Source: an uncultured Clostridia bacterium
GTDB lineage: Bacteria > Bacillota > Clostridia > Lachnospirales > UBA5962
NCBI GenBank assembly: GCA_946481295.1
Contig: CAMLLW010000001.1
Coordinates: forward strand, 62,001-126,000
Direction: 5' to 3'
DNA length: 64,000 nt
Shown here: one piece after another, positions 1 through 64,000 of the stretch
How positions within the stretch are numbered: the stretch's first letter is position 1
Layout of the letters: the number at the start of each line of letters is the position of its first letter
The notes under the pieces: generated by a model
Told to the model about the DNA's origin: nothing
What the model saw: only the letters and a program-made list of their open reading frames with translations
The model's database searches: none
Translations under genes and position numbers: made by a program

Positions 1-1221
1 TTAAAAGAGGCATTTACAAGTACAGGTTATAATTTAGTTTTAATAAATTCAGAAGCTAAAGATGTTGTAGAATTAGGATTAAAATATGTGAATAATGATA
101 CTTGCTATCCTGCAATTGTAGTAATAGGACAAATAGTAGATGAGCTTTTAAATGGTGGACATGATTTAAGTAAAACTTCTATTTTAATGAGCCAAACAGG
201 TGGTGGATGTAGATCAACTAATTATATGTCACTAATTAGAAAGACTCTTAAAAAATTAAATTTAGAGCATATTCCTGTTATAAGTATAAGTACAGCAGGG
301 CTAGAAAAAAATCCTGGTTTTAATTACACTCCAGAACTTTTAAATAGAGCTTTACAAGCTGTTATTTATGGTGATCTTTTTATGAAAGTTCTATATAAAA
401 CAAGACCCTATGAGATGGTAGAAAATTCTGCTAATGAACTTTATGAAAAATGGAATGAAATTTGTAAGAAATCTTTACAAAATGGTTCTTTAAAAGAATT
501 TAAACAAAATGTAAGGAATATAGTTCAAGAATTTGATGAATTAGAACTAAAAGATATTAGTAAGCCAGTTGTAGCTGTAGTTGGTGAAATTTTAATAAAA
601 TTCCATACTTCTGCAAATAATAATTTAGTAGGGATATTAGAAAATGAAGGTTTAGAAGTTGTATTACCTGGACTCTTAAATTTCTTATATTATTGTTTAT
701 ATAATACTACATATCATGAAAAGTATTTTGGAGATAAAAAATATAAAACTGTAATCTCTAATGTGGGAATAAAGTTTTTAGAATCTTATCAATCTGTTGC
801 TAATAAAGCATTAAAAAATAGTAAAAGATTTACACCAGATGAGGATATTAGAAAACTTGGAAGTATGACAGAGTCTTTAGTATCCTTAGGAAATCAAACT
901 GGTGAAGGATGGCTTTTAGCTGCTGAAGTATTAGAATCTATGGAAAATGGTATTCAAAACTTTGTTTTTGCTCAACCTTTTGGATGTTTACCAAATCATA
1001 TAATTGCAAAAGGTATTGTAAAAGAAATTAAAAAGAAATCTCCTTTTGTAAATATTGTATCTATAGATTATGATGCTAGTGCTAGTGAAGTAAATCAATT
1101 AAACAGAATAAAACTTATGGCTTCTGTAGCACATAAAAATTTAAACAGAAGTTTTAAAGATATTAAAGTAAAGAAAAATGTAACAAAAATAAAAGGACAT
1201 GTTTTACAATATCAAAAATAA
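1..1221 (+). CDS. 2-hydroxyacyl-CoA dehydratase activase-related protein, C-terminal part (5' end outside window)
   Basis: The reading frame is open from base 1, so this is the last 406 codons of a longer gene; the GTG at 88 is internal. It resembles the C-terminal half of the very large (about 1400 aa) proteins that join a BadF/BcrA-type ATPase activase to a DUF2229/HgdB-like region. Three cysteine motifs stand out: NNDTCYPA near residue 34, GGGCRSTNY near 65 and PFGCLP near 328. They could ligate an iron-sulfur cluster, as cysteines do in HgdB-type dehydratase subunits (inference from the family). These proteins are common in anaerobic clostridia but their substrate is mostly unknown. The gene ends at a strong terminator, so it is not co-transcribed with the methyltransferase downstream. 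Confidence 0.75.
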   Translation, partial: LKEAFTSTGYNLVLINSEAKDVVELGLKYVNNDTCYPAIVVIGQIVDELLNGGHDLSKTSILMSQTGGGCRSTNYMSLIRKTLKKLNLEHIPVISISTAGLEKNPGFNYTPELLNRALQAVIYGDLFMKVLYKTRPYEMVENSANELYEKWNEICKKSLQNGSLKEFKQNVRNIVQEFDELELKDISKPVVAVVGEILIKFHTSANNNLVGILENEGLEVVLPGLLNFLYYCLYNTTYHEKYFGDKKYKTVISNVGIKFLESYQSVANKALKNSKRFTPDEDIRKLGSMTESLVSLGNQTGEGWLLAAEVLESMENGIQNFVFAQPFGCLPNHIIAKGIVKEIKKKSPFVNIVSIDYDASASEVNQLNRIKLMASVAHKNLNRSFKDIKVKKNVTKIKGHVLQYQK

Positions 1222-1225
1222 ATTG

Positions 1226-1252
1226 CAGAATGCAAAATGCATTCTGTTTTTT
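1226..1252 (+). terminator. Rho-independent terminator after the activase gene
   Basis: A perfect 9-bp stem (CAGAATGCA / TGCATTCTG) with an AAA loop is followed by six T residues. It starts four bases after the stop codon. Confidence 0.85.
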
Positions 1253-1307
1253 ATTAGAAAAATAAGTTATAATGTAGCTTACATAAATTTTTTAGGAGTG
1301 TATTGTA

Positions 1308-2054
1308 TTGGAATCTTATACAAGTTTTGCAAAAGTATACGATCTTTTTATGAATGAAGTGCCATACGATTTATGGGTAGATTATATAGAAGAAATATGG
1401 AAAAAATATAACGTAAAACCAAATCTAGTTTTAGATCTTGGATGTGGTACAGGAAATATAACATGTAGATTAAGTCAAAAAGGTTATAATATGATAGGAT
1501 TAGATCTTTCTAATGAAATGTTAGTAGAAGCAAAACAAAAAGCTGATGAACTTTGCCAAAATATTTTATTTTTAGAACAGGATATGAAAGAACTTAATTT
1601 ATATGAAACTGTAGAAAGTTGTATTTGTACGTGTGACTGTCTTAATTATATTTTAGAAGAAGATGAATTATTAGAAGTATTTAACTGTGTAAATAAATAT
1701 TTAGATACTAATGGAATTTTTATTTTTGATATTAATACAGAGTATAAATTTAAAAATATTTTATCATCTAATTCTTTTTGTAGTGTAGAAGAAAATGCAA
1801 GTTATATTTGGGAAAATTATTATTATGATAATGAAAAAATAAATGAATATTATTTGAATTTTTTTATTAAAGATAAAGATTCAAATAAGTATAGTAGATA
1901 TGAAGAATGCCACTATCAAAAAGCGTATAGTATAAATAATATTTTATATTTACTAAAAAAGGCTAATTTAAAAATATTAGATGTTTACAATGCTTTTTCA
2001 TTTGATAAACCTAAGGAAGACTCAGAAAGAGTTATTTTTGTAGTTAAAAATTAA
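1308..2054 (+). CDS. class I SAM-dependent methyltransferase
   Basis: This 248-aa protein carries the SAM-binding motif LDLGCGTGN at residues 42-50, followed by an acidic strand end (GLDLS) and a motif at about 90 (EQDMKEL), as in the Methyltransf_11/25 families. The substrate cannot be told from sequence. Similar small methyltransferases often sit next to hslO in clostridia. The start is TTG at 1308, placed 7 nt after AGGAGTG; no ATG in this frame has a comparable ribosome-binding site. It lies 37 bp upstream of hslO on the same strand with no terminator between, so the two are probably co-transcribed. Confidence 0.8.
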   Translation: MESYTSFAKVYDLFMNEVPYDLWVDYIEEIWKKYNVKPNLVLDLGCGTGNITCRLSQKGYNMIGLDLSNEMLVEAKQKADELCQNILFLEQDMKELNLYETVESCICTCDCLNYILEEDELLEVFNCVNKYLDTNGIFIFDINTEYKFKNILSSNSFCSVEENASYIWENYYYDNEKINEYYLNFFIKDKDSNKYSRYEECHYQKAYSINNILYLLKKANLKILDVYNAFSFDKPKEDSERVIFVVKN

Positions 2055-2091
2055 ATAATTAATAATAAAAATAAATTATGGAGGCATAATA

Positions 2092-2973
2092 ATGGATGAT
2101 CATATTATAAGAGCAACTGTAGATGAAGGAAGTGTAAGAGTTTTTATAGCAGATACAACTAATTTAGTAAATGAAGCTTTAAAAATACACAAAACATCTC
2201 CTATACCAACAGTTGCTTTAGGTAGAATGTTAACAGCTGGATCTATTATGGGTGCAATGCTAAAAAATGATACAGATATTTTAACTCTTAATATTAGAGG
2301 AGATGGTCCTTTAAAAGGAATAACTGTAACAGCTGATAGTAGATCAAGAGTAAAAGGTTATGTATATGAGCCTATTGTAGAAACATTTTTAAAAGAAAGT
2401 GGCAAATTAGATTTAGGAAAAGCAATTGGATTTGGAACTTTTACAGTAATAAAAGATTTAGGATTAAAAGAACCTGTGTCAGGTCAAATACCAATAATTT
2501 CAGGTGAAATAGCAGATGATCTTACTTATTATTTTGCTAAAAGTGAACAAGTCCCATCATCTGTAGCTTTAAGTATTTTATTAGATAAAGGTGGATTTGT
2601 AAAAAAAGCAGGAGGTTTTATTATACAACTTATGCCTAATGCGTCAGATGATATGGTATCATATTTAGAAAATAAACTTGCACATTTACCATCTTTAACT
2701 TCCATGTTAAATGAAGAAAAATCACCAAAAGAGATTTTAAATATTCTTTTTGAAAATAAAGATATAAAAATTCATGATATTATTCCTACAAGCTATTATT
2801 GTAATTGTTCTAGAGAAAAAGTTGAAAAGGCACTTATAAGCGTAGGCATAAATGAATTAGAGGATATTTTAAAAACAGATAAAAAAGCAAATTTACATTG
2901 TCATTTTTGTAATAAAGATTATGAGTTTAATGAAGAAGATTTAAATAATTTAATAATAAAATTAAAAAATTAA
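2092..2973 (+). CDS. hslO: Hsp33 redox-regulated holdase chaperone
   Basis: This 293-aa cytosolic chaperone is switched on by oxidation and holds unfolded proteins. The C-terminal zinc switch is complete: CxC at residues 237 and 239 and CxxC at 270 and 273. The N-terminal holdase domain is recognisable by RGDGPLKGITV and GRMLTAGSIM. Length is that of the family. The ATG follows TGGAGGC with 6 nt spacing. It is followed by the thrS leader, which has its own promoter. Confidence 0.95.
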   Translation: MDDHIIRATVDEGSVRVFIADTTNLVNEALKIHKTSPIPTVALGRMLTAGSIMGAMLKNDTDILTLNIRGDGPLKGITVTADSRSRVKGYVYEPIVETFLKESGKLDLGKAIGFGTFTVIKDLGLKEPVSGQIPIISGEIADDLTYYFAKSEQVPSSVALSILLDKGGFVKKAGGFIIQLMPNASDDMVSYLENKLAHLPSLTSMLNEEKSPKEILNILFENKDIKIHDIIPTSYYCNCSREKVEKALISVGINELEDILKTDKKANLHCHFCNKDYEFNEEDLNNLIIKLKN

Positions 2974-2996
2974 TTTTCAATTGCTAAATATTAACA

Positions 2997-3025
2997 TTGA
3001 CATAAATATATTTATTTGATATTAT
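2997..3025 (+). promoter_or_regulatory. sigma-A-type promoter of the thrS leader
   Basis: TTGACA (2997-3002) and TATTAT (3020-3025) are separated by 17 bp. Transcription would start near 3032, about 45 nt before T-box stem I. Confidence 0.6.
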
Positions 3026-3077
3026 ACTTGTCATATATTTATATATATATATTTATATACTTAATAATGTATTTAAC

Positions 3078-3325
3078 ACGTTGATAAGGAAGAGTAAAAA
3101 ATACAATTTGTTTTTCAGAGAGAACTTGCTGTAAGCTGAGAGCGGTTTAAACAAACATTTTTGAAAACTACCTTGGAGTGACTCTAATACAGTCCGTTGA
3201 TTACGTTATAATCTTAATTAAGTGGTTTTAAACAATTAGGGTGGAACCGCGGAAGTTTTACTATGTGAATATTCAAGCTTTCGTCCCTTTCTTATTTAAT
3301 AAGAAAGAGACAAAAGCTTTTTTTA
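3078..3325 (+). promoter_or_regulatory. T-box riboswitch (threonine) controlling thrS
   Basis: This leader reads the charging state of tRNA-Thr and decides between termination and antitermination upstream of thrS. The T-box sequence AGGGTGGAACCGCGG is at 3238-3252. Stem I begins near 3078 (GATAAGGAAGAGTA) and contains the usual CAGAGAGAA and GTAAGCTGAGAG elements. Aligning the GAA...GGAG part of the specifier loop with other T-boxes places the specifier triplet at 3167-3169, reading ACT (Thr), followed by the usual A. The terminator helix is at 3275-3319, followed by a T run. Specifier and downstream gene agree. Confidence 0.95.
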
Positions 3326-3359
3326 TTTTAATAAATATAAATTTAAGGGAGGTTTTATT

Positions 3360-5336
3360 ATGATAACAATTTGTTTAAAAGACGGAGTTAAAAAACAATT
3401 TGATGAAGGAATAAGCATTTTAGAAATTGCAAAAAGTATCAGTGAAGGATTAGGAAGAGAAGCTGTTGGAGCTATAGTTGATGGAAAAGTATTAGATTTA
3501 AGAGATACATTATCTAAAGATGCTAATGTAAGTATATTAACTTGGAACGATCCAGAAGGAAAAAAAGTATATAGACATACAGCATCACATGTATTAGCTC
3601 AAAGCGTTAAATTATTATTCCCAGAAGTAAAATTAGGAATCGGTCCAGCTACAGATGAAGGTTTTTATTATGATTTTGATAAAGAAGTTCCATTTACAGC
3701 AGAAGATATAGAAAAAATAGAAATGGAAATGAAAAATATAATAAAACAAAATCTTGATATAGAAAGATTTGAGCTTTCTAGAGAAGAAGCTATAAAATTA
3801 ATGGAAGATAGAAATGAACCTTATAAGGTAGAATTAATAAATGATTTACCACAAGATGCAAAAATTACTTTCTTTAAACAAGGTGATTACGTAGATTTAT
3901 GTGCAGGTCCTCATTTATTAAATACAAAACCTTTAAAAGCAGTAAAATTAATATCTGAAGGAGGTTCATCTGGCGCATATTGGAAAGGTAATGAAAAAAA
4001 TAAAATGCTTAGCCGTATTTACGGAGTAGTATTTACTAAAGCTTCAGATTTAGAAGATTATTTATTTAGAAGAGAAGAAGCTAGAAAAAGAGATCATAAC
4101 AAATTAGGTAGAGAATTAAGAATATTTACAACTATTGATATGATCGGACAAGGTTTACCATTATTAATGCCTCATGGTGCAAGAATTATACAAAGTTTAC
4201 AACGTTTTGTAGAAGATGAAGAAGAAAAAAGAGGTTATGTATTAACAAAAACTCCTTATTTTGCAAAAAGTGACTTATATAAAGTATCAGGACACTGGGA
4301 TCATTATAAAGATGGTATGTTTATATTAGGTGATGAAGAAAAAGATCAAGATGTTTTTGCATTAAGACCTATGACATGTCCATTCCAATTTTGTGTATAT
4401 AATGCAGAACAACATAGCTATAAGGATTTACCTATAAGATATGGTGAAACATCTACATTATTTAGAAATGAATCTTCTGGTGAAATGCACGGATTAATAA
4501 GAACAAGACAATTTACAATATCTGAAGGACATCTTGTTTGTACAAAAGAACAACTAGAGAATGAATTTAAAGGTGTTGTTGAACTTATAAAATATATGAT
4601 GACAACTTTAGGTATTCAAGATGATATTACTTATAGATTTTCTAAATGGGATAGTAATGATAGAGATAAATATATAGGTGATGAAGAAACTTGGGAACAT
4701 ACACAAAGTGTTATGAGAGAGTTATTAGAAGAGCTTAATATAGATTTTACAGAAGAAGAAGGAGAAGCTGCTTTCTACGGACCTAAATTAGATATTCAAG
4801 CAAAAAATGTTTACGGTAAAGAAGATACAATTATTACAGTTCAAATAGATTTCTCTTTAGCAGAACGTTTTGGAATGACTTATATAGATAAAGATGGTTC
4901 TAAAAAATATCCAATAGTTATTCATAGAACATCAATTGGTTGCTACGAACGTACATTAGCAATGCTTATTGAAAAATATGATGGAGCATTCCCAACATGG
5001 CTAGCACCTGTACAAGTAAAAGTATTACCTATTTCAGATAAATATAATGATTATGCAAATAAAGTTATAGCTGAATTTAGAAATAATGGTATAGTAAAAG
5101 TAGAAGGTGACTTTAGAACAGAAAAAATTGGATATAAAATTAGAGAAGCAAGAACAGAAAGAATTCCATATATTTTAGTAGTTGGAGAAAAAGAAGAAAG
5201 CGATGGAACAGTATCTGTAAGAAGTCGTGCAAATGGTGAAGAAGGCGCTATTAAATTAGATGATCTTATAAAGAGAATTATAGTAGAAATTCAAACTAAA
5301 GATTTATCTGCAGTAAAAAATAGTGTATTAAAATAA
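3360..5336 (+). CDS. thrS: threonyl-tRNA synthetase
   Basis: This cytosolic class II synthetase (658 aa) charges tRNA-Thr. Domains in order are TGS (about 1-61), editing domain (about 65-225), catalytic core (about 240-540) and anticodon-binding domain (about 545-645). The editing pocket has H73 and H77 plus C181 and H185, so proofreading of mis-charged serine should be intact. The core shows TSTLFRNESSGEMHGL (motif 2) and VIHRTSIGCYER (motif 3). The ATG follows AAGGGAGGT. A T-box in the leader regulates it, and a terminator follows, so it is monocistronic. Confidence 0.97.
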   Translation: MITICLKDGVKKQFDEGISILEIAKSISEGLGREAVGAIVDGKVLDLRDTLSKDANVSILTWNDPEGKKVYRHTASHVLAQSVKLLFPEVKLGIGPATDEGFYYDFDKEVPFTAEDIEKIEMEMKNIIKQNLDIERFELSREEAIKLMEDRNEPYKVELINDLPQDAKITFFKQGDYVDLCAGPHLLNTKPLKAVKLISEGGSSGAYWKGNEKNKMLSRIYGVVFTKASDLEDYLFRREEARKRDHNKLGRELRIFTTIDMIGQGLPLLMPHGARIIQSLQRFVEDEEEKRGYVLTKTPYFAKSDLYKVSGHWDHYKDGMFILGDEEKDQDVFALRPMTCPFQFCVYNAEQHSYKDLPIRYGETSTLFRNESSGEMHGLIRTRQFTISEGHLVCTKEQLENEFKGVVELIKYMMTTLGIQDDITYRFSKWDSNDRDKYIGDEETWEHTQSVMRELLEELNIDFTEEEGEAAFYGPKLDIQAKNVYGKEDTIITVQIDFSLAERFGMTYIDKDGSKKYPIVIHRTSIGCYERTLAMLIEKYDGAFPTWLAPVQVKVLPISDKYNDYANKVIAEFRNNGIVKVEGDFRTEKIGYKIREARTERIPYILVVGEKEESDGTVSVRSRANGEEGAIKLDDLIKRIIVEIQTKDLSAVKNSVLK

Positions 5337-5343
5337 GAATAAA

Positions 5344-5368
5344 AGTCCTATTGTAGGGCTTTTTCTTT
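5344..5368 (+). terminator. terminator after thrS
   Basis: AGTCCTA / TAGGGCT forms a 7-bp stem (one G-U pair) with a TTG loop, followed by TTTTCTTTTT. Confidence 0.75.
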
Positions 5369-5663
5369 TTATTTATATTGAATTTATTTCCATATAAAAT
5401 TATTTTAAGTAAGTTTGTCAAGTTTATTTTAAAATATATATATAATAAAATATTAATAAGTAAAATTATACAATAATAATATTAAAAATATTGATAAATT
5501 ATACGAAATTAATAATAAGTATTGGAAACTGCAACAATATATGATAAAATTACTATATAGAAGCAAAAATAAAATTAATTTATTTATAAATTAATTTTAT
5601 TAATTCAATTTAATAAATAAACAAAATAAATAAAAGACTTTAACAGTTAATGGAGGATTAATT
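5366..5663 (+). other. AT-rich non-coding stretch upstream of the PTS IIC gene, with promoter candidate and long palindrome
   Basis: No gene is seen here. A possible promoter is TTGGAA (5522-5527), 17 bp, TAAAAT (5545-5550). Downstream of it lies an inverted repeat with 12-nt arms (5571-5582 and 5587-5598, loop TTTA), which could be an operator or a leader hairpin. It is not followed by a T run, so it is unlikely to terminate transcription. The ribosome-binding site GGAGG is at 5652-5656. Confidence 0.4.
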
Positions 5664-6956
5664 ATGGGGTTTATGGATAAATTGAGTGTTAATTTAGGAA
5701 ATGTTGCAGTAAAAATTAATAATTTTCGTTATATTTCAGTTATAAAAGATACCTTTTCATCATTAATACCTGTTGTTATTACAGGAGCATTTGCTACATT
5801 ACTTTCAGCTATGGTATTTGATGCAAATAGTGGATTAGCAACGATTAGTGCTTTAAGTTTTTTACAAAAACTCAAACCTATTTCAACATCAATGAGTTAT
5901 ATTACATTAAGTTTTTTAACAATTTATGCTGTATTCTTAATTGGAGTTGAAGTTGCAAAACTTAATAAAGAAAAAGGTATTTTTCCAGGTATTATAGCTG
6001 TAATGTGTTATTTAGCAATAAATCCTACTCATTATGAAGTTATAAATAATAATAAAAGTATAGTTATAGAAGACATATTATCTAAACAATATACAGATAC
6101 AAGAGGTTTATTTTTAGGTATTATTGTATCAATTGCATCAATAGAATTTTATTGTTGGTTAAATAGGCAAGAAAAACTTAAAATAAAAATGCCAGATAGT
6201 GTTCCACCAAATGTTGCTGTGAGCTTTTCATCATTAATACCTACAGTTTTAACTGTTACATTTATTGCAGTTTTAGGTTTTATAACAAAGGAAGTAACAG
6301 GTGTTTATGCATATGATATTATATATAATACTTTACAAAGACCTTTAGAAAATATCATGCAGGGTGTGCCAGGTATGATAATTTTAATAACATTAATTCA
6401 AGTATTTTGGATAATAGGAATACATGGCAATCAACTTTTTCAAGCTATTAAAGATCCATTATTACTTACAGCAGTAGCTGTTAATACAGATGCTTTTCAA
6501 AGTGGTAGAGAAGTTCCTAATATTATAACTGCACCATTTTGGAATGAGTATATGGAAATAGGAGGTTCTGGATGTACAATAGGATTAATAATTGCAATAT
6601 TATTAATTAGTCATAGAGAAGATATGAAAAAAATTGCTAAGCTTTCATTAGTTCCAGGAATATTTAATATAAATGAACCAATAATATTTGGATTACCTAT
6701 TATATTAAATCCAATACTTGCAGTTCCTTTTATAATTACACCAATAATAACAGGAGGAATAGGATATTTTCTAACATCTATAGGTTTTGCAGGAAAAGCT
6801 GTTATTATGGTTCCTTGGACAACACCTCCTATTATATCTGCATATTTATCTACAGCTGGAAGTATAGGCGCTGTTATAACACAAATCATTTGTCTTATTG
6901 CATCAGTAGTAATTTATTTACCTTTTGTTAAGATTTGCAATAAGATGAATAATTAG
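5664..6956 (+). CDS. PTS EIIC, lactose/cellobiose (CelB-type) family, orphan
   Basis: This 430-aa membrane permease domain of a sugar phosphotransferase system belongs to the Lac/Cel family. It has the N-terminal GNVAVKINNFRYISVIKDTF-like stretch, a central GIHGNQ loop (about 253-258) and the NEPIIFG motif (about 336-342) that binds sugar in this family. Roughly ten hydrophobic segments are visible. The matching EIIA and EIIB genes are not adjacent, so it must borrow them from elsewhere. Beta-glucosides, chitobiose or lactose are the usual substrates, but none can be assigned. It ends in a strong terminator, so it is transcribed separately from the trehalose genes that follow. Confidence 0.85.
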   Translation: MGFMDKLSVNLGNVAVKINNFRYISVIKDTFSSLIPVVITGAFATLLSAMVFDANSGLATISALSFLQKLKPISTSMSYITLSFLTIYAVFLIGVEVAKLNKEKGIFPGIIAVMCYLAINPTHYEVINNNKSIVIEDILSKQYTDTRGLFLGIIVSIASIEFYCWLNRQEKLKIKMPDSVPPNVAVSFSSLIPTVLTVTFIAVLGFITKEVTGVYAYDIIYNTLQRPLENIMQGVPGMIILITLIQVFWIIGIHGNQLFQAIKDPLLLTAVAVNTDAFQSGREVPNIITAPFWNEYMEIGGSGCTIGLIIAILLISHREDMKKIAKLSLVPGIFNINEPIIFGLPIILNPILAVPFIITPIITGGIGYFLTSIGFAGKAVIMVPWTTPPIISAYLSTAGSIGAVITQIICLIASVVIYLPFVKICNKMNN

Positions 6957-6964
6957 TTTTTAAT

Positions 6965-7007
6965 AAAATAAGAAGCTAATTTTATTTAGCTTCTTATTTT
7001 ATTTTTT
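6965..7007 (+). terminator. terminator after the PTS IIC gene
   Basis: A perfect 15-bp stem (6965-6979 with 6986-7000) and 6-nt loop is followed by ATTTTTTT. Confidence 0.85.
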
Positions 7008-7138
7008 TATAATTTTATAAATTTTAATAACCTCTGATTAAATAATAAATATACTTATATATATTCATATTATTTTATTCTAAATAATAAATTAAAAGAT
7101 CAGTTAATATAGTTTTAATACTATTTGGAGGTATTTTT

Positions 7139-8554
7139 ATGGGAAAATATGAAGAAGAAGCGAAAGAACTTTTTAATTTATTGGGAGGTGAAAAAAATAT
7201 TATAGCTGTTTCTCACTGTATGACAAGAATGAGATTTGTTCTTAATGATGATAGTAATATAAATATAGAAAAAATTGAAAAAATTAATTCTGTAAAAGGG
7301 ACTTTTATACAAGGAGGACAATTTCAAGTTATTATAGGAAATACAGTTTTAGATTTTTATAATGATTTTATTAATGTTTCTTGTATAAATGGTGTTTCAA
7401 AAGATGAAGTAAAAAGTATTGCAAATAAAAAACAAAATATTTTACAAAGAGCAGTTACTGTTCTTGCAGAAATATTTGCACCTTTAATTCCTGCAATTAT
7501 TGTTGGAGGTTTAATATTAGGTTTTAGAAATTGTATAGATAGTATTCAGTTTATGGAAAATAGCACTAAAACATTAGTAGAAGTAAGTCAATTTTGGAGT
7601 GGTGTAGATAGTTTTTTGTGGTTAATAGGCGAGGCAATTTTTCACATGTTACCTGTTGGTATATGTTGGTCTGTAACTAAAAAGATGGGCACAACACAAG
7701 TACTTGGAATAATTTTAGGATTAACCTTAGTATCAGGACAATTATTAAATGCTTATAGTGTTGCCTCTACAGATTTAATTGATATTCCAAAATGGGATTT
7801 TGGTTTATTTAAAATTAATATGATAGGATATCAAGCTCAAGTTATACCAGCTATTATGTCAGCTTTTACATTAGTTTATTTAGAAAAATTTTTTAGAAAA
7901 ATAACTCCTCAAGTAATATCTATGGTTATTGTTCCATTTTTTAGTTTAATATTAGCAGTAGTTATTTCTCATTTTATATTAGGACCTATAGGTTGGAAGA
8001 TAGGATCAGTTGTTTCAAGTATCGTATATTCTGGAATAACAGGCAAATTTAAAGTAATATTTGCAACTATTTTTGGGTTTTTCTATGCACCTTTAGTAAT
8101 AACAGGATTACATCATATGACAAATGCAATAGATTTACAACTTATTGGAGACTATAGTGGAACTATGTTATGGCCAATGATAGCAATTTCCAATATAGCA
8201 CAAGGATCAGCAGTATTAGGTATGATTTTACTTCAAAGAAAAAATCAAAAAGCACAAGAAATAAATGTTCCTGCTTTAATTTCTTGTTATTTAGGTGTTA
8301 CAGAGCCAGCTATTTTTGGAGTTAACTTAAAATATGTATTTCCATTTATATGTGGAATGATTGGTTCTGCTGTATCAGCAATTATTTGTGTTGCAACAGA
8401 GACAACAGCAAATTCTATAGGTGTAGGAGGAATACCAGGAATTTTATCAATACAAACAAAATTTATGGGTTCATTTTTTATTTCTATGATTACTGCAATA
8501 TTAATACCATTTATTTTAACATTAATTGTAGGAAATAAAAAATCAATTACTTGA
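7139..8554 (+). CDS. treP: PTS EIIBC, trehalose-type
   Basis: This 471-aa membrane transporter takes up and phosphorylates a disaccharide, most likely trehalose to trehalose-6-phosphate. The N-terminal EIIB domain (about 1-85) carries the phosphorylated cysteine C27 in SHCMTRMRF. The EIIC domain (about 105-465) belongs to the glucose superfamily and has TGLHHMTNAID and GVTEPAIFGVN. There is no EIIA domain, as in Bacillus TreP, which uses a shared EIIA-Glc. Substrate assignment rests mainly on the adjacent hydrolase. The ATG follows GGAGGT at 7127-7132. The next gene begins 86 bp later with no terminator between, so the two form an operon. Confidence 0.88.
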   Translation: MGKYEEEAKELFNLLGGEKNIIAVSHCMTRMRFVLNDDSNINIEKIEKINSVKGTFIQGGQFQVIIGNTVLDFYNDFINVSCINGVSKDEVKSIANKKQNILQRAVTVLAEIFAPLIPAIIVGGLILGFRNCIDSIQFMENSTKTLVEVSQFWSGVDSFLWLIGEAIFHMLPVGICWSVTKKMGTTQVLGIILGLTLVSGQLLNAYSVASTDLIDIPKWDFGLFKINMIGYQAQVIPAIMSAFTLVYLEKFFRKITPQVISMVIVPFFSLILAVVISHFILGPIGWKIGSVVSSIVYSGITGKFKVIFATIFGFFYAPLVITGLHHMTNAIDLQLIGDYSGTMLWPMIAISNIAQGSAVLGMILLQRKNQKAQEINVPALISCYLGVTEPAIFGVNLKYVFPFICGMIGSAVSAIICVATETTANSIGVGGIPGILSIQTKFMGSFFISMITAILIPFILTLIVGNKKSIT

Positions 8555-8640
8555 AATATTTTATGATACATTTTATAAAAAAATTTAAATAAAATATACT
8601 GTTAAATATAAAAAATAATATTGTAGAGGAAGTAGATATC

Positions 8641-10284
8641 ATGAATTTTTCAAAAAGTATTATATACCAAATTTATTTAAAATCTTTTAAAGATTCAAAT
8701 AATGATGGAATAGGTGATTTAAAAGGTGTATTAGAAAAACTTGATTACTTAAATAGTTTAGGAGTTGACTATTTATGGATTACACCATTTTTTACTTCAC
8801 CACAAAATGATAATGGATATGATATATCTGACTATACTAGTATAGATCCTATGTTTGGCAGTATGAAAGATTTTGAAGAGTTAATTAAAGAAGCAAATAA
8901 AAGAAAAATAGGAATTATGTTAGATATGGTTTTTAATCATACTTCTACAGATCATATATGGTTTAAATATGCATTAGAAGGAAATCAAAAATATATGGAT
9001 TATTATATTTTTAAAGATGGTACTTCTAATATCCCACCAACAAATTGGAAGTCTAAGTTTGGAGGATCATCTTGGGAGTATATAAGTCATTTAAAAAAAT
9101 GGTATCTTCATTTATTTGATATTACACAAGCAGATTTAAATTGGAATAATCCTGATGTAAGAAAAGAATTAAAAGATATTGTTAACTTTTGGGTAAAAAA
9201 AGGTGTAAAAGGATTTAGATTTGATGTAATTAATTTAATTTCAAAAAATGAATTATTTATTGATGATGATAATGGTGATGGAAAAATATTTTATACAGAT
9301 GGACCTTATGTACATAAATATATTAAAGAACTAGTAAAAGATACACACATTAATAATTTAATTACAGTAGGTGAAATGTCATCTACTTCTATAGAAAACT
9401 GCATTAAATATTCTAATCCTAATGAAAATGAATTATCAATGTGTTTTAATTTTCATCATCTTAAAGTAGATTATAAGCATGGATATAAATGGGAAATAAC
9501 AAATGCAAATATTGAAAAATTAAAAGAAATTTTAATAACATGGCAAGAAAAGATGCAAGAAAACAATGGCTGGAATGCATTATTTTGGTGTAACCATGAT
9601 CAACCGAGAATTGTATCTAGACTTGGAGATGAAAAAAAATATTGGAAAGAATCAGCTAAAATGTTAGCTACTAGTATTCATTTATTAAGAGGAACTCCTT
9701 ATATATATCAAGGTGAAGAAATAGGAATGACAAATGCTAAATTTAATTCCATTTCACAATATAGAGATGTAGAAAGTATAAATCATTACAATATTATGAG
9801 GAAAAATGGTAAAACTAATCAGGAATCATTAGATATATTAAATGCTAGATCTAGAGATAATAGTCGTACACCTATGCATTGGAATTCTAAAATAAATGCA
9901 GATTTTACTAATTCAAATCCATGGATAGAGATCCAAGATAATTATAAATATATAAATGTAGAGGATGAAATTTTAGAAGCAGATTCAATCTTAAATTTTT
10001 ATAAAAAATTAATAAAGATTAGAAAAGATAAATTAGTTATATCAGATGGTAAAATAGAATTTATATTTAAAAATATAGAAAATGTATTTGCATTTAGAAG
10101 GTATTTACAAGATGAAGAAATTATTGTTATTAATAATTTTTCAAATAAAACTTTAAAATTTGAAAATATAATATTTAATATATATGATTATAACATAATT
10201 TTAAGTAATTATAATAATTATGAATTTAATAAAAATAATATTATTTTAAAACCTTTTGAAAGTATAATTTTTGAATATAAATAA
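8641..10284 (+). CDS. treA: alpha,alpha-phosphotrehalase (trehalose-6-phosphate hydrolase)
   Basis: This GH13 enzyme (547 aa) splits trehalose-6-phosphate into glucose and glucose-6-phosphate in the cytoplasm. The (beta/alpha)8 barrel motifs are DMVFNH (95-100), GFRFDVI with nucleophile D195, VGEMSS with acid/base E245, and CNHDQPR with D320. The stretch FNFHHLKVDY (about 269-278) is characteristic of TreA/TreC rather than of oligo-1,6-glucosidases. It follows treP, which fits import of trehalose as its 6-phosphate. No treR regulator gene is nearby. A related oligosaccharide phosphate hydrolase is the main alternative. Confidence 0.92.
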   Translation: MNFSKSIIYQIYLKSFKDSNNDGIGDLKGVLEKLDYLNSLGVDYLWITPFFTSPQNDNGYDISDYTSIDPMFGSMKDFEELIKEANKRKIGIMLDMVFNHTSTDHIWFKYALEGNQKYMDYYIFKDGTSNIPPTNWKSKFGGSSWEYISHLKKWYLHLFDITQADLNWNNPDVRKELKDIVNFWVKKGVKGFRFDVINLISKNELFIDDDNGDGKIFYTDGPYVHKYIKELVKDTHINNLITVGEMSSTSIENCIKYSNPNENELSMCFNFHHLKVDYKHGYKWEITNANIEKLKEILITWQEKMQENNGWNALFWCNHDQPRIVSRLGDEKKYWKESAKMLATSIHLLRGTPYIYQGEEIGMTNAKFNSISQYRDVESINHYNIMRKNGKTNQESLDILNARSRDNSRTPMHWNSKINADFTNSNPWIEIQDNYKYINVEDEILEADSILNFYKKLIKIRKDKLVISDGKIEFIFKNIENVFAFRRYLQDEEIIVINNFSNKTLKFENIIFNIYDYNIILSNYNNYEFNKNNIILKPFESIIFEYK

Positions 10285-10290
10285 TTATAT

Positions 10291-10340
10291 AAAAATAAAA
10301 AAGATAAGTATAAAATTTTACACTTATCTTTTTTATTTTT
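10291..10340. terminator. bidirectional terminator between treA and copA
   Basis: A long stem (AAAATAAAAAAGATAAGT with its complement ending at 10339) has T-rich tracts on both strands. It sits between two converging genes and can serve both. Confidence 0.85.
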
Positions 10341-10351
10341 ATATATAAAAT

Positions 10352-12523
10352 TTAAAGTTTAATTTTACGTAATAATAAAGAATTTGAAACAACACTTACA
10401 GAACTAAAAGCCATTGCAGTTCCTGCTACTATAGGATTTAAAAAACCTAAAGCAGCAAAAGGAATTCCTATAGAATTATAAATAAAAGCCCAAAATAAAT
10501 TTTGTTTAATCTTATTAATTGTTTTTTTAGAAAGAGTTATAGCTTTACAGATACTAATAAGATCATTATTTAATAATGTAATATCAGATGTTTCTATAGA
10601 TATATCGGAACCTGAACTCATAGACATAGAAATATCAGCAAGAGCCATTGCAGGTGCATCATTTATACCGTCGCCAACCATTATTACAATTTCTCCAGAT
10701 TTTTGTAAAATATCAATTTGAGATGCCTTATTTTCTGGTAAAACCTCAGCTATAACATTTTCAATTTCTACTAGTTTAGCAATATTAAGAGCTGTTTTTT
10801 TATTATCCCCTGTAATCATACCAACTTTTAAACCTAAATTTTTAAGATTTTTAATAGCAGTTTTAGATGTATCTTTTATAGTATCTGATAATGCTAATAT
10901 ACCTTTTAATTTACCATTAATTGAAATATACATTATAGTTTTTTCATTAAGATTTATTTTATATTTATTTTCATGAGATAATAAATCTATATTTTGTTCT
11001 AACATTAATTTTTCTGTTCCAATATATATATCATTATTTTTATATTTAGAGTATATTCCTCTTCCAGGTAAACTTTTAAATTCGCCTACATTTTCTAAAA
11101 TATCATAATTTTCTTTTGTAGCATTATATAACGCCTTACCAATAGGATGTTCTGAATTTTTTTCACAGATACATACAATTTGTAATAATTCTTCTTTAGA
11201 AATATCTATAGGTATAGTGTCAGTTAAAATAGGTGTACCGTTTGTAATAGTACCTGTTTTATCTAAAATAATATAAGTAGCTTTATGAATTGTTTCAAGA
11301 ACTTCTGGAGTTTTAATTAAAATTCCATTTTTTGCACCTATTCCTGTTCCAACCATAATAACTGTAGGGGTAGCTAAACCAAGTGCACATGGACATGAAA
11401 TAACTAAAACAGAAATAGCATTTATAATTGATAATTCTAAATTATTAGAATATAAAAACCATCCAATAAAAGTTATAATAGCTATTAAAATAACTGAAGG
11501 TACAAATATATTAGAAATTTTATCTACTGTTTTTTGTATAGATGACTTATTAGATAAAGCTTCTTCTATAATTGTTATTATTTTTGAAAGTTTAGTATCT
11601 TCACCTAATTTTGTAATTTGCATATTAAATGCATTATATTGATTAATAGTACCACCAATTATGAAGTCACCTTTAAGTTTAGATACAGGTAAACTTTCGC
11701 CTGTTACCATAGATTCGTCTATAATAGCTTCATCTGATAAGATTATTCCATCGGTAGGAATTATTTCTCCTGGTTTAACAATTATTATATCATTTATATT
11801 AAGATTATTTATGTTTACATCTTCTATTTCATTATTTGGTTTTAATACATGTGCTTCTTTAGGTTGTAAATTTAATAAATCTTTTATAGCATTAGATGTT
11901 TTATGTCGTGCTATTTTTTCTAAATATTTACCTAATAGTACAAGAGTTATTATCATAGATGATGATTCAAAATAAAGATGAGGATTATCACCATAGTGTA
12001 AATACCAATTAAAAATACTTAATAAAAATGCTGAAGTTGTTCCTAAAACAACTAAAACATCCATATTGAAATTTTTATTTTTTACTGCAATAAATGCATT
12101 TTTATAGAAATGTCTACCTATTATAAATTGTACAGGAATAGTTAAAATTAATTGTACATAAGGATTATGAAAAAAATTAGTAAAAGTATTATTAATATTT
12201 AACATTATAAGTATCATAGATAAAAACATTGGAATTGTAAGAATTATTGATATTATTAATTCTAATTTTAATCTATTATTATTTTCTTTATCTCTATCTC
12301 TACTTGATTCTATATCTATTAGTTCAAAACCAATATTTTTTACAATTCTTTTTATATCATCTGATAATATAAGATTAGTATTATATGTTACTCTTAATAT
12401 TTCTGTAGAAAAATTTACAGAGTATTTAATAACTCCAGATTCTTTTTTTAAACGTCTTTCTATTCTATTTGCACAAGCTGTACAATGCATTCCTATAATT
12501 TTAAAATTTTCAATTTTAGTCAT
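10352..12523 (-). CDS. copA: copper-exporting P1B-type ATPase
   Basis: This 723-aa membrane pump uses ATP to export Cu(I). One heavy-metal-associated domain lies at the N-terminus with GMHCTACA (C14, C17). The transmembrane metal site is CPC (377-379), the phosphorylated aspartate is D421 in DKTGT, and the hinge motif GDGINDAPA lies near 622. The actuator motif TGES is at 274-277. The ATG at 12523 is preceded by AAGGAGA. No copZ or csoR gene is next to it, so regulation by copper cannot be read from context. It is transcribed divergently from rpsL. Confidence 0.95.
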   Translation of the reverse strand: MTKIENFKIIGMHCTACANRIERRLKKESGVIKYSVNFSTEILRVTYNTNLILSDDIKRIVKNIGFELIDIESSRDRDKENNNRLKLELIISIILTIPMFLSMILIMLNINNTFTNFFHNPYVQLILTIPVQFIIGRHFYKNAFIAVKNKNFNMDVLVVLGTTSAFLLSIFNWYLHYGDNPHLYFESSSMIITLVLLGKYLEKIARHKTSNAIKDLLNLQPKEAHVLKPNNEIEDVNINNLNINDIIIVKPGEIIPTDGIILSDEAIIDESMVTGESLPVSKLKGDFIIGGTINQYNAFNMQITKLGEDTKLSKIITIIEEALSNKSSIQKTVDKISNIFVPSVILIAIITFIGWFLYSNNLELSIINAISVLVISCPCALGLATPTVIMVGTGIGAKNGILIKTPEVLETIHKATYIILDKTGTITNGTPILTDTIPIDISKEELLQIVCICEKNSEHPIGKALYNATKENYDILENVGEFKSLPGRGIYSKYKNNDIYIGTEKLMLEQNIDLLSHENKYKINLNEKTIMYISINGKLKGILALSDTIKDTSKTAIKNLKNLGLKVGMITGDNKKTALNIAKLVEIENVIAEVLPENKASQIDILQKSGEIVIMVGDGINDAPAMALADISMSMSSGSDISIETSDITLLNNDLISICKAITLSKKTINKIKQNLFWAFIYNSIGIPFAALGFLNPIVAGTAMAFSSVSVVSNSLLLRKIKL

Positions 12524-12575
12524 TTTAATCTCCTTAAAATATACTAAAAATAAATAATTACTATTAGCTCATAAT

Positions 12576-12605
12576 ATTATAATTCTTTTTTAAAATTAAA
12601 GTCAA
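12576..12605 (-). promoter_or_regulatory. promoter of copA
   Basis: Read on the minus strand, TTGACT (12605-12600) and TATAAT (12581-12576) are 18 bp apart. Confidence 0.6.
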
Positions 12606-12633
12606 TCATTTTACTTTTTTAGCGTAAAATACA

Positions 12634-12663
12634 TTGACAAAAATAATATCTAAGTAGTATAAT
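12634..12663 (+). promoter_or_regulatory. promoter of the str operon (rpsL)
   Basis: TTGACA (12634-12639) and TATAAT (12658-12663) are separated by 18 bp. A small inverted repeat (12670-12677 with 12686-12693) would form the first hairpin of the transcript. rpoB/rpoC do not lie upstream, so rpsL depends on this promoter. Confidence 0.75.
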
Positions 12664-12757
12664 TTTATGATGTATAATTTTACACTTATACATTAAAAAT
12701 AATTTAGAATAAACAACTATTTTATGGCAGAAAGTACAAAATAGGGAGGTGCAATTA

Positions 12758-13168
12758 ATGCCAACTTTTAATCAGTTAGTAAGAAAAGGTAGAAAAAGTA
12801 AAGAACGTAAATCTACTGCTCCAGCTCTTCAAAAAGGGTTAAATTCTTTAAAGAAAACTCAAACAAATCAATCAAGTCCACAAAAACGTGGTGTTTGTAC
12901 AACTGTTAAAACTGCTACACCAAAAAAACCAAACTCAGCATTACGTAAAATTGCCAGAGTTCGTTTATCAAATGGTATAGAAGTTACAGCTTATATTCCT
13001 GGAGAAGGCCATAACTTACAAGAGCATAGTGTTGTTCTTATAAGAGGTGGTAGGGTTAAAGACGTTCCTGGTGTACGTTACCATATCGTAAGAGGTACAT
13101 TAGATACAGCAGGTGTTGCTAATAGAAAACAAGCTCGTTCTAAATATGGTGCAAAACGTCCTAAATAA
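12758..13168 (+). CDS. rpsL: 30S ribosomal protein S12
   Basis: This 136-aa protein sits in the decoding centre. The hallmark TPKKPNS is at 54-60 and PGVRYH at 104-109. Lysines K56 and K101, where streptomycin-resistance substitutions arise in other bacteria, are unchanged. The start is the ATG at 12758, 7 nt after GGGAGGT; an in-frame GTG at 12749 overlaps that ribosome-binding site and is unlikely to be used. First gene of the str operon. Confidence 0.97.
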
Positions 13169-13317
13169 TAGTTTTATTTGCACTGTATTTGTGCATTAAT
13201 GCCTTTGTACTTAGGTGCAATCTGCCAAAGGTTAGATTATATACAGTATTAAGGCATGAAACGCTAAGATTTAGCGAGTACCTATGATAGAATTTTATAA
13301 TTAAGGAGGGAAGAATC
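13169..13317 (+). promoter_or_regulatory. structured rpsL-rpsG intercistronic spacer, possible S7 autoregulatory RNA
   Basis: This 149-nt spacer is unusually rich in pairing for an AT-rich genome. Visible helices are TGCAC/GTGCA (13179-13183 with 13191-13195), ATGCCTT/AAGGCAT (13199-13205 with 13251-13257), CCTTTG/CAAAGG (13202-13207 with 13226-13231), ACTGTAT/ATACAGT (13182-13188 with 13241-13247) and CGCTAA/TTAGCG (13262-13267 with 13271-13276). Several are mutually exclusive. In E. coli the same S12-S7 spacer is the S7 repressor site; whether this RNA does the same is inference. Confidence 0.45.
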
Positions 13318-13788
13318 GTGCCACGTAAAGGTCATGTTTCTAAAAGAGAGGTTTTGCCAGATCCTTTATATAATTCAAAGACTGTGACAAAACTTATAAA
13401 TTCAGTAATGTTAGATGGGAAAAAAGGCGTTGCTCAAAGAATAGTATATGGTGCTTTTGAGCAAGTTGTAGAAAAGAAAGGCACAGATGCTATGGAAGCT
13501 TTTGAAGAAGCTTTAAATAATATTATGCCTGTACTAGAAATTAAAGCTCGTCGTGTTGGAGGAGCAACTTATCAAGTGCCTATAGAAATTAGACCAGAAA
13601 GACGTCAAACTTTAGGATTACGCTGGTTAGTATTATATGCTAGAAAACGTAATGAAAGAACGATGCAAGAACGTCTTGCAAATGAGATTTTAGATGCTAT
13701 AAATAATACTGGCGGAGCTGTTAAGAAGAAAGACGAAACTCATAAAATGGCAGAAGCTAATAAAGCATTTGCTCATTATAAATGGTAA
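13318..13788 (+). CDS. rpsG: 30S ribosomal protein S7
   Basis: This 156-aa primary assembly protein of the 30S head has the usual length. It begins [11 protein letters not shown] from a GTG at 13318 behind AAGGAGGG and ends in the typical NKAFAHYKW tail. It lies between rpsL and fusA. The 149-nt structured spacer upstream may control its translation. Confidence 0.97.
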
Positions 13789-13887
13789 TAAATTACTTAG
13801 ATTAAATTCTAGTATATATTATTATAATATAGGTAAAAAATATATTTTATTATAAATTTTAGATAGATTAAAGAAGGAGGAGTCAGA

Positions 13888-15978
13888 GTGTCTGATAGAA
13901 AATTTCCATTACAGAAGACAAGAAATATAGGAATAATGGCACATATTGATGCAGGTAAAACAACTCTGACAGAACGTATTTTATATTACACAGGTCGTAA
14001 TTATAAAATAGGAGATACTCATGAAGGTACTGCTACTATGGACTGGATGGAGCAAGAACAAGAGAGAGGTATTACTATAACATCTGCAGCTACCACAACA
14101 CAATGGTTAGGCAACAGAATCAATATTATAGATACCCCAGGTCACGTTGACTTCACTGTTGAAGTTGAGCGTTCTTTAAGAGTATTAGATGGTTCTGTAG
14201 GTGTTTTCTGTGCTAAAGGTGGAGTTGAACCTCAATCAGAAACTGTTTGGCGTCAAGCAGACAAATATAGAGTACCTCGTATGGCATTTGTAAATAAAAT
14301 GGATATTATGGGTGCAGATTTCTATAATGTTATAACAATGCTTAAAGAAAGATTAGGAGCTAATGCTGTTCCTGTACAATTACCAATAGGTGCAGAAGAT
14401 TTATTCGTTGGTCTTATAGACTTAATGGAAATGAAAGCCTACATCTATAAAGATGAAAAAGGTGAAGATATTTCTATAGAAGATATACCTTCAGATATGT
14501 TAGAAAAAGCTGAAGAATATAGAGTTGCAATGATAGAATCTATAGCTGAAAATGATGAAGATCTTATGGAAAAATATATTTCTGGAGAAGAATTAGAAAT
14601 TCCAGAACTTAAAAAAGTTCTTCGCAAAGCTTGTATAGATAATGAAATTGTTCCTGTATTTTGTGGATCAGCTTATAAAAATAAAGGTGTTCAAAAATTA
14701 TTAGATGGTATAGTAGAGTATATGCCAGCTCCTACAGATATACCAGCTATTAAAGGTGTAGAACCTGGATCAGAAAAAGAAGTTGAAAGACATGCTTCTG
14801 ATGAAGAACCATTTTCTGCGTTAGCATTTAAAATTATGAATGACCCATTTGTTGGTAAATTAGCTTTCTTTAGAGTTTACTCTGGTACATTAGAATCTGG
14901 TTCTTATGTATATAACTCTACAAAGGGTAAAAAAGAACGTGTAGGTCGTATATTACAAATGCATGCAAATCATAGAGAAGAAATCGGAAAAGTATATGCA
15001 GGTGATATTGCTGCAGCTGTAGGTTTAAAATTTACAACAACAGGTGATACACTTTGTTTTGAAGATAATGAAGTAATATTAGAATCTATGAATTTCCCAG
15101 AACCAGTTATAGATGTTGCTATTGAACCAAAAACTAAAGCTGGTAGAGATAAGATGGGTATTGCTTTAGCTAAATTAGCAGAAGAAGATCCAACTTTTAG
15201 AACTTATACAGATCAAGATACAGGTCAAACAATAATTGCAGGTATGGGAGAACTTCATCTTGAAATTATAGTAGACCGTTTATTAAGAGAATTTAAGGTT
15301 GAAGCAAATGTTGGTAAACCACAAGTTGCTTATAGAGAAACTTTCCGTAAAGCAGTTGATGTTGAAGGTAAGTATATAAAACAATCTGGTGGTCGTGGAC
15401 AATACGGACATTGTAAAGTTAAATTTGAACCAATGGATGCTAATGATAACGACAAACCATATGAATTTGTTAATAATATAGTCGGTGGTGCTATTCCTAA
15501 AGAATATATTCCAGCTATAGATAACGGTATTCAAGAGGCTATGTTATCTGGTATTATAGGTGGTTACCCAGTTTTAGGAGTAAAAGCTATATTATATGAT
15601 GGAAGTTATCATGACGTTGACTCATCTGAAATGGCTTATAAGATTGCTGGAAGTATGGCATTTAAAGATGCTATGAAAAAAGGTGATCCTGTATTATTAG
15701 AACCTATTATGAAAGTAGACGTAACAGTTCCAGAAGAATATATGGGAGATGTTATTGGCGATGTAAATAGCCGTCGTGGAAGAATAGAAGGTATGGAAGC
15801 TAGAAGCAACGCACAAGTTATACATGCATATGTACCACTTGCAGAAATGTTTGGCTATGCTACAGATCTTCGTTCTAAAACTCAAGGACGTGGTGTTTAT
15901 GCAATGGAAGTACATCATTATGAAGCAGTTCCAAAATCTATCCAAGAGAAAATTGCTGCTGGACGAAATCAAGAATAA
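13888..15978 (+). CDS. fusA: translation elongation factor G
   Basis: This 696-aa GTPase drives ribosomal translocation. G1 is AHIDAGKT (18-25), followed by DTPGHVDF (G3) and NKMD (G4); domains II to V follow at full length. The start is GTG at 13888 after AAGGAGGA. It is third in the str operon, with a separate promoter for tuf 3' to it. Confidence 0.97.
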
Positions 15979-15986
15979 TAATAGGC

Positions 15987-16015
15987 TTGAAAATTTTTAA
16001 CAAAATTACTATAAT
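15987..16015 (+). promoter_or_regulatory. promoter between fusA and tuf
   Basis: TTGAAA (15987-15992) and TATAAT (16010-16015) are 17 bp apart. This would give tuf extra transcription on top of read-through from rpsL. Confidence 0.65.
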
Positions 16016-16093
16016 GTATTAAATAGTTTATTTTCATATTATTTAAAAATTATTATTAACTTTTATAAACAATTTTTAAGGAGGAGACATAAA

Positions 16094-17287
16094 ATGTCTA
16101 AAGCAAAATTTGAAAGAAACAAACCACATGTAAATATTGGTACTATCGGCCACGTTGACCATGGTAAAACAACACTTACAGCTGCTATTACAAAAACTCT
16201 TCATGACAGATATAAATTAGGAGAAGAAGTAGCTTTTGATAAAATCGATAAAGCTCCAGAAGAAAGAGAACGTGGTATCACTATTTCTACAACTCACGTA
16301 GAATATGAAACACCAAATAGACATTATGCTCACGTTGACTGTCCAGGACATGCTGACTATGTTAAAAATATGATCACAGGTGCTGCTCAAATGGATGGTG
16401 CTATCCTTGTTGTTGCTGCTACTGATGGACCTATGGCTCAAACTCGTGAACATATCTTACTTTCTCGTCAAGTAGGTGTTCCTAAAATGGTTGTTTTCAT
16501 GAACAAATGTGATATGGTTGATGATGAAGAATTATTAGACCTTGTAGAAATGGAAATTAGAGATCTTTTATCAGAATATGATTTCCCAGGAGATGAAATT
16601 CCTGTAATAAGAGGATCTGCTTATCAAGCACTTAATGATACAGCTGGACAATGGGGAGATACAATAATCAAACTTATGGAAGCTGTAGATGAATATATTC
16701 CTGATCCTGTTCGTGATACAGATAAACCTTTCTTAATGCCAGTAGAAGACGTATTCTCTATCACAGGTCGTGGTACTGTTGCTACAGGTAGAGTAGAAAG
16801 AGGAACTGTTAAAGTACAAGACGAAGTTGAAATCGTAGGTTTAACAGATGAAGCTCGTAAAGTAGTTGTTACTGGAGTAGAAATGTTCCACAAATTATTA
16901 GAACAAGCTGAAGCAGGAGATAATATCGGTGCTTTATTACGTGGTGTTCAAAGAGATGAAATCCAAAGAGGTCAAGTTTTAGCTAAACCTGGAACTATTA
17001 CACCACATACTAAATTTAATGCACAAGTATATGTTCTTACTCAAGAAGAAGGTGGACGTCATAAACCATTCTTCAATAATTATCGTCCTCAATTCTATTT
17101 CAGAACTACAGACGTTACTGGTGTAATTACATTACCAGAAGGTACAGAAATGTGTATGCCTGGTGATAACGTAGAAATGACAATTGAACTTATTACTCCA
17201 ATTGCTATGGAACAAGGTGTTACTTTCTCAATCCGTGAAGGTGGTAGAACAGTAGGAGCAGGTTCTGTTGCATCAATTATTAAATAG
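16094..17287 (+). CDS. tuf: translation elongation factor Tu
   Basis: This 397-aa GTPase brings aminoacyl-tRNA to the ribosome. G1 is GHVDHGKT (19-26), G3 is DCPGH and G4 is NKCD; domains 2 and 3 are complete. The ATG follows AAGGAGGAGA. Codon choice uses more C-ending codons (for example ATC, GTT/CGT) than neighbouring genes, as expected for a very highly expressed gene. A terminator closes the str operon after it. Confidence 0.98.
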
Positions 17288-17300
17288 TTTTAAAATTAAT

Positions 17301-17336
17301 AAAAAAAGGCTAATTTAGTAGAATTAGTCTTTTTTT
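17301..17336 (+). terminator. terminator of the str operon
   Basis: AGGCTAATT / AATTAGTCT (one G-U pair) with flanking A and T tracts forms a long hairpin ending in T7. Confidence 0.85.
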
Positions 17337-17369
17337 ATGTACTATTAAGTATAAAATGTTTTTAATAAT

Positions 17370-18659
17370 TTAATTAATACTTATATTTTCATTTATATTA
17401 TTATCATCTAAACTATTTTCTTTATTAGAATCTTTTACTGCAATTAAAAGCTTATTGTACCATTTTAAACTTTCTATATAAGAATCATATACATCAGATG
17501 CACTGATTTTATTTAGTATTAAACTTACACATACTTCTTGCCAATTTGCAGATTCATAGTCTTTAACAAACTTATATATATTATAAAAAGGTCCAGAATT
17601 ATTTATTAAAGCATCTTTTATATGTTTTGAAACTTTTAATACACTTAATGCTTCATCTATATTTACATCTAAAACAACGTCTAATACAGAAAATAATCCC
17701 ATTAAAAAAACACTTTCTGATTCTTTTTCTAAATCAAAATGTTTAGATAAGTTTTCGGAAAATCTAGCGCGTACTAATGATAATTTGTTAATTTCATTTG
17801 GACTGTCTGACATTAAACTTGAACATACAGCTGTAAGAGTCCATTTTCTAAGTTCTTTTTGACCTATTAATGCTGTAGCTTGTGTAAGTGTTTTTATTTC
17901 TTGTGTTACATCAACTTTTAAAGAATTAACTATATTTAATAAAGAAATAGCTAATGCTGTATCTTTTTCTATAATTTTAGCTACTTCATTAATATCAAAA
18001 TTTGTATCTTGAACTAGATTTATAAGTTGTATAGAATTAACTTTAATTGGTGAAATAGTATTTTGACCTAATGTTAAAGGTGTTCTATAAATTTTTCCTT
18101 CAAATGCAGAGTAACCAGTTGCTCTTGTTATATTAAAAGTTTGAATTGTATTTACATGTGTTGCAATTCTTTTAGCATAAGGATAAAGTGCGAGAATATT
18201 AGAAGATTGTTTTCTACTAATATTTTTTTGATTTATTAAAATAAAATCCATTAATTCTATTATAGAGTGAAATTTTTGATAATTATTTGAAGATATTTTA
18301 AATCCAAATGAGTAACCATCAGACTTATATTTTTTTATTTTTTTTATATATATATCTTCTAAAATTATATTTTCATCTAATAGGAATATAATTTTTTCTT
18401 TAGATAGATTTTTATATGTTTCTAAACCAGTTAATAACATTATTGTAGTTATAGGTAAAAATATTGGTGAATTATTAGAAAAAGCTTCTGTTCCTATCTC
18501 ATTTACTATATTTAATATAGGAGGAGATATATTATCTTCAATGCAATTATATATTTGATCAGATATAAATGGTCTTTCTGCATTGTAATATTTAAAGTAA
18601 TAATATTGTACTTCCATATCGAAATTAAGAACCGGCACAGCATTTATAAATAAATTCAT
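17370..18659 (-). CDS. HDOD-domain protein with degenerate EAL-like N-terminus
   Basis: This 429-aa protein resembles the COG3434 family (B. subtilis YuxH type): an EAL-like region (about 1-185) followed by an HDOD domain (about 190-390, TGYSAFEGKIYRTPL linker, then NEVAKIIEKDTALAISLLNIVNS). The catalytic EAL motif and metal-binding acidic residues of c-di-GMP phosphodiesterases are not visible, so the N-terminus may only bind a ligand or partner. These proteins are thought to be signalling adaptors. The ATG at 18659 is about 10 nt after a G-rich ribosome-binding site; the in-frame TTG at 18668 is too close to it. It lies antisense between the str and S10 operons. Confidence 0.8.
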   Translation of the reverse strand: MNLFINAVPVLNFDMEVQYYYFKYYNAERPFISDQIYNCIEDNISPPILNIVNEIGTEAFSNNSPIFLPITTIMLLTGLETYKNLSKEKIIFLLDENIILEDIYIKKIKKYKSDGYSFGFKISSNNYQKFHSIIELMDFILINQKNISRKQSSNILALYPYAKRIATHVNTIQTFNITRATGYSAFEGKIYRTPLTLGQNTISPIKVNSIQLINLVQDTNFDINEVAKIIEKDTALAISLLNIVNSLKVDVTQEIKTLTQATALIGQKELRKWTLTAVCSSLMSDSPNEINKLSLVRARFSENLSKHFDLEKESESVFLMGLFSVLDVVLDVNIDEALSVLKVSKHIKDALINNSGPFYNIYKFVKDYESANWQEVCVSLILNKISASDVYDSYIESLKWYNKLLIAVKDSNKENSLDDNNINENISIN

Positions 18660-18756
18660 TATTAACAAACCCCCCTGTTAATATATTTATTTCAATATTA
18701 AAGTTTTAAATAGTAAATTAGCTTTGTAATACAAGCATTACTACTAATTAAAATAA

Positions 18757-18783
18757 TTATCGGAATAATTATGATTATTATTA
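18757..18783 (-). promoter_or_regulatory. possible sigma-D (flagellar-type) promoter of the HDOD gene
   Basis: On the minus strand, TAAT (18783-18780), 16 bp and CCGATAA (18763-18757) resemble the sigma-D consensus TAAA-N15-GCCGATAT. The -10 is a good match, the -35 is imperfect. Confidence 0.3.
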
Positions 18784-18801
18784 AAAAATTATAAAAAGGG
18801 C

Positions 18802-18830
18802 TTGAAAGAATATCTTATATATAGTATAAT
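18802..18830 (+). promoter_or_regulatory. promoter of the S10 operon
   Basis: TTGAAA (18802-18807) and TATAAT (18825-18830) are separated by 17 bp, placing the start of transcription near 18837, about 245 nt before rpsJ. Confidence 0.75.
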
Positions 18831-18836
18831 TCTAAA

Positions 18837-19082
18837 TGTTGTGACATTAGAGCGTTGATATAGAAGGTTGCAAACTTAAGTTTAATTTCTATGGAGCGAT
18901 GTCTAGTTCAGGAAACCGGGCGACAAAGAGTCACTGTAACAATCAAAAGTGTAAATAAACTAAACATATTTAAAATAGAGTTTAGCTCATGTTAAATAAC
19001 ATGATACGCTAGGGAGAGTGTACAGTCGTTACTTGTCGTACTGAAGTATATTAAAAGGTGCGAAAAGGAGGGACTTTTTTTT
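18837..19082 (+). ncRNA. long structured leader of the S10 operon
   Basis: Some 245 nt separate the inferred transcription start from the rpsJ ATG. There is no ORF, but many helices can be drawn: GACAT/ATGTC (18843-18847 with 18899-18903), a local hairpin at 18901-18924 built on GTTC-GG/CC-GGGC, CTAAAC/GTTTAG (18960-18965 with 18980-18985) and TCATGTTA/TAACATGA (18987-18994 with 18997-19004). A long-range pairing joins CGACAA (18921-18926) and GTAAC (18936-18940) with GTTACTTGTCG (19028-19038). No T run follows, so control would be at translation. Function as a ribosomal protein leader is inference from position. Confidence 0.5.
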
Positions 19083-19400
19083 ATGGCTAATCAAAAAATT
19101 AGAATAAGTCTTAAAGCATATGATCATAAACTTATTGATCAATCTGCTCAAAAAATAGTTGAAACTGCTAAAAAAACAGGAGCACAGGTATCTGGGCCTA
19201 TTCCATTACCTACAAAAAAAGAAGTTATTACGATTCTTAGAGCAGTTCACAAATATAAAGATTCTCGTGAACAATTTGAAATGAGAACACATAAAAGACT
19301 TATAGATATTTTGTTGCCTACACAAAAAACTGTAGATGCATTAACTCGTTTAGATTTACCTGAGGGTATAGACATAACTTTAAAAACAATGAATTATTAA
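19083..19400 (+). CDS. rpsJ: 30S ribosomal protein S10
   Basis: This 105-aa head protein of the 30S subunit has the family motif [32 protein letters not shown]-like core. The ATG at 19083 follows AAAAGGAGGGA. First gene of the S10-spc-alpha superoperon, behind the structured leader. Confidence 0.97.
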
Positions 19401-19485
19401 TCCTGAGAGGTTTATATAAATTATTGAATATAAACCTATAATGATTGTTTTACAATCCGCTATAGAGTTTTAGGAGGTGCAAGTA

Positions 19486-20115
19486 ATGGAAAAAGCTATT
19501 TTAGCTAAAAAAATTGGTATGACACAAGTTTTTGAAGAAGATGGTACATTAGTTCCAGTAACTGTATTAGAAGCAGGTCCTTGTGTTGTAGTTCAAAAAA
19601 AGACAGTAGAAAATGACGGTTATGATGCAATTAAAATAGGTTTTGGAGAAGCAAAATTAAAAAGAGTTTCTAAACCAGTAAAAGGTCAATTTGAAAAAGC
19701 TAATATAGAAGTAAAAAAAGTTTTAAAAGAATTTAGATTAACAAATGCTAGTGAATATGAAATAGGTTCTGAAATTAAAGCTGATATATTTAGTTTAGGT
19801 GATAAAATTGATGTAAGCGGTATATCAAAAGGTAAAGGATATCAAGGACCAATTAAAAGACATGGTCAATCAAGAGGTCCTATGGCTCATGGTTCTAAAT
19901 ATCATAGAGGAGTAGGTTCTTTAGGAGCTGCTACTACACCAGGACGTGTTATGAAAGGCAAAAAAATGGCTGGACATATGGGTGCTGAAAAAGTAACTAT
20001 CCAAAACTTAGAAGTAGTAAGAGTAGATGCAGAAAAAAATCTTATGCTTGTAAAAGGTTCTGTTCCAGGAGCTAAAGGTTCAGTAGTATTTATTAAAAAT
20101 AGTGTAAAAGCTTAA
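19486..20115 (+). CDS. rplC: 50S ribosomal protein L3
   Basis: This 209-aa protein begins [16 protein letters not shown], the standard L3 N-terminus, from the ATG at 19486, which is 7 nt after AGGAGGT. An in-frame GTG at 19477 lies within the ribosome-binding site and is rejected. The extended loop with [13 protein letters not shown] near 132-144, which reaches the peptidyl transferase centre, is present. Confidence 0.97.
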
Positions 20116-20142
20116 TAGTTTTATGAAAGGAGGATTATAATC

Positions 20143-20763
20143 ATGGCAAACGTTGATGTTTACAATATAAATGGAGATAAAGTTGGAAATATTGAATTAG
20201 ATGATAATATTTTTGCTATTGAACCAAATGAAAATGTTGTTCATATGGCAGTTGTTCAATATTTAGCTAATAAAAGACAAGGTACTAAAAGTGCTAAAAC
20301 TCGTTCAGAAGTTCGTGGCGGTGGTAGAAAACCATGGAGACAAAAAGGTACTGGTAGAGCAAGACAAGGTTCTATTCGTTCACCACAATGGACTGGCGGT
20401 GGTATAGTATTTGCTCCAAAACCAAGAGACTATTCCTTTAAATTAAATAAAAAAGTAAAAAGATTAGCACTTAAATCTGTTTTAAGTTCTAAAGTAGCAG
20501 AAGGAAAGTTTATTGTATTAGATGAAATTAAGTTTAACGAAATTAAAACTAAAGAAATGCAAAAAGTTGTAAATAACTTAAAATTAAATAAAGCATTATT
20601 TGTTTTAGAAGAAAACAATAAAAATGTTATGATTTCTGCTAGAAATATACCGAACATTAAAACTGCAGGTGTTAACACTATTAATGTTTATGATATATTA
20701 AAATTTGATACTTTTGTTATCACTAAAGAAGCTGTAGAAAATGTTCAGGAGGTGTATGCATAA
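20143..20763 (+). CDS. rplD: 50S ribosomal protein L4
   Basis: This 206-aa protein has the tunnel-facing loop with [19 protein letters not shown] (about 60-78). L4 is the autogenous regulator of the S10 operon in gammaproteobacteria, which is relevant to the structured leader upstream here. The stop codon overlaps the next start (TAATG). Confidence 0.97.
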
Positions 20764-21062
20764 TGGCTGATTTAAAGTATTATGATATTATTCAAAAGCC
20801 TATTATTACAGAACAAAGTATGAACGATATGGCTGATAAAAAATATGCTTTTTATGTACATCCAAAAGCTAATAAATTACAAGTTAAAGAAGCTGTAGAA
20901 AAGATGTTTGAAGGCGTAAAAGTAGAATACGTAAACACTATGAATATAAAAGGTAAAAAAAGAAGACGTGGATATATAGTTGGTAAAACTGCAGATAGAA
21001 AAAAAGCAATTGTTCAACTTAAAGAAGAAAGTAAAGAAATAGAATTATTTCAAGGTATGTAA
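20763..21062 (+). CDS. rplW: 50S ribosomal protein L23
   Basis: This 99-aa protein lies at the tunnel exit, where signal recognition particle and trigger factor dock. It starts at the ATG overlapping the rplD stop by one base, behind CAGGAGG, so the two are translationally coupled. Motif [11 protein letters not shown] at the N-terminus is typical. Confidence 0.96.
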
Positions 21063-21094
21063 TTAAGTTATTTTAATTGAAAGGAGTGGAAAAC

Positions 21095-21925
21095 GTGGGC
21101 GTAAAAAGATATAAACCATATACCCCTTCAAGAAGGCATATGACAGTGTCAGATTTTGCTGAGATTACAAAGAAAAAACCAGAAAAAAGCCTAGTTGTAC
21201 ACATTAAGAAAAACAGTGGAAGAAATAACCAAGGTAAAATTACTGTAAGACATCAAGGTGGCGGTAATAAGAAAAAATATAGAATTATTGACTTTAAACG
21301 TAACAAAGACGGTATTATTGCAAATGTTGTAGGTATCGAATATGATCCTAACAGAACAGCTAATATTGCATTACTTGTTTACGCTGATGGTGAAAAGAGA
21401 TATATTATTGCACCTTATGGATTAAAAGTAGGAGATAAACTTATGAATGGTCCAGAAGCGGAAATTAGAATTGGTAATGCATTACCTATGAGAAATATCC
21501 CTATTGGTACTGAAATTCATAATATTGAAATGTATCCAGGAGCTGGCGGACAATTAGTACGTTCTGCAGGAAATTCAGCTCAATTAATGGCTAAGGAAGG
21601 TAAATATGCTACACTTAGATTACCATCTGGAGAAATGAGATTATTACCTATAGATTGTAGAGCAACTATTGGTCAAGTAGGTAATTTAGATCATGAACTC
21701 GTAAACATTGGTAAAGCAGGTAGAAAACGTCATATGGGTATAAGGCCTACTGTTCGTGGTTCTGTTATGAACCCTAATGATCACCCTCATGGTGGTGGTG
21801 AAGGTAAAACTCCTATTGGTCGTTCAGCACCTTGTACACCTTGGGGTAAACCAGCACTTGGCTATAAAACTCGTAAAAAGAAAAAGGCTTCAAATAAATA
21901 TATTATTCGTACACGTAATAAATAA
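21095..21925 (+). CDS. rplB: 50S ribosomal protein L2
   Basis: This 276-aa core protein has the conserved PHGGGEGK stretch near 226-233 containing the histidine needed for peptidyl transfer. The start is GTG at 21095 ([12 protein letters not shown]), 8 nt after AAAGGAG; upstream in-frame TTG (21077) and GTG (21086) overlap the ribosome-binding site. Confidence 0.97.
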
Positions 21926-21975
21926 TAGCTTGCTAAATTTTGTTAGTGTGGTTTGAAATTAAAGGAGGAAACTAT

Positions 21976-22260
21976 ATGAGTAGATCTCTTAAAAAAGGTC
22001 CTTTTATCGATGCTCATCTTATGAAAAAAGTTGAAGCTGAAAATGCGGCAGGAACAAAAAATGTTATAAAAACATGGTCTCGTCGTTCTACAATATTTCC
22101 ACAAATGATAGGACATACTATTGCTGTTCATGACGGAAGAAAACATGTACCTGTTTATATAACAGAAGATATGGTTGGGCATAAATTAGGTGAATTTGCA
22201 CTTACAAGAACTTATAGAGGACACGGTAAGGATGCAGAAAAAAAATCTAAAGTTCGTTAG
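21976..22260 (+). CDS. rpsS: 30S ribosomal protein S19
   Basis: This 94-aa head protein begins [12 protein letters not shown] at the ATG at 21976 after AAAGGAGG. A longer in-frame reading from 21940 has no ribosome-binding site and no homology to S19. Contains HNGRK-equivalent [11 protein letters not shown] near 52-62. Confidence 0.97.
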
Positions 22261-22289
22261 TTTTTGATTTTTGGAAGGAGGGCAATTTT

Positions 22290-22679
22290 GTGGCAAAAGG
22301 ACATAGAAGTCAAATAAAAAAAGAAAGAAATGAAACAAATAAAGATAAACGTCCTAAAGCACATGCTAAGTACGTTAGATTATCTGATACTAAAGCTAGA
22401 ATTGTTTTAGAACAGATAAAAGGAAAAGATGTTGGCACTGCTTTAAGTATATTAATGTATTCTCCTAGATATGCAGCAGATGTAATAGAAAAAGTATTAA
22501 AATCTGCTATAGCTAATGCAGAAAATAATTTAGGTATGGATGTTAACAAACTTTTTGTAGAAGAAGTTATTGCTAATCAAGGACCAACAATGAAAAGAAT
22601 TCGTCCTGTAAGTAAAGGTAGAGCTTACAGAATTTTAAAGAAAACTAGTCATATATCTATAATTCTTAATGAAAGATAG
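22290..22679 (+). CDS. rplV: 50S ribosomal protein L22
   Basis: This 129-aa protein is longer than the usual 110-113 aa because of a Lys/Arg-rich N-terminal extension of about 18 residues (MAKGHRSQIKKERNE). I associate this form with Lachnospiraceae-like clostridia. The beta-hairpin tip that lines the exit tunnel (RPVSKGRAYRILKK) is intact. Starts at GTG 22290 after GGAAGGAGGG. Confidence 0.95.
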   Translation: MAKGHRSQIKKERNETNKDKRPKAHAKYVRLSDTKARIVLEQIKGKDVGTALSILMYSPRYAADVIEKVLKSAIANAENNLGMDVNKLFVEEVIANQGPTMKRIRPVSKGRAYRILKKTSHISIILNER

Positions 22680-22689
22680 GAGGTAAAAG

Positions 22690-23349
22690 ATGGGTCAAAA
22701 GGTTAATCCTCATGGACTAAGGGTCGGAATAATAAAAGACTGGGATTCTGTTTGGTATGCAGAAAAAGACTTCAGCAAATATTTAGTTGAAGATAACAAA
22801 ATAAGAAAATTTATTAAAAAGAAATTATATACAGCAGGTATTTCTAAAATTGTAATACAAAGAACAAGTGCTAGAGCTAAAATTACAATTTATGCTGCAA
22901 AACCAGGTATAATAATAGGTAAAAATGGACAATCAATTCAAGAATTATCAAATGAATTACAAAAAATGACTTCACAAAGAATTCTTATAAATATTGAAGA
23001 AGTTAAACGTCCAGAATTAGATGCTCAATTAGTAGCAGAAGATATTGCTAGACAATTAGAAAATCGTGTAACATTTCGTCGTGCTATGAAACAAGCAATG
23101 AATCGTACTATGAAATTAGGAGCAAAAGGTATTAAAACAGCTTGTTCAGGTCGTTTAGGTGGTGCAGATATGGCACGTACAGAACATTATCATGATGGTA
23201 CTATACCTTTACAAACACTTCGTGCAGATATAGATTATGGATTTGCAGAAGCTGATACAACCTATGGTAAAATAGGTGTAAAAACTTGGATTTATAAAGG
23301 TGAGGTACTTCCCGCAAAAGCTGTAAAAGAGGAAGGGAGCGATAAATAA
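22690..23349 (+). CDS. rpsC: 30S ribosomal protein S3
   Basis: This 219-aa protein at the mRNA entry site has the N-terminal [14 protein letters not shown] and a KH domain with GxxG loop IIGKNGQ (about 76-82). The stop overlaps the rplP start (TAATG). Confidence 0.97.
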
Positions 23350-23789
23350 TGTTAATGCCAAAAAGAGTTAAAAGGCGTAAACAATTTAGAGGTCGTATGA
23401 AAGGTAAAGCATTACGTGGTAATAAAATTACTTACGGTGACTTCGGTATTGTTGCATTGGAACCATCTTGGATTACTTCTAATCAAATAGAAGCAGCTCG
23501 TATTGCTATGACAAGATATATTAAACGTGGTGGTAAAGTTTGGATTAAAATTTTCCCTGACAAACCAGTTACAGCAACTGCAGCAGAAACTCGTATGGGT
23601 AAAGGTAAAGGTGCTTTAGATCATTGGGTAGCTGTTGTTAAACCAGGTAGAGTTATGTTCGAACTTGCTGGTGTTTCTGAAGAAATTGCAAGAGAAGCAT
23701 TAAGATTAGCAATTCATAAATTGCCAATCAAGTGTAAAATTGTTTCACGTGCAGAACAAGAAATGGACGGTGATAGCAGTGAAAACTAA
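23349..23789 (+). CDS. rplP: 50S ribosomal protein L16
   Basis: This 146-aa protein at the A-site/central protuberance begins [11 protein letters not shown], matching the MLMPKR start of Bacillus L16, so the ATG at 23349 overlapping the rpsC stop is used. Motif [13 protein letters not shown] is near 80-92. Confidence 0.97.
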
Positions 23790-23991
23790 AAATTTTATAT
23801 CAGATTTATTAACTAAAGATGAATCTCAGTTAAAGGAAGAATTGGTTTTAGCTAAAAAAGAATTATTTAATCTTAGATTTCAAAATGCTACTAACCAATT
23901 AGATAATACTGCAAGAATTAAAGAAGTGCGTAAAAACATTGCTCGTATTCAAACAGTTATTACTCAAAGACAAAAAGGCCTAGTTAAATAG
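23779..23991 (+). CDS. rpmC: 50S ribosomal protein L29
   Basis: This 70-aa two-helix protein sits at the tunnel exit. The most likely start is GTG at 23779, which overlaps the last 11 bases of rplP. The upstream sequence (GGACGGTGAT) is a poor ribosome-binding site, so translation is probably coupled to rplP. The TTG at 23740 would add 13 residues unlike L29. The family core is [18 protein letters not shown]. Confidence 0.92.
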
Positions 23992-24014
23992 ATATTTGAA
24001 GGGAGGCGTTCTTT

Positions 24015-24269
24015 GTGGAGAGAAATCTTCGTAAAACAAGAATAGGAAAAGTTATAAGCGATAAAATGGATAAAACTATCGTTGTAGCTGTAGAAAATAA
24101 TGTAAGACATCCATTATATAAAAAAATAGTTAAAAAGACATATAAATTAAAAGCTCATGATGAAAATAATGAATGTAAAATTGGTGATAGAGTAAAAGTT
24201 ATGGAAACAAGACCTTTATCTAAAGATAAAAGATGGAGATTAGTTTCTATTGTAGAAAAAGCAAAATAG
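24015..24269 (+). CDS. rpsQ: 30S ribosomal protein S17
   Basis: This 84-aa OB-fold protein starts at GTG 24015 after GGGAGG. Recognised by [20 protein letters not shown] and the C-terminal [15 protein letters not shown]. Confidence 0.96.
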
Positions 24270-24295
24270 TTCCTGGTGGAAGGAGGCAAATTATA

Positions 24296-24664
24296 ATGAT
24301 ACAACAAGAAACAAGATTAGTTGCAGCCGATAACTCAGGAGCAAAAGAATTATTATGTATCCGTGTATTAGGCGGCTCAACAAGAAGATATGGTAACGTA
24401 GGTGACGTAATAGTTGCTACTGTTAAAGATGCAACACCAGGTGGTGTTGTAAAAAAAGGTGAAGTCGTTAAAGCAGTTATTGTGCGTACTAAAAAAGGCG
24501 TTTCACGTAAAGACGGAAGTTATATAAAATTTGACGATAATGCAGCAGTTATTATTAAAGATGATAAAAATCCTAGAGGTACACGTATTTTTGGTCCTGT
24601 TGCAAGAGAGCTTAGAGAGAAACAATATATGAAAATTCTTTCTTTAGCACCTGAAGTACTATAA
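24296..24664 (+). CDS. rplN: 50S ribosomal protein L14
   Basis: This 122-aa protein begins [19 protein letters not shown] at the ATG at 24296 after GGAAGGAGG. An upstream in-frame extension to 24233 overlaps rpsQ and is not part of L14. Full family length. Confidence 0.97.
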
Positions 24665-24677
24665 GGAGGTGTATTGC

Positions 24678-25016
24678 ATGTTAACAAAAACTAAAATTAA
24701 AAAAGGTGATAATGTTCGTGTTATTGCTGGAAAAGATAAAGGTAAAGAAGGTAAAGTTTTAGTTATTAATAGAAAAAATCGTAAGATTATTGTTGAAGGT
24801 ATCAACATGATAACTAAACACCAAAAACCAAATGCTGCACATCAACAAGGTGGTATTATTCAAAAAGAAGCATTTATAGATATTTCTAATGTTATGTATT
24901 TACACAACGGTCAACCTACTAGAATCGGATATAAATTAGAAACAATCGAAAAAGATGGTAAAACTGTTACTGTAAAAAGACGTGTAGCTAAAAAAACAGG
25001 AGAAATTATTGATTAA
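24678..25016 (+). CDS. rplX: 50S ribosomal protein L24
   Basis: This 112-aa assembly-initiator protein carries a KOW motif ([18 protein letters not shown], about 10-27). The ATG at 24678 follows AAGGAGGTG; a GTG at 24669 lies inside the ribosome-binding site. Confidence 0.96.
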
Positions 25017-25038
25017 TACTTGAAAGGAGGTTAATTTA

Positions 25039-25578
25039 GTGAATAGATTTAAAGAGTTATATGAAACTGAAGTAATGGACGCTATGATGAAAAAGTTTTC
25101 ATATAAAAATAAATTAGAAGTTCCTAAAATTGAAAAAGTTGTTGTTAATATGGGACTTGGAGAAGCAAAAGAAAACTCTAAAGTTTTAGAACATGCAACT
25201 AGCGATATGGCAATTATAACAGGTCAAAAACCTATAGTAACAAAAGCTAAAAAATCTATAGCAGCTTTTAAATTAAGAGCAGGAATGCCTATAGGATGTA
25301 AAGTAACTTTAAGAGCTGATAAAATGTATAGCTTTGTTGATAGATTAATAAATGTAGCATTACCTCGAGTTCGTGACTTTAGAGGTGTTAGTTCAGAATC
25401 ATTTGATGGTAGAGGTAATTATACTTTAGGTATTAAAGAACAACTTATTTTCCCAGAAATTCAATATGATAAAATTGATAAAATTAGAGGTATGGATGTA
25501 GTTTTTGTTACAACTGCTAAAACAGATGAGGAAGCAAAAGAACTATTAACATTGTTGGGAATGCCATTTAAAAAGTAA
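25039..25578 (+). CDS. rplE: 50S ribosomal protein L5
   Basis: This 179-aa 5S-rRNA-binding protein starts at GTG 25039 after AAAGGAGG. Motifs VVNMGLGEA and [16 protein letters not shown] are typical. Confidence 0.97.
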
Positions 25579-25591
25579 GGGAGGCAAAAAT

Positions 25592-25777
25592 ATGGCTAAA
25601 AAATCTATGATTGTTAAGCAACAAAGAAAGCCAAAATACTCAACCAGAGCTTACACACGCTGTAAAATTTGTGGAAGACCACATGCTACATTGAAGAAAT
25701 TTGGTATATGTCGTATATGTTTCCGAGAATTAGCATATAAAGGACAAATTCCAGGTGTTAAAAAAGCAAGCTGGTAG
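25592..25777 (+). CDS. rpsN: 30S ribosomal protein S14, zinc-binding (C+) form
   Basis: This 61-aa short S14 contains four zinc cysteines at 24, 27, 40 and 43 (CxxC-x12-CxxC). Because it holds zinc, some bacteria have a zinc-free paralogue elsewhere for zinc starvation; none is in this window. Confidence 0.96.
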
Positions 25778-25801
25778 AATACTGAAAGGAGGTTTTTTAA
25801 T

Positions 25802-26203
25802 ATGTCAATGAGCGATCCTATTGCAGATATGCTTACAAGAATTAGAAATGCAAATAGTGCAAAGCATGATACAGTAGATGTACCTTCTTCAAGGGTTAAA
25901 GTTGCGATAGCAGATATTTTAACAAATGAAGGTTATATTAAAGGTTATGAAATCATAGAAGATGGTGTAAAGAAAACTATGAAAATTACACTAAAATATG
26001 GTAAAGATAAAAATGAAAAAGTAATAAACGGTATTAAAAGAATTTCTAAACCAGGTTTAAGAGTTTATTCAAATGCAGAAGAAATGCCAAGAGTTTTAAA
26101 TGGTTTAGGAACAGCTATAGTTTCTACAAATAAGGGAATTATTACAGACAAAGAAGCTAGAAAACAAAATGTAGGTGGAGAAGTTTTAGCATTTGTTTGG
26201 TAA
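25802..26203 (+). CDS. rpsH: 30S ribosomal protein S8
   Basis: This 133-aa protein begins [17 protein letters not shown]. The ATG at 25802 follows AAAGGAGG with normal spacing; the second ATG at 25808 is a less well placed alternative. S8 is the regulator of the spc operon in E. coli through a site in rplE mRNA; I could not judge that here. Confidence 0.96.
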
Positions 26204-26223
26204 AAAAATAGGAGGTGCAGAAC

Positions 26224-26763
26224 ATGTCTCGTATAGGTAAACAACCTGTAATTATACCAGATGGAGTAACTGTTACTCTAGGAGATAATAATTTAATTAC
26301 AGTAAAAGGCCCAAAAGGTACCCTAGAAAGAAAATTAGTAGATGACATGAACATCGCAGTAGAAGAAGGTCAAGTTGTTGTAACAAGACCTAGTGATTTA
26401 AAAAGACATAAATCTTTACATGGTTTAACAAGAACTTTAATTGCTAATATGATAGAAGGTGTAACAAATGGTTACAGCAAAGTATTAGAAATTAATGGTG
26501 TAGGATATAGAGCTGCAAAAGCAGGAAATAAATTAACTTTGACATTAGGTTATTCTCATCCAGTAGAAATGATAGATCCAGATGGATTAACATCAAAAGT
26601 AGAAGGAAATAAAATTACTGTATCTGGTATAGACAAAGAAAAAGTTGGTCAATACGCTGCAGAAATAAGATCCAAACGTGCACCAGAACCTTATAAAGGT
26701 AAAGGTATTAAATATGAAACTGAAAGAATTAGACGTAAAGTAGGAAAAACAGGTAAGAAATAA
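26224..26763 (+). CDS. rplF: 50S ribosomal protein L6
   Basis: This 179-aa protein with two repeated alpha/beta folds begins [12 protein letters not shown] at the ATG at 26224 after AGGAGGTG. The C-terminus [26 protein letters not shown]-like stretch is typical. Confidence 0.97.
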
Positions 26764-26781
26764 TAAAGGGGTGAAATCCAT

Positions 26782-27150
26782 ATGATAAGGAAGCCATCAC
26801 GTAAGGAAGCCAGAGAAAAACGTCATTACAGACTAAGAAATAAAATTTCTGGAACACCTACAAGACCAAGATTGGCTGTGTTTAGATCAAATAAACACAT
26901 TTATGCTCAAATTATTGATGATGTTGCAGGTAATACAATTGTTTCTGCTTCCACAATGGAAAAAGCAATTGCTGAAACATTAAAATCTACTTCAAATGTA
27001 GAAGCAGCTTCTGAAATTGGCAAAATTATTGGAAAAAGAGCTGTAGAAAAAGGAATACAAGAAATTATTTTTGACCGTGGAGGATATGTTTATCACGGAA
27101 AAATCAAAGCCTTAGCAGAATCTGCTAGAGAAGCAGGATTACAATTTTAG
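26782..27150 (+). CDS. rplR: 50S ribosomal protein L18
   Basis: This 122-aa 5S-rRNA-binding protein has [20 protein letters not shown] (about 29-48). The ribosome-binding site AAGGGGTG is weaker than that of its neighbours. Confidence 0.96.
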
Positions 27151-27165
27151 TAAGGAGGGAAAACC

Positions 27166-27672
27166 TTGAGAAAAAAAATAGATGCTAGCAATCTTGAACT
27201 TAAAGATAAAGTAGTTACTATTAATCGTGTTACTAAAGTAGTAAAAGGTGGTCGTACATTCCGTTTTGCTGCATTAGTTGTTGTTGGTGACGAAAATGGA
27301 CACGTTGGTGTTGGCCTTGGTAAAGCTACTGAAATTCCAGAAGCAATCCGTAAAGGAAAAGAAGATGCTAAGAAAAATCTAATATATATAGAAAAAAATG
27401 AAAACGATAGTTTATATCATGAAATAGAAGGTAATTTTGGAACTGCACATGTATTGCTTAAACCAGCTGCAGAAGGTACTGGAATTATAGCAGGTGGACC
27501 TGTTCGTATAGTTATGGAGCTTGCTGGTATTAGAAATGTAAGAACAAAATCTTTAGGTTCTAATAATAAAAGAAATGTTGTATTAGCAGCATTAGAAGGT
27601 TTAAGCAACATTAAAACTCCACAACAAATAGCAAAATTACGTGGTAAAAGTGTTGAAGAAATCTTGGGTTAA
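27166..27672 (+). CDS. rpsE: 30S ribosomal protein S5
   Basis: This 168-aa protein starts at TTG 27166 behind AAGGAGGGA. The double-stranded RNA-binding fold motif [21 protein letters not shown] is near 24-44. Nothing unusual besides the TTG start. Confidence 0.96.
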
Positions 27673-27684
27673 GGAGGTATACTA

Positions 27685-27867
27685 ATGCCTGGTAAATTAG
27701 AAATAACATTAGTGAAATCTACCATTGGAGCTATTCCAAAACATAAAAAAACAGTTCAAGCTTTAGGGCTTAGAAAAGTTAATAAATCTGTAGTTAAAGA
27801 TGATAATGAAGCTATTAGAGGAATGGTTAAACAAATTTCTCATATGGTAGAAGTAAAAGAAATTTAA
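27685..27867 (+). CDS. rpmD: 50S ribosomal protein L30
   Basis: This 60-aa protein has [21 protein letters not shown], the family signature, and follows AAGGAGG. Confidence 0.96.
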
Positions 27868-27886
27868 CATAAGGAGGTGTAATAGC

Positions 27887-28327
27887 ATGAATTTAGGTGA
27901 ATTAAGTCCTGCTTTAGGTTCTAAACACAAAAAATGGAGAGTTGGACGTGGTCATGGTTCAGGTAATGGCAAAACTGCAGGAAGAGGTCATAAAGGACAA
28001 AAAGCTCGTTCTGGTGGTGGAGTAAGACCAGGTTTTGAAGGTGGTCAAATGCCATTATATAGAAGACTTCCAAAAAGAGGCTTTAAATGTAGAAATTCTA
28101 AAGAAATTATTGCTATTAACTTAGAACATCTTAACGTTTTTAATGATGGCAGTGTTGTAGATATAGAAGCATTAAAATCTAAAGGCTTAGTAAGTAATCC
28201 AAAAGATGGCGTTAAGATTCTTGGTAAAGGAAATTTAGAAAAAAAATTAACTGTAAAAGTAAATTACTTTAGCCAATCCGCTGTAGAAAAAATCAATAAT
28301 GCAGGCGGAAAAGCAGAGGTGATCTAA
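27887..28327 (+). CDS. rplO: 50S ribosomal protein L15
   Basis: This 146-aa protein shows the Gly/Arg-rich N-terminus ([19 protein letters not shown]) typical of L15, which winds through 23S rRNA. One base separates its stop from the secY start. Confidence 0.97.
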
Positions 28328-28328
28328 C

Positions 28329-29585
28329 TTGTTTAAGCTTTTTGTTAATGCATGGAAGTTAAAAGAAGTAAGAAAAAAATTATTATATGTATTATTAATA
28401 GTATTTATATATAGAATTGGTGCTGCAATTCCTTTGCCAGGAGTTAGTATAACTGCTTGGGAATATATGAGAACTAATGGTACAAACAAAAGCTTATTTG
28501 CCACAGTAGTAGGTGGTGGATTTGGAACAGTTTTTGCTATGGGTATAGGACCATATATAACATCATCTATTATAATGCAATTACTAACTGTTGCTATCCC
28601 TTCTTTAGAGCAACTTAAAAAAGAAGGAGATGTAGGAAGAAAGAAAATAAATCAAATTACAAGAGTAGTTGCTGTTTTTCTTTCAATTTTCCAAGCAATA
28701 GGAATGGTATTTATATATTCAAATGAAGGTTTATTTAGAAATTTAACTTTATTAACTCACATAACAGCAATAGTATCATTAGTAACAGGTACTATATTTA
28801 TAATGTGGTTAGGTGAGTTATTAACAGAAAGAGGTATTGGTAACGGTTCATCTTTTATAATATTTTCTAATATTATATCTGGTTCCCCAGCTGGTATTGC
28901 CCATCTTTATCAAATAAGTGTAGAAGGTGGTACAGCAGGTGTTTTAAAATCAATATTTTTAATAATATTATTTTTAATACTTATTGTTTTTGCAATATTA
29001 ATACAAGATGGAGAAAGACGTATACAAGTACAAAATTCCAAAAAAATGTCAGGTAGTACTTTTGTTGGAGGTCAAAGTTCTTATATACCTTTAAAAGTGA
29101 ATATAGCTGGTGTAATGTCTATAATATTTGCATTAAGTTTACTTCAACTTCCAGCCACTATACATGGTTTTACCAATTCACAAGTGTTACAAAAGATTGC
29201 AAATTATCTTAATATAACATCTCCAATTGGTGCGGTAATTTATATTATCTTTATAATTTTATTTACATTTTTCTATACATCATTTGCTATAAATCCAATA
29301 GAAATGGCAGAAAATATGAAAAAAAGTGGTGGTTTTATACCGGGAATAAGACCAGGTAAACCTACTAGTGAATTTATAGAAACAACTGTAAATAGATTAG
29401 CCTGTATAGGTGCTTGTTTTTATGTTATTTTAGCAATGATACCTGTTGTATTACAATGGGTTTTACGTATAAAAGTAGGCTTTGGTGGAACAACTTTACT
29501 CATTGTTACAGGCGTTGCATTAGAAATAGTTAAACAATTACAATCCCAAATGTTAATGAGACATTATAAAGGTTTTTTAAGTTAA
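28329..29585 (+). CDS. secY: preprotein translocase subunit SecY
   Basis: This 418-aa inner-membrane channel of the Sec pathway has ten predicted membrane segments. Recognisable parts are YRIGAAIPLPG near the N-terminus, the GIGPYITSSIIMQLL plug region (about 75-89) and the cytoplasmic loop NPIEMAENMKKSGGFIPGIRPG (about 322-343) that contacts SecA and ribosomes. The TTG start at 28329 follows AGAGGTGAT inside the rplO tail, implying translational coupling. Confidence 0.96.
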   Translation: MFKLFVNAWKLKEVRKKLLYVLLIVFIYRIGAAIPLPGVSITAWEYMRTNGTNKSLFATVVGGGFGTVFAMGIGPYITSSIIMQLLTVAIPSLEQLKKEGDVGRKKINQITRVVAVFLSIFQAIGMVFIYSNEGLFRNLTLLTHITAIVSLVTGTIFIMWLGELLTERGIGNGSSFIIFSNIISGSPAGIAHLYQISVEGGTAGVLKSIFLIILFLILIVFAILIQDGERRIQVQNSKKMSGSTFVGGQSSYIPLKVNIAGVMSIIFALSLLQLPATIHGFTNSQVLQKIANYLNITSPIGAVIYIIFIILFTFFYTSFAINPIEMAENMKKSGGFIPGIRPGKPTSEFIETTVNRLACIGACFYVILAMIPVVLQWVLRIKVGFGGTTLLIVTGVALEIVKQLQSQMLMRHYKGFLS

Positions 29586-29593
29586 TATAATTT

Positions 29594-29620
29594 CAAAGAA
29601 AAAGATTTACTTTTTCTTTG
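29594..29620. repeat. perfect hairpin between secY and adk
   Basis: An 11-bp stem (CAAAGAAAAAG with its complement, 29594-29604 and 29610-29620) and 5-nt loop has no T run after it, so it is not a standard terminator. It may be a processing or stability element in the superoperon mRNA. Confidence 0.5.
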
Positions 29621-29651
29621 GAATGGTATTTTGTCGAAAAGAGGTATTTAA

Positions 29652-30281
29652 ATGAAACTTGTATTTGTTGGGGTTTCTGGTGCTGGTAAGGGCACACAAG
29701 CAAAAGAAATATGCTCTATTTATAATATTGCACATATATCTACAGGAGATATCTTAAGAAGTCATATTCAAAATAAAACAGAATTGGGTCTACAAGTAAA
29801 AGAAATAATGGATTCTGGAAAATTAGTTTCTGATGAAATTGTTATTAAATTAGTACAAATGAGAATTAATGAAGATGATTGTAAAAATGGATTTATTTTA
29901 GATGGATTTCCAAGAACATTATCACAAGCAAAAATGCTTGATAATATAACTGACTTAGATAAAGTTGTTTATATTAAAGCTAATGATGAAGATATCGTTA
30001 AGCGTTTATCAGGTAGATTAATTTGTGAAAAATGTGGATCAATGTATCATAAAATATATTCCAAACCAAAAGTTAATAATATCTGTGATAATTGTGGTGA
30101 TTCCTTAATTCAAAGACAGGACGACAAAGAAGAAACAGTTAGAGAAAGATTAAGAATTTTTCATGAAATGACTGCACCTGTTATAGACTTTTATAGAAAT
30201 AAAAAGCTACTTGCTGAAGTAAATGGAATTGGAGATATCAAAGAAATTACAAATTCTATTGTTAAAGCTTTAGAGGAGTAA
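29652..30281 (+). CDS. adk: adenylate kinase
   Basis: This 209-aa enzyme equilibrates ATP + AMP with 2 ADP. P-loop GVSGAGKGT is at 7-15 and the AMP-binding DGFPRT near 84-89. The LID domain is the zinc-binding type with C125, C128, C145 and C148, as in Gram-positive Adk. It is in the usual place between secY and map. Confidence 0.97.
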   Translation: MKLVFVGVSGAGKGTQAKEICSIYNIAHISTGDILRSHIQNKTELGLQVKEIMDSGKLVSDEIVIKLVQMRINEDDCKNGFILDGFPRTLSQAKMLDNITDLDKVVYIKANDEDIVKRLSGRLICEKCGSMYHKIYSKPKVNNICDNCGDSLIQRQDDKEETVRERLRIFHEMTAPVIDFYRNKKLLAEVNGIGDIKEITNSIVKALEE

Positions 30282-30287
30282 AAAAAT

Positions 30288-31034
30288 ATGTCAATAACAA
30301 TTAAAAATTCAAGTGAAATAGAAAACATGCGAATAGCTGGCGACATTGTTGGTAGAGCGCATGAACTTGTTGCAAAAGAAATAAAAGCAGGAGTAACAAC
30401 AAAACATTTAGATAAAATTGTAGAAGATTATATTAGAAGTAGAGGTGCTATACCATCTTTTTTAGGATATGGAGGTTATCCCGCTACTATAAATGCATCT
30501 ATAAATGAAGAAGTAGTACACGGTATTCCAGGTTCTCGCAAATTAAAAGATGGTGATATCATAGGTATAGACATAGGTGCATGTTATAACGGATATCATG
30601 GAGATGCTGCTAGAACCCATGCTGTAGGAAATATATCAGATGAAAATAAAAAACTTATAGAAGTAACTAAACAAAGTTTTTTTGAAGGTATTAAGTATGC
30701 AAAAAGTGGCAATCATTTACATCAAATATCAGAGGCTATACAAAATTATGTAGAAAGTAATGGCTTTTCAATAGTTAGGGATTATGTTGGTCATGGGATA
30801 GGCAAAGAATTACATGAATCACCTCAAGTACCTAATTATAAAATGCCTTCTAGAGGTATTAGATTACAAGCAGGTATGGCGATAGCTGTTGAACCTATGG
30901 TTAATATAGGCACATATAAAGTTACAGTTTTAGATGATGATTGGACAGTTGTTACAATAGATGGCAAAAATTCAGCACATTATGAGAATACTATCCTTAT
31001 AACAGATGGTGAACCTGAAATTTTGACAATATAA
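30288..31034 (+). CDS. map: methionine aminopeptidase, type I
   Basis: This 248-aa metalloenzyme removes the initiator methionine from new proteins. Metal ligands can be seen in DIGACYNGYHGDAARTHAVG (two Asp), DYVGHGIGKELHE (His), VEPMV (Glu) and HYENTILI (Glu). It starts 6 bp after adk with GAGG just upstream, in the same operon. Confidence 0.97.
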   Translation: MSITIKNSSEIENMRIAGDIVGRAHELVAKEIKAGVTTKHLDKIVEDYIRSRGAIPSFLGYGGYPATINASINEEVVHGIPGSRKLKDGDIIGIDIGACYNGYHGDAARTHAVGNISDENKKLIEVTKQSFFEGIKYAKSGNHLHQISEAIQNYVESNGFSIVRDYVGHGIGKELHESPQVPNYKMPSRGIRLQAGMAIAVEPMVNIGTYKVTVLDDDWTVVTIDGKNSAHYENTILITDGEPEILTI

Positions 31035-31056
31035 AAATGCAATTTTATAAGATTTA

Positions 31057-31065
31057 TGATATAAT
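31057..31065 (+). promoter_or_regulatory. possible internal promoter (extended -10) upstream of the KOW-infA genes
   Basis: TGATATAAT (31057-31065) is a full extended -10 element. No good -35 lies 17 bp upstream. Confidence 0.4.
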
Positions 31066-31106
31066 GTGTTTTATGTTCTCAACTAGTTTGAGGGGTGACT
31101 AATAAA

Positions 31107-31376
31107 ATGTTACAATATGAAGTTGGTCAGATAGTTTATTCTAAATGTGGAAGAGACAAGTCTAAACCATTTATAATTTTAAATATTAAAGATGAATATT
31201 TATTTTTAGTAGATGGTAATTTAAGAAAATTAGATAAACCTAAAAAAAAGAAAATAAAACATGTACAATTTACTCATTATATAGATAATGAAATTAAGTA
31301 CAAAATAGAAAATAATGATTATCTTCTTGACTCTGATATAAGAAAATCTATTAAAGATTATTGTAAAGAGAATTAG
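31107..31376 (+). CDS. KOW-domain RNA-binding protein
   Basis: This 89-aa basic protein resembles the small L14e/KOW-like proteins (COG2163) found between map and infA in clostridia. The N-terminus YEVGQIVYSKCGRDKSKPFIIL (about 4-25) is a KOW-type beta barrel and the middle is very Lys-rich (DKPKKKKIKH). The ATG at 31107 fits GAGGGG at 31090-31095; an in-frame GTG at 31095 overlaps that site. The function is unknown; a role in translation is inferred from context. Confidence 0.8.
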   Translation: MLQYEVGQIVYSKCGRDKSKPFIILNIKDEYLFLVDGNLRKLDKPKKKKIKHVQFTHYIDNEIKYKIENNDYLLDSDIRKSIKDYCKEN

Positions 31377-31413
31377 TGTTTATTATTAGTTGTAATAAGG
31401 AGGTTAGAATACC

Positions 31414-31632
31414 TTGTCTAAAGACGATGTGATAGAGGTAGAAGGTACTGTTATAGAAAAGCTTCCTAATGCAGTATTCCAGGTAGAGCTTGATAATGGA
31501 CATAAAATCATTGCTCATTTATCAGGTAAATTGAGAATGAACTTTATAAGAATTATTCCTGGTGATAAAGTTTTAGTAGAAATGTCACCATACGATCTTA
31601 CTAAGGGAAGAATTATCTGGAGAGATAAATAA
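31414..31632 (+). CDS. infA: translation initiation factor IF-1
   Basis: This 72-aa OB-fold protein blocks the A site during initiation. It begins [20 protein letters not shown] from TTG 31414 behind AAGGAGG and ends in [13 protein letters not shown], both standard. Confidence 0.97.
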
Positions 31633-31656
31633 ATTTTTTTTGAAAGGAGCATTGTT

Positions 31657-31770
31657 ATGAAAGTTAGACCATCAGTAAAACCTATATGTGAAAAATGTAG
31701 AATTATTAAAAGAAAAGGCGCTGTTAGGGTTATTTGTGAAAATCCAAAACATAAACAAAGACAAGGATAA
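31657..31770 (+). CDS. rpmJ: 50S ribosomal protein L36, zinc-binding form
   Basis: This 37-aa gene starts [14 protein letters not shown] at ATG 31657 after GAAAGGAG and ends QRQG-stop at 31770. The zinc ribbon ligands C11, C14, C27 and H32 are all present. It is in its usual place between infA and rpsM. Confidence 0.97.
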
Positions 31771-31849
31771 TAAAAAGTAGTTATGGTTATTAAAGGGTTA
31801 AAAATCCTTGCGTATCCAAATTAAATTAAAGAGATACTATATTTAATTT

Positions 31850-31879
31850 TTGAAAAACTGAAAATTATTCTATTATAAA
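31850..31879 (+). promoter_or_regulatory. possible promoter upstream of rpsM
   Basis: TTGAAA (31850-31855) and TATAAA (31874-31879) are 18 bp apart inside the 183-nt rpmJ-rpsM spacer. Just before it, AAATTAAAT/ATTTAATTT (31818-31826 with 31841-31849) could form an AT-only hairpin followed by T residues. Confidence 0.4.
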
Positions 31880-31953
31880 TTTTTAATATTTTATATATAA
31901 ATATGTAATTTAAGATATCATATCAATTATTTAACAGGAGGTGCATTCTTTAA

Positions 31954-32322
31954 ATGGCACGTATTGCAGGTGTAGATTTACCAAGGGAAAAACGTGTGGA
32001 AATAGGTCTTACTTATATATATGGTATAGGTCGTCCAAGTTCAAAAAGAATTTTAACTGAAGCAGGTGTAAATCCTGATACTAGAGTTAAAGATCTTACT
32101 GATGACGAAGTTGGAAAAATCCGCGAAATTATAGATAAAAGTCAAAAAGTTGAGGGTGATTTAAGAAGAGAAGTTGCTCTTAATATTAAACGTCTTGTAG
32201 AAATTGGTTGCTATAGAGGTATTCGTCATAGAAGAGGTTTACCAGTAAGGGGTCAAAAAACTAAAACAAATGCTAGAACAAGAAAAGGCCCTAAAAGGAC
32301 AATTGCAAATAAAAAGAAATAG
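31954..32322 (+). CDS. rpsM: 30S ribosomal protein S13
   Basis: This 122-aa head protein begins [21 protein letters not shown] and has the C-terminal [19 protein letters not shown] that reaches the P-site tRNA. First gene of the alpha segment, behind a 183-nt spacer. Confidence 0.97.
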
Positions 32323-32346
32323 TGGAAATTAAGGAGGTTAAAATAC

Positions 32347-32748
32347 ATGGCAAAAAAAGCGGTTAAAAAGACAGTAACTCGCAGACGTCGTGATAGAAGA
32401 AATGTTGAAAAAGGTCAAGCACATATTCAATCAACATTTAATAATACAATTGTTACTATAACAGATGTTGCTGGTAACGCTCTTTCATGGGCTAGTGCTG
32501 GAGAATTGGGCTTTAGAGGCTCTAGAAAATCAACTCCTTATGCTGCACAAATGGCTGCAGATAAGGCTGCTAATTCTGCAAAAGAATATGGTTTAAAAAC
32601 AGTTGAAGTTTTTGTAAAAGGACCTGGTAGTGGTCGTGAGGCTGCTATTAGAGCATTACAAGCTGCAGGGTTAGATGTTACAATGATTAGAGATGTAACT
32701 CCTGTACCACATAATGGCTGTAGACCACCAAAACGTAGAAGAGTGTAG
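32347..32748 (+). CDS. rpsK: 30S ribosomal protein S11
   Basis: This 133-aa platform protein has [15 protein letters not shown] and the C-terminal [21 protein letters not shown] after AAGGAGG. Confidence 0.97.
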
Positions 32749-32775
32749 TTTTAAAAAATTAGGAGGTGCAAGTTA

Positions 32776-33369
32776 ATGGCTAGAAATAGAGAGCCTGTTC
32801 TTAAAAGATGTAGAGCACTTGGATTAGAACCATCTGTGCTTGGTATTGCTAAAAAATCAAATAGAGACAATTCCAAAGCTAATAGGAAAATTAGTGAATA
32901 TGGACTTCAATTAAGGGAAAAACAAAAAGCTAAATTTATTTATGGAGTTTTAGAAAAACAATTTAGAATTTATTTTGCTAAATCATCTAGACAACAAGGT
33001 ATTGCTGGTGAAAATCTTCTTCGTATGTTAGAATCTAGACTAGATAATGTTGTATTTAGATTAGGTTTTGCTAGAACAAGACAAGAAGCAAGACAAATAG
33101 TTGGACATAAATTAATTTTAGTAAATGGAAAAAGAGTAAATATTCCTTCCTATCGTGTAAAAGTTGGGGATGTAATCGAAGTTAGAGAAAAATCTTTAAA
33201 TTTACAAAGATTTAAAGATATTTTAGAAGTAACAGATACAAGAATTGTTCCTGAATGGTTAACAACTGATCATGAAAATCTTAAAGGTACAGTAAATTCA
33301 TTACCTAATAGAGAACAAATAGATGTGCCAGTTAATGAAACATTAATTGTTGAGTTATATTCTAAATAA
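32776..33369 (+). CDS. rpsD: 30S ribosomal protein S4, zinc-free (C-) form
   Basis: This 197-aa primary assembly protein carries an S4 RNA-binding domain (RLDNVVFRLGFARTRQEARQ, about 87-106). The N-terminus has one Cys (C12) in place of the four zinc cysteines of longer S4. In B. subtilis S4 represses its own gene; no comparable leader is seen here. Confidence 0.96.
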   Translation: MARNREPVLKRCRALGLEPSVLGIAKKSNRDNSKANRKISEYGLQLREKQKAKFIYGVLEKQFRIYFAKSSRQQGIAGENLLRMLESRLDNVVFRLGFARTRQEARQIVGHKLILVNGKRVNIPSYRVKVGDVIEVREKSLNLQRFKDILEVTDTRIVPEWLTTDHENLKGTVNSLPNREQIDVPVNETLIVELYSK

Positions 33370-33438
33370 TAATTATTGTCTATTTATATTGTCTGCACAT
33401 TTGCAGTCTAAGATAATCCACAAGGGAGGTTCGAATGC

Positions 33439-34398
33439 GTGTTTGAATTTGAAAAGCCTCGCATTGAAATTGCAGAAATATCACAAGGCGACACTTACGG
33501 TCGTTTTGTAGTAGAACCACTAGAAAGAGGATATGGTACAACTTTAGGTAATTCTTTAAGGAGAATATTGCTATCATCCTTACCTGGTTCAGCAGTTACT
33601 AGCGTTAAAATTGATGGCGTTCTTCATGAGTTCAGTATTCTACCTGGTGTTAAGGAAGATGTTACAGAAATAATTCTAAATATCAAAAATTTAGCTATTA
33701 AAAACAATAGTGATAATAATGAGCCTAAAAAAGCTTATATAGATGTAGTTGGAGAAGGAGAAGTATTAGCTAAGGACATAAAAGTTGATCCTGATATAGA
33801 AATAGTTAATCCAGATCTTCATATTGCTACACTAAGTGGTGGAGCTGATAGCAAACTTTTTATGGAGCTTACCATTTCAAAAGGACGCGGATATGTTAGT
33901 GCTGACAAAAATAAAAAATCTGATCAATCTATAGGTGCTATTCCTATTGATTCTCTATATACTCCGGTTAGGAGAGTAAATTTTGTTGTAGAAGATACTC
34001 GTGTAGGTCAAACAACAGATTATGATAGCCTAACTTTAGAAGTGTGGACTAATGGTACTATTGCACCAGATGATGCAGTAAGCCTTGGTTCTAGAATTTT
34101 AAGTGAACATTTAAGTCTTTTTATAAACCTTTCAGAAACTGCCAAAAATACTGAAATTATGGTTGAAAAAGAAGATAACAAAAAAGAAAAAATACTTGAA
34201 CTAAGTATAGAAGAATTAGATTTATCTGTACGTTCTTATAATTGTTTAAAACGTGCTGGAATTAATTCTGTTGAAGATTTAGCTAATAAAACTGAAGAAG
34301 ACATGATGAAAGTACGTAACTTGGGTCGTAAATCATTAGAAGAAGTTTTAAATAAAATGGCTGATTTAGGACTTGCTTTAAGCCCTAGTGAAGAATGA
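33439..34398 (+). CDS. rpoA: RNA polymerase alpha subunit
   Basis: This 319-aa subunit assembles RNA polymerase through its N-terminal domain (about 1-230, with [19 protein letters not shown] near 33-51). It contacts UP elements and activators through its C-terminal domain (about 245-310, helix-hairpin-helix [17 protein letters not shown]). The GTG start at 33439 follows AGGGAGGT. Confidence 0.97.
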
Positions 34399-34428
34399 TT
34401 TAATTATTATATTGAGGGAGGTTTTTAA

Positions 34429-34965
34429 ATGGCTGGATATAGAAAACTTGGTCGTAATAGTAGTCAACGTAAGGCAATGCTTAGGAACTTAACGACTAAT
34501 TTATTATATCATGGAAAAATAACCACTACAGAAACCAGAGCAAAAGAAGTTAGAAAGATGGCTGAAAAGCTTATAACTGTAGCTATTAAAGAAAGAGATA
34601 ACTATGAGGAAGTTGTTGTTAAATCTAAAGTAGCTAAAAAAGATGAAAATGGAAGACGCATCAAAGAAGAATTAAATGGTAAAAAAGTAACTGTTTTTGA
34701 AGAAGTAGAAAAAACAATTAAAAAAGATAAACCTTCTAGGTTAAATGCAAGAAGAAAAATATTATCTACACTTTGTTCTGTAACTGATGTTCCTAAAAAT
34801 GGTAGAAAGAAAAGAGCAAATACTGTATCTGTAGATATGGCTAAAAAGCTTTTTGAAGAAATTGCACCTAAATATGCTGAACGTAATGGTGGATATACTC
34901 GTATAGTTAAGATTGGACCACGTAAAGGTGATGCTGCACCTATGGTAATAATAGAGCTAGTGTAA
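34429..34965 (+). CDS. rplQ: 50S ribosomal protein L17 with central insertion
   Basis: This 178-aa L17 is much longer than the about 120 aa of Bacillus. The extra length is a charged insertion at about residues 57-101 ([14 protein letters not shown] and [16 protein letters not shown]), between the conserved N-terminal [17 protein letters not shown] and [11 protein letters not shown] associate such insertions with Lachnospiraceae-like clostridia. Last gene of the superoperon; a terminator follows. Confidence 0.95.
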
Positions 34966-34971
34966 TCTTAT

Positions 34972-35002
34972 AAAAAGGATTGATGTGATCAATCCTTTTT
35001 TA
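34972..35002 (+). terminator. terminator of the S10-spc-alpha superoperon
   Basis: A perfect 13-bp stem (34972-34984 with 34988-35000) with a GTG loop runs into a T tract. Confidence 0.9.
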
Positions 35003-35011
35003 TTATTTTTC

Positions 35012-35040
35012 TTGTTATTATATATTAAATATAATATAAT
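35012..35040 (+). promoter_or_regulatory. promoter of the ECF operon
   Basis: TTGTTA (35012-35017) and TATAAT (35035-35040) are 17 bp apart, downstream of the rplQ terminator. Confidence 0.6.
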
Positions 35041-35073
35041 AATGATTATTATTATTAACTGGAGTTTATACTT

Positions 35074-35919
35074 ATGATAAAAAGTAGAAATTTAAAATTT
35101 AAATATACATCTTTTAATCCTGAAGATAACTCAAAAACAGAATTTCAAGCTTTAAATGGCATTAATATAGATATACATGCTGGAGAGTTTATAGCAATTT
35201 TAGGGCATAATGGATCTGGTAAATCAACTTTAGCTAAACATATGAATGCAATATTTGTACCGTCAGAAGGAGATTTATTTGTAGATTCTTTAAATACTAA
35301 AGATGAAAATAATATTTGGGATATACGTCAAAAGTCTGGAATGGTATTTCAAAACCCAGATAATCAAATAATAGCAACAATTGTAGAAGAAGATATAGCA
35401 TTTGGTCCTGAAAATTTAGGAATTCCAAAAGATGAAATAAAAAAACGTATAGATTATGCTTTAAATTCAGTTGAAATGTCTGATTATAGGAAAGCTGTGC
35501 CAAGTTTTCTTTCAGGAGGACAAAAACAAAGAATAGCAATAGCTGGAATAATAGCTATGAAACCTAAATATATAATTTTAGATGAACCAACTGCAATGTT
35601 AGATCCTATAGGTCGTAGAGATGTAATTAATACAATAGAAAAGTTAAATAAAGAAGAAGGTATAACTATTGTATTAATTACTCATTTTATGGAGGAAGCT
35701 ATAAGAGCTGATAGAGTAATTGTCATGGATAAAGGACAAGTTGTATTAGATGATATACCTAAAAAAGTATTTTCTCAGGTGGAATATTTAAAAAATTTAG
35801 GACTAGATGTTCCGCAGGTTACAGAACTTAGTTATAATTTAAATAAATTAGGTATCAATATTTCTACAGATATAATATCTATAGATGAAATGGTGGAAGC
35901 TATATGTCAATTGAAATAA
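35074..35919 (+). CDS. ecfA1: ECF transporter ATPase A1
   Basis: This 281-aa ATPase powers the shared energizing module for group II ECF vitamin transporters. Walker [10 protein letters not shown] is at 44-52, signature LSGGQKQR near 145-152 and Walker B IILDEPT near 165-171. Its 3' end overlaps ecfA2 by 16 nt. The A1-A2-T order after rplQ is the standard Firmicute arrangement. Confidence 0.95.
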
Positions 35920-36761
35920 AAAATCTAACATATATTTATGGCAATAATACAGCTTTTTATAAAAAGGCATTAGATAATATAAATATTTCTATAAATGATG
36001 GTGAATTTATTGGAATTATAGGGCATACAGGTTCTGGTAAAAGCACACTAATTCAACATCTTAATGGATTAATTAAACCTACAGAAGGTACTATATTATT
36101 AAATGGAGAAGATATTAATTCAGATAAGAAAAAATTAAAAGAAATAAGACAAAAGGTAGGTTTAGTATTACAATATCCAGAATATCAATTATTTGAGGAT
36201 ACTGTTTTTAAAGATGTATCTTTTGGTCCTAAAAATATGGGACTATCGGATGAAGAAGTAGATAAAGTAGTTAGAGAAGCGTTATCTTTAGTAGGAATAA
36301 GTGAAGATACTTATTATAAATCACCTTTTGATTTAAGTGGAGGACAAAAAAGAAGAATTGCAATAGCTGGAGTAATAGCTATGAAACCACAAGTTTTAAT
36401 TTTAGATGAACCAACAGCTGGTTTAGATCCACATGGTAGAGATGAAATTTTAAATCAAATAAAAATTATGCATAATAAAACTAAAAACACTACAATTTTA
36501 GTTTCACATAGTATGGAAGATATATCTAAACTAGTAGATAAAATAATAGTTATGCATGATTCTAAAGTTATGTATTTTGGTACACCATCAGAGGTCTTTA
36601 AACATGTAGATGAGTTAGAAAAAATTGGACTAGCAGCTCCTCAAATAAGCTATCTTATAAAAAAATTAGAAAAAAGAGGTATTATTTTAAAAAATGATAT
36701 TTATACAGTAGAAGAAGCTACAAAAGAAATTTATAAATATTTAAAAACAAATGGAGATTAG
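35904..36761 (+). CDS. ecfA2: ECF transporter ATPase A2
   Basis: This 285-aa partner ATPase has Walker [10 protein letters not shown] (about 41-49), signature LSGGQKRR and Walker B LILDEPT. It forms a heterodimer with EcfA1 on the cytoplasmic face of EcfT. The ATG lies within the end of ecfA1, so translation is coupled. Confidence 0.95.
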
Positions 36762-36763
36762 TT

Positions 36764-37570
36764 ATGAACTTTAACATATCAATAGGGCAATACTATCCTA
36801 TTAATTCTTACCTACATGATTTAGATCCTAGGACAAAATTATTAGGGAGCTTTTCTTTTATAGTATTGCTTTTTTTTATAAATAGTATTTTAGGATATAT
36901 AGTATCTGCAATTTTTTTAGCTATTGTAATTAAATTATCAAATGTTCCATTAAAATTCATGCTAAAAGGATTAAGAGCTTTAATGGGAATAATTATTTTT
37001 ACAGTACTTCTTAATATGTTATTTGTTCGAGGGGAAAATGTTATATTTAGTATTTGGAAAATTAATATATCTTGGGAAGGAATTATAATGGCTTTAAGAA
37101 TGGCTGTAAGATTAATTATGTTACTTATGATGTCTTCTATTTTAACTCTTACTACAACTCCTATGCAATTAACAGAAGGAATAGAATATTGTTTAAAACC
37201 TTTTAAAAAAATAGGTATACCATCACATGAAATTGCTATGATGATGACAATAGCATTAAGATTTATTCCAACTTTAATGGAGGAAGCAGATAAAATAATG
37301 AAAGCTCAAAAAGCTAGAGGGGCAGATTTTGAAACAGGAAATTTATTATCTAGAATAAAAAATTTAGTACCTATATTAATACCTTTATTTGTATCAGCAT
37401 TTAGAAGAGCGGATGAATTAGCTATGGCAATGGAAGCTAGATGTTATAGAGGAGATATTAATAGAACAAGGCTTAAAGAGCTTGAATTTAGTAAAAATGA
37501 TTTTATTTGTATGATTTGTTTACTAATTTTTGCTATAGTTATAATTTATATTAGATTTATATTAAAATAA
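36764..37570 (+). CDS. ecfT: ECF transporter transmembrane scaffold T
   Basis: This 268-aa membrane protein links the ATPases to exchangeable substrate-binding S components. The two coupling motifs are KARGAD (about 183-188) and EARCYRG (about 224-230). One base pair after ecfA2. In most Firmicutes truA follows directly; here a methionine transporter lies in between. Confidence 0.95.
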   Translation: MNFNISIGQYYPINSYLHDLDPRTKLLGSFSFIVLLFFINSILGYIVSAIFLAIVIKLSNVPLKFMLKGLRALMGIIIFTVLLNMLFVRGENVIFSIWKINISWEGIIMALRMAVRLIMLLMMSSILTLTTTPMQLTEGIEYCLKPFKKIGIPSHEIAMMMTIALRFIPTLMEEADKIMKAQKARGADFETGNLLSRIKNLVPILIPLFVSAFRRADELAMAMEARCYRGDINRTRLKELEFSKNDFICMICLLIFAIVIIYIRFILK

Positions 37571-37609
37571 GAATAGATCACAAATAAATATCTATTCTTA
37601 TTTTATTTT
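37569..37609. terminator. terminator between ecfT and the metI-metQ gene
   Basis: A 10-bp stem (AAGAATAGAT with ATCTATTCTT at 37590-37599) is followed by ATTTTATTTTT on the plus strand. It may also serve the converging gene, though its T tract on that strand is shorter. Confidence 0.75.
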
Positions 37610-37617
37610 TATAAATA

Positions 37618-39135
37618 TTAAAATGCAGGCATTATTCCTTTATCTTTTAATGAATTTAAATATTTTCTTGATGTTTCTGATGTAAGAGCATTTTTTAAAA
37701 CTTGTGTAAATTCTGCATTTTTATCATTATTTTTAACTACTAATATATTAGCATATGGTGAATTAGAATCTTCTAAAACTATTGCATCTTTAGTAGGATT
37801 TAAACCACCTTCAAGTGCATAATTAGAATTTATTATATCTAAATCTACATCTTTTATTAAATATGATAGTTGTTCTCCATTAATTTCTTTAAATTTTAAA
37901 TTTTGCGGATTTTTTATAATATCATTTAAATTTGGTACATTTGAGTTATTTAGTTTTATAATATTTTGTTTTTCTAATAACTTTAATGCTCTTGCCTCAT
38001 TTGATGGATCATTTGGAATAGCAACTATAGAGTTATCTTTTAATTCATTTAATGAGTTAATTTTATTAGAATAAATTCCTAAAGGTTCAATGTGGATACT
38101 TGCAACACTTACTAAATTTAAATGTTTTTGAGCATTTTCTTGGTCTAAATAAGGTTTATGTTGAAAAAAGTTAGCATCTATATCACCATCAGCAAGGGCT
38201 TGATTTATTAAAGTATAATCACTAAATTCTTTTATTTTTAATATATAACCACTTTTTTCAATTTCTGGTCTGATCGCTTCTAATATACCAACATGTGGTT
38301 CTAATGTTGCACCAACAGTTATTACTTTGTCTGTTTTTACAGAATATTCTGTATTATTAGTGTTATATATAAATGCTATTATTATTAATAATACAATACA
38401 AAATATAGCAATTAAATTTCTTATTAAACTTTTATTTTTTTTAATATTAGAATTATTTCTAGAGTTTTTGTTAGATAATTTATAAAATATGTTACCTATA
38501 GTTTGTATAATTTGTACTATTATTATTAAAGATATAATACTGTATATAAGAATTAATGAATTATTTCTTTGTAATCCATAAGCAATTGCTAAATTACCAA
38601 TTCCGCCACCACCTACTACTCCTGCCATTGCAGAATAACCTAAAATATTTATTATACTTAATGTTATTCCTAATATTAAAGATGGGATAGCTTCTTTTAA
38701 TAAAACTTTAAATATGATTTGATATGTAGATGCACCAAATGATTTAGCTGCTTCTATAATTCCATTATCTACTTCATTTAAAGAAGATTCTATTATTCTT
38801 GCTACAAATGGACTAGATGCTATTATGAGTGGAAATATTGTTGCTTTTGTACCTATTGCACTACCTACAACAATTCTTGTTAATGGTATAAGAGCAGCTA
38901 ATAATATTACAAATGGTAAACTTCTCAAAATATTTATAATAAAGTCTAATACTTTATATACTTTTTTATTAGGATTTAAACCATCTTCTTTTGTTATAAC
39001 TAGTATAATTGCAGGAATAAAACCAAGTATAATTGATCCTATAGTAGAATAAAATATCATTACTAATGTTTCATAAATAGCAGTGGGGAGTTTATATAAT
39101 TCTGAAATGTATTGTTCCAATTTAGAGTACCTCAC
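37618..39135 (-). CDS. metI-metQ: fused methionine ABC transporter permease and binding protein (MetI-MetQ)
   Basis: This 505-aa protein joins two normally separate subunits. Residues 1-220 are a MetI-type permease with about five membrane segments and the EAA loop (about 128-147, EAAKSFGASTYQIIFKVLLKE). Residues 240-257 form a further membrane segment. Residues 271-505 are an NlpA/MetQ-type binding domain (VITVGATLEPHVGILEAIRPE, then IDANFFQHKPYL). There is no lipobox cysteine, so the binding domain is tethered by the membrane segment. The domains are in frame with no stop, so this is not a sequencing join. It overlaps the end of metN by 14 nt and is under SAM-riboswitch control. Confidence 0.92.
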   Translation of the reverse strand: MRYSKLEQYISELYKLPTAIYETLVMIFYSTIGSIILGFIPAIILVITKEDGLNPNKKVYKVLDFIINILRSLPFVILLAALIPLTRIVVGSAIGTKATIFPLIIASSPFVARIIESSLNEVDNGIIEAAKSFGASTYQIIFKVLLKEAIPSLILGITLSIINILGYSAMAGVVGGGGIGNLAIAYGLQRNNSLILIYSIISLIIIVQIIQTIGNIFYKLSNKNSRNNSNIKKNKSLIRNLIAIFCIVLLIIIAFIYNTNNTEYSVKTDKVITVGATLEPHVGILEAIRPEIEKSGYILKIKEFSDYTLINQALADGDIDANFFQHKPYLDQENAQKHLNLVSVASIHIEPLGIYSNKINSLNELKDNSIVAIPNDPSNEARALKLLEKQNIIKLNNSNVPNLNDIIKNPQNLKFKEINGEQLSYLIKDVDLDIINSNYALEGGLNPTKDAIVLEDSNSPYANILVVKNNDKNAEFTQVLKNALTSETSRKYLNSLKDKGIMPAF

Positions 39136-40078
39136 AATGTATATTATTTTTGTTTAAAAATTTCATGACATTTTCCATATCATTTTCATCTATATTTATA
39201 ACTAAAGAGCCTAAAACATTACTTCTAAATTTTTCTAATTTACCCCATACTATTGATATGTCAATATTTAAAGTTCGTGACATTTGTGTGATTATAGATT
39301 TTTCACTATTTTCATCTGAAAAAAATAATTTTATATTAATGCCTGACAATGGCAAAGTTTCTTCTTCTCCTAAAAGGAGTTTTATACTATTTGGAGATTC
39401 TAAAAATAATTTATCAGTATTTCCTATAGTTTGAACTTTACCTTTATCTAAAAGTAACATTCTATTACATATTGATTTTACAACTTCCATTTGATGTGTT
39501 ACCATAACTATTGTAATTCCCATATCATAATTAATTTTTAATAATAATTCTAATATAGATTTTGTTGTTTTTGGATCTAAAGCTGAAGTTGCCTCATCAC
39601 AAAGTAAAATTTTAGGATTTAATGCAAGAGCTCTAGCAATGCCTATACGTTGTTTTTGACCACCACTTAAATTTTTAGGATATTCATTTATTTTGTCTTT
39701 TAACTCTATAATTTCTAAAAGCTCTAAAACTCTATTATTTATAAATGTTTTATCATAACCCCATATTTTTAATGGAAATGCTATATTTTCAAAAACATTA
39801 CTTCTTTCCATTAAATTAAAATATTGAAAGACCATAGATACATCTTTTCTTAATATTCTAATATCTTTAGAAGATAAATCTTTTAAATTTTTTCCTAAAA
39901 TATTTATTTCTCCATCATCAAATTCTTCTAATCCATTTAAACATCTTAATAAAGTAGATTTTCCTGCTCCACTATGGCCTACAATTCCAAATATATCTTT
40001 ATTATTAATTTCAAATGAAATATTATCTAATACTTTTGTTTTACCGTAATATTTGTTAACATTTTTTAAATATATCAT
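39122..40078 (-). CDS. metN: methionine ABC transporter ATP-binding protein
   Basis: This 318-aa ATPase drives methionine import. Walker A GHSGAGKST, signature LSGGQKQR and Walker B LLCDEAT are intact. The C-terminal NIL domain (about 245-318), which senses methionine in E. coli MetN, is present. The start is the ATG at 40078 (MIYLKNVNKYYG) behind AAGGAGA. A longer in-frame reading to 40225 runs through the riboswitch and is not coding. Confidence 0.95.
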   Translation of the reverse strand: MIYLKNVNKYYGKTKVLDNISFEINNKDIFGIVGHSGAGKSTLLRCLNGLEEFDDGEINILGKNLKDLSSKDIRILRKDVSMVFQYFNLMERSNVFENIAFPLKIWGYDKTFINNRVLELLEIIELKDKINEYPKNLSGGQKQRIGIARALALNPKILLCDEATSALDPKTTKSILELLLKINYDMGITIVMVTHQMEVVKSICNRMLLLDKGKVQTIGNTDKLFLESPNSIKLLLGEEETLPLSGINIKLFFSDENSEKSIITQMSRTLNIDISIVWGKLEKFRSNVLGSLVINIDENDMENVMKFLNKNNIHCEVL

Positions 40079-40092
40079 TGTAAGTCTCCTTG

Positions 40093-40235
40093 TATAAAAA
40101 AAACACTTAAGGCATACCGTCAAGTGTTTAAAAGCGATATCCTTATCTTTCAATAAAAATATTGACGGAATTAGCACCTGAATATATCTGGTTGCTGGGC
40201 TTCTTAGGGCCGGTCCCTCCACCACTCTAGATAAG
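40093..40235 (-). promoter_or_regulatory. SAM-I (S-box) riboswitch with terminator, upstream of metN
   Basis: On the minus strand the aptamer runs from about 40235 to 40142. It contains AGTGGTGGAGGGA (40226-40214), the CCCAGCAACC segment and GGTGCTAATTCC, closed by P1 arms CTTATCT/AGATAAG. A terminator stem (AAACACTT/AAGTGTTT, 40129-40122 with 40108-40101) and T run follow. SAM binding should stop transcription of the methionine importer. Confidence 0.96.
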
Positions 40236-40257
40236 TTGTATTAGGTTTTTATAATGT

Positions 40258-40286
40258 ATTATAATAATACATAGATTAAATGTCAA
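40258..40286 (-). promoter_or_regulatory. promoter of the metN operon
   Basis: On the minus strand TTGACA (40286-40281) and TATAAT (40263-40258) are exactly 17 bp apart, just upstream of the riboswitch. Confidence 0.75.
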
Positions 40287-40378
40287 TAATCTTTAAATTT
40301 AGATATTATTATAAATTCTATTGTTTTATTTCTTTAGTTAATTATAATTATATTAAGTAATTGGGGGAGGAATTTTAT

Positions 40379-40963
40379 ATGAATAATAAAAATAATTATC
40401 GAATTGCAATAATGGGCTTATTAAGTGCACTTGTTTTTGTAAGTTCAATGATTGGTTTTTCAGTACCTTTAAGTTTTGGAGGTGACTTTACAAAAATTCA
40501 TATAGGTAACATATTCTGTTTATTATCTGGGTTAATTTTAGGACCTATTTATGGAGGTTTAGCTGCAGGTATAGGCTCTGCTTTTTATGATCTTACAGAT
40601 CCTATATTTATAAGTTCTATGCCATTTACATTTTGTTTTAAATTTATAATGGCTTACATATGTGGTAAAATAGCTTATTCATTTAATAAAAATGCTTTAA
40701 GTATAAAAACTAATATTTTAGCGGGTATGTCAGGTATAATAGTCTATATAATTTTAAATTTAAGTCGTACTTTTATTGTAGATATATATTTTAAAGAATT
40801 AGTATTAAATGCAGCTTTATTAAATATATTTATAAGTTTTATATCATCTGCAATAAATGGTGTTATAGCTGTTTGTATGGTAATACCACTAAACATATCA
40901 ATCCGTAAAATTTTAGAAACTAACAATATTTTCGAAAAAATAAGATATAATGGAGAAAAATAA
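40379..40963 (+). CDS. ECF transporter substrate-binding S component, substrate unknown
   Basis: This 194-aa protein has about six membrane segments and the general look of ECF S components (PF07155-like): the N-terminal stretch NYRIAIMGLLSALVFV with small residues that dock on EcfT, then GLILGPIYGGLAAGIGSAFYD. It would use the EcfA1-A2-T module encoded 3 kb upstream. No riboswitch for a vitamin precedes it, so I cannot name the substrate. The ATG at 40379 follows GGGGGAGG; the TTG at 40361 is upstream of that site. The stop overlaps the truA start (TAATG). Confidence 0.8.
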   Translation: MNNKNNYRIAIMGLLSALVFVSSMIGFSVPLSFGGDFTKIHIGNIFCLLSGLILGPIYGGLAAGIGSAFYDLTDPIFISSMPFTFCFKFIMAYICGKIAYSFNKNALSIKTNILAGMSGIIVYIILNLSRTFIVDIYFKELVLNAALLNIFISFISSAINGVIAVCMVIPLNISIRKILETNNIFEKIRYNGEK

Positions 40964-41694
40964 TGAATATTTTATTAACAATTTCTTATGATGGTACTAA
41001 TTATCATGGATGGCAAAGACAAAAAGATTTTATAACAGTGCAAGGTAAATTAGAGGAAGGATTAACTAATTTATTTAAAAAATATATTACAGTTAGAGGA
41101 GCTAGTAGAACAGATTCTGGAGTACATGCATTAGGGCAAAGAGCTAATTTTTATATTGATACAACTATTCCAGTAAAAAATATGCCTTATGCGATAAATA
41201 ATTTTTTACCAAATGATATAGTAGTTACAGATGCAAAATTAGTAGAAGAAAATTTTCATCCTCAATTTGATACAAAAAATAAAACATATAGATATCAAAT
41301 ATATAACAATAAATTTCCAAATCCAATGAATATTAATTATTCTTGGTTTTTAAAAAATGATATAAATATAGATTTAATAAGAGAAGGATCAAAATATATT
41401 TTAGGGGAACATGATTTTTCATGTTTTTGTGCTAGTGGAAGTTATTCTACAACTAATATAAGAACTGTTAATTTTATAGATATAAAAGAAGAAGATAATT
41501 ATATAAATTTTTATATTAATGGGAATGGATTTTTATATAATATGGTAAGAATTATAGTTGGAACATTGTATTATGTTGGAATAAATAAGATTGAACCTAA
41601 AAAAATAAAAGAAATAATTTTATCTAAAGATAGAAGACAAGCAGGAAAGACAGCACCTGCTTGTGGTTTAACACTTATGGAAGTAAATTATTAA
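40963..41694 (+). CDS. truA: tRNA pseudouridine(38-40) synthase
   Basis: This 243-aa enzyme modifies the anticodon stem of many tRNAs. The catalytic aspartate is D51 in ASRTDSGVHALGQ. Translationally coupled to the S component through an overlapping stop/start. In many Firmicutes it follows ecfT and precedes rplM-rpsI; neither neighbour is adjacent here. Confidence 0.95.
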   Translation: MNILLTISYDGTNYHGWQRQKDFITVQGKLEEGLTNLFKKYITVRGASRTDSGVHALGQRANFYIDTTIPVKNMPYAINNFLPNDIVVTDAKLVEENFHPQFDTKNKTYRYQIYNNKFPNPMNINYSWFLKNDINIDLIREGSKYILGEHDFSCFCASGSYSTTNIRTVNFIDIKEEDNYINFYINGNGFLYNMVRIIVGTLYYVGINKIEPKKIKEIILSKDRRQAGKTAPACGLTLMEVNY

Positions 41695-41703
41695 TATAAT
41701 TAA

Positions 41704-42297
41704 TTATATATTTTTATTTTCATCATATGATTTCTTATATGATAAAACTTTAGGTATGTAATTTTTTGTTTCAGTAAAAGGTGGTATACCATTATATTTT
41801 GATACATTTGTAGGACCAGCATTATATGCAGCTAATGCCAAAACTTCATCATTATTAAATTTATTTAGGAGTTTACTTAGATAATTTGTACCTGCATTAA
41901 TATTTTCATCTATATTGTACGAATCTATAACTCCAAGAGAAGATGCAGTTTTAGGCATTAATTGCATTAATCCTTTTGCTCCAGCTTTAGATGTTGCATT
42001 AGGATTAAAATTACTTTCTGCCTTAATAACTGCTTTTATAAGTTTTTCATCTACATTATATTTTGAAGAAGCTGTTTTTATAGCAGAACTTATAGCTGAA
42101 TCTATATTTTCTTTAGGAATATTTAAATCTGTGTAATATTTTAAAATATTTTTAAATGATGTATTTACATTATCTTTGTTATTATCTATTTTTAAATCTT
42201 TATTATAAATTTTTGTAGTTTCATTTATTTTAATTTTAAATTTACTTTTTATATCAGTTAAAATTTCATTATATAAATTAAGAGAAACTTTTGTCAT
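41704..42297 (-). CDS. lytic transglycosylase (SLT domain)
   Basis: This 197-aa protein carries a Slt/goose-lysozyme-like domain at about 80-190: catalytic E94 in [16 protein letters not shown] (109-115) and LAAYNAGP. Such enzymes cleave peptidoglycan. I see no signal peptide or membrane segment at the N-terminus, so export would need another route. The first 75 residues are polar and not recognised. Convergent with truA and divergent from mutS2. Confidence 0.85.
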
Positions 42298-42370
42298 ATA
42301 AAATCACCCATTTAAAAAATAATATATTAAATAATATATCGTAAAAAAGTTAAAATATTTTATAAGTGTA

Positions 42371-42379
42371 TGATATAAT
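42371..42379 (+). promoter_or_regulatory. extended -10 promoter element upstream of mutS2
   Basis: TGATATAAT at 42371-42379 is a full extended -10, 31 nt before the start codon; the -35 is unclear. Confidence 0.5.
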
Positions 42380-42409
42380 AAAAATATAAAAAATTTTAGG
42401 TGGTATTTT

Positions 42410-44782
42410 ATGCATTCGAAAGTTTTAAAAGTTTTAGAATTTAATAAGATTATTGATTTACTTAAATCTTGTGCAATAACATCTTTAGGTAAAGAAAAAG
42501 TGCTTGGTATTGAACCAATTTATAATATAAATGAAATACAAAGACTTCAAGATGAGACAACAGAAGCTACAGAAATGATTATTAAAAAAGGTAATATACC
42601 TTTAGGTGGCATGAAGGATATACGTAATTCATTAAAAAGAGTTTCTATAGGTGGATCTTTAAATATAGAAGAATTAGTTTATATTGCTGATTTTATTTAT
42701 GTATGTAAAAAAGTATTAAATTATTCTAAACATGAAAATAAAAATGACAATTTCCCTGTATTAGATCCTATTTTTGAAATTGTAGAGCCTTCTATAAAAT
42801 TAGAAAAAGAAATTAGAAGATGTATATTAGATACGTTTAATATAGTAGATGATGCAACGAGAGAATTATATGATATAAGAAAAAATATTAAAAGTGCAAA
42901 TGATAGGATAAAAGAACAATTAAATACAATAATACATTCTTCAACATACAAAACTATGTTACAAGATTTTGTTATAACTATAAGAAATGATAGATTTTGT
43001 GTTCCAATAAAACAAGAATATAAAACTTCTTTCCCTGGAATGATACATGATCAATCTTCAACTGGTGCAACAGTTTTTATGGAACCTATGAGTATTATAG
43101 AATTAAATAATAAAATAAAAACTTTAATATCTAGAGAAAAGGTTGAAATAGATAAAATATTAAGAAACTTATCAGAAAAAGTTTTAGAAGAAAAAGATAC
43201 TTTACAATTTAATTTAGATTTACTTACTAATTTAGATGTTATTTTTGCCAGAGCTTCTTTATCTTTAAAAATGAATGGAACAAGACCTATATTTAATACA
43301 AAAGGCTATATAAATATAAAAAAAGGTAGGCATCCTTTATTAGATAAAGATAAAGTTGTACCTACTAATATATACTTAGGAAAAGAGTTTAATATGTTAT
43401 TAGTTACAGGACCAAATACAGGCGGTAAAACAGTTTCATTAAAAACAATAGGATTATTTACTTTAATGGGACAATCTGGACTTCATATACCTGCATTTGA
43501 TAATTCCGAATTAGCAGTTTTTGATAATATTTTTGCTGATATTGGAGATGAACAAAGTATAGAGCAAAGTTTAAGTACATTTTCTTCTCATATGAGTAAT
43601 ATAGTAGAAATTTTAAAAAATGTTACTGATAATTCTTTAGTTCTTTTAGATGAGCTAGGATCTGGTACAGATCCTACGGAAGGTGCAGGTTTAGCTATAG
43701 CAATTTTAAATTATTTACACCAAAGACAAATAAGAACAGCTGTTACAACACACTATAGTGAACTTAAGGTATATGCAATTTCTACTGATGGAATAGAAAA
43801 TGCATCTTGTGAATTTGATATAGAAACATTAAGACCAACATATAAATTATTAATAGGAGTACCTGGAAAAAGTAATGCATTTGCAATATCTAAAAGGCTT
43901 GGTTTACAAGAAGATATAATAAATGATGCTAAAAGTGTTATTAGTAAAGAAGATGCTAAATTTGAAGATATTATTACAGATTTAGAGATAACTAAAAAAT
44001 CAGTAGAATTAGAAAGAGAACGTGCCCAACAGTACAGACAAGAAGCAGAAAAATTAAAAGCAGAGTTTGAATTAGAAAAAGAAAAATTAGAATTACAAAA
44101 AAAATCAATAATTTCTAAAGCACAAGAAGAAAGTAGAAATATTTTATTACAAGCTAAAATAGAAGCTGATACACTTATAAAAAAAGTAAATAAATTTTCT
44201 AAAAATTTAGATACTTCAGTAATAAATGATTTAAGACAAGATATTAATCAAAAGATAGAAGATAAGTCAAATATTTTGCAAAAAAATAATATTTCGAATA
44301 AGAAGGTTCTAAAAACCGTTAATAAAGGTGATGAAGTATTTATACATTCATTTAATCAAAAGGGAATTGTACTAGATCCTCCCGATTCTAATGATGAAGT
44401 ATTTGTGCAAGCAGGTATTATGAAGTTTAAAGTATCTATAAAAGATTTATCTTTAAGTAACGAAAGTCAAAAGAAGGTTAGTGTAAATACTATATCAAAA
44501 AGATTTACTTCAAGTGTAAAATCCGAAAAAAGTAAATATATTTCTCCTGAAATAGATTTGAGAGGTTATATGGTTTTAGATGCTATCGAAAAGATTGATA
44601 AGTATTTAGATGATGCTTATTTAGCTGGTTTAAATCAAGTTACCATAATACATGGAAAAGGTACAGGAGCATTAAGAGTAGGTATACATGACCATTTAAG
44701 AAAACATCCTCATGTTCAAAAATATAGATTAGGAGCATTTGGAGAAGGTGATGCAGGAGTTACAATTGTAGAATTCAAATAA
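42410..44782 (+). CDS. mutS2: MutS2 family protein (ribosome-collision/recombination endonuclease)
   Basis: This 790-aa protein has the MutS core ATPase (Walker A GPNTGGKT near 334-341, Walker B LVLLDELGSGTDP), a long charged coiled coil at about 510-640 and a C-terminal Smr nuclease domain (last about 75 residues: EIDLRGY, HGKGTGALR). It lacks the mismatch-binding domain of MutS. In B. subtilis MutS2 acts on collided ribosomes; earlier work proposed a role in suppressing recombination. It is 15 bp upstream of the two-component genes. Confidence 0.95.
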   Translation: MHSKVLKVLEFNKIIDLLKSCAITSLGKEKVLGIEPIYNINEIQRLQDETTEATEMIIKKGNIPLGGMKDIRNSLKRVSIGGSLNIEELVYIADFIYVCKKVLNYSKHENKNDNFPVLDPIFEIVEPSIKLEKEIRRCILDTFNIVDDATRELYDIRKNIKSANDRIKEQLNTIIHSSTYKTMLQDFVITIRNDRFCVPIKQEYKTSFPGMIHDQSSTGATVFMEPMSIIELNNKIKTLISREKVEIDKILRNLSEKVLEEKDTLQFNLDLLTNLDVIFARASLSLKMNGTRPIFNTKGYINIKKGRHPLLDKDKVVPTNIYLGKEFNMLLVTGPNTGGKTVSLKTIGLFTLMGQSGLHIPAFDNSELAVFDNIFADIGDEQSIEQSLSTFSSHMSNIVEILKNVTDNSLVLLDELGSGTDPTEGAGLAIAILNYLHQRQIRTAVTTHYSELKVYAISTDGIENASCEFDIETLRPTYKLLIGVPGKSNAFAISKRLGLQEDIINDAKSVISKEDAKFEDIITDLEITKKSVELERERAQQYRQEAEKLKAEFELEKEKLELQKKSIISKAQEESRNILLQAKIEADTLIKKVNKFSKNLDTSVINDLRQDINQKIEDKSNILQKNNISNKKVLKTVNKGDEVFIHSFNQKGIVLDPPDSNDEVFVQAGIMKFKVSIKDLSLSNESQKKVSVNTISKRFTSSVKSEKSKYISPEIDLRGYMVLDAIEKIDKYLDDAYLAGLNQVTIIHGKGTGALRVGIHDHLRKHPHVQKYRLGAFGEGDAGVTIVEFK

Positions 44783-44797
44783 TAGGAGGCAACTATT

Positions 44798-45484
44798 ATG
44801 GAAAATTTAAAAGTATTAGTTGTAGATGATGATATGCATATTGCAGAGCTTATAAGTTTATATCTTCAGAAAGAAGGTTATAAAACTAAAGAAGTTTATT
44901 CTGGAGATAAAGTTTTAGATAGTTTTAAAAGTTATTTACCAGATATTATTTTATTAGATATAATGTTACCTAAAAAAGATGGTTATGAGGTCTGCAAAGA
45001 GATAAGAAAGATTTCTAACGTTCCTATAATAATGTTAACTGCAAAAGGCGAAGTTTTTGATAAAGTATTAGGATTAGAATTAGGAGCAGATGATTATATA
45101 GTAAAACCTTTTGAACCAAAAGAATTAGTAGCAAGAGTAAAAGCAGTAGTTAGACGTTATAAAGAAAACACTGATGATACACAAAGTACAATAATAAATT
45201 ATCCTAATTTAGAGATAAATCAATCTACTTATTTAGTAAAATACTATAATAAAAATTTAGAGTTACCTCCAAAGGAATTTGAATTATTATATTTTTTAGC
45301 TTCAAAACCTAATAGAGTTTTTACTAGAGAGCAATTATTAGATAGGATTTGGGGATATGAATTTATAGGAGATACAAGAACAGTAGATGTACACATAAAA
45401 AGGATAAGAGAAAAGATACCAAACGAAGATAAATGGAGTATAAAAACTGTATGGGGAGTAGGTTATAAATTCGAGGTGCTATAA
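44798..45484 (+). CDS. OmpR-family response regulator
   Basis: This 228-aa DNA-binding regulator has a receiver domain (about 3-117; acidic pair D10/D11, phosphorylated D54 in LLDIMLPKKDGYE, conserved Lys in IVKPF) and a winged-helix domain (about 130-226). It is contiguous with the histidine kinase gene that follows, so they form a two-component pair. The signal is unknown. Adjacent htrA could be a target (inference). Confidence 0.93.
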   Translation: MENLKVLVVDDDMHIAELISLYLQKEGYKTKEVYSGDKVLDSFKSYLPDIILLDIMLPKKDGYEVCKEIRKISNVPIIMLTAKGEVFDKVLGLELGADDYIVKPFEPKELVARVKAVVRRYKENTDDTQSTIINYPNLEINQSTYLVKYYNKNLELPPKEFELLYFLASKPNRVFTREQLLDRIWGYEFIGDTRTVDVHIKRIREKIPNEDKWSIKTVWGVGYKFEVL

Positions 45485-46939
45485 TTGTTTAAAAGCATAT
45501 TTAAAAAGCAATTTTTTTTATTTACTAGTGTAATAGTTATTAGCTTTATATTATTAGGAGCAGTTCTTATAAATATTTTTAGTAATTATTTTAGAAGTCA
45601 AAAAGAGAATATTTTAATTGAACAAGGTATGAAAATTTCTAAATTATATGAGGAAGCAATATATTTAAGTTCTCCTGGAAGTGGATACAGAACATTATAT
45701 GAAATTAATATAAATAATAAAGTTCAAAATTTATATGAATATTTAAATAGTAGTTATTTTATTACAGATAGTGATTTTAGAGTAATTGTAACTTCACCAA
45801 ATTTAAAATACTTATATAATCATAAATTAGATATTAGTAGTATAGATTCTATAGATAATCTATACTCTAATAATTATATATCTATGGATGGATTCTTAGA
45901 TAATAGTTTAGAAGAAAGAATGTTGATTATAGGATATCCTATAACAGTTAATGGAAATTTATCAGGTGTTATATTTATGTTATCTCCATTAATAGAATTA
46001 GAAAATAGTATTTCTGAAGTAGTTAATAAGATTATTTTATATATGTTAATATCAATATTTATAACATTTATATTAATATATATATTATCTAAAAGAATAA
46101 CAGAGCCTCTTCGTCAAATGAATATAGTTGCTCAAAATATTTCTATGAATAATGATTTTGAAAAAAGAATAGAAGTAATTTCTAATGATGAAATAGGCCA
46201 ACTTGCTCAAAGTTTTAATCAAATGGCAGAAAATTTAGATAGACAAGAAAAAATACGACAAGAATTTATTGCAAATATTTCTCATGATATAAGATCTCCT
46301 TTAACTTCTATGAAGGGGTTTTTACAGGCTATTTTAGATGGGACTATTCCTAAAGAAAAGCAAGAAAATTATTTAAAAATAGTTTTAGAGGAATGTTCTA
46401 GATTAACAAAACTTGCTAATGATATGCTAGATATAAATAGAATAGATTTTTTAAAAAATATAGATTTAAATTTACAAATTTTTAATTTAAATGATTTAAT
46501 TCAAAGCACTGTTAATAAATTTGAAAATACTATTTCTAAGAAAAATATAAAACTAATTGTAAATTTTGCAAGTAGTAAAAGCCTTGTAAATGCAGATTAT
46601 GAAAAAATACAAAGAGTAATTTATAATTTATTAGATAATGCTTTGAAATTTACTCAAGATTATGGAAAAATAACAATAAATACAAAAGAATCGTTTCCAA
46701 AAATTTATGTAAGCATTGCTGATAATGGTAAAGGATTAAGTAAAAAAGATGCAGAAAGAATATTTGATAGATTTTATAAAGCTGATATATCTAGAGGAGA
46801 ATATAAACAGGGAAGCGGATTAGGACTTGCAATAGTAAAAGAATTCATAAAAGCACATAATGAAAATATAATTGTTAAAACAGAAGAAAATAAAGGTTGC
46901 AAATTTATATTTGCATTAAAATTAGAAAAAAGTGATTGA
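45485..46939 (+). CDS. sensor histidine kinase
   Basis: This 484-aa membrane kinase has two membrane segments (about 10-32 and 183-201) around an extracellular sensor region, then HAMP (about 202-254), HisKA with phosphorylated H267 in ISHDIRSP, and HATPase_c (NLLDNALKFT, DNGKGLS, GSGLGLAIVK). It starts at TTG 45485 directly after the regulator stop, behind GAGGTG, so translation is coupled. Confidence 0.92.
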   Translation: MFKSIFKKQFFLFTSVIVISFILLGAVLINIFSNYFRSQKENILIEQGMKISKLYEEAIYLSSPGSGYRTLYEININNKVQNLYEYLNSSYFITDSDFRVIVTSPNLKYLYNHKLDISSIDSIDNLYSNNYISMDGFLDNSLEERMLIIGYPITVNGNLSGVIFMLSPLIELENSISEVVNKIILYMLISIFITFILIYILSKRITEPLRQMNIVAQNISMNNDFEKRIEVISNDEIGQLAQSFNQMAENLDRQEKIRQEFIANISHDIRSPLTSMKGFLQAILDGTIPKEKQENYLKIVLEECSRLTKLANDMLDINRIDFLKNIDLNLQIFNLNDLIQSTVNKFENTISKKNIKLIVNFASSKSLVNADYEKIQRVIYNLLDNALKFTQDYGKITINTKESFPKIYVSIADNGKGLSKKDAERIFDRFYKADISRGEYKQGSGLGLAIVKEFIKAHNENIIVKTEENKGCKFIFALKLEKSD

Positions 46940-47054
46940 CTAAATTAAAATTTGAGTTAAAATAATTCATAAGAAAGACATAATTTATTAATAAATATAT
47001 TTTATAATAACTCTATAAAGTGAAAATCATGTATAGTTTTAGGAGGTATTATTT

Positions 47055-48314
47055 GTGATGAGAGATTCTGAGAAAGACGTAAAATTTATTAATATTTCAG
47101 ATGTAAAAACTATAAATAATAATGATAATAATAATAATTTTGATAATAATTATAAAAATAGAAGTAAATGGCAAAAAAAATCTATTGCAACTTTAGCATT
47201 AGCTATAGCAATAGGAGGAACAAGTGTTGGATTTGGATTAGGCGCAGGATATAGTTTTATGAATAAATCTAATAATGTTTCAGAAGGAAAATTATCATCA
47301 GAACAAATTGATGGAAAACATGATGTTAATATAGCTCCACTATCTTATAAAGGTTCTGATGTAGATATAGTTAAAATAATTAAAGAAGTACAAGATAGTG
47401 TAGTTAGTATTAACGTTAGTTCTTCAGAACAATTCTTTAATAGAAAAGTAGAATTAGCTAGTGCAGGAAGTGGAATAATCTTTAAAGAAGATGAAGATAA
47501 AATTTATATTGTAACTAATAATCATGTTATTAACGGTGCTGATTCTGTAAATATTTCTATAGATGATGATATTCAAGTAAAAGCTAATTTTGTAGGAAAA
47601 GATCCTGATGCAGATATAGCAGTAATATCTGTTTCTAAAAAAGATATGAAAAAATTAGGTATTACATCTTATAAAATTGCAAAGTTTGGTAACTCTGATT
47701 CAATGGAAGTTGGAGAAACTGTAATAGCTATGGGAAATGCATTAGGTCGTGGTAAATCAGCAACATTAGGTATTATTAGTGTAAAAAGTAAAAATATTAA
47801 AATAGATAATAATACATTTAAAATGATCCAAACAGATGCAGCAATTAATGAAGGTAATAGTGGTGGAGCTTTAATTAATATAAATGGAGAAGTTATTGGA
47901 ATAAATTCAGTTAAAATTTTAGGTGAAGGTGTAGAAGGTATGGGTTATGCTATTCCAGCTTCTGTATTTAAGCCAATAGTTGAAGATATTATTAATCATG
48001 GTTCTGTGAAAAAACCATATATAGGTATAACAGGATATGGTATTACTGAAGAAGTTATGAAAAAATATAATATGCCTTCTGTAGGTGTTTATGTAGTTGA
48101 TGTAGAATCTGATTCAGGTGCAGGCGTTGCAGGTGTTTTACCGGGAGATGTTATTGTAGGATTTAATGGTAAGAAAATAAAAAGTATGGAAGATTTACAA
48201 TCTGAAGTTAAAAAAATAAAAGTTTCAGATTCTGTAGATATAGAAATATTAAGAAATAATAAATCTATACATTATAAAGTAACTATTACTGATTTAAATA
48301 CTAATGATTTTTAA
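47055..48314 (+). CDS. htrA: HtrA/DegP-like serine protease with PDZ domain
   Basis: This 419-aa protein is membrane-anchored by one segment (about 41-66) after an Asn-rich cytoplasmic tail (about 20-35), leaving the protease outside. The trypsin-like domain has the triad H157 (TNNHVING), D187 (DADIAVI) and S269 (NEGNSGGAL), with one PDZ domain at about 320-410. It probably degrades damaged exported proteins. Start is GTG 47055 or ATG 47058, both behind AGGAGGT. It follows a two-component pair, as some htrA genes do. Confidence 0.93.
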   Translation: MMRDSEKDVKFINISDVKTINNNDNNNNFDNNYKNRSKWQKKSIATLALAIAIGGTSVGFGLGAGYSFMNKSNNVSEGKLSSEQIDGKHDVNIAPLSYKGSDVDIVKIIKEVQDSVVSINVSSSEQFFNRKVELASAGSGIIFKEDEDKIYIVTNNHVINGADSVNISIDDDIQVKANFVGKDPDADIAVISVSKKDMKKLGITSYKIAKFGNSDSMEVGETVIAMGNALGRGKSATLGIISVKSKNIKIDNNTFKMIQTDAAINEGNSGGALININGEVIGINSVKILGEGVEGMGYAIPASVFKPIVEDIINHGSVKKPYIGITGYGITEEVMKKYNMPSVGVYVVDVESDSGAGVAGVLPGDVIVGFNGKKIKSMEDLQSEVKKIKVSDSVDIEILRNNKSIHYKVTITDLNTNDF

Positions 48315-48332
48315 AATATTAGATTAATTAAT

Positions 48333-48377
48333 AATAAAAGATTATAACTTTTAATAGTTGAATCTTTTATTTTTTTA
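48333..48377 (+). terminator. terminator after htrA
   Basis: An 11-bp perfect stem (48333-48343 with 48361-48371) is followed by T5. Confidence 0.8.
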
Positions 48378-48401
48378 TATTTTATAATATTATGTAGTAA
48401 A

Positions 48402-48430
48402 TTGACTTTATTATAACGATAATTTATAAT
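48402..48430 (+). promoter_or_regulatory. promoter of nagB
   Basis: TTGACT (48402-48407) and TATAAT (48425-48430) are 17 bp apart. Confidence 0.65.
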
Positions 48431-48458
48431 ATAAAATATGGTAATATTAAATGATAGT

Positions 48459-48483
48459 TTACTTTAATTGTCAAATAAAGTAA
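48459..48483 (+). repeat. inverted repeat in the nagB leader, operator or hairpin candidate
   Basis: TTACTTTA (48459-48466) and TAAAGTAA (48476-48483) are separated by 9 nt and lie about 30-45 nt downstream of the inferred promoter. It could be a repressor site or a short RNA hairpin. Confidence 0.35.
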
Positions 48484-48547
48484 TAAATATTTAGAATTTT
48501 TACATATTTAAAATTATGAATGAAAAGGTTTAAGAGGGGGTGTTACA

Positions 48548-49279
48548 TTGAATTTAGTAGTAGTTAAAGATTATAATGAAATGAGTAATGTATCTGCTAA
48601 TATATTTAAAAATACAATTAATCAAAAATCAAATTCTGTATTAGGGCTTGCAACTGGAAGTACTCCAATTGGTTTATATAAAAGGCTTATAGAGATGAAT
48701 AATAATAAAGAAATAGATTTTAAAAATGTAACAACGATAAATTTGGATGAATATATTGGTCTAGATGAAAAAAATCCTCAAAGTTATAGATATTTTATGG
48801 ATAACAATTTATTTAATTATATAAATATAAAAAAAGAAAATACATTTGTTCCAAATGGGAGAGCTAAAAATTTTGATTTAGAATGTAAAAATTATGATAA
48901 AAGAATACAAGAATTAGGTGGTATAGATTTGCAAGTTCTTGGAATAGGAGCTAATGGACATATTGCATTTAATGAACCATCTGAATATTTAATATCTCAA
49001 ACACATATAACAAATTTAACAAAAAGTACTATTGAAGCTAATTCAAGATTTTTTAATTCAATAAATGATGTTCCTAAACAAGCTATAACTATGGGTATAG
49101 GACAAATAATGAATACTAAAAAAATAATTTTAATGGCGACTGGAAAAGATAAAGTAAAAGCTATAAGAGAACTATTAGAAGGTAATATTACTACAAAAAA
49201 TCCAGCTACAATATTAAATTTACATAAAAATGTTACAGTTATAATAGATGAATTAATAGCTAGAGAAATTAATAGATAA
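48548..49279 (+). CDS. nagB: glucosamine-6-phosphate deaminase
   Basis: This 243-aa enzyme converts glucosamine-6-phosphate to fructose-6-phosphate and ammonia. Family motifs are GLATGSTPIGLYKRL (about 35-49), TINLDEYIGLD with the catalytic Asp, and LGIGANGHIAFNEP with the ring-opening His. The start is TTG 48548 behind GAGGGGG. No nagA is adjacent. It could process sugar delivered by the orphan CelB-type IIC at 5.7 kb if that imports amino sugars, but this is speculation. Confidence 0.95.
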   Translation: MNLVVVKDYNEMSNVSANIFKNTINQKSNSVLGLATGSTPIGLYKRLIEMNNNKEIDFKNVTTINLDEYIGLDEKNPQSYRYFMDNNLFNYINIKKENTFVPNGRAKNFDLECKNYDKRIQELGGIDLQVLGIGANGHIAFNEPSEYLISQTHITNLTKSTIEANSRFFNSINDVPKQAITMGIGQIMNTKKIILMATGKDKVKAIRELLEGNITTKNPATILNLHKNVTVIIDELIAREINR

Positions 49280-49304
49280 TTAAATAAAATAATATAATTA
49301 ACTT

Positions 49305-49358
49305 TTACCTTACTATAATACCTAAGAGATAAAATAGGTTTTTAAAGTAAGGTTTTTA
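49305..49358 (+). terminator. terminator after nagB
   Basis: A two-part hairpin has an outer stem ACCTTACT/AGTAAGGT (49307-49314 with 49346-49353) and an inner ACCTA/TAGGT, then TTTTT. Confidence 0.7.
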
Positions 49359-49484
49359 TATTTACTATTAAAAATAAAATAATATATATGTGTTTTGTAA
49401 TATTTAATAAATTTTATTATATAACATGTAAAATATAATGTTATAATATATTATTAATAATAATCAAAGTAAGTTGGAGGAAAA

Positions 49485-50843
49485 ATGACTAAAAAGATAA
49501 ATTGTGATTTAAAGATAGTAGATATGCAATTTCCTAATATAGGAATAGGATATTATGATGGAAAAAAGGTAAAAGTTAAAAATTCTTTAAAAGGACAAGT
49601 TTTAAATGTTAATATAAGTAAAAAGAGAAAATCATATGAAGGGAAGATTATAGATATAGTTTCTAAAGCTAATGAAGAAATAATACCTGATTGCATAGAT
49701 TTTGATTTATGTGGTGGTTGTACTTATCAAAATATACCTTATGAATATGAGTTAGAGATTAAAAAAAATATAGTATTAGATTTATTTGATAAAGAAGATA
49801 TAAAAGATTTTAAATTTTTAGATATAGAACCTGCGCCATCTTTTAAAAATTATAGAAATAAGATGGAATTTTCTTTTGGTGATAATGAAAAAGGTGGAAA
49901 ATTAGCATTAGGAATGCATAAAAGAAATAGTTATTATGAAGTAGTAACTAGTAAAAATTGTAATATTATTGATGAAAATTATAAGAAAATTTTAATTACA
50001 GTTTTAGAATTTTTTAAATCTAAAGATTTAAAATTTTATCATAAGTCTACTCGTGAAGGAGTTTTAAGACATCTTATAATAAGAAAAGGAGAATTTACAA
50101 AAGAAATTTTAATAAATTTAGTTACAACATCTAATTTAAATATAGATTTAAATGATTTAGTTGATGAACTTTTAAATTTAAAATTAGATGCTAAAATAGT
50201 AGGTATTTTACATACTATTAATGACTCTATTGCAGATATTGTAAAAGCAGATAAAGTAAATATACTATTTGGTAAAGATTTTTATAGAGAAATATTATTA
50301 GGATTAGAATTTAAAGTATCAGCTTTTTCATTTTTTCAAACAAATTCTGCTGGAGCACAAAAATTATATTCTACAGTAAAGGAATTTTTATCTGATTCTA
50401 AGGATAAAATTATTTTTGATTTGTATTGTGGTACTGGTACTATAGCCCAAATTGTAAGTGAAAATGCTAAAAAAGTAATTGGTATAGAAATTATAGAAGA
50501 AGCTATAGAATCTGCTAAAGAAAATGCTAAATTAAATAATATAGAAAATTGTGAATTTATATCAGGAGATGTATTAACAACAGTAAGTACTTTAAAAGAT
50601 AAGCCAGATATAATTATTTTAGATCCTCCTAGAGATGGTATACATCCAAAAGCTATTCAAAAAATAATAGACTTTAACGCAAAAAAAATAATTTATATAT
50701 CTTGTAAACCAACATCATTAGTTAGAGATTTGAAAATTTTTTTAGAAAACAATTATAAAATAGAAAAAGTAAAATTACATGATATGTTCCCAAGAACCTA
50801 TCATGTTGAAACAGTAGTAGAATTAAAAAAAATTAATATATAG
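49485..50843 (+). CDS. rlmD: 23S rRNA (uracil-5-)-methyltransferase, RlmD/RlmCD type
   Basis: This 452-aa enzyme methylates uracil in 23S rRNA. It has an N-terminal TRAM domain (about 3-60), iron-sulfur cysteines C70, C76 and C79 plus one near 161 (SKNCNII), and a C-terminal SAM-dependent methyltransferase with FDLYCGTGTIAQ, LDPPRDG and the catalytic Cys in ISCKPTSLVRDL. RlmD, RlmC and tRNA TrmA-like members cannot be fully separated by eye; Gram-positives often have one enzyme for two sites. Confidence 0.9.
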   Translation: MTKKINCDLKIVDMQFPNIGIGYYDGKKVKVKNSLKGQVLNVNISKKRKSYEGKIIDIVSKANEEIIPDCIDFDLCGGCTYQNIPYEYELEIKKNIVLDLFDKEDIKDFKFLDIEPAPSFKNYRNKMEFSFGDNEKGGKLALGMHKRNSYYEVVTSKNCNIIDENYKKILITVLEFFKSKDLKFYHKSTREGVLRHLIIRKGEFTKEILINLVTTSNLNIDLNDLVDELLNLKLDAKIVGILHTINDSIADIVKADKVNILFGKDFYREILLGLEFKVSAFSFFQTNSAGAQKLYSTVKEFLSDSKDKIIFDLYCGTGTIAQIVSENAKKVIGIEIIEEAIESAKENAKLNNIENCEFISGDVLTTVSTLKDKPDIIILDPPRDGIHPKAIQKIIDFNAKKIIYISCKPTSLVRDLKIFLENNYKIEKVKLHDMFPRTYHVETVVELKKINI

Positions 50844-50849
50844 TAATAT

Positions 50850-50881
50850 AAAGGATGTTGTAGAACAATATCCTTTTATTT
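50850..50881 (+). terminator. terminator after rlmD
   Basis: A 12-bp stem (AAAGGATGTTGT with ACAATATCCTTT, one G-U pair) and AGA loop precedes TTATTT. Confidence 0.75.
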
Positions 50882-51033
50882 ATATGCGATTTAGTATAGT
50901 AAAGAGGTTTTAATAAATACAAAAAATATATAATAGGAAATTAATTATTATATAAATTGTACATAAATAGTGTAGAGAGTGCACTTATTACACACCCTAC
51001 TACCCTGTTTAAAGATAATTAAAATTAATTAAA

Positions 51034-51435
51034 CTATCTTCTATTATTACGTTTATTAATACCTGCTAGACGTTCATTTGAATCTTTTAGCCATTCTTTA
51101 AATTTTTCTTCAAATAATAAATTTGGATCTAAGGCTTCTTTAGCATGGTTATTATTTTGTTTTTTTGAATTAAATTTACGTTCTGTTTTTTTAGAAGATG
51201 GTAAAGCATCCTTTATAGATAATGATACTTTATTGTTTTCATTGTCTATAGAAAGTATTTTAACATTGACAATATCACCAATTTTTAAATATTTATTAAT
51301 ATCTTGCACATATTCTGTAGATATATTAGATACGTGGACTAAACCTTGTATATTATCGTTTATTAAAACAATTGCTCCAAAAGGTTTTATTTTGATTACT
51401 TTGCCTTCTACTATATTTCCTACTTCGATATTCAT
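51034..51435 (-). CDS. S1-domain RNA-binding protein (general stress protein 13 type)
   Basis: This 133-aa protein contains one S1 domain at about 1-72 (VGNIVEGKVIKIKPFGAIVLI, GLVHVSNIS, VKILSIDNENNKVSLSIKDA). A basic Lys/Asn-rich linker and a conserved-looking tail (LFEEKFKEWLKDSNERL) follow. It resembles B. subtilis YugI/GSP13 and the clostridial S1 proteins near translation genes. A role in RNA binding or ribosome association is inferred. RBS AGGAGTG precedes the ATG on the minus strand. Confidence 0.85.
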   Translation of the reverse strand: MNIEVGNIVEGKVIKIKPFGAIVLINDNIQGLVHVSNISTEYVQDINKYLKIGDIVNVKILSIDNENNKVSLSIKDALPSSKKTERKFNSKKQNNNHAKEALDPNLLFEEKFKEWLKDSNERLAGINKRNNRR

Positions 51436-51660
51436 TAAAACACTCCTAATTTTATTAATAAAAATTTATATAAATAATATTGAAATTATACCATATAAAA
51501 TTATAAAAAACAAATATTTAAGTGATGTAGAGGATCAAAAATAAATATTACATCCATAAATTTTTAAATTACAATAAGTATTATTTATTTTTATATGTTA
51601 ATAATAATATAGGTGCTTATAAATTTATTTTAAAATACTTATAAAAGGAGAGATTAAATT

Positions 51661-52086
51661 ATGTTTGATTTAATTCCATTTGGAAAAAGAGACAAAGATA
51701 TATTTGATTATTTAGATACTATTGAAAGAAAATTTTTTGAAGAAAGCAATAGGGCATTTAATAATTTTAGAATAGATATAAAAGATAATGGTGATCGTTA
51801 TAAATTAATGGCTGACTTACCTGGTATTGAAAAAAAAGACATAAATATAGAAGTTAAAAATGATGTTTTAGTAATTAAGGCTGAATTAAACGAAGAAGTA
51901 GAGAAAAAATCTAATGAAAACTATATACACAAAGAACGTAAACATGGGATTTTTACAAGAAGTTTTAATATAAGTAATGTTAAAAAAGATGAAATTACAG
52001 CTGATTATAAAAATGGTGTTTTAACATTAGAACTACCTAAAAAAGAAATTAAACAACCTGAAAATTTAAAAATAGAAATTAAATAA
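51661..52086 (+). CDS. small heat shock protein, Hsp20/alpha-crystallin family
   Basis: This 141-aa ATP-independent holdase has the alpha-crystallin domain at about 40-130 (DLPGIEKKDINIEVKNDVLVI) and the C-terminal ADYKNGVLTLELPK signature. The partner-binding IxI-like tail (LKIEIK) ends the protein. No CIRCE element is visible upstream, so control by HrcA is not suggested. Confidence 0.93.
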   Translation: MFDLIPFGKRDKDIFDYLDTIERKFFEESNRAFNNFRIDIKDNGDRYKLMADLPGIEKKDINIEVKNDVLVIKAELNEEVEKKSNENYIHKERKHGIFTRSFNISNVKKDEITADYKNGVLTLELPKKEIKQPENLKIEIK

Positions 52087-52128
52087 TAAAAAGCTTTAAC
52101 TAGTTTTAGTTAAAGCTTTTTATTATTT
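52083..52128 (+). terminator. terminator after hsp20
   Basis: A long perfect stem with AAAAAGCTTTAACT and its complement is followed by TTTTTATTATTT. Confidence 0.85.
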
Positions 52129-52223
52129 AAAAGTTATATACTTAATTGCACTAAAATTTAAAATAGAACATATTATTTAATGAGGCTTGTTTTTACCTCA
52201 TTTATAGAAAGGAGAATGCATTT

Positions 52224-52553
52224 ATGGAGTTTGATTTTTTAAATTATATACAACAAAATGCATTAATTTTAATACCAGTATTATATATAATAGGAATATT
52301 CATAAGTAAAGCAGAAGATGTAGATAATAAGCATATTCCGATAATACTATTATTTATTAGTATAGTTTTTTCATTAGGTTACTTAGGTATTTCTTTTAAT
52401 AGTGTAATTCAAGGAGTTTTAATAGCAGGTGTAACTGTTTTAAGTCATCAAATTGTTAAACAACATAATTCTAAAGATAATAATGCTACAAATATAGAAA
52501 ATGATAAAGATTTAAAAAATGAAAATGATAATATAAAAAATAAAAGTAATTAG
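52224..52553 (+). CDS. phage holin-like small membrane protein, orphan
   Basis: This 109-aa protein has three hydrophobic segments (about 14-27, 38-55 and 62-76) followed by a highly charged Asn/Asp/Lys tail. It resembles the holin 5_2/BhlA-like families. No endolysin, tail or other phage gene is nearby; the closest peptidoglycan enzyme is the transglycosylase at 41.7 kb. It could be a domesticated holin, a bacteriocin-associated protein or an unrelated small membrane protein. It is flanked by terminators, so it is monocistronic. Confidence 0.6.
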   Translation: MEFDFLNYIQQNALILIPVLYIIGIFISKAEDVDNKHIPIILLFISIVFSLGYLGISFNSVIQGVLIAGVTVLSHQIVKQHNSKDNNATNIENDKDLKNENDNIKNKSN

Positions 52554-52565
52554 TATATTAAAAAT

Positions 52566-52597
52566 AAAGGGGCTACTTAATTTTGCCCCTTTGTTTT
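52566..52597. terminator. terminator between the holin-like gene and the converging chemoreceptor
   Basis: AAAGGGGC / GCCCCTTT (52566-52573 with 52585-52592) is unusually GC-rich for this sequence and is followed by GTTTTATT. Confidence 0.8.
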
Positions 52598-52598
52598 A

Positions 52599-54860
52599 TT
52601 AATTTTTTAGTTCATTAATATCAAAACTTGAAATTAAGTTATTTAGATTTTCTGTTTGTAAGAATAATTCTTGTGATAATAGTGATGTTTCTTTTGTTAT
52701 ATTAGTATTAGATTGAGCTATAAAAGAAATTTCATGTATTCCTGCATTAATACTTTCTAAAGATTTATATTGTTTATTTGATGAGTTATCAACTTCTACA
52801 ATAAGATTTGACATATTATTAATATGTTCTATTATACCGGTTAATGTTTTAGCAGTTTCATTTGCCATTTGAGAACCAACTTCAGCCTTTGATATAGAAT
52901 TTTCTATAAGCTGGCCTGTTTCTTGTGCTGCATTTTTACTTCTTTGAGCTAATTCTCTAACTTCTTCTGCAACTACTGCAAACCCTTTTCCATGATCTCC
53001 TGCTCTGGCAGCTTCTACAGCTGCATTAAGTGCTAATAAGTTAGTTTGAAATGCTATATCATTTATAACTTTTATTATTTTAGAAATATTTTTTGAAGCT
53101 TCATTTATATCTCCTATTGAGACTAACATTTTTTTCATATCTTCATTACCTAATTTTGCACTTTCTTTTGTTTTTAAAGCAAGTTCATTTGTTTTATTTG
53201 TATTAATAGTTGATGTTTTAATTTGTTCAAAAATTGTATCTATAGAATTATCTAATTTTTGTATAGATTCGGCTTGTTCTATTGCACCTTGAGACATTTG
53301 CATATTAATTTGAGACATTTGAGCAACATTAGAAGCAACTTGTTTACTAGAATTATTTATTTCTTTAATTAAAGTTCCAAGTTTATCTGAAATCTTATTA
53401 ATAGAATTTTTTATAATATCAAATTCTCCAATGTATTCTTTATCTATATTTATAGATAAATTACCATCACTAATTTTTTGAAGATTTTCAGAAATTTCAA
53501 ATATATAATTTCTTATATTTTCTATAGAATAATTTGCTGAAATTTTAATTTGTTCAAAATCACCCTTATATTCTCCTAAAATAGATGTATTAAAGTTTCC
53601 TTGTGATATATCTAAAAATACATTTATAACTTCTTCTATAGGTTTAAAACATGTTATTACTAGTTCATTTAAATTATTGCTTAAGATTCTCCAATCTCCA
53701 TTATAATTATTTTCATTTATTCTAACGGATAAATCTCCCTCTTTTGCACATACTGCAAGATTATTTATTTCATTATTTATTTGTTTTAAATTTTTTTGAA
53801 GAAGATTTACTTGATCATTAAATATAGATTTTTTTCCAGGTAATTGTTTAAGTTTTGCATTAAAATTACCATTAGCATATTCATTTATAACATTAAGTAT
53901 TTCTGTAGTATCTTGTATTAAATATTTTACAGTTTTATTTACTCCTATAGCTACTTGTTTATAATCACCTGTAAATTTTTTTTCGTCTATTTGGTAATCT
54001 ATATCACCATTTTTAAATTCATTAGATAAAGTATTTATATCGCAAATACATTCTTTAAATATATTTATCATATTGTCTATAGAGTTAGAAAGTTGATCAA
54101 ATTCTGTTTTACCATCTGTATATAAATTTATAGATAAATTACCGTTAGAAACTTCTGATGCAGAATTTATTAATCTTTTTATAGCATTAAGAATTGATTT
54201 AATAACCCAAAATGATATTAAAGTTGCTAAAATCATTACAATAAAAATAATAGATATATTTTCTATATTAAGTTTATGGATATTTTTTAAGTTTAATAAA
54301 TTTTCTGATTGAGAATTTTCTAATGTGAATTTATATAATAAATTTAGTTTTTGATTTAAAACTTCTGTACTTTTTGCTGCTTCACTATTTATCTTATTTT
54401 TACTTACATCTTTAGTTATTAAAATATTAGAAAATTGATCAATATAAGTATTTTTATATTTATTAGCTATTTCAGTAATTTCTGAAAAATATTCTAAGTA
54501 TTTTTCTTTTTGATTTTCTGATAAATTAGGATCTTGTTTTACTGCATCTATATATTCCTCTTCTAAATAATCTAAAGTATCATATTGATCTTTAAGATCA
54601 TTTAACTTATCTTCAATATTATTAAAATCCGGATTAATTATAGCCTGAAAACAAGTTATTCTGATATTTGCAAACTCTGTTAAAATTTCTGAACAAATAA
54701 TTGCTCTTTTTTGAGAAAAATTTATCATTGTTTGATAACTGGAAGTAAGTTTTGAAATTGATAAAACTGAATTAATAGATATTATTAACGAAGCACATAC
54801 AGTAAATAAAAAGGATAAAATAAGTTTTGTTTTTAATTTCATATTTTTAAATAAATACAT
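52599..54860 (-). CDS. methyl-accepting chemotaxis protein with six HAMP-like repeats
   Basis: This 753-aa receptor has an N-terminal membrane segment (about 10-32), a helical extracellular domain (about 33-195), a second membrane segment (about 198-220) and then an array of HAMP-like units. I count six, each starting with an (N/D/E/Q)G(N/D)(L/F/I) turn: about 240, 291, 332, 378, 425 and 472. The C-terminal signalling hairpin (about 570-640) is canonical: [22 protein letters not shown]. No PAS or cache motif was recognised and the ligand is unknown. The ATG at 54860 follows GGGGGGT; MKLKTKL six residues on is an alternative. It is paralogous to the receptor at 56.7 kb. Confidence 0.92.
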
Positions 54861-54974
54861 AAAAACCCCCCGTTTTCAGTATACAATATAATAAGATAAA
54901 TTATTTTACTCTATATTATATTTTAATAACGAACTATGTTAAAAAAATTTTATTATTTTATTATATTTTTTTAT

Positions 54975-55007
54975 ATATAATAAAGTATAGTTTGTACTTT
55001 ATTATAT
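54975..55007. repeat. 13-bp inverted repeat between the divergent receptor and reductase genes
   Basis: Perfect arms at 54975-54987 and 54995-55007 are separated by TAGTTTG. There is no T run after either arm. It lies roughly midway between two divergent genes, where an operator could sit. Confidence 0.45.
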
Positions 55008-55140
55008 CTATGATATATAAATAGATAACTAGTACAAAATTTAATAATTTATTATAAAATTAATTAAGTTTTAAATTTAATTAATTTATAGTAAAATATT
55101 AATAAGATAAATATTAAATATTTTAGTAGGAGAGAAACAA

Positions 55141-55767
55141 ATGAAAATATTAGCTTTAAATGGTAGCCCTAAAAAAAATGGAAATACACATGCAGTTTTA
55201 GAACTTATAGAAAAAGAAGCATTAAGTCAAGATGTAGAAATAGAAATAATTAATATTGGAGATAAAAATATACATGGATGTATAGCATGTGAATATTGCA
55301 AAAGATCAGAAGAAAAAAAATGTGTATTTAAAGAAGATATTTTAAATGAAGTTGTAGAAAAAATGGCTGATGCTGATGGAATAATAATAGGTTCTCCAGT
55401 TTATTATGCAGGTATAAATGGAACACTTAAATCTTTTTTAGATAGAGCATTTTATAGTAATAGTCAAAGATTTAAATATAAAGTAGGTTTTGGCTTTACT
55501 GTATCTAGACGATCTGGAGAAGTTGCAGCTTTTAATCAAATAAATAATTATTTTAATTTAGCAGAAATGATTATACCACCATCACAATATTGGAATGTTA
55601 TACATGGATTAACACCTAATGAAGTATTACAAGATGGAGAAGGTATACAAACTATACTTAAAAGTACAAAAAGTATGATATGGCTATTAAAAAATTTAGA
55701 ATTTTCTAAAGATAGTATAAATAAGCCAGAAAAAGAAAAAAGAGTTGTAACAAATTTTATAAGATAA
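55141..55767 (+). CDS. NAD(P)H-dependent FMN reductase / flavodoxin-like oxidoreductase
   Basis: This 208-aa protein has a flavodoxin-like fold: phosphate-binding loop NGSPKKNGNTH (6-16) and GSPVYYAGINGTLKSFLDR (about 81-99). A Cys-rich segment GCIACEYCKRSEEKKC lies near 46-61, as in the iron-sulfur flavoprotein-like branch. It may reduce flavins, quinones or metals; the substrate is unknown. The gene has GGAGAG at 55130-55135 and ends at a terminator shared with the converging membrane protein. Confidence 0.85.
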   Translation: MKILALNGSPKKNGNTHAVLELIEKEALSQDVEIEIINIGDKNIHGCIACEYCKRSEEKKCVFKEDILNEVVEKMADADGIIIGSPVYYAGINGTLKSFLDRAFYSNSQRFKYKVGFGFTVSRRSGEVAAFNQINNYFNLAEMIIPPSQYWNVIHGLTPNEVLQDGEGIQTILKSTKSMIWLLKNLEFSKDSINKPEKEKRVVTNFIR

Positions 55768-55792
55768 AAAGCTTGATAAATATCAAGCTTTT
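55767..55792. terminator. bidirectional terminator between the FMN reductase and BI-1 genes
   Basis: AAAAGCTTGATA / TATCAAGCTTTT is a 12-bp perfect stem with a two-base loop. It touches the last base of one stop codon and the first bases of the other. Confidence 0.75.
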
Positions 55793-56510
55793 AATCATCC
55801 ATCCTAGAAAATACTTGTAGAAATTTTAAGAAAATATTAATGAAGTCTAAATATAATGTTAGTGCTCCCATTAAAATTACTTTTTTAAAACCTTCACTTT
55901 CTTCCATTTCTCCATTACAGTAATTTAGATACATATTTTTTAAAGTTTGCATGTCATATGCTGTTAAACCTATAAATAAAAATAATCCTGCAATACATAA
56001 AGCCCAATCTAATCCTGAACTTTTAGTAAAAAATATATTAATTACACTTAAAATTAAAACACCCATTAAAGCCATAATTAAATAGGTACCAAAACCAGTT
56101 AAATCTTTATTTGTTGTGGCACCAAATACTGCCATTACACCAAAAGTAACACCTGCTGCTAAAAATGCTTGCATTACAGTTATACCTGTAAAACTTAAAA
56201 GTACAACACTAAATGTAACACCATTAAGTACAGAATAAAGAATAAATAAAAATTTTAAAGTACTATATGAAAAAGAATTAATAGCAAACGAAATAAAAAA
56301 TACTAATATAACTTCAACAATAGGTATTGCAAATAATATCCAAGAATTATTAATAAAGAATAGACTAACTGCGGGTGAATATTTAAATGAATAAGTAATA
56401 GCAAATGCAGTTAAAAAAGTTGCAATTAAACCTAAAAACATCAATCCAAATACTTTAGATATAAAAGAATTTAAGTTATTTTGATAATAACTTGTAGTAT
56501 CTGCTCTCAT
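55791..56510 (-). CDS. Bax inhibitor-1 (BI-1)/YccA family membrane protein
   Basis: This 239-aa protein has seven hydrophobic segments and the family features GLMFLGLIATFLTAF near the N-terminus and GLTAYDMQTLKNMY (about 181-194). Bacterial members such as BsYetJ are pH-sensitive calcium leak channels; here the function is unproven. The C-terminal YLDFINIFLKFLQVF is standard. The ATG at 56510 is behind AAGGAGG on the minus strand. Confidence 0.9.
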   Translation of the reverse strand: MRADTTSYYQNNLNSFISKVFGLMFLGLIATFLTAFAITYSFKYSPAVSLFFINNSWILFAIPIVEVILVFFISFAINSFSYSTLKFLFILYSVLNGVTFSVVLLSFTGITVMQAFLAAGVTFGVMAVFGATTNKDLTGFGTYLIMALMGVLILSVINIFFTKSSGLDWALCIAGLFLFIGLTAYDMQTLKNMYLNYCNGEMEESEGFKKVILMGALTLYLDFINIFLKFLQVFSRMDD

Positions 56511-56633
56511 ATAAATCCTCCTTAAATTTTAATTTTGTTTTTATTATATTACATATATATTTAAAATACTATACTAAAATTTTGATAATTATCCATAAAC
56601 AAGATATTAAGCTAAAATATATAATATATACCA

Positions 56634-56661
56634 TAAATAATTTATTAGTTTTAATCGATTT
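56634..56661 (+). promoter_or_regulatory. possible sigma-D-type promoter of the second chemoreceptor
   Basis: TAAA (56634-56637), 16 bp and ATCGATTT (56654-56661) partly match TAAA-N15-GCCGATAT (five of eight in the -10). A weak match. Confidence 0.25.
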
Positions 56662-56703
56662 ATTTATTATCAAATAATTTATATGTTGAAAAGAGGTATA
56701 TTA

Positions 56704-58938
56704 ATGAATTTTAACAATATAAAAATAAAAACAAAACTTTTTATATCATTTGCTTGTATAATTTTAATGTGTTTTTTTATTGGCAATTATGGATTAAAAA
56801 ATATATATACATTAAATAAAGGATATAATACTCTTATAAATTATCCTATAGAACGAAGTAACATATCTAAAGAATTACAGTCAATAGTCTTAGAAATTCG
56901 TATATTAGAATATAAGATAATTAGTAATTTAGGTAGTGGAAGTATTGAAGAATTAGATAAACTTATTGAAAAAATACAAACATTAGAACAAAAATATGAA
57001 AAATCTTTAAGTAATGACAATGATATAAATATATTAGATGAGAATGCAAAAAGTAACTATACAAAAATTTTTGATAAAATTAAATTAAAGACTGATGAAT
57101 TTTTAAAAAAATATAATAATTTAAAAAATATTAAACTTGATGAAGATAATATGATATTTTATAAAGAAAATATAGATTCACTAAAAGAAATAAGTTCTAT
57201 GCTTGATCAATTAAATAAAATAGATAATATTGTTATAGAAGATAGATTACAAAATGCAAATGATTATATGAAAAATACATTTATAGTAACACTTATTTTA
57301 ACTATATTAGTTATTATTATATCTATCATTTTTGCTACGCTATCTATTACTAGAATAAGTAAAAGTATAAATTTTATTATAGATGCTGCATATAAAATAT
57401 CTAAAGGAGATTTAAAAGTAAATTTAAAAACAAATAGTAAAGACGAATTTGGACTACTATCAAATAGCATATATAATATGGTAAATATTTTTCATAATTT
57501 AACAAACGAAATTGAAATACTTTCTAAAGAATTGGAAGAACATGGAGACATAGATTATAGAATAAATGAAGAAATATTTGAAGGTGATTATAAAAATGTA
57601 GTTAATGGTATTAATAATGCTATAGCTGGATTAGTAGGAGATATAAACACAACTTTAGATGTAATTTTAGATTATGGAAATGGAAATTTTGATGTAAAAG
57701 TAAAACAGTTTCCTGGTAAAAAAGTAATATTAAATAATGCTATAAATCAATTACAAAATAATTTAAAAGAAATAAGTGAAGATATAAATACTTTAGCTAT
57801 ATCAGCATATAATGGAAATTTAAGTAATAGCATTAATACTAAAAAATATAATGCTATGTGGAAAGAAATAGCTAAAAATTTAAACAATTTATTAGTAGCA
57901 TGTGAAAATCCTATAAAAGAAATATCTTTAGCATTTGACAATATTTCTAAAGGTAAATTTGATACTCTTATAGAGGGGGATTATTCAGGAGACTTTGCTA
58001 AAATAAAGGAAACAGCGAATTTATCAATACTTACAATAAGAGAGTATATAGTGGAAATATCTACTGTATTACAAGAAATAGCAGTTGAAAATTTATCTGT
58101 TAGTATAGATAGAGAATACCTTGGAGAATTTACAAATATAAAGGATTCTATAAATAGAATAACTAGTAATTTAGGAGTACTTATTAAAAATATAAATGAA
58201 TCTATTTTTAAAGTTTATTCAAATGCAGAACAAATATCTAAAGCAAGTATTAAAATGGCACAAGGGGCAACAGAACAAAATATAGCAGGAGATAGATTAG
58301 CATTAACAATAGATACTATTTTTAATCAAATAAAAGATAATACTAAAAATGCAAATGAAACAAGTAATATTACTATAGATACTAAAGAAAATACTGCAAT
58401 TGGAAATGATTATATGAAAAGAATGTTAATTTCTATGAAAGAAATTAATGATTCATCAGAAAATATATCAAAAATAATAAAAGTAATAAATGATATAGCA
58501 TTTCAAACAAATTTATTAGCATTAAATGCGGCAGTAGAAGCTGCAAGAGCAGGAGAACATGGAAAAGGTTTTGCTGTTGTTGCAGAAGAAGTTAGAGAAT
58601 TAGCACAGCGCAGTAAAAATGCAGCTCAAGAAACTAGTGAACTTATAGAAAATTCTATTTTAAAAGCTGATATTGGTAGTAAAACAGCAAATCAAACAGC
58701 AGAAGTTTTAAAAACTATAGTAGATGAAATTAATAATATATCTGATTTAATTTTAGAGGTTGCTAAAGCTTCTAATGAACAAACTAAATCATTAGAAGAA
58801 ATAGTATCAAATACAAATCAAATATCTTCTGTTGTTCAGGTAAATGTTACTATATCAGAAGATATTGCTTCAGTAGCTCAGGAATTATTTTCACAAACTG
58901 AATTATTAAAATCTTTATTTAGTACTTTTAAACTATAA
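56704..58938 (+). CDS. methyl-accepting chemotaxis protein with six HAMP-like repeats
   Basis: This 744-aa paralogue of the receptor at 52.6-54.9 kb has the same layout: membrane segment (about 10-30), helical sensor domain, membrane segment (about 195-218), six HAMP-like units (for example [36 protein letters not shown]) and an almost identical signalling hairpin. The sensor domains differ, so the two may respond to different cues. The ATG at 56704 follows AGAGGT; an upstream ATG at 56683 lacks a ribosome-binding site. A terminator follows. Confidence 0.92.
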
Positions 58939-58948
58939 AATTTAATTA

Positions 58949-58987
58949 AAAAAAGAACTAGTAAATATAAAATTAGTTCTTTTTTTA
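58949..58987 (+). terminator. terminator after the second chemoreceptor
   Basis: AAAAAAGAACTA / TAGTTCTTTTTT is followed by further T residues. Confidence 0.8.
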
Positions 58988-59081
58988 TTTTTTAAATAAA
59001 TTTAATAAATATATAATATCTATATTATACTAATTTAAAAAATGTATAAAATTTAAACTATTATAAATTATATAAAATTGA

Positions 59082-59110
59082 TAGACAATGTACAATTTTT
59101 GATGTAAAAT
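59082..59110 (+). promoter_or_regulatory. possible promoter of the SEC-C/tsaC/ywlE/rpiB/upp/tagO operon
   Basis: TAGACA (59082-59087) and TAAAAT (59105-59110) are 17 bp apart, 46 nt before the first start codon. Confidence 0.45.
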
Positions 59111-59155
59111 TCATGTTATATAAATTAATTTGAAGTAAACTTATAGGAGGACAAA

Positions 59156-59653
59156 ATGAGTTTGTATGAAAATTGGTTAAAACAAGCCTATAATGATCAA
59201 GGTAGAAGTATAAAATCTGTATGGGATGTTTATATTCCACAAGAACAAAAAATTTATGAAGATATTTTAGAAAATAAGATAACTAATATAAAAGGAACAG
59301 TTCTTTCACTAGCTGAAAAATATAATATGAGTAATGAATTTATTTGTGGTTTTTTAGATGGTATAAATGATGCATCTGAAAATCCAATATCTATTAAAGA
59401 TTTAACAGAAACACAAGAAATTTCTTTAGACATAGATTTAAAAAATCTTTATAAGAAAATGGTTCAATATAAAGCTCAACATCTATGTGATTTACCTCAG
59501 TGGGATAATATTTTTACAGAAGAAGAAAGAAATAATTTGTATATAGATCAAAAAAATTCTCGTACTGTTGTAAAAGGAGCAAAAATAGGTAGAAATGAAC
59601 CTTGTCCATGCGGTAGTGGGAAAAAATATAAGAGATGCTGTGGTGCTAAGTGA
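59156..59653 (+). CDS. SEC-C zinc-motif protein
   Basis: This 165-aa protein ends in a SEC-C motif ([17 protein letters not shown], about 146-162), a small zinc-binding element also found at the C-terminus of SecA. The rest (about 1-130) looks all-helical and resembles small uncharacterised clostridial proteins. Function unknown. It overlaps the start of the next gene by 4 nt and leads an operon. Confidence 0.8.
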
Positions 59654-60699
59654 TAACTCTTATAGAAAAGATTGGGTTTCCACTTTCAGATGAAAATATC
59701 AGTGTAATAGAATCATGTGCTAAAATTATTAAAAATGGTGGCTTAGTTGCATTTCCTACAGAAACAGTTTATGGGTTAGGTGCTAATGCTTTAATTCCAG
59801 ATGCAGTTAAAGGAATTTATGCGGCAAAAGGTAGACCATCTGATAATCCACTTATAGTGCATATTAATGATATAGATACTTTAAATTTAATTGCAAAAAA
59901 TATTTCTAATAAAGCAATGCTTTTAATAGATAAATTTTGGCCAGGACCACTAACAATAATTTTTGATAAAACTGATGTTATTCCTAAAGAAACTGCAGGG
60001 GGTCTTGATACTGTAGCAGTAAGAATGCCAAAAAATGAAATAGCTAAATTACTTATTGATAAAAGTGGTGTTCCAATAGCTGCACCTAGTGCAAATTTAT
60101 CTGGAAAGCCAAGTCCGACAAAAGCAAGTCATGTTATAGATGATTTAAATGGAAAAGTAAATGCTATAATAGATGGAGGAAGTTCTGATATAGGGCTTGA
60201 ATCAACAGTTATAGATATGTCTACCGATATTCCATGTATTTTAAGACCAGGTGCTATAACAAAATCTATGATAGAAAGCGTTATTGGTAATGTAATATTA
60301 GATAAAAATTTATTAAATGAACATGAAAAACCAAAATCACCTGGTATGAAATATAAACATTATGCACCAGATGCTGATATAATTTTAGTTCAAGGTAATA
60401 ATATAAATAATGTAGTTAATAAAATTATAGAATTATCTAATAGTTACACAAATAAGAATATAGGAATAATATGTACAGAGGAAACTAAAGATTTCTATAA
60501 AAATTATAATAATGTAATATCATTAGGTAGTAAAAATAATACAGAAACAATTGCTAAAAATCTTTTTGATACATTTAGAGAATTTAATAAATTAAATGTT
60601 GATATAATATTTGCAGAGGGTTTGCCTGAAGAAAATTTAGAACTTGCCATTATGAATAGATTGAAAAAAGCATCTGGATATAATATTATAAATGTGTAA
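59650..60699 (+). CDS. tsaC: L-threonylcarbamoyladenylate synthase (Sua5/YwlC type)
   Basis: This 349-aa enzyme makes threonylcarbamoyl-AMP for the t6A37 modification of ANN-decoding tRNAs. The YrdC domain (about 18-205) has [13 protein letters not shown] and KGRPSDNPL; a C-terminal Sua5 domain (about 240-345) follows, as in B. subtilis YwlC. The start is GTG 59650, overlapping the previous stop, with no strong ribosome-binding site of its own, so translation is likely coupled. Confidence 0.93.
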
Positions 60700-60714
60700 A
60701 AGAGGTTATATATT

Positions 60715-61158
60715 ATGATGTATGAAGTTTTATTTGTGTGTACAGGCAACACTTGTAGAAGTGCTATGGCTAAAGCATTATATCAAAAACGTTGTGAAGA
60801 TGAAGGCATTAAATTTGTAGGAGAATCTGCTGGAATATATGTTCCTTATCCTGATGTAGCAAATAAAATGGCTGTAAAAGCTATGCAAATTTATAATATA
60901 GATTTAAGTAATCATATTGCAACGCAAATAACAAAAGAAGATATTTTAAACTCTAAAGTAATTTTAACTATGACAGATCATCATAAACAAATATTAATAA
61001 ATAATATAAGTGGAATAAGTGAAAAAGTATTTACTTTTTATGAATATGTTTTTAATGAAAAAAAAGATGTAGAAGATCCTTATGGAAAAGACTTTAAAGA
61101 ATATATTAAAATTGCAGAGGAACTTAAAACTTTAGTAAATAGTATGAAACTTAGCTAG
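60715..61158 (+). CDS. ywlE: low-molecular-weight protein tyrosine/arginine phosphatase
   Basis: This 147-aa phosphatase has the P-loop CTGNTCRS (C9 to S16) with nucleophile C9 and R15, and the general-acid Asp in EDPYGKD. Position after ywlC and before rpiB matches B. subtilis ywlE, a protein-arginine phosphatase; the Thr at P-loop position 5 (T13) agrees with that specificity. No McsB kinase is in this window. Confidence 0.9.
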   Translation: MMYEVLFVCTGNTCRSAMAKALYQKRCEDEGIKFVGESAGIYVPYPDVANKMAVKAMQIYNIDLSNHIATQITKEDILNSKVILTMTDHHKQILINNISGISEKVFTFYEYVFNEKKDVEDPYGKDFKEYIKIAEELKTLVNSMKLS

Positions 61159-61173
61159 GAGGATATAAATTAT

Positions 61174-61602
61174 ATGATAGCCTTAGGTTGTGATCATGCA
61201 GGTGTAAAATTAAAAAATTTTATATTAAATTATTTTAAAGAAAATAATATACCATATATAGATTTTGGACATTTTGATGAAACTTCTACAGATTATCCAA
61301 TTTATGCAGAAGAAGTATGTAATGCAGTATTAAGTAATAAATGTGAAAAAGGTATATTAATTTGTGGAACAGGTATAGGTATGTCTATAGCTGCAAATCG
61401 TCACAAAGGAATTAGATGTGCACTTTGTGGTGATGTTTTTTCTGCAAAAGCTACTAGAGAACACAATAATGCAAATATTTTAGCTTTAGGAGCCCGAGTT
61501 GTTGCAGAAGGCTTAGCATTAGAAATTGTAAAGGCTTTTTTATCTACAGAATTTTCTAACGGAGAAAATCACGTAAGAAGAATTGAACTTTTAGAAAAAT
61601 AA
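61174..61602 (+). CDS. rpiB: ribose-5-phosphate isomerase B
   Basis: This 142-aa RpiB/LacA/LacB-family sugar phosphate isomerase interconverts ribose-5-phosphate and ribulose-5-phosphate. Motifs are MIALGCDHAGVKLK and ICGTGIGMSIAANRHKGIRCALC, containing the catalytic Cys and anion-hole loop. ATG after AGGAGG. Confidence 0.95.
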   Translation: MIALGCDHAGVKLKNFILNYFKENNIPYIDFGHFDETSTDYPIYAEEVCNAVLSNKCEKGILICGTGIGMSIAANRHKGIRCALCGDVFSAKATREHNNANILALGARVVAEGLALEIVKAFLSTEFSNGENHVRRIELLEK

Positions 61603-61615
61603 AAATATATTTTAG

Positions 61616-62251
<636 letters not shown>

Positions 62252-62266
62252 GAGGGGATGAGTACC

Positions 62267-63298
62267 TTGTACGAAACTCATAATTGGATTGTTTATACAG
62301 TTGCCTTTATAATAGCATTTTTTATATCATTATTATTCACACCTATATCCAAAAAGTTATCTTTAAAAGTTGGCGCTGTAGATTATCCAAAAGAAAGAGG
62401 TCTACATAAAGAACCTATTCCTAGAATGGGTGGTATAGCAATAGTTTTAGGTTTTTTAGTAGCAATGTTATTACTTATGCCTTTTGTAGAACAATTAAGA
62501 AGTAAACAATTTTTGGGATTTTTTATAGGTGTTTCTATAATAGTCGTACTAGGTATATTTGATGATATATATGATTTAAGAGCAAAATTAAAATTTACAA
62601 TTCAAATGATAGCAGCATTAGTAGTTGTTTTTACAGGTACTCGTATAAATTTAAGTTTATGGCCTTTTGCAGAGTTTTTAGAACCATTTAGCCCTGTTTT
62701 CACTATTTTTTGGATTGTTGGGGTAACAAATGCTGTTAATTTCATAGACGGAGTTGATGGACTTGCAGCAGGAGTTTCTAGCATATGCTCTTTTGTTATT
62801 TTAGTTTTATGTATTTTAACAGGAAGTCCATTAGCTATAATTTTTACATCGGCTTTAGCAGGTAGTTGTTTAGGATTTTTACCACGTAATTTTAGTCCTG
62901 CTGAAATTTTTATGGGTGATACAGGTGCAACTTTTTTAGGTTTTGTCTTAGCTGTTTCTTCTATAATAGGAGTTTTTAAAAGCTATGCATTATTAGCTGT
63001 AGTTATTGCTATTTTTAGTATGGCATTTCCTATTTTAGATACATTTTTTGCTATGATACGTAGAACTTTAAAAGGTCAATCTGTTATGCAAGCTGATAGG
63101 GGTCATTTACATCATAGACTAATAGATGCAGGATATTCTCATAAACAAGCTGTTATTATTTTATATTCTTTAAGTGCTATTACGGGAATGATTGCTATTT
63201 TAATTGCCATAAAAGATATTTATGTTTTAATATGTGCATTAATATTAAGTTTAGTTTTAAGCTGTACAGTATATGTTTATAAAAAAAGAATGAATTAA
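62267..63298 (+). CDS. tagO: undecaprenyl-phosphate GlcNAc-1-phosphate transferase, TagO/WecA type
   Basis: This 343-aa membrane enzyme transfers GlcNAc-1-phosphate to undecaprenyl phosphate, starting wall polymer synthesis. It has about eleven membrane segments and the MraY/WecA motifs FDDIYDLRAKLKF, NAVNFIDGVDGLAAG and DRGHLHHRL. The start is probably TTG 62267, 9 nt after GAGGGG; the in-frame ATG at 62258 abuts that site directly. A terminator follows. Confidence 0.92.
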   Translation: MYETHNWIVYTVAFIIAFFISLLFTPISKKLSLKVGAVDYPKERGLHKEPIPRMGGIAIVLGFLVAMLLLMPFVEQLRSKQFLGFFIGVSIIVVLGIFDDIYDLRAKLKFTIQMIAALVVVFTGTRINLSLWPFAEFLEPFSPVFTIFWIVGVTNAVNFIDGVDGLAAGVSSICSFVILVLCILTGSPLAIIFTSALAGSCLGFLPRNFSPAEIFMGDTGATFLGFVLAVSSIIGVFKSYALLAVVIAIFSMAFPILDTFFAMIRRTLKGQSVMQADRGHLHHRLIDAGYSHKQAVIILYSLSAITGMIAILIAIKDIYVLICALILSLVLSCTVYVYKKRMN

Positions 63299-63318
63299 TT
63301 TGATATTTGAAGAATGCT

Positions 63319-63358
63319 AAAAGCCATTGTTATGTTTTATCGTAACAATGGCTTTTTT
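63319..63358 (+). terminator. terminator of the tsaC-tagO operon
   Basis: AAAGCCATTGTTA / TAACAATGGCTTT forms a 13-bp stem with a TTTTTT tail. Confidence 0.9.
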
Positions 63359-63390
63359 GTTATGCGAAATTTAATGTGTAATTTTAAAAA

Positions 63391-63423
63391 GCGACAAATA
63401 TTATTTACTACAAACTTTATAAT
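63391..63423 (+). promoter_or_regulatory. possible Spo0A-activated promoter of spoIIE
   Basis: TATAAT at 63418-63423 is a good -10. Centred near -36 is GCGACAA (63391-63397), whose complement TTGTCGC is a partial 0A box (consensus TGTCGAA). Placement fits Spo0A-activated sigma-A promoters; the match is weak. Confidence 0.3.
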
Positions 63424-63486
63424 TATTTATATGTTAAAGGTGAATTATTTATGACTATTTTTATAAATTTTTTAAGGGGGATTTTT

Positions 63487-64000
63487 ATGGAAAAAGTTGC
63501 TGTAACGGATCAAAAGTTAACTTTTAAACAAAAATTGGGATTAATTTTAACTAGAAATAATTCTAGTACTATAATAATGAGTTTATGTGCATTTTTTTTA
63601 GGAAGAGTAGCAGTTTTTCAATTTATGAATCCTGTTTCAATTGCTTTTATAGGTAATTTTATTGGTAAAGGATATAAATTTTATACCGTAAGTTTTTTTA
63701 CAGCTATAGGAATACTTACAAAGTTTGAAGGTCTATACTTTTTTAAATATCTTTTAGCTATTATACTTTTAGCTGCTCTAGATTCTTTATCAAAAGTATG
63801 GGATTCGGAATTAAGAGACTTTATAAAAGCAATTGCATGCTTTGTAGCAGTTTTTATACCTGGATTTTTAATATCTTATGTATATGGTAGAAGTTTATAC
63901 TTTACATTAATGTCATTGTTAGAAGGAGTATTAGTTTTTTCTCTAGTTTTTATTTTAAAAGATGGTTTAAAAATATTAGATGGTTCTTTAAATAAAAAAG
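63487..64000 (+). CDS. spoIIE: stage II sporulation protein E, N-terminal part (3' end outside window)
   Basis: The frame is open to the window edge (171 codons seen). The visible part begins MEKVAVTDQKLTFKQKLG and contains several hydrophobic segments from about residue 29 on, including FFLGRVAVFQFMNPVSIAF and FVAVFIPGFLISYVYGRSL. This matches the membrane domain of SpoIIE, the PP2C phosphatase that activates sigma-F in the forespore. The phosphatase domain would lie outside. The ATG at 63487 follows AAGGGGG. Assignment rests on the N-terminus only. Confidence 0.85.
   Translation, partial: MEKVAVTDQKLTFKQKLGLILTRNNSSTIIMSLCAFFLGRVAVFQFMNPVSIAFIGNFIGKGYKFYTVSFFTAIGILTKFEGLYFFKYLLAIILLAALDSLSKVWDSELRDFIKAIACFVAVFIPGFLISYVYGRSLYFTLMSLLEGVLVFSLVFILKDGLKILDGSLNKK

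Follow-up and report, generated by a model that had tools for sequence, protein, structure and literature searches.

The S10 ribosomal protein leader (r-leader) of Clostridia is described by Eckert and Weinberg (2020; PMC7247131) as fundamentally the same as a motif found earlier in Firmicutes (Yao et al., 2007), which their work extends. The leader in front of rpsJ in the window, meaning the whole analysed stretch of 64,000 nucleotides, shares with the Rfam model of this family (RF03136) the position before rpsJ, the P1/P2 core and a score above the gathering cut-off, whereas the model lacks the P3 helix, the P5 hairpin and the sequestor considered below and draws a UGUC/GACA pairing. In Clostridioides difficile and relatives, another structured RNA of the rpsJ 5′ UTR, the rpsJ motif RLC-47-1, was proposed as an r-leader and is reported from three Peptostreptococcaceae genera only (PMC11109978). 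Compared by description alone, it resembles the window leader in being a structured RNA in the rpsJ 5′ UTR of a Clostridia family. The L4-regulated leader of the E. coli S10 operon acts on both translation and transcription (PMC10931766). Like it, the window leader is long and structured, precedes the same operon and would act on translation, but an intrinsic terminator was not found, and no described sequence or structure of the E. coli type was matched, RF03136 being the sole Rfam match in a cmscan search at relaxed threshold (no other family up to E = 10). Translational riboswitches with antisequestor/sequestor platforms alternate between helices that exclude each other, and in one of these the Shine-Dalgarno (SD) region is buried. 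Such exclusive helices, one of them over the SD region, are also predicted for the window leader; its ligand is, however, presumed to be a protein, and cmscan matched no small-molecule aptamer family.

The rpsJ locus and its promoter

The promoter and the leader of ~245 nt before the rpsJ ATG at 19083, both claimed in an earlier note on this DNA, were recovered (Table 1), as was the absence of any terminator-like site from the window leader (terminator scan). Among the relatives, 120 of 126 leaders carry a −10 element near their start, mostly 6-7 nt upstream, compared to 25% in shuffled sequence. This conservation argues for transcription starting at the leader rather than just upstream of rpsJ, a start which the earlier note had named as evidence against its proposal. 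As the upstream neighbour, a gene for an HDOD-domain protein, lies on the opposite strand, the leader requires its own promoter. The HDOD gene sits between tuf and rpsJ, where the str gene group gives way to the S10 group. Downstream of rpsJ follow the ribosomal protein genes of the S10 and spc operons, including the one for L4 (PF00573). A 34-codon reading frame starting at ATG 18891, spotted by eye, was discarded, as its start is not kept in relatives. Elsewhere in the window, a T-box leader (3072-3291, + strand) and a SAM riboswitch (40140-40237, − strand) score above their Rfam gathering thresholds.

Table 1. Positions of the rpsJ leader, its helices and its neighbours in the window.
Feature	Position	Strand	Evidence
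HDOD-domain protein gene (432 aa), upstream neighbour	17370-18668	−	domain match
Promoter TTGAAA (18802), 17 nt, TATAAT (end 18830)	18802-18830	+	−10 at equivalent place in relatives
Whole leader	18838-19082	+	predicted transcription start near 18837
RF03136-covered part, known r-leader core	18847-18926	+	47 bits, gathering 35.1
P1 hairpin, AUAGAA 18860-18865 / UUCUAU 18887-18892	18860-18892	+	core-pair covariation
P2 hairpin, GUCU 18901-18904 / GGGC 18918-18921	18901-18921	+	register by covariation (pair 55-68)
P3 5′ strand (proposed antisequestor), CGACAA 18921-18926 + ACUGUA 18933-18938	18921-18938	+	covariation, folding
Variable insert closed by P4, AGUGUA 18948-18953 / UACGCU 19005-19010	18948-19010	+	in MFE fold
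GAUACGCUAGG, window form of the conserved GACACACACGG / GAAACACCCGG motif	19003-19013	+	relatives' leaders
P3 3′ strand, UACAGU 19021-19026 + UUGUCG 19033-19038	19021-19038	+	covariation, folding
Proposed sequestor hairpin, AGUC 19024-19027 / GACU 19072-19075, CUU 19032-19034 / AAG 19065-19067, P5 inside; excludes P3	19024-19075	+	covariation, folding
P5 hairpin, CGUACU 19037-19042 / GGUGCG 19057-19062	19037-19062	+	tree-aware covariation, p < 0.0005
SD core GGAGG of rpsJ	19067-19071	+	sequence
rpsJ (ribosomal protein S10), first S10-operon gene	19083-19400	+	PF00338

The catalogued core and the long-range helix P3

The window leader matches RF03136 over the full model (1-81) with 47.0 bits, and this is the only copy in the source genome; within the window's order, 210 of 295 genomes contain a match above the cut-off. 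The match immediately precedes rpsJ and is itself preceded by a promoter, and the P1 helix of the family is present with covariation. The leader is a member of the catalogued S10-Clostridia r-leader family. The suggestion of the earlier note that the RNA could be new is thus ruled out by a family that already covers the 5′ third of the leader, and it was the comparison with the Rfam ribosomal leader families, proposed in that same note, which revealed it. That the S10 operon has a structured leader here was borne out by the MFE fold of the RNA (z-score −2.18; 6 of 200 shuffles equally stable), the RF03136 match and the covarying helices. The 81-nt model stops at CGACAA and leaves the last ~150 bases outside. 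As the long-range helix lies 3′ of the model, that part was tested on relatives, using an alignment of 126 non-redundant leaders (rpsJ upstream regions), an alignment restricted to the 3′ domain (A1, 50 sequences) and a covariance model built from A1 (R1).

Within the core, the P2 register GUC[A/C]..[U/G]GGC is supported by tree-aware simulations, with trees derived from the leader alignment itself (p ≤ 0.001), and no null pair was as strong in a column-pair scan. The outer P2 pairs drawn by Rfam, UGUC/GACA (18900-18903 / 18922-18925 in the window), are formable, but this pairing of CGACAA is without tree-aware covariation support (p = 0.32/0.13) and is broken in two leaders (L173 and L183). 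With P2 in the supported register, GACAA is free for P3; C18921 is able to pair in either helix. The second hairpin of the RF03136 consensus structure is probably a mis-registered helix, and the model may need revision. A pairing of GACAU (18843-18847) with AUGUC (18899-18903) received modest support (p = 0.025/0.009); its formation would be at the expense of P2, and it may contribute to the switch discussed below. In a covariation scan over all column pairs, significance was reached by pairs of P1 and P2 alone, as there is little variation in P3 and the sequestor inside the order; for these two, hypothesis-based and alignment-free tests were therefore used.

The 3′ domain is strongly conserved in relatives, in the order CGACAAGgUCACUGUAC, variable hairpins, GACACACACGG nnn GUGUACAGUCACCGCUUGUCGUACU, loop and AGUACGAAAAGGAGGCGACUUUUUUUAUG. 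R1 detected it in 133 of 196 genomes of the order (118 of 151 among those of good quality) and, in a sample of the class, in 40 of 291 genomes, with weak matches outside the window's order; all 30 loci fetched from the class search contained rpsJ. One genome (G170) possesses two copies of the 3′ domain (C139:2126-2287 and C74:14887-15096) along with two RF03136 matches, which may reflect contamination or a second rpsJ copy. In two Clostridia genomes (G319:C1:852522-854517 and G488:C1:478237-481288), the rpsJ leader is preceded, at a distance of a few hundred bases, by 23S rRNA sequence, which is in pieces in G319.

In the window, CGACAA/UUGUCG (P3a) and ACUGUA/UACAGU (P3b) form one helix, and forcing both halves yields the MFE fold itself (−60.0 kcal/mol). 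Of the long-range helix which the earlier note had drawn from 18921-18940, the CGACAA part stood and covaries, whereas GTAAC/GTTAC (18936-18940 / 19028-19032) is peculiar to the window, the 3′ segment of the relatives reading CACC or UUGA. Its ACTGT/ACAGT pairing does not compete with this helix but is its inner half, P3b. A competing pairing does appear to exist, in the form of an SD sequestor sharing bases with P3, and only the partners assigned to it have to be replaced.

The window P3 duplex alone is just mildly more stable than its shuffles (−12.0 compared to −7.2 kcal/mol, p = 0.039), and the proof therefore rests on conservation in relatives. Within the order, where P3 varies little, plain pair counts are likewise mildly above shuffles. 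In an alignment-free strand swap across 67 non-redundant leaders from divergent Clostridia, own strands paired at −19.4 and swapped strands at −16.0 kcal/mol (z = −10.7; 0 of 20,000 permutations as extreme). Tree-aware covariation gave p = 0.001/0.016 for P3a and p = 0.007/<0.0005 for P3b. The helix is rewritten yet kept in several divergent Clostridia, as CACAGUAC/GUACUGU in L223-L225, GCUGUAC/GUACAGC in L226 and UUUAUACAC/GUGUAUGAA in L104, also in L244 and L263, and within the window's order as CGAGA/UCUCG in L183. Judged by these covariation and swap tests, P3 is kept by compensation across divergent Clostridia. P4 is the weakest among the helices (paired in 59-77% of alignment cells). A well-paired ACAC/GUGU hairpin just 5′ of P3b was rejected, as it showed no covariation (p = 0.12 and 0.26).

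A predicted switch at the SD region

The element AGUC starts inside the ACAGU of P3b, and its partner GACU follows directly after the SD. A single long hairpin across the SD results in most leaders, where CC pairs with the SD bases GG and the CUU/AAG pairing and the P5 stem (GUACU/AGUAC) are added. AGUC/GACU is replaced by AGCC/GGCU in L033, L165 and L166, by GGAC/GUCU in L043, by AGGG/CUCU in L174 and by AGC/GCU in L183. The compensatory changes whose lack would have spoken against the earlier note are thus present for P3 and for AGUC/GACU. A haplotype permutation gave p = 0.0007 for the sequestor, and the tree-aware test gave p < 0.0005 in both directions for AGUC/GACU, while a slid control and a P3b-versus-SD-side control were not significant in it. 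For the structure including P4 and P5, A1 contains 15 double-changed cells (5.4 ± 2.2 by chance), and its covariation score was reached in 0 of 500 shuffles. CUU/AAG is supported as well (tree-aware p = 0.03/0.001); for CC/GG with the SD itself, the same test found no covariation support (p = 0.08/0.27). As the window has UU at the CC position, its sequestor is weaker, and the computed SD accessibility is already 0.80. Three leaders from divergent Clostridia (L045, L072 and L086) keep P3 and have lost AGUC/GACU, and the sequestor is therefore lineage-limited. Where GCC lies opposite the SD, the GGC needed for a perfect helix is almost always missing (one exception, L191, in a count without kinship correction); with the consensus partner, GCC would reach −11.4 kcal/mol. 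This near-absence is a possible sign of tuning.

P3 and the sequestor have 19024-19026 (AGU) and, through CUU, 19033-19034 in common. As the A-G bases of AGUC are invariant, it is the shared U and CUU that make the case for exclusivity. The two folds appear close in energy: forcing the sequestor instead of an open SD changed the energy by −0.8 ± 2.7 kcal/mol on average (123 leaders), and the window favours the P3 fold (−60.0 compared to −56.3 kcal/mol). Both pairing cores occur in 106 of 126 leaders, and 103 leaders also have P5; in these counts the window leader is scored too low, its SD region being displaced by one base in the alignment. Here, two conserved helices draw on common bases and one of them lies over the SD region, as in the antisequestor/sequestor platforms mentioned above. 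We therefore favour, with a probability of roughly two thirds (0.68) and from sequence comparison and folding, the reading that this known Clostridia S10 r-leader is extended beyond the Rfam model by a translational antisequestor/sequestor expression platform. The P3/sequestor platform is apparently previously undescribed.

In the ON fold of such a switch, P3 would pair CGACAA..ACUGUA with UACAGU..UUGUCG and leave the SD region mostly free. In the OFF fold, the 3′ strand of P3 would fold onto the SD region (AGUC/GACU and CUU/AAG, with P5 inside) and thereby block translation of rpsJ and of the genes coupled to it. As transcription reaches the SD only after P3 is complete, P3 would form first, and ON is likely the default. 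A surplus ribosomal protein encoded in the operon might bind at the P1/P2 core, and perhaps also at the ACACxCGG motif, and destabilise P3; that a ribosomal protein tips the switch to OFF we infer from the r-leader context, and naming L4 as its candidate is guesswork based on the E. coli case (PMC10931766). In a simple similarity search for rRNA mimicry, no motif of the leader performed better than shuffled motifs against rRNA loci; the best case, a 10-nt GAAACACCCG match beside rRNA genes taken as 5S, was within the null. The output of the switch would be translational. Action on translation initiation, as the earlier note had proposed, is indeed most likely, considering the lack of a terminator and the predicted SD-sequestering pairing.

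It is conceivable, albeit rather improbable, that no refolding takes place: P3 could be a permanent scaffold, with the strand between its halves pairing with the SD region as a ligand-stabilised pseudoknot. Pairing of UC.CC, between P3b and P3a, with GG.GA could indeed occur with most of P3 intact, and L043, L165, L166 and L174 lose the outermost P3b pair and keep the SD-side pairing. Yet AGU belongs to both covarying helices, its U is compensated on both partners in L033, and the supported CUU/AAG pairing competes with P3a. We regard it as very unlikely that the published 81-nt core regulates alone, through a bound protein that blocks initiation or recruits decay, and that the 3′ domain is a spacer or an mRNA-stability element. 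Such an arrangement would fit with Bacilli leaders, which place the core directly before the SD without a P3 domain, but a spacer does not need an SD-side pairing that covaries. The least credible of these ideas is that the leader works by transcription attenuation. A hairpin of the CCCAGG..CCUGGGUUUUU type was seen by eye inside the P3 loop in other Clostridia families; it was, however, not seen in the inspected leaders of the window's order, and the window leader has no terminator-like site to which attenuation could be assigned.

Lineage variants and implications

In 36 of 38 Bacilli rpsJ leaders, ACACACCCGG, or a variant differing in one or two bases, is located in the apical part of P1, and the P3 domain is absent from these 36 leaders (e.g., L076, L044 and L067). 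Clostridia carry the ACACACCCGG motif 3′ of P2, inside P3. It looks like one protein-binding module at two places of the same r-leader. The CCCAGG..CCUGGGUUUUU-type hairpin of other Clostridia families is terminator-like, its loop being too long for the terminator scan, and occurs in L219-L222, L227, L228, L230, L231, L045 and L086; this suggests transcription attenuation in those families. Tentatively, and with somewhat less than even odds, the Clostridia S10 leader could be a two-part regulator with an overlooked expression platform, in which a shared protein-binding core (P1/P2 and ACACxCGG) would be combined with lineage-specific outputs: the window's order would use a translational switch by SD sequestration, other Clostridia would rely on a terminator-like hairpin within the P3 loop, and Bacilli do without the P3 domain.

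Genes of the S10-spc cluster account for a large fraction of all ribosomal proteins. As far as the surveyed literature goes, its control in Clostridia is predicted only, and a switch defined to exact bases makes this control simply testable. The curated Rfam model omits a conserved half of the leader, which affects the annotation of many gut Clostridia. If the two-part architecture is true, the apical P1 position of ACACACCCGG in Bacilli would be a natural rearrangement of one r-leader.
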